DNA of 20,208 nucleotides from positions 1 to 20,208 of IMG/VR virus record IMGVR_UViG_3300037427_000570. One strand, given 5' to 3'. Position 1 is the first letter of the stretch, and every line of letters starts with the position of its first letter. The translations under genes were made by a program, and so were the position numbers. Origin of the DNA: a virus. Shown here in pieces: positions 1 to 20,208 of this stretch. A model generated the notes under the pieces. It did no database searches. It was not told the DNA's origin and saw only the letters and a program-made list of their open reading frames with translations.

Positions 1-2
1 CT

Positions 3-1550
3 GGAAGAATCAGGGGAATCAACTCTAAAATCAGAGGTGGAGAGGTTCAGCACACAGGTGTTGTACCCTTCCTTAAGAAATTTGAGTCAACTGTCAGATG
101 TTGCACACAAAACGGTATTAGAGGCGGCTCCGCAACTGTCCACTTTCCTATCTGGCATCAAGAGATCAGCGACATCTTGGTCCTCAAAAACAACAAAGGA
201 ACAGAAGACAACCGTGTCAGAAAACTTGACTACTCCATCCAACTAAGTAAGATTTTTTATGAGCGATTTATCGAAAACGGCACTATTACTTTATTCAGCC
301 CTCATGATGTGCCTGGGCTGTATGACTCTTTTGGTAGCGATACCTTTGACGAACTCTATACTCGATACGAATCAGACGAGTCTATTCCAAGAAAAACAAT
401 CGGTGCTCAAGAGTTAATTCTTGACCTATTGAAAGAAAGAGCAGAAACTGGTAGAATATACTTGATGAACATAGATCATTGTAATACTCACTCATCCTTC
501 TTGGATAAGGTAGAGATGAGCAACCTATGTCAAGAGATTACTCTACCAACTAAACCTATACAACATATTGACGATGAAACTGGAGAAATTGCTCTCTGCA
601 TCCTTAGTGCTATTAATATTGGCAAAATTAGGGATGTTTCGGATCTTGAGCTTCTTTGCGATCTTAGTATTCGGAGCCTTGATGAACTCATTGATTTTCA
701 AGGATACCCCGTCAGAGCAGCAGAGATCGCTACAAAGGCAAGAAGATCCTTGGGAGTTGGTTTTATTGGACTCGCACACTATCTCGCCAAGCAAGGTGTT
801 AAGTACGAAGATCCAGAAGCGTGGAAGTTAATCCACGATCTTACTGAGGTCTTCCAATATAATTTAATTAAATCATCAGTTAATCTTGCAAAAGAGAAAG
901 GTGCTTGTGAGTATTCAGATAGAACTAAGTATTCTCAAGGTATTCTTCCTATTGATACTTACAAAGAAGATGTTGATGAATTAGTTCCTAATAACCTTAA
1001 TTGCGATTGGGAATCACTTAGAGAGGAAGTAAAACAGTATGGTATTCGTAATAGTACTCTGTCTGCTCAAATGCCCTCAGAGTCTTCTTCTGTTGTATGT
1101 AATGCCACTAATGGTATTGAACCACCTAGAGGATATCTCTCTATTAAGAAATCGAAGAAAGGTCCACTTAAACAGATAGTTCCTTCTTATAATACTTTGA
1201 AGAACAATTATACTCTTCTTTGGGATATGCCAAACAATACTGGTTATATCAATATCGTTGCTGTAATGCAGAAGTTTTTTGATCAGGCAATCTCAGGAAA
1301 CTGGTCTTATAACCCACAGCATTTTAATGAGGGAGAAGTTCCCACAAGTGTGATGGCAAATGACTTTTTAACTACATACAAATACGGTTGGAAGACTTCA
1401 TACTATCAGAACACTTATGATGTTAAAACTGATGAGGTTGATTTATCAGTTTCTAATACAAGTGATGTTGGTATTCAGGGGTCAACTAGGTTGGAAAGTT
1501 TAATATCAGAGTTAGAAACTGAAGAGGAATGTGAATCCTGTGCAATTTAG
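3..1550 (+). CDS. nrdA: Ribonucleoside-diphosphate reductase, class Ia alpha subunit (3' part; 5' end outside window)
   Basis: The large subunit reduces ribonucleoside diphosphates to deoxy forms using the radical made by NrdB. The frame is open from base 3, so the gene is cut at the left edge; 515 residues are visible. It aligns from memory with the C-terminal two thirds of E. coli NrdA: GRIRGINSKIRGGE near the start, the finger-loop sequence SNLCQEI (thiyl-radical Cys equivalent to C439, with the Asn and Glu partners), IALCILSAIN (equivalent to C462), RNSTLSAQMPSE, NATNGIEPPRGY and KTSYYQNT (the Tyr pair equivalent to Y730/Y731). The C terminus ends CESCAI, a Cys-x-x-Cys that fits the swinging tail which takes electrons from thioredoxin or glutaredoxin. 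nrdB follows directly. I see no inframe break. Confidence 0.97.
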   Translation, partial: GRIRGINSKIRGGEVQHTGVVPFLKKFESTVRCCTQNGIRGGSATVHFPIWHQEISDILVLKNNKGTEDNRVRKLDYSIQLSKIFYERFIENGTITLFSPHDVPGLYDSFGSDTFDELYTRYESDESIPRKTIGAQELILDLLKERAETGRIYLMNIDHCNTHSSFLDKVEMSNLCQEITLPTKPIQHIDDETGEIALCILSAINIGKIRDVSDLELLCDLSIRSLDELIDFQGYPVRAAEIATKARRSLGVGFIGLAHYLAKQGVKYEDPEAWKLIHDLTEVFQYNLIKSSVNLAKEKGACEYSDRTKYSQGILPIDTYKEDVDELVPNNLNCDWESLREEVKQYGIRNSTLSAQMPSESSSVVCNATNGIEPPRGYLSIKKSKKGPLKQIVPSYNTLKNNYTLLWDMPNNTGYINIVAVMQKFFDQAISGNWSYNPQHFNEGEVPTSVMANDFLTTYKYGWKTSYYQNTYDVKTDEVDLSVSNTSDVGIQGSTRLESLISELETEEECESCAI

Positions 1551-1575
1551 AAAATCATCAACAGAAAAAAGGTCA

Positions 1576-2724
1576 ATGGCAGAAGTGAAAGGAATGACTG
1601 TCTTCAATACTGAAGATGTCGATACGAAAAAACAACCAATGTTTTTTGGTAAACCCCTTGGTGTTCAACGTTATGATAATTTTAAATATCCACAGTTTGA
1701 AAATCTAACAAAGCAACAGTTGGGATACTTTTGGAGACCAGAAGAAGTATCCTTACAAAAAGATAGAGGTGATTATCAATCACTACGTCCAGAACAGAAA
1801 CATATCTACACATCGAATCTTAAGTATCAAATAATGCTTGATTCTGTTCAAGGACGTGCTCCAGGTATGGCTTTTCTTCCATACTGTTCTCTACCCGAAT
1901 TAGAGGCATGTATGGAAGCGTGGTCATTTATGGAAATGATTCATAGTCGTTCTTACACCTATGTGATTAAGAATGTGTATGCGGATCCTTCTGACGTGTT
2001 TGATAAGATTTTGAATGATGATAGAATATTAGAACGTGCTGCTAGTGTAACTGAATCTTATGATACTTTTATTAACTATGCACAAGAATATGGTCAGAGC
2101 AGTGCTTGGAAATCTGATATGAGGGATCATCCTAATTCAGAATGGACAATTAAAGATTTAAAAAGACATCTCTATAGGGCAGTAGCAAATGTTAACATCT
2201 TGGAAGGTATACGTTTTTATGTTAGTTTTGCTTGCAGTTTTGCATTTGGTGAACTTAAACTTATGGAAGGGTCAGCTAAGATTATATCCCTCATTGCAAG
2301 AGATGAGAATCAACACCTCGCCATTACCCAAAACATAATAAACAACTGGAGAAAGGGTGATGATCCAGATATGGTTCAGATAATGAAAGAAGAAGAGGAA
2401 TGGACTTATAAGATGTTTGATCGTTGTGTAAATGAAGAGAAGATGTGGGCAGAATATCTTTTCAAAGATGGATCAATGATCGGTTTGAATGATAAACTTC
2501 TTATGCAGTATGTTGAATGGATTGCTAATAAGAGAATGAAGTCTATTGGATTAAAACCAGTATATGATATTCCTGCAAGTCATAATCCATTACCTTGGAC
2601 ACAGCATTGGATTAGTTCTAAAGGACTACAAGTAGCACCACAAGAAACTGAAGTAGAATCTTACATTGTTGGTGGTATTAAACAAGACGTAAAGAAAGAC
2701 ACCTTCGCTGGATTTAAATTATAA
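1576..2724 (+). CDS. nrdB: Ribonucleoside-diphosphate reductase, class Ia beta subunit
   Basis: The small subunit carries the diiron site and tyrosyl radical for NrdA. From the ATG at 1576 it is 382 residues, close to the 376 of E. coli NrdB. Expected ligands and radical Tyr are visible: D89 in MLDSVQGR, E120 and H123 in FMEMIHSRSY, radical Y127, the Glu in LEGIRFYVSFA, and Glu/His in IARDENQHL. The offset to E. coli numbering is a constant 5 over the first ligands. The C terminus has the conserved VAPQETEVESYIVG stretch and ends in FAGFKL. The start is uncertain: a GTG at 1531 lies in frame behind GAAGAGGA and would overlap nrdA by 20 bases; ATG 1594 is also possible. I chose 1576 from family length and the AAAAGG just upstream. 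The stop codon lies inside the next gene's late promoter. Confidence 0.96.
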   Translation: MAEVKGMTVFNTEDVDTKKQPMFFGKPLGVQRYDNFKYPQFENLTKQQLGYFWRPEEVSLQKDRGDYQSLRPEQKHIYTSNLKYQIMLDSVQGRAPGMAFLPYCSLPELEACMEAWSFMEMIHSRSYTYVIKNVYADPSDVFDKILNDDRILERAASVTESYDTFINYAQEYGQSSAWKSDMRDHPNSEWTIKDLKRHLYRAVANVNILEGIRFYVSFACSFAFGELKLMEGSAKIISLIARDENQHLAITQNIINNWRKGDDPDMVQIMKEEEEWTYKMFDRCVNEEKMWAEYLFKDGSMIGLNDKLLMQYVEWIANKRMKSIGLKPVYDIPASHNPLPWTQHWISSKGLQVAPQETEVESYIVGGIKQDVKKDTFAGFKL

Positions 2725-2727
2725 ATA
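2720..2727 (+). promoter_or_regulatory. T4-type late promoter for the 930-aa gene
   Basis: TATAAATA, the exact T4 late -10 consensus, ends 24 bases before the ATG at 2752. Like T4 late promoters it shows no -35 element. It overlaps the nrdB stop codon. It implies late transcription, when virion parts are made, of the gene that follows. Confidence 0.75.
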
Positions 2728-2751
2728 CTAAAAAAAGCGTCTGTTTATAAG

Positions 2752-5544
2752 ATGAAAATTTTTAGTACTGAAGAAGCAAAAGAATTATCTGTTAATGATA
2801 GGTTAGCTCAAGGTAGAGCTAATAGAAAATTTGAAAAGAAGTTTAACAAGAAACTTTCTCCACAGGATGCTGAAAGGATTGATAGTGCTCGTGATAGTGA
2901 TCGTTTGACAGATATAGAAAGAGACTCTCGTGGTAAGTCGGGAGAACGTGCAAGAAAGGATGTTATTAAGTCTCAAGGTCAAGATGACTTACTTGATAAG
3001 ATAAACAAGAATAGACAAAGTCCAGTTAAAAAGGGTAATAAATTTTATGGTAAACCAACTGGTGTAGATGTTTCTACTGGAAAGGCAAAATATGTTCCAC
3101 CTAAAGAAATATCAGGAAGGACTCGGTATCTTGATCCAAAAACTAACAAAGCATCAGAAGAAGGTATAAAGAAATATATTAATAGAGCCAGACAGTCGAG
3201 AACTGGTAGTAATATACCTGTTGATTCAAAGACGACTGATAGTATCGCAAAGATTGCTAAAACAGAATATACTGATAAGATAAATCAAAACTATGGTGGT
3301 AGAAGAGCTAAAAGAGCATATTCAAATGCACCATCACTTTCTGATGTTCAAAAGCAAGTTGATCTGAAAGATAGGTTAAAGCAAAAGTATGGTAAAGGAG
3401 AATATCGTAAAGGTTTTAAGAAAACTCAAGGTGTAAATCAATCTGATGTTTCTAAGAACGCAAAGAAATTTACTGATACAGTTAATCAAAAAAGAACTTC
3501 TTCTACTTTTAAAGATTTTTCAAAAGAAATAGGAGCAAGAAAAAGTCAAAGTACAACAAAATTTGATGCAGTAAACAGATTTAATGATGTTTGGGATGAT
3601 GGTGATATGGGAAATCCATCATCAACACAAACACCTAAAAACCCTACTAGTACTAAAACTGGTACTAAAACTGGTACTAAACCTTCAACAATAAAAATTG
3701 ATTCTACATATACACCACCAAAAACATCAACACCATCAATAAAAATAGATACTCCAAAACCACCAAAACTAGATAAAGTTACTAGTTCTCAAACTGCTTA
3801 TGTAGAACCACCAAAACCACCAAAAAAAGGTCCTGGTCTTACAATAACTAAGCAGGGTAAAAATTATAAGGATTTTATGAAGAGTGCAGCTGATGCAGAT
3901 GTAAAAGGACTTGTAAAAAATAAAGCTAAACTATTGAGACCTAAAGGTTTGGCTAATAAAGCATTGAAAGGAAGTGGTAAAGTTTTAGGAAAATTAACAG
4001 GACCTGCATTTGCTGTTTGGGATGCTGCTGATGCCTACAAAGGGTATAGGAGCAAAGGTCATGGAAAGACTGGATCTGCAGTTAGAGGTGCTGTTAAGGC
4101 TGGTTCAACTTGGGCTGGTTTCAGTAAAGGTGCTGCAGCAGGTGTTGCTTTAACTGCTGCTATTCCTATACCAGGTGCTAGACTTGTTGGTGGTGCTGTT
4201 GGTGGTCTTATTGGTGGTGCTACTGCATCAAAACTTTCTGATAAGGCAATTAATGCTTATGATAAAACATTTAAACCTAAAAAGGTGGCGACAAAGTATC
4301 AAAATCCAGATTATGTTGCAGGTGTAGCTAAACAGAAAAAGGCTAAGAAACCAGTAACTGGTTTATCTCTTGGAGTTTCTGATAAGCAATGGAAAGCAAG
4401 ATTTGGTGAAGAATATGTTCAAGAGCGTAATCTTTCTGAAAAGTATGTTAGTAAACTTAAGCAACGATATCTTGCTAAACAGGCAGCAGAGGATGAGACG
4501 AACAGGCAAGCTGCTGAAATTGAAAAGGAAAATCCAGGTGCCCTTAAAAAAAGTTTTTCTGGAGCATTACTAAACAAAAATACATCTAATAATACACAAG
4601 TAAAGACTCAAAATACTCAAACTACAACTACACAAAAACCTGTTGTAAAATCTAACAACAATAATAATACATCATCGAGTGGTAGTTCTACTAGTAGTTC
4701 TGGTGGACTGACAACATTAAGTGGTAGACCATCACGACTTTCTGGTCGTGCTCAACAGGCAGTACTTAATATGAAAAAGGATGCAAATGATGCTGGAGTC
4801 AAACCTAATGAAGGTCCTTCTACTGTTAGTAAAGTAAATTCTACTGGAACAGCACAAAAAGTAAATAATCAATCTTCTAGTGCTCCTAATGGTAGTGGTG
4901 GAAGTAGAAAAGTTGATGGTAGGGCACTTATGGATAAATTAAGGGCTGGTAGTGGTGATAGGGTACAAAGTGGTGGTGGATCTACTCCTCAAGCAAGACC
5001 AGTACCTCAAGCAAGACCAGTACCTCAAGCAGGTTCTACTCCTCAAGCAAGACCAGTACCTCAAGCAAGACCAGTACCTCAAGCAGGTTCTACTCCTCAA
5101 GCAAGACCAGTACCTCAAGCAGCACCACAAAGAACGGTTGGTGGACAAGGTAACAGACAAAGACCTGTAAAAACTGGTGGTATTCAGTTAGGTAATGCAA
5201 TCAGAAAACCTATAGGTAGTGCAATTAATGCTGTACGAAGTGCTTTATCTAATAAAGGACCAATACAGGGAAGACAAACTGGTGCTCAGAGAAGGGCAGC
5301 ACAAACAGCAAACAGACCCGTAGCACAAGCACCCGTAGCAAAACCAGTACAGGCAGCACCCGTAGCAAAACCAGTTACACAAGCACCTGTAGCAAAACCT
5401 GCTGCTCCACAATTGAGTGGTGCTCAACGGGCTCAGCAAATGGCAAAGCAGAGAATAGCTCAAGGTAGAAGTACACTTACTGGTGCTCTTAAATCTGCAG
5501 CAAAACCTAAACCTAAAGTTACAACCTGGAGAGATCTGGAGTAA
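2752..5544 (+). CDS. Large basic repeat-bearing protein, probable virion component
   Basis: No enzyme family recognised. The 930-residue protein is strongly basic (Lys/Arg-rich throughout) and low in complexity. In order: a charged N-terminal third that looks helical; a Thr/Pro/Lys linker at about 285-365 with TKTGTKTGTK; a region at about 400-500 where a segment around LTGPAFAVWDAADAY is followed by a Gly/Ala-rich hydrophobic stretch (PGARLVGGAVGGLIGGA), which could insert in a membrane as a glycine-zipper; then Asn/Ser/Gln linkers, an 18-residue PQARPV repeat (about 744-790), APVAKPV repeats (about 857-885) and a basic tail. A consensus late promoter and two neighbours of the same style argue for a virion protein, perhaps internal and ejected with the DNA. 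That role is inference. Starting ATG 2752 is the first after the promoter. Confidence 0.8.
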   Translation: MKIFSTEEAKELSVNDRLAQGRANRKFEKKFNKKLSPQDAERIDSARDSDRLTDIERDSRGKSGERARKDVIKSQGQDDLLDKINKNRQSPVKKGNKFYGKPTGVDVSTGKAKYVPPKEISGRTRYLDPKTNKASEEGIKKYINRARQSRTGSNIPVDSKTTDSIAKIAKTEYTDKINQNYGGRRAKRAYSNAPSLSDVQKQVDLKDRLKQKYGKGEYRKGFKKTQGVNQSDVSKNAKKFTDTVNQKRTSSTFKDFSKEIGARKSQSTTKFDAVNRFNDVWDDGDMGNPSSTQTPKNPTSTKTGTKTGTKPSTIKIDSTYTPPKTSTPSIKIDTPKPPKLDKVTSSQTAYVEPPKPPKKGPGLTITKQGKNYKDFMKSAADADVKGLVKNKAKLLRPKGLANKALKGSGKVLGKLTGPAFAVWDAADAYKGYRSKGHGKTGSAVRGAVKAGSTWAGFSKGAAAGVALTAAIPIPGARLVGGAVGGLIGGATASKLSDKAINAYDKTFKPKKVATKYQNPDYVAGVAKQKKAKKPVTGLSLGVSDKQWKARFGEEYVQERNLSEKYVSKLKQRYLAKQAAEDETNRQAAEIEKENPGALKKSFSGALLNKNTSNNTQVKTQNTQTTTTQKPVVKSNNNNNTSSSGSSTSSSGGLTTLSGRPSRLSGRAQQAVLNMKKDANDAGVKPNEGPSTVSKVNSTGTAQKVNNQSSSAPNGSGGSRKVDGRALMDKLRAGSGDRVQSGGGSTPQARPVPQARPVPQAGSTPQARPVPQARPVPQAGSTPQARPVPQAAPQRTVGGQGNRQRPVKTGGIQLGNAIRKPIGSAINAVRSALSNKGPIQGRQTGAQRRAAQTANRPVAQAPVAKPVQAAPVAKPVTQAPVAKPAAPQLSGAQRAQQMAKQRIAQGRSTLTGALKSAAKPKPKVTTWRDLE
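4981..5121 (+). repeat. Tandem 54-bp coding repeat (about 2.6 copies)
   Basis: A unit beginning TCTACTCCTCAAGCAAGACC starts at 4981, 5035 and 5089, an exact 54-base period, the last copy being partial. Each unit contains two 18-base subunits encoding ARPVPQ. The period is a multiple of three, so copy number can change without breaking the frame. Copies look identical or nearly so, which suggests recent expansion. Confidence 0.92.
5320..5402 (+). repeat. Degenerate APVAKPV coding repeats
   Basis: Three to four imperfect copies of an Ala-Pro-Val-Ala-Lys/Gln-Pro unit occur in the same large protein (codons such as CCCGTAGCAAAACCAGT recur, with CCCGTA changing to CCTGTA). A Pro/Ala linker of this kind is usually extended and flexible. 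Confidence 0.7.
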
Positions 5545-5561
5545 ACGAGCAATATAAGAAT

Positions 5562-5569
5562 TATAAATA
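5562..5569 (+). promoter_or_regulatory. T4-type late promoter for the 459-aa gene
   Basis: TATAAATA sits in the 51-base gap after the 930-aa gene and ends 26 bases before the ATG at 5596, the same geometry as the site at 2720. Confidence 0.72.
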
Positions 5570-5595
5570 TTACTTGTAAGAGTATAGTTTGACAA

Positions 5596-6975
5596 ATGTC
5601 TTATAAGCACATAGAAGATATTCAGAATATCTATGAAAATATTTCTGAACCTATCGATCAGAATCTCATAGATGAAGCAACTGCAGTTCTGATTGATTCT
5701 ATGCTTTCTCAAGGATTTTCTGAGAATGCAATTTTAGAATACGCAAGAAATGCTGATGTTAATGAATTAGTAGAAAGAATTTTAGATGCTTCTGAAGATT
5801 ATATTTTAGTAGAAGATATAACAGTTCCTTTATTATCAACTCTTAATGAAGATGTAGATCCTAATAATTATCTTCCTGAAGAACTTGAACTTTCAATTGA
5901 ACATACTCAATCTATAGAAAGATTACATGAGGGTGTAGGTAAACTTTTAGGAAGAGCTGCTCCATTCTTACAAAAGGTGGCATCTAAGGGAAAAAACCTT
6001 ATTAAGAGAGTTGCAGGTAAAGGTAATAAAGTTACTGGAGGAGTTGATAGTATAAAATCTGCTTCAAAAGCAGGTAAAGGTCAAAAAATCACTGGAGGAG
6101 TTGATAGTATAAAATCTGCTTCAAAAGCAGGTAAAGGTCAAAAAATTACTACTACTAAGGGTGTTCCATTAGATACCGCAGTTAAGGGGAAGAAAACTTT
6201 ATTTCAACGTGCTGGTGATACTGTTAAGAAAATTGCTAAGAATCCTTTAGCACAAGGTGCTGTAGGTGGTTTAGGTGTAATGGCAGGTATACCTCTAGCT
6301 GTTGGTACTGCTAAACTTGCTGGTAAAGCAGCTAAAGCAGTTGGTGGTGCTATTAAGACAGGTGTTGATAATGCTAAAACCTTTGTGAAAGGTGGTGCTG
6401 ATGCTGTTAAAGATAAGAATATCTCAAAGCAGGTAGATGATTATGTTGCGAAAAATAAAGGTGACAAACCAATAAGAAAGATTGATCCAACACCTTATAA
6501 TAAACCTAAGTCTAAAGTTGTACCAGGTAGTGAAAAAATAATACCTGCACGTCCAGCAAATGCTAGTGGTAAAGAGTTACCAAAAGCAAGAACAATTGGT
6601 CCTGATAAAGGACAGGTTAATCCTAATTCTGCTAGAGGCAAGATGATTGCACAGAATAAGGAAAGATTTGGTGGGGATAAAGTTGAGAAGTTAAGAGATA
6701 AAAATGCTGCTTTCCAAAAAGCCAAGAAGAAAGGAAGTGGATATAGTATGGATGATTTTGCAAAAGACTTCCCTAATTCTAATACAGCAAAGAAAAGAAA
6801 CAAAAGAAATAGGGTTACTTCTGTAATGGATATGGAATCCTATGATGCTTTTGATATCGTTAGCAATTATTTGTTTGAATCAAATCAAGTAGATAATATG
6901 GATGAGGCACTATATGTAATGAGTGAAATGGATGCTAAGACTATTCAGGATATTGTATCTCAGAATACAAAGTGA
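5596..6975 (+). CDS. Probable virion protein with acidic helical termini and a basic Gly/Ala core
   Basis: The 459-residue protein has no recognised enzymatic motif. Residues 1-115 are acidic and helical, with a block around SQGFSENAILEYARNADVNE. Residues 115-200 are Lys-rich and contain a perfect 19-residue tandem duplication (TGGVDSIKSASKAGKGQKI). Around 216-252 a Gly/Ala-rich hydrophobic segment (GAVGGLGVMAGIPLAVG) could be membrane-active. A basic linker follows. The last 40 residues (YDAFDIVSNYLFESNQVDN, then MDEALYVMSEM) resemble a short helical C-terminal module that I recall at the ends of several cyanomyovirus structural proteins. Late promoter at 5562; the next gene's GTG overlaps its stop by four bases. 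Likely co-made with the 930-aa and 94-aa proteins. Function beyond virion-associated is unknown. Confidence 0.8.
   Translation: MSYKHIEDIQNIYENISEPIDQNLIDEATAVLIDSMLSQGFSENAILEYARNADVNELVERILDASEDYILVEDITVPLLSTLNEDVDPNNYLPEELELSIEHTQSIERLHEGVGKLLGRAAPFLQKVASKGKNLIKRVAGKGNKVTGGVDSIKSASKAGKGQKITGGVDSIKSASKAGKGQKITTTKGVPLDTAVKGKKTLFQRAGDTVKKIAKNPLAQGAVGGLGVMAGIPLAVGTAKLAGKAAKAVGGAIKTGVDNAKTFVKGGADAVKDKNISKQVDDYVAKNKGDKPIRKIDPTPYNKPKSKVVPGSEKIIPARPANASGKELPKARTIGPDKGQVNPNSARGKMIAQNKERFGGDKVEKLRDKNAAFQKAKKKGSGYSMDDFAKDFPNSNTAKKRNKRNRVTSVMDMESYDAFDIVSNYLFESNQVDNMDEALYVMSEMDAKTIQDIVSQNTK
6034..6147 (+). repeat. Tandem 57-bp duplication inside the 459-aa gene
   Basis: Two adjacent 57-base copies (6034-6090 and 6091-6147) begin ACTGGAGGAGTTGATAG and differ only at the last base (C versus T). 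They duplicate 19 residues in frame. Near identity points to a recent event. Confidence 0.93.
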
Positions 6976-7256
6976 AAACATACGCACAATTTAACGAGGA
7001 TCTAAAATCCTGGTGGAACAAGGGTAAAACTCCTTGGGAAGATACTGCTAGTATGACTGACCTCGTTAAAGATGATGCTAAAAAGATTGGTAGAATTAAA
7101 AATAAAACAACAGGTAAACTTACTAAGATTCCAAATCCAGTTTGGTCTTTTACTAAAGGATTAAAAACTGGTCCTACACCACTTACAAGACAAATGGTTG
7201 GTAGAACTGGTAAAGTTATTGGTAAAGTTGCAAAGATTGCATCTAAACTTCTTTAA
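6972..7256 (+). CDS. Small basic protein, probable virion-associated
   Basis: The 94-residue protein starts at GTG 6972, overlapping the previous stop as GTGA, which suggests translational coupling. The N terminus MKTYAQFNEDL matches a short motif (roughly M-K-T/S-aromatic-x-Q-F-x-E) that I recall at the start of many cyanomyovirus structural proteins. The rest is Lys-rich with a C-terminal amphipathic stretch (KVIGKVAKIASKLL) like a membrane-interacting helix. Composition matches its two upstream neighbours. No function can be assigned. The gene meets the minus-strand pair tail-to-tail only two bases away. Confidence 0.75.
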   Translation: MKTYAQFNEDLKSWWNKGKTPWEDTASMTDLVKDDAKKIGRIKNKTTGKLTKIPNPVWSFTKGLKTGPTPLTRQMVGRTGKVIGKVAKIASKLL

Positions 7257-7258
7257 AC

Positions 7259-7600
7259 TTAAGGTTGAGTAACTGCTTTTTTAATTAATACTTCTCCTTC
7301 TATTACTCGATCCAGTTTTCCATCTGGATCTTTTAGTATCATGTCATAAAAATATTTTCCTGGTTTTAATTCACTAGTTACTGTTGATCCTATAGATAAT
7401 CTCGCACGTCCCTGATCTGGACCAGTAATACTAATTAAAAAGGATGTAGAAGATGATGATGAAGAGTATTTTTTTATCTTTGCACATCCAGTATAACCAT
7501 TTAGATTTAAAGCACTATTAGTATTTTCATCTTCAAATACAAATGTTTGCTCAAAATCGGTTCCTGTATGTATTACAAGGTTAGTGGTAAAGACTGCCAT
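7259..7600 (-). CDS. Beta-sandwich-type phage structural protein, paralogue A
   Basis: The 113-residue protein begins MAVFTTNLVIHTGTDFEQTF and has the pattern of small beta-rich phage proteins: an N-terminal strand pair, a NLNGYTGCAKIKK strand, a Ser-rich loop (YSSSSSSTSF), the turn KPGKYFYDMIL, and an ending IEGEVLIKK. It is clearly related to the next minus-strand gene (7619-7963), sharing the order N-L-x-I-x-x-G-x-D-F, N-x-x-G-[YF]-T, KPG-[KR]-x-x-YD-[IM]-[ML]-L and EG. Similar N-terminal domains occur in phage baseplate or fibre proteins (BppU-like), so a virion role is likely but not proven. The spacing of 18 bases after its paralogue suggests one transcript. Confidence 0.75.
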   Translation of the reverse strand: MAVFTTNLVIHTGTDFEQTFVFEDENTNSALNLNGYTGCAKIKKYSSSSSSTSFLISITGPDQGRARLSIGSTVTSELKPGKYFYDMILKDPDGKLDRVIEGEVLIKKAVTQP

Positions 7601-7618
7601 AATTCTTAGAAAGTAATA

Positions 7619-7963
7619 TTAGAAACATCCTGTAGATATACCTGGACGAACTAATGCAGTTCCTTCTACTGCAATAGTTTTTGTTCCGTTAGGTCTAAGA
7701 AGCATTATGTCATATACATGTCTTCCAGGTTTTATATAAGCACTAATAGTGTTTGCTATTGATACTGTAATTTTTCCAGTTGTAGAATCTCTAAAGGATA
7801 CTGCAATACCAGTATATGCGGAACTGTCGGGGGATTTTCTTAAATGAGATACTGCAGTAAATCCAGTTATATTAACTGGTAGTCCACTAGTTTTAACTAA
7901 GTCCATATCTTCACTGAAATCTTCTCCAGAGTTAATGGTTAGGTTTCTTACATATACGGACAT
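7619..7963 (-). CDS. Beta-sandwich-type phage structural protein, paralogue B
   Basis: At 114 residues this is the upstream member of the minus-strand pair. It begins MSVYVRNLTINSGEDFSEDM, continues with VNITGFTAVSHLRK and KPGRHVYDIMLLRPNGT, and ends VEGTALVRPGISTGCF. The alignment with the downstream paralogue is end to end, so they arose by tandem duplication followed by strong divergence. A late-promoter-like GATAAATA lies 23 bases upstream of its ATG on the minus strand. Both genes run against the plus-strand structural genes to their left. Role inferred: a small virion decoration, baseplate or fibre-associated protein. Confidence 0.75.
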   Translation of the reverse strand: MSVYVRNLTINSGEDFSEDMDLVKTSGLPVNITGFTAVSHLRKSPDSSAYTGIAVSFRDSTTGKITVSIANTISAYIKPGRHVYDIMLLRPNGTKTIAVEGTALVRPGISTGCF

Positions 7964-7986
7964 TGATAGTATAACACTTTATTAGG

Positions 7987-7994
7987 TATTTATC
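7987..7994 (-). promoter_or_regulatory. Probable T4-type late promoter for the minus-strand pair
   Basis: Read on the minus strand the sequence is GATAAATA, one mismatch from TATAAATA, ending 23 bases before the ATG at 7963. The spacing matches the plus-strand late sites in this window. Confidence 0.5.
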
Positions 7995-8000
7995 AAGGAC

Positions 8001-8029
8001 TTGACACTAGTCTCAAATGTGTGTAAAAT
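8001..8029 (+). promoter_or_regulatory. Sigma70-type (early) promoter
   Basis: TTGACA at 8001-8006 and TAAAAT at 8024-8029 are separated by 17 bases: a perfect -35 and a near-perfect -10. It reads into the SegE-like gene at 8106. A short inverted repeat, CGCTttgtgAGCG (8030-8042), follows at once and would lie at or just after the start site. It probably uses the unmodified host RNA polymerase early in infection. Confidence 0.8.
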
Positions 8030-8105
8030 CGCTTTGTGAGCGTTGGGGCAAATTTTAAGACTCTATAAGACTAATATATAATTTAGATATTATAAAGATA
8101 ATGGG

Positions 8106-8582
8106 ATGGAAACCACCAATGAGACCAAAGTGGTTGAAGGAGATTATGAAAATCCCTGGACCTATAAGGGTGCAACTTTTACTACTGACGATATTGACGA
8201 TAAGTTCGGTTTCGTCTACAGGATTACTAATCTTCAAACTGGTCAGCAATACATCGGACGTAAATACTTCTACCAAAAACGTAAACCTAGAGGTGGTAAG
8301 AGACGGGTTACGTCTGAGAGTGACTGGAAGCGATACTATGGAAGCTCTGACCAGCTTAATTCAGATAGAAAGCTTCTTGGAAACACAGCGTTCAAAAGAG
8401 AGATCCTCTCCTTACACACCAGACTTGGAGATGTAAACTACGAGGAAACAAAACAGTTATTTCTCAATAATGTGTTACAAGAGTCTCTTGACAATGGAGA
8501 ACCAGCGTATTACAATAGTAATATATTAGGACGCTATATGCGTAAAGATTATGGAAACTTTAGAAACAACACTAAAGAATAA
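8106..8582 (+). CDS. SegE-like GIY-YIG endonuclease
   Basis: The 158-residue protein carries a GIY-YIG-type core: FGFVYRITNLQTGQQYIGRKYF at about residues 35-56, with the strand before and after the loop and the Arg (GRK) expected for catalysis. Downstream WKRYYGSSDQL, TAFKREIL, the helix NYEETKQLFLNNVL and the terminal YYNSNI match the SegE-like group I know from T4-like phages. Such enzymes cut or nick DNA and often act as free-standing homing endonucleases. The substrate here is not knowable from the sequence. A strong sigma70-type promoter lies about 75 bases upstream, so early expression is likely. An ATG at 8101 is in another frame; ATG 8106 keeps the conserved frame. The next gene overlaps its end by 32 bases. 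Confidence 0.82.
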   Translation: METTNETKVVEGDYENPWTYKGATFTTDDIDDKFGFVYRITNLQTGQQYIGRKYFYQKRKPRGGKRRVTSESDWKRYYGSSDQLNSDRKLLGNTAFKREILSLHTRLGDVNYEETKQLFLNNVLQESLDNGEPAYYNSNILGRYMRKDYGNFRNNTKE

Positions 8583-8757
8583 TTATGATTGGGCAATACA
8601 TCGTATGGATGTTTTGTGTAAATTGGGAACATATGAAGATATTATGGAAGCAGATTCTATTCGTCAAGAGTTTAGAGAATGGATAAATCCTAATATTGAG
8701 GATCATAATATTCTTTCTCTTGAATATATTGGAGAAGGAAGTGAGTTTGATAAATAA
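8551..8757 (+). CDS. Small acidic protein of unknown function
   Basis: The 68-residue protein (METLETTLKNNYDWAIHRMD...) is acidic and probably all-helical, with no motif I recognise. It starts inside the last 32 bases of the SegE-like gene in another frame, which is common among small phage genes. Its stop codon overlaps the candidate late promoter of the next gene. Confidence 0.6.
   Translation: METLETTLKNNYDWAIHRMDVLCKLGTYEDIMEADSIRQEFREWINPNIEDHNILSLEYIGEGSEFDK
8749..8756 (+). promoter_or_regulatory. Probable T4-type late promoter
   Basis: GATAAATA, one mismatch from the T4 late consensus, ends 21 bases before the ATG at 8778. A GGAG ribosome site lies between them, at about 8766-8769. 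It overlaps the stop codon of the preceding gene. Confidence 0.45.
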
Positions 8758-8777
8758 AAATTACTTGGAGAAAAATT

Positions 8778-9044
8778 ATGTCTTGTAAGAAATTTAGTTT
8801 TAATAATATTGCTAACGTAATTAGCATTGTGTCGGGAGTATCACTTGCTGGTATTATTGGTGCTGGTACATTTGTTTACATAAACAAAGATGCTATTATC
8901 GATAATGTAAAGCAGCAAGCAATAGAAGCAGTAATGGGATCAATGGGTGGTGGACTTGGTGGATCACTTCCTACAGGTGCTAATGATCTTCCTGTTCCTG
9001 ATAATTCAGCATCTATTCCATCTTCTGGTATACCAAATTTCTAA
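8778..9044 (+). CDS. Small single-pass membrane protein, unknown
   Basis: The protein has 88 residues. After a short basic start (MSCKKFSFNNIAN) there is one hydrophobic segment at about residues 12-34 (VISIVSGVSLAGIIGAGTFVYI), then a polar helix (KDAIIDNVKQQAIEAVMGS), a Gly-rich stretch and a Pro/Ser tail. I recall similar short proteins in other cyanomyoviruses without known function. A GGAG sits 8 bases before the ATG. It could be a virion or envelope-interacting protein; nothing in the sequence decides. Confidence 0.7.
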   Translation: MSCKKFSFNNIANVISIVSGVSLAGIIGAGTFVYINKDAIIDNVKQQAIEAVMGSMGGGLGGSLPTGANDLPVPDNSASIPSSGIPNF

Positions 9045-9046
9045 AT

Positions 9047-9067
9047 AGAATGAGTTACTCTCATTCT
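9047..9067 (+). promoter_or_regulatory. Perfect hairpin covering the ribosome-binding region of the 158-aa membrane protein
   Basis: AGAATGAG (9047-9054), loop TTACT, CTCATTCT (9060-9067) form an exact 8-bp stem ending one base before the ATG at 9069. There is no Shine-Dalgarno sequence free of the hairpin. It may hold back initiation or mark an RNA processing or termination point between the two membrane-protein genes. Confidence 0.6.
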
Positions 9068-9068
9068 T

Positions 9069-9545
9069 ATGCCTGACGAAATAAAGGAAGAAGTAGTAGA
9101 AGAAAAGAAAGAAGACAAGAAAGGTTTCTTTGGTAAAGCAAAGGCTGCTATTCTTCCTGATGCTGATGAACAAGCAGCAATCATCTCTACAATGGTCAGA
9201 ATTACTGTTCTTGCCTGGAGTGGTGGAATATTGACATTAAATTATGTTGCCATTCCAGGTGTACCACAGCAGAAAATTGACCCAACATTTATAGCTTCAG
9301 TTTTTACAGGAGTTTTAGCTAGCTTTGGAATTCAGACCGCATCTAAGAAAGGTGATGGTACTATGAAGATGAATGGTAATGGTAATGGAAATGGAAACGG
9401 TGGTGCTCCTCCTGTTACTGCAAAGGATATAGAAGCAATTATTGCTAAGTCTGCTACAACTGCTCCTACTCAAACAATTAGAATAGAGCAAGCACCTATT
9501 AAGATTACTACAGATAACGATTCAACAGAAACGTTTAAAATGTAA
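9069..9545 (+). CDS. Two-helix membrane protein, unknown
   Basis: The 158-residue protein has a highly charged start (EIKEEVVEEKKEDKKG), then hydrophobic segments at about residues 38-60 (IISTMVRITVLAWSGGILTLNYVA region) and 72-88 (PTFIASVFTGVLASFGI), a GNGNGNGN linker at about 101-112 and a Thr-rich soluble tail. Two closely spaced helices with a charged N terminus are compatible with a holin or another small phage inner-membrane protein, but there is no specific signature and no adjacent endolysin, so I do not assign this. The gene is preceded by a perfect hairpin that reaches to the start codon. Confidence 0.68.
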   Translation: MPDEIKEEVVEEKKEDKKGFFGKAKAAILPDADEQAAIISTMVRITVLAWSGGILTLNYVAIPGVPQQKIDPTFIASVFTGVLASFGIQTASKKGDGTMKMNGNGNGNGNGGAPPVTAKDIEAIIAKSATTAPTQTIRIEQAPIKITTDNDSTETFKM

Positions 9546-9553
9546 TCATTCTG

Positions 9554-9571
9554 ACAAAAATAAGTTTTTGT
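9554..9571 (+). other. A/T-rich inverted repeat after the membrane protein
   Basis: ACAAAAA, loop TAAG, TTTTTGT form a 7-bp palindrome in the 72-base gap 9546-9617. Its U-rich 3' arm could give weak termination. It has no GC clamp, so it is not a convincing intrinsic terminator. The rest of the gap is AT-rich, with no promoter I would defend. Confidence 0.3.
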
Positions 9572-9617
9572 GATAGAATAGTTTATAGATAATTTTAGCA
9601 TTGTATTTTTTGATAAA

Positions 9618-9881
9618 ATGCCAGTATATAGAGACTATGAAATACGTATCAATCTTAATGAATTAATTGAGAAACGTATTCCATGTTGTGATCTTTTGCA
9701 TCCTGATCACTGTTTTACAGAGGATCAGATCACTCAGATTGCACATGATATTAATATGGACTTGGATTTACATCCAGTTTATCGCCAGATAGATGAGCAC
9801 ATTATGAGATATGTGACAGCTGCTGGTATTGACAATACAGAACATTGGGTAGAACCACATCTTAAAGATTTGGAGAAATAG
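9618..9881 (+). CDS. Small protein of unknown function ahead of ho1
   Basis: The protein has 87 residues (MPVYRDYEIRINLNEL...), is acidic, soluble and rich in Asp/Glu/His, with CCDLLHPDHC-like spacing of three Cys at about residues 23-32 (IPCCDLLHPDHCF). This could bind a metal, though no known motif is matched. It is two bases from heme oxygenase, so it is probably on the same message. Confidence 0.65.
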   Translation: MPVYRDYEIRINLNELIEKRIPCCDLLHPDHCFTEDQITQIAHDINMDLDLHPVYRQIDEHIMRYVTAAGIDNTEHWVEPHLKDLEK

Positions 9882-9883
9882 TA

Positions 9884-10567
9884 ATGTCTGTTGATAATTT
9901 TGCAAAACAATTAAAAGAAGGAACAAAGAAGTCTCATTCGGCAGCAGAAAACACTTCCTTTGTAAAATCCTTTTTAAAGGGTGTTGTGAATAAAGAAAGT
10001 TATAGGGGATTAATTAGTGATTTCTATTTTGTATATACTGCTTTAGAGGAAGAAGTTAGTAAACTACATGATCATCCAGTAGTTGGATGTTTAGATCTTC
10101 CAGATCTTAGAAGAAAACTAGCATTAGAAATGGATGTTAGATATTATTATGGACCTATTTGGAGATCTCTCATTAAACCGTCAGAAGCGTGTGAGAGATA
10201 TGTAAACCGTATTCGTGAGGTAGCAAAAAATGAACCAGAACTTTTGGTTGGTCACCATTACACCAGATACTTGGGCGACCTCTCAGGGGGTCAAATCCTT
10301 AAGGGAATTGCTGAAAAGGCTATGGAATTGGGGAATGGACAAGGTCTCAAATTTTACGAGTTTGAAAAAATAGAAGATCCTAAAGCATATAAAGCAGGAT
10401 ATAGGGGAATTCTTAATGATTTACCCATAGATCAGCACCAAGCAGATGCTATAATAGTAGAAGCAAATTATGCTTTCAGATTGAATATGCATATGTTTGA
10501 TATTCTAGAAGGTAATTGGTTTCAATCTTTACTTAAAATTTTCATTAGTTCGGTTTTTAAAAAATGA
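9884..10567 (+). CDS. ho1: Heme oxygenase (biliverdin-forming)
   Basis: The 227-residue protein is the usual length for cyanobacterial HO1, which opens heme to biliverdin, CO and Fe(II) with ferredoxin as electron donor. Visible signatures: an N-terminal helix with proximal heme ligand H18 in LKEGTKKSHSAAEN, and the distal-helix glycine motif GDLSGGQ at 131-137 after HHYTRYL, with Tyr/Arg residues in between as in the family. Biliverdin is the precursor of phycobilins and phytochrome chromophores. No bilin reductase (pcyA or pebS) is visible in this window, so the product would depend on host or distant phage enzymes. GGAGA lies upstream of the ATG. The PsbN-like gene overlaps its end as ATGA. 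Confidence 0.95.
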   Translation: MSVDNFAKQLKEGTKKSHSAAENTSFVKSFLKGVVNKESYRGLISDFYFVYTALEEEVSKLHDHPVVGCLDLPDLRRKLALEMDVRYYYGPIWRSLIKPSEACERYVNRIREVAKNEPELLVGHHYTRYLGDLSGGQILKGIAEKAMELGNGQGLKFYEFEKIEDPKAYKAGYRGILNDLPIDQHQADAIIVEANYAFRLNMHMFDILEGNWFQSLLKIFISSVFKK

Positions 10568-10836
10568 TTTTTATCACTAACAGTTATTGGATTGAGCATG
10601 GTAACTATGCAGGATTACCTCCTCAAGGACAATTAGTTGCTATCATTGTTGGGTTACTTTTATTCTTAATGGGATATGGAATCTATCTTACATTTGGAGC
10701 AGGTAAAGAGGATTTAAGAGATTCTATTGATGAACACGCAAAGATGCATGAACTGGGAATTGCTCACGGTCACGGTGGAAATAAAGATGCTTATGAGATG
10801 TCTGGTAAATTAAAACATAACCACGATGATGATTAA
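10564..10836 (+). CDS. psbN: PsbN-like membrane protein with long N and C extensions
   Basis: The protein has 90 residues with one transmembrane helix at about 24-43. The helix end and what follows, GYGIYLTFG..(K/E)DLRDSIDEH at 37-58, match the conserved C-terminal half of cyanobacterial PsbN (GYxxYTAFGPPSxxLRDPFxxH from memory). PsbN is a thylakoid protein needed for assembly or repair of photosystem II. Host PsbN is only about 43-50 residues. This one has about 15 extra residues at the N terminus and a His-rich tail (HAKMHELGIAHGHGG, then KHNHDDD) that could bind metal. Its ATG overlaps the ho1 stop by four bases, so the two are likely coupled. The family call rests on remembered pattern similarity; the extension makes it less certain than the other host-like genes. 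Confidence 0.66.
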   Translation: MIFITNSYWIEHGNYAGLPPQGQLVAIIVGLLLFLMGYGIYLTFGAGKEDLRDSIDEHAKMHELGIAHGHGGNKDAYEMSGKLKHNHDDD

Positions 10837-10842
10837 CTAACA

Positions 10843-10862
10843 CAGTGTTGGAGTCCACACTG
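10843..10862 (+). other. Inverted repeat after the PsbN-like gene
   Basis: CAGTGT (10843-10848) and ACACTG (10857-10862) are exact reverse complements around eight bases. No T-run follows, so it is not a classical terminator. It could be a processing hairpin or protein site 27 bases before the late promoter. Confidence 0.4.
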
Positions 10863-10889
10863 AAATAGGCAAAATTACTCAATCTGTGC

Positions 10890-10897
10890 TATAAATA
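10890..10897 (+). promoter_or_regulatory. T4-type late promoter for the 75-aa gene and petE
   Basis: TATAAATA ends 26 bases before the ATG at 10924 and lies in an 87-base gap. It would put the gene at 10924, petE and perhaps the genes after it under late control, separate from ho1 and psbN. Confidence 0.7.
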
Positions 10898-10923
10898 TTT
10901 GATAGTATGGGATTGAAAAAATC

Positions 10924-11151
10924 ATGCCCCTGACTCAACAGAAACATTACACAGTCGGTTATCACGATAATCAACTACAACATCATGAGATATGTGAATA
11001 TGCAATGAGTGCATATGATGCAATAGAACATAGTAAAGAGGATGTCTCCTATCTAGGGGAGCATCCTCATTTTATTGACTACTGTAAAAATAATTCAGAG
11101 GTGGATAACATCTCTCGTCTTATGGCAGCAGGTATTCCAATGGGACATTAA
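10924..11151 (+). CDS. Small His-rich soluble protein before petE, unknown
   Basis: The protein has 75 residues (MPLTQQKHYTVGYHDNQLQHHEICEYAM...), with many His, Tyr and Glu. I recall related short proteins (pattern YTVGYHD...CEYA..AYDAIEH...DV..L.EHPH.IDYC) next to plastocyanin or hli genes in other cyanomyoviruses, always without function. It has a late promoter 26 bases upstream and petE two bases downstream, so it is co-expressed with plastocyanin. Confidence 0.72.
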   Translation: MPLTQQKHYTVGYHDNQLQHHEICEYAMSAYDAIEHSKEDVSYLGEHPHFIDYCKNNSEVDNISRLMAAGIPMGH

Positions 11152-11153
11152 TT

Positions 11154-11513
11154 ATGAAAGACGAAATCATGTGGTGGATGAGTAGATTAACTATCATGCT
11201 CACTTCACTCTTTTTATCATTTTCATTAGCAGCAAAAGCATATGCTACTGAGATACAAATGGGTTACGATGGTAACTTAGTTTTTGAACCAAATGAAGTT
11301 ACGGTTAATGCTGGTGATACAGTTACCTTTGTGAATAACGCATTACCTCCTCATAACATCATTGTAGATGGTAGAGCAGATCTATCAAGAGAATCATTAA
11401 TGTTCAGTCCTGGTGAAACACAAGAGATTGTGTTTGCTGATAAGGGAGATTTTAATTTCAAATGTGCTCCTCATGAGGGTGCTGGTATGAAAGGGGTTAT
11501 CCATGTTCAGTAG
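11154..11513 (+). CDS. petE: Plastocyanin
   Basis: The blue-copper electron carrier takes electrons from cytochrome b6f to photosystem I or oxidases in the thylakoid lumen. The frame is 119 residues with a Sec signal peptide (hydrophobic stretch about 12-27, probable cleavage near AAKAYA). All four copper ligands are present: H67 in PPHNI, then C104, H107 and M112 in FKCAPHEGAGMKG. Mature length (about 88-90 residues) is short but normal for marine types. ATGs at 11169 and 11178 would shorten the acidic start MKDEI and leave a better signal peptide, so the true start may be one of those; no clear ribosome site decides. A small gene begins inside its last 11 bases. Confidence 0.95.
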   Translation: MKDEIMWWMSRLTIMLTSLFLSFSLAAKAYATEIQMGYDGNLVFEPNEVTVNAGDTVTFVNNALPPHNIIVDGRADLSRESLMFSPGETQEIVFADKGDFNFKCAPHEGAGMKGVIHVQ

Positions 11514-11637
11514 TTTTGTAGAATGGATAGGTCAGAATATGAATACTCTTGCACTATTCAGTTGGGTAATATTTTTACCTATAGGATTCATGTCAATAGA
11601 TTCGGAAAGAAATCCTCATAGATACCATCATAAATAA
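11503..11637 (+). CDS. 44-aa single-pass membrane peptide overlapping petE
   Basis: An ATG at 11503, inside the last codons of petE, opens a frame of 44 residues: MFSSFVEWIGQN, then a hydrophobic helix at about 15-31 (TLALFSWVIFLPIGFMS) and a charged His/Arg tail (DSERNPHRYHHK). It fills the gap between petE and the next gene almost exactly, and the 11-base overlap suggests coupling. Size and layout resemble small photosynthetic-complex subunits, but I cannot match it to any named one. Confidence 0.55.
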   Translation: MFSSFVEWIGQNMNTLALFSWVIFLPIGFMSIDSERNPHRYHHK

Positions 11638-11649
11638 GTGTGCTATAAT
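11629..11649 (+). promoter_or_regulatory. Possible promoter elements before the 93-aa membrane protein
   Basis: CATAAATA (11629-11636, one mismatch to the late consensus) and a perfect TATAAT (11644-11649) lie 22-42 bases before the ATG at 11672. No convincing -35 precedes the TATAAT. A small inverted repeat, AGAAT/ATTCT, sits between TATAAT and the start. Confidence 0.35.
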
Positions 11650-11671
11650 ATAAGAATCCTTTAATTCTAAA

Positions 11672-11953
11672 ATGACTTTTCTAATTGCAGTAATGTCATT
11701 TGCAAACTTTGTATTTTGGCCGTTAGTCATAGGTACAATTATTGCATTTGCTATTGAGCAGATATTAAGACAGGTAGGTAATTCCTATGATCCTGTAGCA
11801 GTTAAGAAAGTAGATATTGCTATGCGTGTTAGGAAATATTTCTGGAGACAAGCATGGTTATTTAATATAATATGGTTTGTTTGTTATGCAATATTATTGT
11901 TTATAATGCGTCCAGGGCAACAAACAATGCCTGATATGATTTGGCAAGGGTAA
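11672..11953 (+). CDS. Two-helix membrane protein, unknown
   Basis: The protein has 93 residues with two hydrophobic helices at about 3-29 (IAVMSFANFVFWPLVIGTIIAFAIEQ) and 59-80 (AWLFNIIWFVCYAILLFIM), joined by a basic loop (KKVDIAMRVRKYFWRQ). The positive loop suggests that both ends face the lumen or periplasm. It sits in the plastocyanin neighbourhood, so a thylakoid role is possible, but no family is recognised. Confidence 0.68.
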   Translation: MTFLIAVMSFANFVFWPLVIGTIIAFAIEQILRQVGNSYDPVAVKKVDIAMRVRKYFWRQAWLFNIIWFVCYAILLFIMRPGQQTMPDMIWQG

Positions 11954-11956
11954 ATT

Positions 11957-12196
11957 ATGAAAAAAATCACAAAATACGATGACTCCAAATGGAGAGAAGA
12001 GTATAAGAACTATACTTCTAGTAAGTATGAGTTAGATCTCTTAGAAAATGGTCCCCATAGTCTTGCTCAGTCATGGATGATGGGAGCATTACATAACAAG
12101 TGGAAGAAGATGAAAGGGTATGAAGATCCCGAACCTCCTAATGTATCCTCCTCATTGAAAGAGTTTTTTCAGAGACAGAAAGATCAAGGTATCTAA
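11957..12196 (+). CDS. Small soluble protein before nfu, unknown
   Basis: The protein has 79 residues (MKKITKYDDSKWREEYKNYT...), charged, with Trp and Lys-rich helices and an EPPN turn. I recall similar unannotated proteins in cyanomyoviruses. It starts three bases after the previous stop, and its stop overlaps the nfu start by one base (TAATG), so it belongs to the same operon. Confidence 0.68.
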   Translation: MKKITKYDDSKWREEYKNYTSSKYELDLLENGPHSLAQSWMMGALHNKWKKMKGYEDPEPPNVSSSLKEFFQRQKDQGI

Positions 12197-12432
12197 TGGA
12201 ACTTACAGAAGAGAACGTAGTAAGCGTTTTAGAAGAACTTTTACCATATATTGAAGCAGATGGAGGATCTCTTCAGTTTGTAGAAATAGAAGAGGAAACT
12301 GGTATAGTAAAAGTTAGACTAGGTGGTGCGTGTGAGACATGTGCTATGAGTGTTATGACCTTGAAACAAGGTATAGAAAAGAAACTAATGAGTGAGATAC
12401 CTGATTGTGTTGGAGTTATTCAAGTCCTTTAA
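12196..12432 (+). CDS. nfu: NifU-like (Nfu) Fe-S scaffold or carrier domain
   Basis: The 78-residue protein is a complete stand-alone NifU C-terminal domain, which binds a [4Fe-4S] cluster between two subunits and delivers it to targets such as photosystem I. Seen directly: helix VVSVLEELLPYIEADGGSL, strand VKVRLGGAC, the ligand pair C46-E-T-C49, helix MSVMTLKQGIEKKL and the final strand VGVIQVL. Cyanobacterial NfuA has the same size and is essential for photosystem I clusters. It starts with a one-base overlap after the 79-aa gene and is overlapped at its 3' end by the next frame. Confidence 0.92.
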   Translation: MELTEENVVSVLEELLPYIEADGGSLQFVEIEEETGIVKVRLGGACETCAMSVMTLKQGIEKKLMSEIPDCVGVIQVL

Positions 12433-12844
12433 AAAAGTATATGTTAATTTAACATTAACACTTGCATTACCCCTATTTGTTGTGGGTGGTGTTTTTAATG
12501 TTTATAGTGGATGGGAAAGGAGAGAATCTTCATCATCTGAAAGATTTCATAATATGATGGTTAATGGTTCTCATTCTCATAGAGAAGATGGAAGTATTTG
12601 TTATAGATTTCCTATGAAAGATACTAAATGGAATCAATGTGGACAACCAAGAGGTATGAGAGATCCATCTTATATGACTCCACAAGGTGCTATTGATAGA
12701 TTTCTTAGTCAATATTTTCTTCCTGTAAGAAAGTCGGTAGATACTTTTAAAGAACAAATGGTTCCTCGTTTTCATAATACATATATGGATATAGTTGGAC
12801 ATTGTTACGATAAAGAAAAACAAAGAAGGAAACATTGTGAGTGA
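12392..12844 (+). CDS. Membrane-anchored Cys-containing protein, unknown; start uncertain
   Basis: The frame is 150 residues from GTG 12392, or 145 from GTG 12407. Either start lies inside nfu, overlapping it by 41 or 26 bases. One N-terminal hydrophobic helix (about residues 18-39, VNLTLTLALPLFVVGGVFNV) is followed by a soluble domain with four Cys (ICYRF, NQCGQ, GHCYD, KHCE), fitting an exported or lumenal domain with disulfides, and by a helical segment around AIDRFLSQYFLPVRKSVDTF. No family recognised. Neither start has a strong ribosome site, so translation is probably coupled to nfu. Its 3' end overlaps the next gene's GTG by eight bases. Confidence 0.65.
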   Translation: MRYLIVLELFKSFKKVYVNLTLTLALPLFVVGGVFNVYSGWERRESSSSERFHNMMVNGSHSHREDGSICYRFPMKDTKWNQCGQPRGMRDPSYMTPQGAIDRFLSQYFLPVRKSVDTFKEQMVPRFHNTYMDIVGHCYDKEKQRRKHCE

Positions 12845-13022
12845 AGTTGTTCATAGCGTAAATATTATGATAGCTATACTTCTTGTAGGAGTATGTGTTA
12901 CAATATACTGGATATTTAAATACGATGATTGGAATTCTAACCCCGTTATACATAGTAACCTCCCCACTGAACGTGGGACAGATGATTCAGGAAGTAAGGA
13001 ATTGGGAATCAGAGAGGAATAG
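12837..13022 (+). CDS. 61-aa single-pass membrane peptide
   Basis: I place the start at GTG 12837, because AAGGA lies six bases upstream (GAAGGAAACATTGTG), and the frame from there is 61 residues; an in-frame ATG at 12795 has no ribosome site and lies deep in the previous gene. A helix at about residues 9-27 (NIMIAILLVGVCVTIYWIF) is followed by an acidic polar tail (TERGTDDSGSKELGIREE). Unknown function; an inner-membrane peptide by topology. Confidence 0.6.
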   Translation: MSEVVHSVNIMIAILLVGVCVTIYWIFKYDDWNSNPVIHSNLPTERGTDDSGSKELGIREE

Positions 13023-13078
13023 AACTCCCATAGATGAAATGATAAATAAATCACTACAAGAAATGGAGTGGGGAGATT

Positions 13079-13546
13079 ATGGGAGCGATGGTTCCACCAA
13101 GCAGGAAGAGTTGTTACAACTTCCGAGTGACAGAGATAAACCGAGTACTGGACGGGGACACGATAGATGTGACCATAGATCTTGGGTTCGATTTATTCAA
13201 GAAAGAACGGGTAAGAGTTGCAGGAGTTGATACTCCAGAGAAGAGAACAAGAAATTTAGAAGAGAAGGCATTAGGAATAGATGCTACCAATTGGTTGAAA
13301 CAAAAATTAGAAGATACTATTGCAGGTGATGGAGATGAACTCACTGTTAGAACAGAACTTGTCGGTGGCACTGGGAAGTATGGTAGGCTTCTTGGTTGGC
13401 TCTATATTAACGAGGATACTGTTTCATTAAACGAGCAGATGATTACTGAAGGATATGCTCACGCTTATGATGGTGGAACTAAAGATATGAACCTTGAGAA
13501 ATTACGTGAGATTCGTAGATCATTTGGAACTTTAGTAGAGGGTTAA
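13079..13546 (+). CDS. Staphylococcal-nuclease-like (thermonuclease) protein
   Basis: The protein has 155 residues with an OB-fold nuclease domain of the SNase family, which cuts DNA and RNA with Ca2+. Catalytic residues can be matched to staphylococcal nuclease: D25 and D27 in VLDGDTIDV (D19/D21), R46 in RVRVAGVDTPEKR (R35), D51 and T52 (D40/T41), E54 (E43), and R103 in GKYGRLLGWLY (R87). All are present, so it should be active. There is no signal peptide, so it acts inside the cell unless packaged; a role in host DNA or RNA breakdown is likely but inferred. GGGGAG lies just upstream of ATG 13079. The 3' neighbours are small membrane proteins. Confidence 0.9.
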   Translation: MGAMVPPSRKSCYNFRVTEINRVLDGDTIDVTIDLGFDLFKKERVRVAGVDTPEKRTRNLEEKALGIDATNWLKQKLEDTIAGDGDELTVRTELVGGTGKYGRLLGWLYINEDTVSLNEQMITEGYAHAYDGGTKDMNLEKLREIRRSFGTLVEG

Positions 13547-13548
13547 GT

Positions 13549-13704
13549 ATGTGGAATTTAAATATTAAACAAGCATTCCATAACGTAAAGGAATGGGATA
13601 GGAAATGGGCAAAGAAGATACAGGAAAAGTTTAAATTGACTGATTATCAAATGCTTTGCCTTGCTTTTACTAAAGGATTTGTAATTGGAGCAATACTTTT
13701 ATGA
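13549..13704 (+). CDS. 51-aa protein with C-terminal hydrophobic segment
   Basis: From ATG 13549, preceded by GAGGG with six bases of spacing, a 51-residue frame runs to a TGA that overlaps the next start as ATGA. It has a basic, Trp-containing helical N-terminal part (MWNLNIKQAF, EWDRKWAKKIQEKF) and a hydrophobic end (MLCLAFTKGFVIGAILL). I recall short proteins of this shape in cyanomyoviruses near the nuclease gene. It is likely membrane-associated; function unknown. Confidence 0.68.
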   Translation: MWNLNIKQAFHNVKEWDRKWAKKIQEKFKLTDYQMLCLAFTKGFVIGAILL

Positions 13705-13910
13705 TTCTATCAGTATTAAATATTGTAGAGGCATGGAATGAAATCTCTTGGGTAGATGCAATTCCATTTATTTTAGTATTAATTGGTCTTTACTGGGTCA
13801 AAGTTAAGATTGATTCTAGAGTAGGTCTTGGTAGAAAGAAAAAAAGAGAACTTAAAGCAACTATTCTTGAAGCATTGAATGAGTGGGATCGTTCAAACGA
13901 TCAATATTAG
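13701..13910 (+). CDS. 69-aa single-pass membrane protein
   Basis: The protein has 69 residues. A helix at about 16-35 (ISWVDAIPFILVLIGLYWVKV) is followed by a very basic segment (GLGRKKKRELKA) and a C-terminal helix. The positive region after the helix places the C terminus in the cytoplasm. The start overlaps the preceding stop (ATGA). Its own stop codon is part of a perfect AGGAGGT for the next gene. Unknown function. Confidence 0.7.
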   Translation: MILSVLNIVEAWNEISWVDAIPFILVLIGLYWVKVKIDSRVGLGRKKKRELKATILEALNEWDRSNDQY

Positions 13911-13915
13911 GAGGT
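13909..13915 (+). promoter_or_regulatory. Perfect Shine-Dalgarno fixing the next start
   Basis: AGGAGGT, with three bases between it and ATG 13919, is the strongest ribosome site in the window. It sets the start of the 87-aa gene at 13919 rather than at in-frame TTG/ATG-like codons upstream. It suggests high expression of that small protein. Confidence 0.85.
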
Positions 13916-13918
13916 ATA

Positions 13919-14182
13919 ATGGAACTTAAGGATACATTAGTAGCAGGAGCAACAGTTCTGGCAGTAGGAACCAGTAGTGTTGTTGGTGGAAATCAAGTAA
14001 TGGATAAGGTTAATAAAGGACCTGAGAAACGTAGAGATGCTACAGTTGATCGGGTTATGGCAGAACTTACTCCTTACATAGATCAGAGAATTCAGCAATT
14101 AGTTCCTACTCGAACTGGACCTGTGGTTCCAACAACAAAAGAACCACAAATAGACTATAGAAACAATATACCTCAGAGGTAA
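13919..14182 (+). CDS. Small protein with N-terminal hydrophobic segment
   Basis: The protein has 87 residues (MELKDTLVAGATVLAVGTSS...). The first 25 residues could form a short membrane helix (TLVAGATVLAVGTSSVVGG). The rest is a basic helical region and a Pro-rich tail. The start is set by AGGAGGT. It is the third member of the coupled set 13549-15721. No family recognised. Confidence 0.72.
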   Translation: MELKDTLVAGATVLAVGTSSVVGGNQVMDKVNKGPEKRRDATVDRVMAELTPYIDQRIQQLVPTRTGPVVPTTKEPQIDYRNNIPQR

Positions 14183-14184
14183 TT

Positions 14185-14556
14185 ATGTCTGATGAAGTGA
14201 TTAATAAGATTGATGCCCAACAGAACAGTCGTATGGCTGTGTTGGAGCAGCAATTAAAAGATCTTAAAGAAGATGTGGATAGAGTTGCTCAAGAAGAGAA
14301 TGAAAGATTAAAGAGTAGGATTCGTCAACTTGAGAAGTGGGTTGCTGGTGCTGGTGCAGTTATTGCTGTTGCTGTTACTGGACTTGGTTTAGTAGAAGCA
14401 ACTGATTTTGGTTTTGCTAAGACTTCTGCACAGGTAGAAGAGCATAGAGATTATTTTAGAGATGTACTTCATCCAGCAATGGTTAGGGATAATTGGTTAG
14501 GTGAAGATTATGAAGATTTAGAAGGAGCAGAAGTTCCTGATTGGATACAAAAATGA
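14185..14556 (+). CDS. Coiled-coil membrane protein, unknown
   Basis: The 123-residue protein has a heptad-like helix at about 8-50 (NSRMAVLEQQLKDLKEDVDR, then EENERLKSRIRQLEKW), followed directly by a hydrophobic helix at about 52-70 (AGAGAVIAVAVTGLGLV) and an acidic soluble end. A coiled coil on one membrane face and a soluble domain on the other suggest an oligomeric envelope protein; spanin-like or receptor-like roles are only guesses. The next ATG overlaps its TGA. Confidence 0.72.
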   Translation: MSDEVINKIDAQQNSRMAVLEQQLKDLKEDVDRVAQEENERLKSRIRQLEKWVAGAGAVIAVAVTGLGLVEATDFGFAKTSAQVEEHRDYFRDVLHPAMVRDNWLGEDYEDLEGAEVPDWIQK

Positions 14557-14828
14557 GTCATCCTAACGGTTATACTAGAGAGATGCTCAAGGAGATCTTA
14601 GGAACTTCTTGGCCTACTATGCCTGAAGACCATGAGACTGGTAATCAGATGAGAAGAAGAAAGGGTAGGGAGATGAGAGAAGGTAAAAGACCATACCCCA
14701 CATACCCTGCAAAGAAAGTTGGTCCTCAGTTTGATGAGAATGGAAAATATATTTACCCACCAGGTTCTGGATTTAATTATATGGATAGATTAGATCCAAA
14801 TTCTGAATGGGGTGGTAAAGTATCGTGA
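14553..14828 (+). CDS. Basic Tyr/Pro-rich small protein, unknown
   Basis: From ATG 14553 (ATGA overlap with the previous stop) it is 91 residues. It is Arg/Lys-rich in the middle (MRRRKGREMREGKRPYP) and Tyr/Pro/Gly-rich at the end (PQFDENGKYIYPPGSGFNYM), with no membrane segment. A longer in-frame TTG start at 14541 is unlikely given the overlap pattern. No family recognised. Confidence 0.68.
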   Translation: MSHPNGYTREMLKEILGTSWPTMPEDHETGNQMRRRKGREMREGKRPYPTYPAKKVGPQFDENGKYIYPPGSGFNYMDRLDPNSEWGGKVS

Positions 14829-15721
14829 TTCCTTATATTAATATGCGAAATCTTAATGTACCTAATGTGGGTATTAGAGGGGTTCGTGATCTTAATTTAA
14901 GGATGGCAAGTGTCAGAAAATTAGATATACCTGAAACCCGTGTGTGGATGAATGAGACACCACAAGCACTTCCACCTGATGTTCCTGTTGTAGTTAATAT
15001 AGGTAAACCAATTGTTGATATGCCTGGTTGTGTTACTGTACACAAAGAAAATCTAAAGCAGAGATCAAAAAATAAAATGCTGGTCAATGATGACCCTAAA
15101 GGTAATATGACCTTGTGTGATTCTGGTATGCCTTCATATCAACCAGTTGATTATCAATCTCAAGGACTTACTTGGACTACTGTTGTACCAGAAGAACCTG
15201 AAGCGGATGGTGTGGATAGTGAACCACCACCTCCACCACAAACTCCTGATACACCAGGTACACCTCCAATACCTTCTACTGATAATGAAGAACCAGATTG
15301 TCCTGGACCTAAAGATCTTCGTGTAGGTGATTACTCTACAAGTGGAAATGAAAAGGTATCAGGGCATGAATTAAATGATGATAATATATGTGTTACTTTA
15401 TGGGAGGATGTAGGTTTTGTAGAGAAATATCTACCTAGTCCTCAGATTGTAACGACGACTGCGACGATTGCTGTTGTGGCGACTTCATCTGCCCTACTTG
15501 CCAAACCCCTAGCGGATCTTCTTTTGAAGGTGATAAAACCTCTTGTGAAGAAGGTTTCTGCCAAGGTAAAGAAAGCCCTTGGAAAAACCCCTTACCGCCC
15601 AACTGCTTCTGAGATAAGGACAAATCAGTATCGGGAGAAGAAGGGTTTGCTTCCAAAGAATTTTGAGAAGGATCATCAGAAGAAGATGAAGTCTGAGAAG
15701 AAGAAGGAAGAGAAGAAGTAG
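14825..15721 (+). CDS. Pro-rich membrane-anchored protein with Lys-rich tail; 3' end doubly coding
   Basis: The protein has 298 residues from GTG 14825 (GTGA overlap). Residues 1-115 look beta-rich (MIPYINMRNLNVPNVGIRGV, then PPDVPVVVNIGKPIVDMPGC). A Pro/Thr linker lies at about 135-157, an acidic stretch follows, then one hydrophobic helix at about 209-233 (TTTATIAVVATSSALLAKPL) and a basic tail ending KKKEEKK. The topology suggests a large N-terminal domain outside and a cytoplasmic tail, or a virion protein anchored in the envelope. The last 287 bases overlap a minus-strand gene. There, lysine is written 17 times AAG and 4 times AAA by my count, unlike the AAA-rich usage nearby, as expected if the opposite frame is also coding. 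Confidence 0.75.
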   Translation: MIPYINMRNLNVPNVGIRGVRDLNLRMASVRKLDIPETRVWMNETPQALPPDVPVVVNIGKPIVDMPGCVTVHKENLKQRSKNKMLVNDDPKGNMTLCDSGMPSYQPVDYQSQGLTWTTVVPEEPEADGVDSEPPPPPQTPDTPGTPPIPSTDNEEPDCPGPKDLRVGDYSTSGNEKVSGHELNDDNICVTLWEDVGFVEKYLPSPQIVTTTATIAVVATSSALLAKPLADLLLKVIKPLVKKVSAKVKKALGKTPYRPTASEIRTNQYREKKGLLPKNFEKDHQKKMKSEKKKEEKK

Positions 15722-16535
15722 TATTTCCTAACTGGTGTGTATGATCTGGAAGTGATCCAGGTCTTCCTTGTGTTACTACAACATCAGCACATATAGCAGC
15801 ATAAGGTGAATTAGGATGGAACATAATACCAGCCTTTTTAAGTTCACCACAGTTTTTAAGACGAGCAATTTCAAAATCTAATCTTTTATTTGCAACCAAT
15901 TGAGTTTGCATATCATTTTGTGCCTGTGCTGCTTGGTGGCACTGTCTTTGAAATTTTCTATTTAATGGTATGGAAAGCGTAGCAGATAAACCTAAGTTAA
16001 GACTTTGGTTTGCTTTCATATCAGTACGAACTGGTTTCTGCCAGATTTGTTCGCCAGGATTATCTGGGATACCATCAGGTCCATCTACGTCAACAGTAAT
16101 CTCCATAGGAACACCATCTTCCCACCATCTATCAGGGTTTCCATCTCCATCTACATCATATAGTGGATCGTTAGGATCACTTCTTACTGTCGTATTATAC
16201 CAAGGTTCCCAAGGATAGTTTTTTACTGTGGTAGTTGTTTCTGTTGTTTTACCTGTAAAGTCGGTCATATTATATTGTGGTTCATAATAGAAATCCTCCC
16301 AAGGATCTTTTCTACTATCTGCAAATTGTATGTATGGTGTAAGGTTAAACGTACTACCTTGACAACTAACACCACCACCATAGGTGTTAGTTATGTATGG
16401 CCCCTGAAGGACCTGTATAGCTTGGTTAGTTACCGAGCCAGATGAGTTAGCTATTGGATTTGCAGTTGCCGATACTCCACCAACGCCTTGTGCTAATGCG
16501 ACGTTAGGAGATAAAAGACTACCAATAGTTGCTAT
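15435..16535 (-). CDS. Exported protein with DxDGDG calcium-type motifs; no standard start codon
   Basis: This is the last of three minus-strand exported-protein genes. The frame is open back to an ATG at 16838, but that upstream part is the shadow of the preceding gene. A signal-peptide-like segment (YAIATIGSLLSPNVALA, then QGV) begins at the end of that gene. No in-frame ATG, GTG or TTG exists between 16838 and this segment; the natural position is ATA at 16535-16533, which overlaps the upstream TAG (ATAG). From there it is 366 residues: a Gly/Ser N-terminal domain, acidic Ca-type loops DVDGDGNPD and DVDGPDGIPD, a beta stretch QSLNLGLSATLSIPL, a helix with RLDFEIARLKNCGELKKAGI, and a Ser/Pro tail overlapping the plus-strand gene. 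I recall relatives in cyanophages. Function unknown; surface or virion adhesion is a guess. It could also be a decayed or misassembled copy. Confidence 0.62.
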   Translation of the reverse strand: MATIGSLLSPNVALAQGVGGVSATANPIANSSGSVTNQAIQVLQGPYITNTYGGGVSCQGSTFNLTPYIQFADSRKDPWEDFYYEPQYNMTDFTGKTTETTTTVKNYPWEPWYNTTVRSDPNDPLYDVDGDGNPDRWWEDGVPMEITVDVDGPDGIPDNPGEQIWQKPVRTDMKANQSLNLGLSATLSIPLNRKFQRQCHQAAQAQNDMQTQLVANKRLDFEIARLKNCGELKKAGIMFHPNSPYAAICADVVVTQGRPGSLPDHTHQLGNTTSSLPSSSQTSSSSDDPSQNSLEANPSSPDTDLSLSQKQLGGKGFFQGLSLPWQKPSSQEVLSPSKEDPLGVWQVGQMKSPQQQSSQSSLQSED

Positions 16536-16996
16536 TGCGTAAAGGTGCTTGTTGTATCTGTGACGCTTTCTATTACTGTTGTTCTTTGAATTATTGTTTG
16601 ATTTGTCATACCTGGTCCAGAATAACTTTGGGTAAATTGGAATGCCTCTCCTGGAGTTGATATTGTAAATGCTGCTGTGTTTGAGAGATCTAATGAGTCG
16701 AATGAACTCGTTACTGCTCCTGTTACTTCTCCTGTTCCATCTGCTGTTGGATTTACTGTCACCGTTGAGGTGTTCACTGTTGGGTTCAGTCTTTCTCCAT
16801 TGTTTGAGATTCCTGTCCCAGTAACTACGTATTCCCATCCTGTTCTAAAATCCACTGAATTAATAGTTTCCGTCACATTTGACGTTGTTTCTGTATGGCT
16901 AGTCATTGATCCCTGGGTAAAATTAGGGACCACGGGAACTGCTTTCGCAGCAGTTCCTGTACTAAGTAACAGTAACACCGTTAGTAGTTTCTTCAT
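16532..16996 (-). CDS. Exported beta-rich protein, unknown (154 aa)
   Basis: The protein has 154 residues with a clear Sec signal peptide (MKKLLTVLLLLSTGTAAKAV, cleavage near AKA). The mature part is Thr/Ser/Val-rich and likely all-beta: TETTSNVTETINSVDF, VVTGTGISNNGE, FTISTPGEAFQF, SYSGPGMTNQ, and an ending RTTVIESVTDTTSTFTQ. It shares style with the 175-aa gene just upstream (Thr-rich strands, then G-x-A-F-x-F-[ST]-x-S). The 14-base spacing from that gene and the four-base overlap with the gene downstream mark an operon. I recall relatives in cyanomyoviruses without function. A phage protein carrying a Sec signal must act in the periplasm, outer membrane or outside the cell. Confidence 0.8.
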   Translation of the reverse strand: MKKLLTVLLLLSTGTAAKAVPVVPNFTQGSMTSHTETTSNVTETINSVDFRTGWEYVVTGTGISNNGERLNPTVNTSTVTVNPTADGTGEVTGAVTSSFDSLDLSNTAAFTISTPGEAFQFTQSYSGPGMTNQTIIQRTTVIESVTDTTSTFTQ

Positions 16997-17010
16997 AATA
17001 TATATGAACT

Positions 17011-17538
17011 CTACTTGACGGTAATTTCTGAAACAAATTGTCCAGTAGCCGAAGTTCCAGCTCCACCAGCTGTTAAAGTAACTACACCTGCTGAAGTGAT
17101 TGTACCAGCTAATGTTCCAGCAACGCCTCCACTTTGAGTTGTAACATTACCGTATGCTGGCATGTCTGCGACAACACCTGCAGCTACGTCTACACCAGTT
17201 CCAATCGGATTTACAGCGTCACCTTGAGTGAAACTTTCTGAGAAGCTGAAAGCCGACCCTGCAGTCGTTATATTGTATGTTCCGTCAGTCATAGCAGAAG
17301 ATGCTGTAACTGATGTAGGAGCTGTTAGTCCTCCAAACACATCACTGTTACCAGATCCTACAGATATGTTGTTACCACTTACAGAATAAGTTGCTCCAAC
17401 ACGATTTGCTACTGTAGCAGCTCCATCAACATTCAGTTGAGTTGATGTAGTCAATCTATGAATTAAATCCGCATTAGCTGATGGTGCTACCACAGCACCT
17501 GTCATCAATAACATCACAATAGGTAGAAATCGTTTCAT
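17011..17538 (-). CDS. Exported beta-rich protein, unknown (175 aa)
   Basis: This is the first gene of the minus-strand trio. It encodes 175 residues with a Sec signal peptide (MKRFLPIVMLLMTGAVVAPS, cleavage near ANA before DLIHRL). The mature chain is Gly/Ser/Thr/Val/Ala-rich with few charges: QLNVDGAATVANRVGATYSV, SGNNISVGSG, YNITTAGSAFSFSESF, GGVAGTLAGTITSAGVVTLT, and a conserved-looking end TGQFVSEITVK. This is typical of a secreted beta-solenoid or beta-sandwich. I recall close relatives in cyanomyoviruses and picocyanobacteria without a known role. A degenerate late-promoter-like GCTAAATA lies 27 bases upstream. Confidence 0.8.
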   Translation of the reverse strand: MKRFLPIVMLLMTGAVVAPSANADLIHRLTTSTQLNVDGAATVANRVGATYSVSGNNISVGSGNSDVFGGLTAPTSVTASSAMTDGTYNITTAGSAFSFSESFTQGDAVNPIGTGVDVAAGVVADMPAYGNVTTQSGGVAGTLAGTITSAGVVTLTAGGAGTSATGQFVSEITVK

Positions 17539-17565
17539 ACCCTAAGTATTTCTTACGTGTAGCTT

Positions 17566-17573
17566 TATTTAGC
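17566..17573 (-). promoter_or_regulatory. Possible late promoter for the exported-protein trio
   Basis: On the minus strand the sequence is GCTAAATA (6 of 8 to TATAAATA), ending 27 bases before the ATG at 17538, the same distance as the clear late sites. The match alone is weak; position is the main support. Confidence 0.3.
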
Positions 17574-17610
17574 ATTTCGTAACCTAAAGGAAATTATTAA
17601 AATTTTATGG

Positions 17611-17616
17611 TATAAT
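17611..17616 (+). promoter_or_regulatory. Sigma70-type -10 box before the coiled-coil/talC pair
   Basis: A perfect TATAAT lies 24 bases before the ATG at 17641, in the divergent 102-base gap 17539-17640. No good TTGACA is found 16-18 bases upstream, so activity may need an activator or an extended -10. Confidence 0.5.
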
Positions 17617-17640
17617 ATATAATAAAAAATTTGGTAAAAA

Positions 17641-17895
17641 ATGACACAATCTACCACACATCAAACCCATTTAGACTCTGCAAAAGAGCAATTGCAGGGA
17701 CTTTTAAGTGAAATTCAACAATTAAATAATCAGGTTGCAACAAAAAGAGAAACTGCACTAAAGATACAGGGTGTTATTGAATATCTTGGTCAAATGATTG
17801 CTACTGAACAGCAATCAGCAGAAAATCCCTTAGATTCTATGCCAGTTTCTACTCCAGATGCTGATGAAACTGCTGTTGATACTGCACTAAGTTAG
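17641..17895 (+). CDS. Small coiled-coil protein, unknown
   Basis: The protein has 84 residues. A long heptad-patterned helix spans about 8-57 (DSAKEQLQGLLSEIQQLNNQ, VATKRETALKIQGVIEYLGQ), followed by an acidic Thr/Ser tail. I recall this short coiled-coil family in T4-like cyanophages, often near talC, without function. It ends one base before the talC start codon, so the two are probably translated together. Confidence 0.72.
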   Translation: MTQSTTHQTHLDSAKEQLQGLLSEIQQLNNQVATKRETALKIQGVIEYLGQMIATEQQSAENPLDSMPVSTPDADETAVDTALS

Positions 17896-17896
17896 T

Positions 17897-18544
17897 ATGA
17901 AAATTTTCTTAGATACTGCTGATACTACTGCTATTGAAAAAGCATATACTACAGGTATTATTGATGGTGTTACTACTAATCCAACTTTAATTAGAAAGAG
18001 TGGTAGAGATCCTGAAGAGGTATATCAACAACTAATTGATTATGGTATCAATGATATTAGTATGGAGGTAGTTGGTGATTATGGAATAATGTACGAGGAA
18101 GGTATTCGTCTTTCTCGTAAATTTGGTAAAGCATGTACTATTAAAGTTCCTTGTACTCCAGATGGTCTAAGAGTTTGTAGAGAACTATCCAGAGATCTTG
18201 TAAATGTAAATGTTACTTTGATCTTCTCTGCAGCACAGGCAATCCTTGCCGCTAAATCGGGAGCGAAGTATGTATCACCTTTCGTAGGAAGAGTTGATGA
18301 TAATTCTTTCGTTGGTATGGATCTTATAGAACAGATCTCTGACATCTATACTATTCAGAATGTTCATAAGACAGAAATCCTATCAGCATCTATTCGTGAT
18401 GTGAAGAGTGTATCTGATTCATTTGCTTCAGGTGCTCATGTAGTAACAATGCCACCATCAATCTTTGAGAAGATGTATAATCATGTTCTTACGGATAAAG
18501 GTTTGTATCTTTTTGATATGGACTGGGCACAAGTTAAGAGGTAA
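17897..18544 (+). CDS. talC: Transaldolase, TalC/fructose-6-phosphate aldolase type
   Basis: The 215-residue protein is the short form of transaldolase, moving a dihydroxyacetone unit between sugar phosphates in the pentose phosphate pathway. Visible signatures: FLDTAD at 4-9 (catalytic Asp), GVTTNPTLI at 24-32, the Schiff-base lysine K83 in TIKVPCTPDG, NVTLIFSAAQA at about 114-124 and VSPFVGRVDD at about 136-145. It is full length with no breaks. In cyanophages TalC is thought to steer carbon from the Calvin cycle toward NADPH and ribose for nucleotides, which fits the nrdAB genes at the other end of the window. It starts directly after the coiled-coil gene. Confidence 0.96.
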   Translation: MKIFLDTADTTAIEKAYTTGIIDGVTTNPTLIRKSGRDPEEVYQQLIDYGINDISMEVVGDYGIMYEEGIRLSRKFGKACTIKVPCTPDGLRVCRELSRDLVNVNVTLIFSAAQAILAAKSGAKYVSPFVGRVDDNSFVGMDLIEQISDIYTIQNVHKTEILSASIRDVKSVSDSFASGAHVVTMPPSIFEKMYNHVLTDKGLYLFDMDWAQVKR

Positions 18545-18554
18545 TAACCGACCC

Positions 18555-18589
18555 TTGACGTATAACGTAAACTTATGTTAATATAAATA
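18555..18589 (+). promoter_or_regulatory. Stacked sigma70-like and T4-late promoter for the porin-like gene
   Basis: TTGACG (18555-18560), an 18-base spacer and TAATAT (18579-18584) form a moderate sigma70-type promoter. TATAAATA (18582-18589), the exact late consensus, overlaps its -10. Both would start RNA at about 18591-18597 and leave a leader of about 115-120 bases, far longer than at the other late genes here. This suggests expression both early and late. Confidence 0.6.
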
Positions 18590-18638
18590 CATCATACAAA
18601 GGACTCGAAAGAATCGTAACCCTGCGTAGATGTAATAC

Positions 18639-18660
18639 AGTTTCCCATGTCGGGGAAACT
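18639..18660 (+). promoter_or_regulatory. Leader hairpin 1 upstream of porin-like gene
   Basis: AGTTTCCC, loop ATGTCG, GGGAAACT: an exact 8-bp stem in the 5' leader. The in-frame ATG at 18647 is in the loop and is not a likely start. No T-run follows it directly. Confidence 0.65.
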
Positions 18661-18666
18661 ATCATC

Positions 18667-18691
18667 CGCAAGGGATTTTTTAATTCTTGCG
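18667..18691 (+). promoter_or_regulatory. Leader hairpin 2 upstream of porin-like gene
   Basis: CGCAAG (18667-18672) pairs with CTTGCG (18686-18691), and GATT can extend the stem with AATT around a T-rich loop. The hairpin ends 18 bases before ATG 18710. With hairpin 1 it makes a compact structured leader that could stabilise the message or control its translation. Confidence 0.55.
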
Positions 18692-18709
18692 AGATACTTA
18701 AATACAATC

Positions 18710-19105
18710 ATGTCAATCAAATCAACAATCGCTGCTGTTGCAGCATCTCCTTTCCTTCTCGCTGGTGCAGCTTTTGCTGGTCCTTACGTGAATGTTGAAA
18801 GCAATCTCTCATATCCTGATGGAGACTACTCTGCTACTGGTACTGATATCCATCTTGGATTTGAAGGTACTGCTGGTGCGGAAGGTAAGATCGCTTACTA
18901 CGTTCAAGGTGGTCCTTCATTGAACCATGCTGATTCTACTGATGATACAGAGACAGAAATCTCTGGTAAGGTTGGTGCTTCTTATGGAGTTTCTGAAGAT
19001 CTAGGAATCTATGCAGAACTTTCTGGTGCTACTAACGGCGAAGACGCTGCTGGAGACACAGTTCGTGACTATGCTGCTAAGATCGGTGCTAAGTTCACAT
19101 TCTGA
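18710..19105 (+). CDS. Small porin-like outer-membrane beta-barrel protein
   Basis: The protein has 131 residues. A Sec signal peptide (MSIKSTIAAVAASPFLLAGA, cleavage AFA before GPYVNVE) precedes a mature chain of about 108 residues with alternating hydrophobic and polar strands (YVNVESNLSY, DIHLGFEG, AEGKIAYYVQGGPSL, TEISGKVGASYGV, LGIYAELSGA, YAAKIGAKFTF) and a C-terminal Phe, all typical of outer-membrane barrels. I recall similar porin-like proteins in cyanophages and picocyanobacteria. It is small for a pore (about six to eight strands). The start is ATG 18710; an upstream in-frame ATG (18647) lies in a hairpin and would spoil the signal peptide. Codon choice is somewhat richer in C-ending codons than in its neighbours, suggesting high expression or later acquisition. 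Confidence 0.82.
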   Translation: MSIKSTIAAVAASPFLLAGAAFAGPYVNVESNLSYPDGDYSATGTDIHLGFEGTAGAEGKIAYYVQGGPSLNHADSTDDTETEISGKVGASYGVSEDLGIYAELSGATNGEDAAGDTVRDYAAKIGAKFTF

Positions 19106-19114
19106 AAGGAATCG

Positions 19115-19131
19115 GTTGCTGAACCAGCAAC
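19115..19131 (+). other. Hairpin after the porin-like gene
   Basis: GTTGCTG, loop AAC, CAGCAAC form an exact 7-bp stem ten bases after the stop codon, without a T-run. It may protect the 3' end of the message ahead of the terminator at 19170. Confidence 0.5.
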
Positions 19132-19169
19132 AGAAGAACTCTAAATAATAACGAGTTCGAGATGGATCA

Positions 19170-19199
19170 GACCTCCTACATTGTAGGGGGTCTTTTTTT
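19170..19199 (+). terminator. Intrinsic terminator after the porin-like gene
   Basis: GACCTCCTAC, loop ATT, GTAGGGGGTC form a 10-bp stem with one G-T wobble, followed by a run of seven T. This is the clearest rho-independent terminator in the window and separates the porin unit from amt. Confidence 0.93.
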
Positions 19200-19204
19200 A
19201 TGTC

Positions 19205-19220
19205 TGTATATCTTAATACA
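19205..19220 (+). promoter_or_regulatory. Perfect NtcA-type binding site upstream of amt
   Basis: TGTA, eight bases, TACA (19205-19220) is the full palindromic consensus (GTA-N8-TAC) for NtcA, the cyanobacterial nitrogen regulator that responds to 2-oxoglutarate. It begins six bases after the terminator's T-run. The nearest TATAAT starts 28 bases after the TAC, against the usual 20-24, so the geometry is slightly long. A second element, TGTA-N9-TACA (19246-19262), is off by one base. Confidence 0.62.
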
Positions 19221-19247
19221 ATTTGGTAGCAAAAAATACAAAAACTG

Positions 19248-19282
19248 TATAATACTGATACAAAAAAATAATGTGTTATAAT
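19248..19282 (+). promoter_or_regulatory. Two TATAAT boxes before amt
   Basis: Perfect TATAAT hexamers lie at 19248-19253 and 19277-19282. Neither has a good TTGACA at -35, as expected for activator-dependent promoters. The second is 25 bases before ATG 19308. Confidence 0.6.
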
Positions 19283-19307
19283 ATACTATAGTTTAAAAGG
19301 TATGTTT

Positions 19308-20208
19308 ATGACAGTATCCTCTCCTAGACGGAAGAATCGTCTTCAAGAGGCCAGTCTTATAGAAGGACCAATGCTCCTTCTACAAAATATCCGTGGGTTT
19401 AGATCGCATCGTTCTTTAATGTGGTTAGCCTGTGTTCCAATTGCTCTATTAGGTTTAGGTCTGTTTGACTTTGCTGCTCATGCAAATGAGTTACCAGCAG
19501 AACTTAATGCAGCATTTTTGGCAAACAATCTTTGGTTACTTGTAGCAACAATCCTAGTCATCTTTATGAATGCAGGATTCGCAATGGTAGAAGCAGGTAT
19601 GTGTAGGCAGAAGAATGCTGTCAATATCCTGTCTAAAAATTTATTTGTATTTGCTTTAGCAGTAACATCTTATTGGTTTGTCGGATATTCCTTAATGTAC
19701 GGTGATGCCGTAGCACAAGGATGGCTTTATTTCAATGGTTTATTTTTCGATCCAACTGTAACTCCAGAGTTAATTGGGGAAGGTGGATTAGTTCCAACAG
19801 TTGACTTCTTATTCCAAGCAGCATTTGCTGGAACAGCAGCAACTATTGTATCAGGTTTAGTGGCAGAGAGAGTTAAGTTTGGTGAGTTCGTTGTGTTCTC
19901 ATTAGTACTTACTGCATTCATCTATCCTATTGCTGGTAGTTGGCAGTGGAATGGTGGTTGGTTATCAGAAGCAGGGTTTATTGACTTTGCTGGTTCATCA
20001 ATTGTTCACTCTGTTGGTGCATGGGCAGGATTAGTGGGTGCATACTTACTTGGTCCTCGTATTGGTAAGTATGTTAATGGTAAAGCACAAGCAATGCCAG
20101 GACATAACATGGCAATTGCTACATTAGGTGCTCTTATTCTTTGGATTGGTTGGTATGGGTTTAACCCAGGTTCTCAACTGGCAATGGATCAGTGGGTTCC
20201 TTATGTTG
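19308..20208 (+). CDS. amt: Ammonium transporter, Amt family (cut at right edge)
   Basis: The first 300 residues of an Amt channel that conducts ammonium across the inner membrane. ATG 19308 is chosen because AAAAGG lies seven bases upstream; in-frame ATG 19302 is too close to it. Seen: a cytoplasmic-type basic start (SPRRKNRLQEASLIEG), an extra N-terminal hydrophobic segment at about 38-57 as in cyanobacterial Amt1, then TM segments with FMNAGFAMVEAGMCRQKN at 86-103, TAATIVSGLVAERVKFGEF at 176-194, IDFAGSSIVH with D226 and H234 (equivalents of AmtB D160 and the first pore His H168), GLVGAYLLGPR and ILWIGWYGFNPGSQ. The second pore His lies beyond the window. No frame break is seen. It is a host-derived gene by all appearances, with its own NtcA-type promoter region. 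Confidence 0.95.
   Translation, partial: MTVSSPRRKNRLQEASLIEGPMLLLQNIRGFRSHRSLMWLACVPIALLGLGLFDFAAHANELPAELNAAFLANNLWLLVATILVIFMNAGFAMVEAGMCRQKNAVNILSKNLFVFALAVTSYWFVGYSLMYGDAVAQGWLYFNGLFFDPTVTPELIGEGGLVPTVDFLFQAAFAGTAATIVSGLVAERVKFGEFVVFSLVLTAFIYPIAGSWQWNGGWLSEAGFIDFAGSSIVHSVGAWAGLVGAYLLGPRIGKYVNGKAQAMPGHNMAIATLGALILWIGWYGFNPGSQLAMDQWVPYV

Follow-up and report, generated by a model that had tools for sequence, protein, structure and literature searches.

A conserved candidate NtcA site and an extended -10 promoter precede an ammonium transporter gene in a P-SSM2-like cyanophage

Results

The amt locus

The window, that is the whole stretch of DNA analysed here, comprises 20,208 nt of the record IMGVR_UViG_3300037427_000570. 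It shares 84% DNA identity with P-SSM2 across 35% of its length and is a fragment of a P-SSM2-like (Salacisavirus) cyanomyovirus, a virus of Prochlorococcus. Near the end of the window the order of genes is talC, an outer-membrane-protein (OMP) gene and amt, all on the plus strand. The transaldolase gene talC (17,897–18,544; PF00923) is syntenic with talC of P-SSM2, and the two proteins are 93% identical. The next gene (18,710–19,105; PF24653, E = 2e-39; DUF680 / Phage_OMP) codes for an outer-membrane beta-barrel protein and belongs to the group annotated as DUF680 in isolates. The ammonium transporter gene amt (19,302–20,208; PF00909, E = 2e-68) is truncated at the window end, and its homologues in relatives are complete ORFs of 485–491 aa. 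Since the first ATG is missing in four relatives (L006–L009), the second ATG, at 19,308, is probably the conserved start.

An intrinsic terminator (19,169–19,200, plus strand), consisting of an 11-pair stem (19,169–19,193) and a T-run, separates the OMP gene from amt, and a T-run terminator is present at the equivalent place in the aligned clade relatives. On the 3′ side of amt a hairpin with T-run was seen in L002–L009; this side of the window copy lies beyond the window end.

In P-SSM2 talC is followed by a 2OG oxygenase gene, two OMP genes and pstS, and in AG-345-F15 and AG-345-E02 pstS directly follows the OMP gene. Three relatives (L002, L004, L005) have the order OMP gene, amt, pstS, with amt immediately 5′ of pstS. 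Compared to the order without amt in P-SSM2 and the AG-345 genomes, amt thus appears to have been inserted into a phosphate cassette. Between talC and the OMP genes, the window (17,897–18,710, compared with P-SSM2 188,017–188,592) lacks the 2OG-Fe(II) oxygenase gene of P-SSM2.

Origin and selection of the phage Amt

Cyanobacteria prefer ammonium to other nitrogen sources. In a tree based on the first 302 residues, the ten phage Amt sequences for which upstream DNA was available (window, L002–L009, L013) form one clade (100/99) nested within Prochlorococcus. Its origin is in low-light Prochlorococcus. Values of dN/dS among the members are about 0.03–0.1, which indicates purifying selection and thus maintenance of the phage Amt protein, at a synonymous divergence of 0.29–0.57 across the clade. 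With its host origin, its intact form in relatives and the purifying selection acting on it, amt has the attributes of a cyanophage auxiliary metabolic gene. No amt was found among the cyanophage records of the phage collection searched. A second, distant phage Amt lineage (L011, L012, L014) is about 70% identical; its amt promoter is of the sigma-70 type (TTGAC[AG]-N17-TARAAT) and has no NtcA box.

Two GTA-N8-TAC motifs upstream of amt

The gap in front of amt contains two GTA-N8-TAC motifs; two or more were obtained in 0.3% of dinucleotide shuffles of the 101-base gap. The first, box 1 (TGTATATCTTAATACA; 19,205–19,220, core at 19,206–19,219), is an exact TGTA-N8-TACA palindrome. The initial annotation of this DNA had proposed it as an NtcA box between the terminator and two TATAAT hexamers, had estimated its chance occurrence in a 200-base gap at roughly 1%, and had considered the 28 bases to the first TATAAT as the weak point. 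Palindrome, position and spacing are indeed as described, and the estimate is close to the shuffled sequences, in which an exact 8-base match appeared in 2.0% (101-base gap) or 1.0% (196-base gap). Over the whole window, two exact matches were observed versus 0.46 expected. The other one (TGTATCTCAGAATACA; 6,954–6,969) falls in the final part of an ORF, shortly upstream of the following one.

Retention of box 1 in related phage amt promoters, on which its proposed role depended, was not borne out beyond the nearest relatives by alignment of the gap: it is exact in four of the ten clade promoters, namely in the window and in L002, L003 and L004, which all stem from one metagenome. L005 and L013 carry TTTGCAAATGTTAATAC at this position. 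When scored with the matrix of host NtcA sites described below, box 1 reached −5.6/+0.6 bits, a poor fit. We consider box 1 weak evidence for NtcA control, since about 2% of shuffles match, it is kept only in the three nearest relatives and it scores poorly as an NtcA site. A role of box 1 as the ancestral site was rejected, as relatives have no box at the homologous positions.

The second motif, box 2 (GGTAGCAAAAAATACA; 19,225–19,240, GTA-N8-TAC at 19,226–19,239), had been missed initially and is a candidate NtcA site. Despite the synonymous divergence of 0.29–0.57 within the clade, its equivalent is exact in nine of the ten promoters (window, L002–L006, L008, L009, L013), and L007 has lost the box region. 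In six promoters of the window type the GTA/TAC positions of box 2 are invariant (6/6, versus 54/80 in the rest of the gap); this comparison separates the two boxes only weakly, because box 1 keeps 5/6 positions in the same promoters, and it is the wider set of relatives that does separate them. Part of the conservation may result from recent common descent: in the alignment of the gap, only 4 of 104 columns distinguish the window from L002.

Resemblance to host NtcA sites

The comparison drew on a sample of 24 genomes from likely relatives of the host. Host glnA promoters have a box, which reads GTATCAAnnnnTAC on the opposite strand, 22–23 bases before TAN3T. An NtcA matrix was built from glnA and urtA sites of the host, with no amt site included; it holds ten distinct sites, and its scores are therefore rough. 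Among the 26 host promoters listed, the matrix recovers the amt1 box in 25. In the gap of the window, box 2 receives the highest score (7.4 bits, p = 0.022), and the amt boxes of relatives reach 9–13 bits, with p values of 0–0.012 in L013, L005, L008 and L009. The score alone is not decisive, since box 2 is outscored by several unrelated positions within coding sequence of the window.

Box 2 is similar in sequence to the glnA and amt1 boxes of the host. Like the phage gene, host Prochlorococcus amt1 is preceded by a box of the GTA[TAG]CAA...TAC type, about 80–130 bases before the gene, and the host Amt is up to about 92% identical to the phage protein. The flanks of the host box, however, have no evident similarity to the phage promoter, which in the window has an additional extended -10 and no canonical -10. 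We therefore rejected the view that a whole host amt promoter was copied by the phage; the resemblance is limited to the box. In marine Synechococcus WH7803 amt1 is increased about 46-fold under nitrogen starvation (PMC9430850).

An extended -10 promoter of the phage

Both TATAAT hexamers named in the initial annotation are present. TATAAT1 (19,248–19,253, plus strand) is conserved among the nearest relatives only, being replaced in L006, L008, L009 and in the small-ORF module described below. It was rejected as an extended -10, since the TG in front of it is displaced by one base. TATAAT2 (19,277–19,282) is part of an extended -10 promoter, TGTTATAAT (19,274–19,282, plus strand), with a weak -35-like CTGATA 16 bases further 5′, rather than of a bare -10. 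A conserved TGATAC hexamer (19,256–19,261, plus strand) is shared with the intergenic gap upstream of gene 247 in P-SSM2.

TGN-TAYAAT precedes amt in every clade member, and L007, which has no NtcA box, has kept the counterpart of TATAAT2, TGCTACAAT. The form TGNTATAAT is found elsewhere in the window at 11,641 and 17,608. In a 35-kb segment of P-SSM2, five of nine TGNTATAAT copies are intergenic, 12–33 bases before a gene, versus an intergenic share of 5.6% (binomial 6e-5). As this form is used across the phage, missing -35 elements reflect a habit of the phage rather than dependence on an activator, and the initial view of an activator-type promoter fails for TATAAT2, the counterpart of which is the sole promoter left in L007. 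Survival of the extended -10 in this box-less relative makes basal, NtcA-independent transcription of amt probable. For the same reason, the earlier statement that restricts the rise in uptake to nitrogen-poor cells is too strong. The promoter-like sequence TGTG/TATG-N-TA[TC]AATATA has three further copies in the window (11,641–11,652, 12,896–12,907 and 17,608–17,619).

Spacing in relatives and a small-ORF module

In canonical NtcA promoters the centre of the box lies near −41.5, in combination with a TAN3T -10 (PMC3898017), and one study searched for GTAN8TACN21TAN3T (PMC2758279). In the window, no TAN3T -10 is found at the canonical 20–24 bases from either box: the distances are 28 bases for box 1, and 8 (TATAAT1) and 37 bases (TATAAT2) for box 2. 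L008 has TGTAACAATAACTACA followed after 22 bases by TATAAT, and L006 has the identical layout with TATACT. The same layout, GTAACAACAAATAC, 22 bases, TATAAT, precedes a small ORF in five cyanophage contigs (L109, 5,986–6,180; L110, about 12,840–12,961, minus strand; L119, 4,992–5,190; also L115 and L116), with near-identical promoters. L110 matches cyanomyoviruses. Regarding class II NtcA promoters, the window thus has the GTA-N8-TAC motif, and box 2 alone has the resemblance to host sites; the class II spacing is lacking in the window and is 22 bases in L006, L008 and the small-ORF module.

The small ORF codes for a predicted membrane protein starting with ELLILAAAIGGAAFGAFKLTPRDKD, for which no Pfam match was obtained. 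A shorter small ORF of similar type was read from the sequence between box and amt in L006 and L008. In blast searches against isolated phages the amt promoter and the small-ORF module gave chance-level matches or none.

Discussion

A model for amt control

We lean towards the view that the gap from 19,201 to 19,301 is an amt control region with a basal extended -10 promoter that is probably stimulated by host NtcA via box 2. The sequences, their conservation, their likeness to host boxes, the synteny and the purifying selection are observed, and NtcA binding, the direction of regulation and the start sites are predicted. The gene would form a self-contained unit with basal transcription from the extended -10 of the phage (19,274–19,282). 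Host NtcA charged with 2-oxoglutarate would probably bind to box 2, not to box 1, and would increase amt transcription in infected cells that lack nitrogen. The ancestral form was probably a class II NtcA promoter (GTA-N8-TAC, 22 bases, TATAAT), as still present in relatives. In the lineage of the window the -10 at 22 bases would have decayed, leaving box 2 about 56 bases 5′ of the start expected for the extended -10, so that any activation by NtcA would need to be weak or of a class I-like kind. As L007 has an intact amt without any box, NtcA control is dispensable. What stands of the initial proposal is NtcA-type control in front of a phage amt, supported for the family by box 2 (nine of ten promoters, 7.4 bits) instead of box 1; such control is reasonable for the promoter family and uncertain for the window genome.

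It is rather doubtful, yet worth considering, that NtcA control was lost in the window lineage, with the extended -10 (19,274–19,282) being constitutive and the boxes being relics or chance matches. The extended -10 is the promoter form of the phage and is present as TGN-TAYAAT before amt throughout the clade, the window no longer has the canonical -10 at 22 bases, L007 has the extended -10 only, and amt of L011, L012 and L014 has a box-less sigma-70 promoter. A loss is harder to reconcile with the invariance of GTA/TAC of box 2 in the window-type promoters compared to the rest of the gap, and with the high scores of box 2 in L005 and L013, which have nearly the spacing of the window.

Repression or gating of TATAAT1 by NtcA at box 2 appears very improbable. 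The box ends 8 bases before this hexamer and covers its -35 to -20 region, and NtcA represses some promoters from other box positions (PMC3898017), but TATAAT1 is absent in L006, L008 and L009, all of which keep the box, and host glnA and the sister phage promoters show an activating layout. Activation of TATAAT1 from box 1 (19,205–19,220), as originally suggested, is very improbable: the exact palindrome, with a 2% chance in the gap, and its retention in L002–L004 speak for it, but the box is missing in six of ten clade promoters and fits the host matrix poorly, the spacing is 4–8 bases too long and TATAAT1 is not conserved beyond the nearest relatives.

Relation to other predicted NtcA promoters of phages

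NtcA promoters of T4-like cyanophages were already predicted in 2010 together with a 2-oxoglutarate model (Sullivan et al. 2010, PMC3037559). That study likewise reported intergenic GTA-N8-TAC motifs in cyanomyoviruses, 1–16 per genome, and proposed the link to 2-oxoglutarate, but its predictions were made on single genomes and do not mention amt, whereas we tested conservation, resemblance to host sites and spacing in relatives for one nitrogen-uptake gene. A T4-like cyanophage scaffold with focA-nirA (Gazitua et al., PMC8115048) also combines a host-derived nitrogen-uptake gene with two predicted upstream NtcA sites; the gene is a different one, for transport of nitrite and not of ammonium. 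In the same study, viral amtB genes are accompanied by glnK and originate from Bacteroidetes or Gammaproteobacteria. In the literature searched, an NtcA box in front of a cyanophage amt was not found. The phage amt promoter adds a new case to the NtcA boxes already predicted in cyanophages. As far as we found, control of phage nutrient genes by host regulators has been tested for phosphate (PhoB), and for nitrogen it rests on predicted NtcA boxes. The amt promoter family offers a testable case, with NtcA layouts that are canonical (L008), drifted (window) or absent (L007).

The neighbouring phosphate cassette

In L002 and L004 pstS is preceded by TAAG-N7-TAAG, the inverted Pho-box consensus. 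P-SSM2 has CTTAACCTTCTCTTA before gene 247, with an extended -10 that is 23 bases downstream as counted on the sequence. P-SSM2 pstS is reported to be controlled by host PhoBR in work cited in PMC10976474, so that the use of a host stress regulator by a phage gene has a precedent at this genome position; the same paper found prediction of phage Pho boxes from sequence to be unreliable unless backed by binding data. The gene 247-pstS cassette of P-SSM2 and the amt unit share the genome place after talC and the OMP gene as well as the succession of terminator, regulator box, extended -10 and nutrient-uptake gene. They differ in that P-SSM2 has a Pho box (CTTAACCTTCTCTTA) and not an NtcA box, takes up phosphate and not ammonium, and is reported, in the work cited there, to be controlled on the basis of experiments.

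Tentatively, P-SSM2-like phages of low-light Prochlorococcus might carry adjacent amt (NtcA box) and pstS (Pho box) genes, as in L002 and L004. If true, one phage locus would read the stress signals of its host for nitrogen as well as for phosphorus.

The pstS gap of L427, L428 and L004 contains, just past the terminator, a perfect 14-base palindrome, GTATCTTAAGATAC, which overlaps TAAG-N7-TAAG. As it is of the GTA-N8-TAC form, matches to this motif alone are no proof of NtcA control. The window and the gene 247-pstS cassette of P-SSM2 also have a TGATACA core in common.
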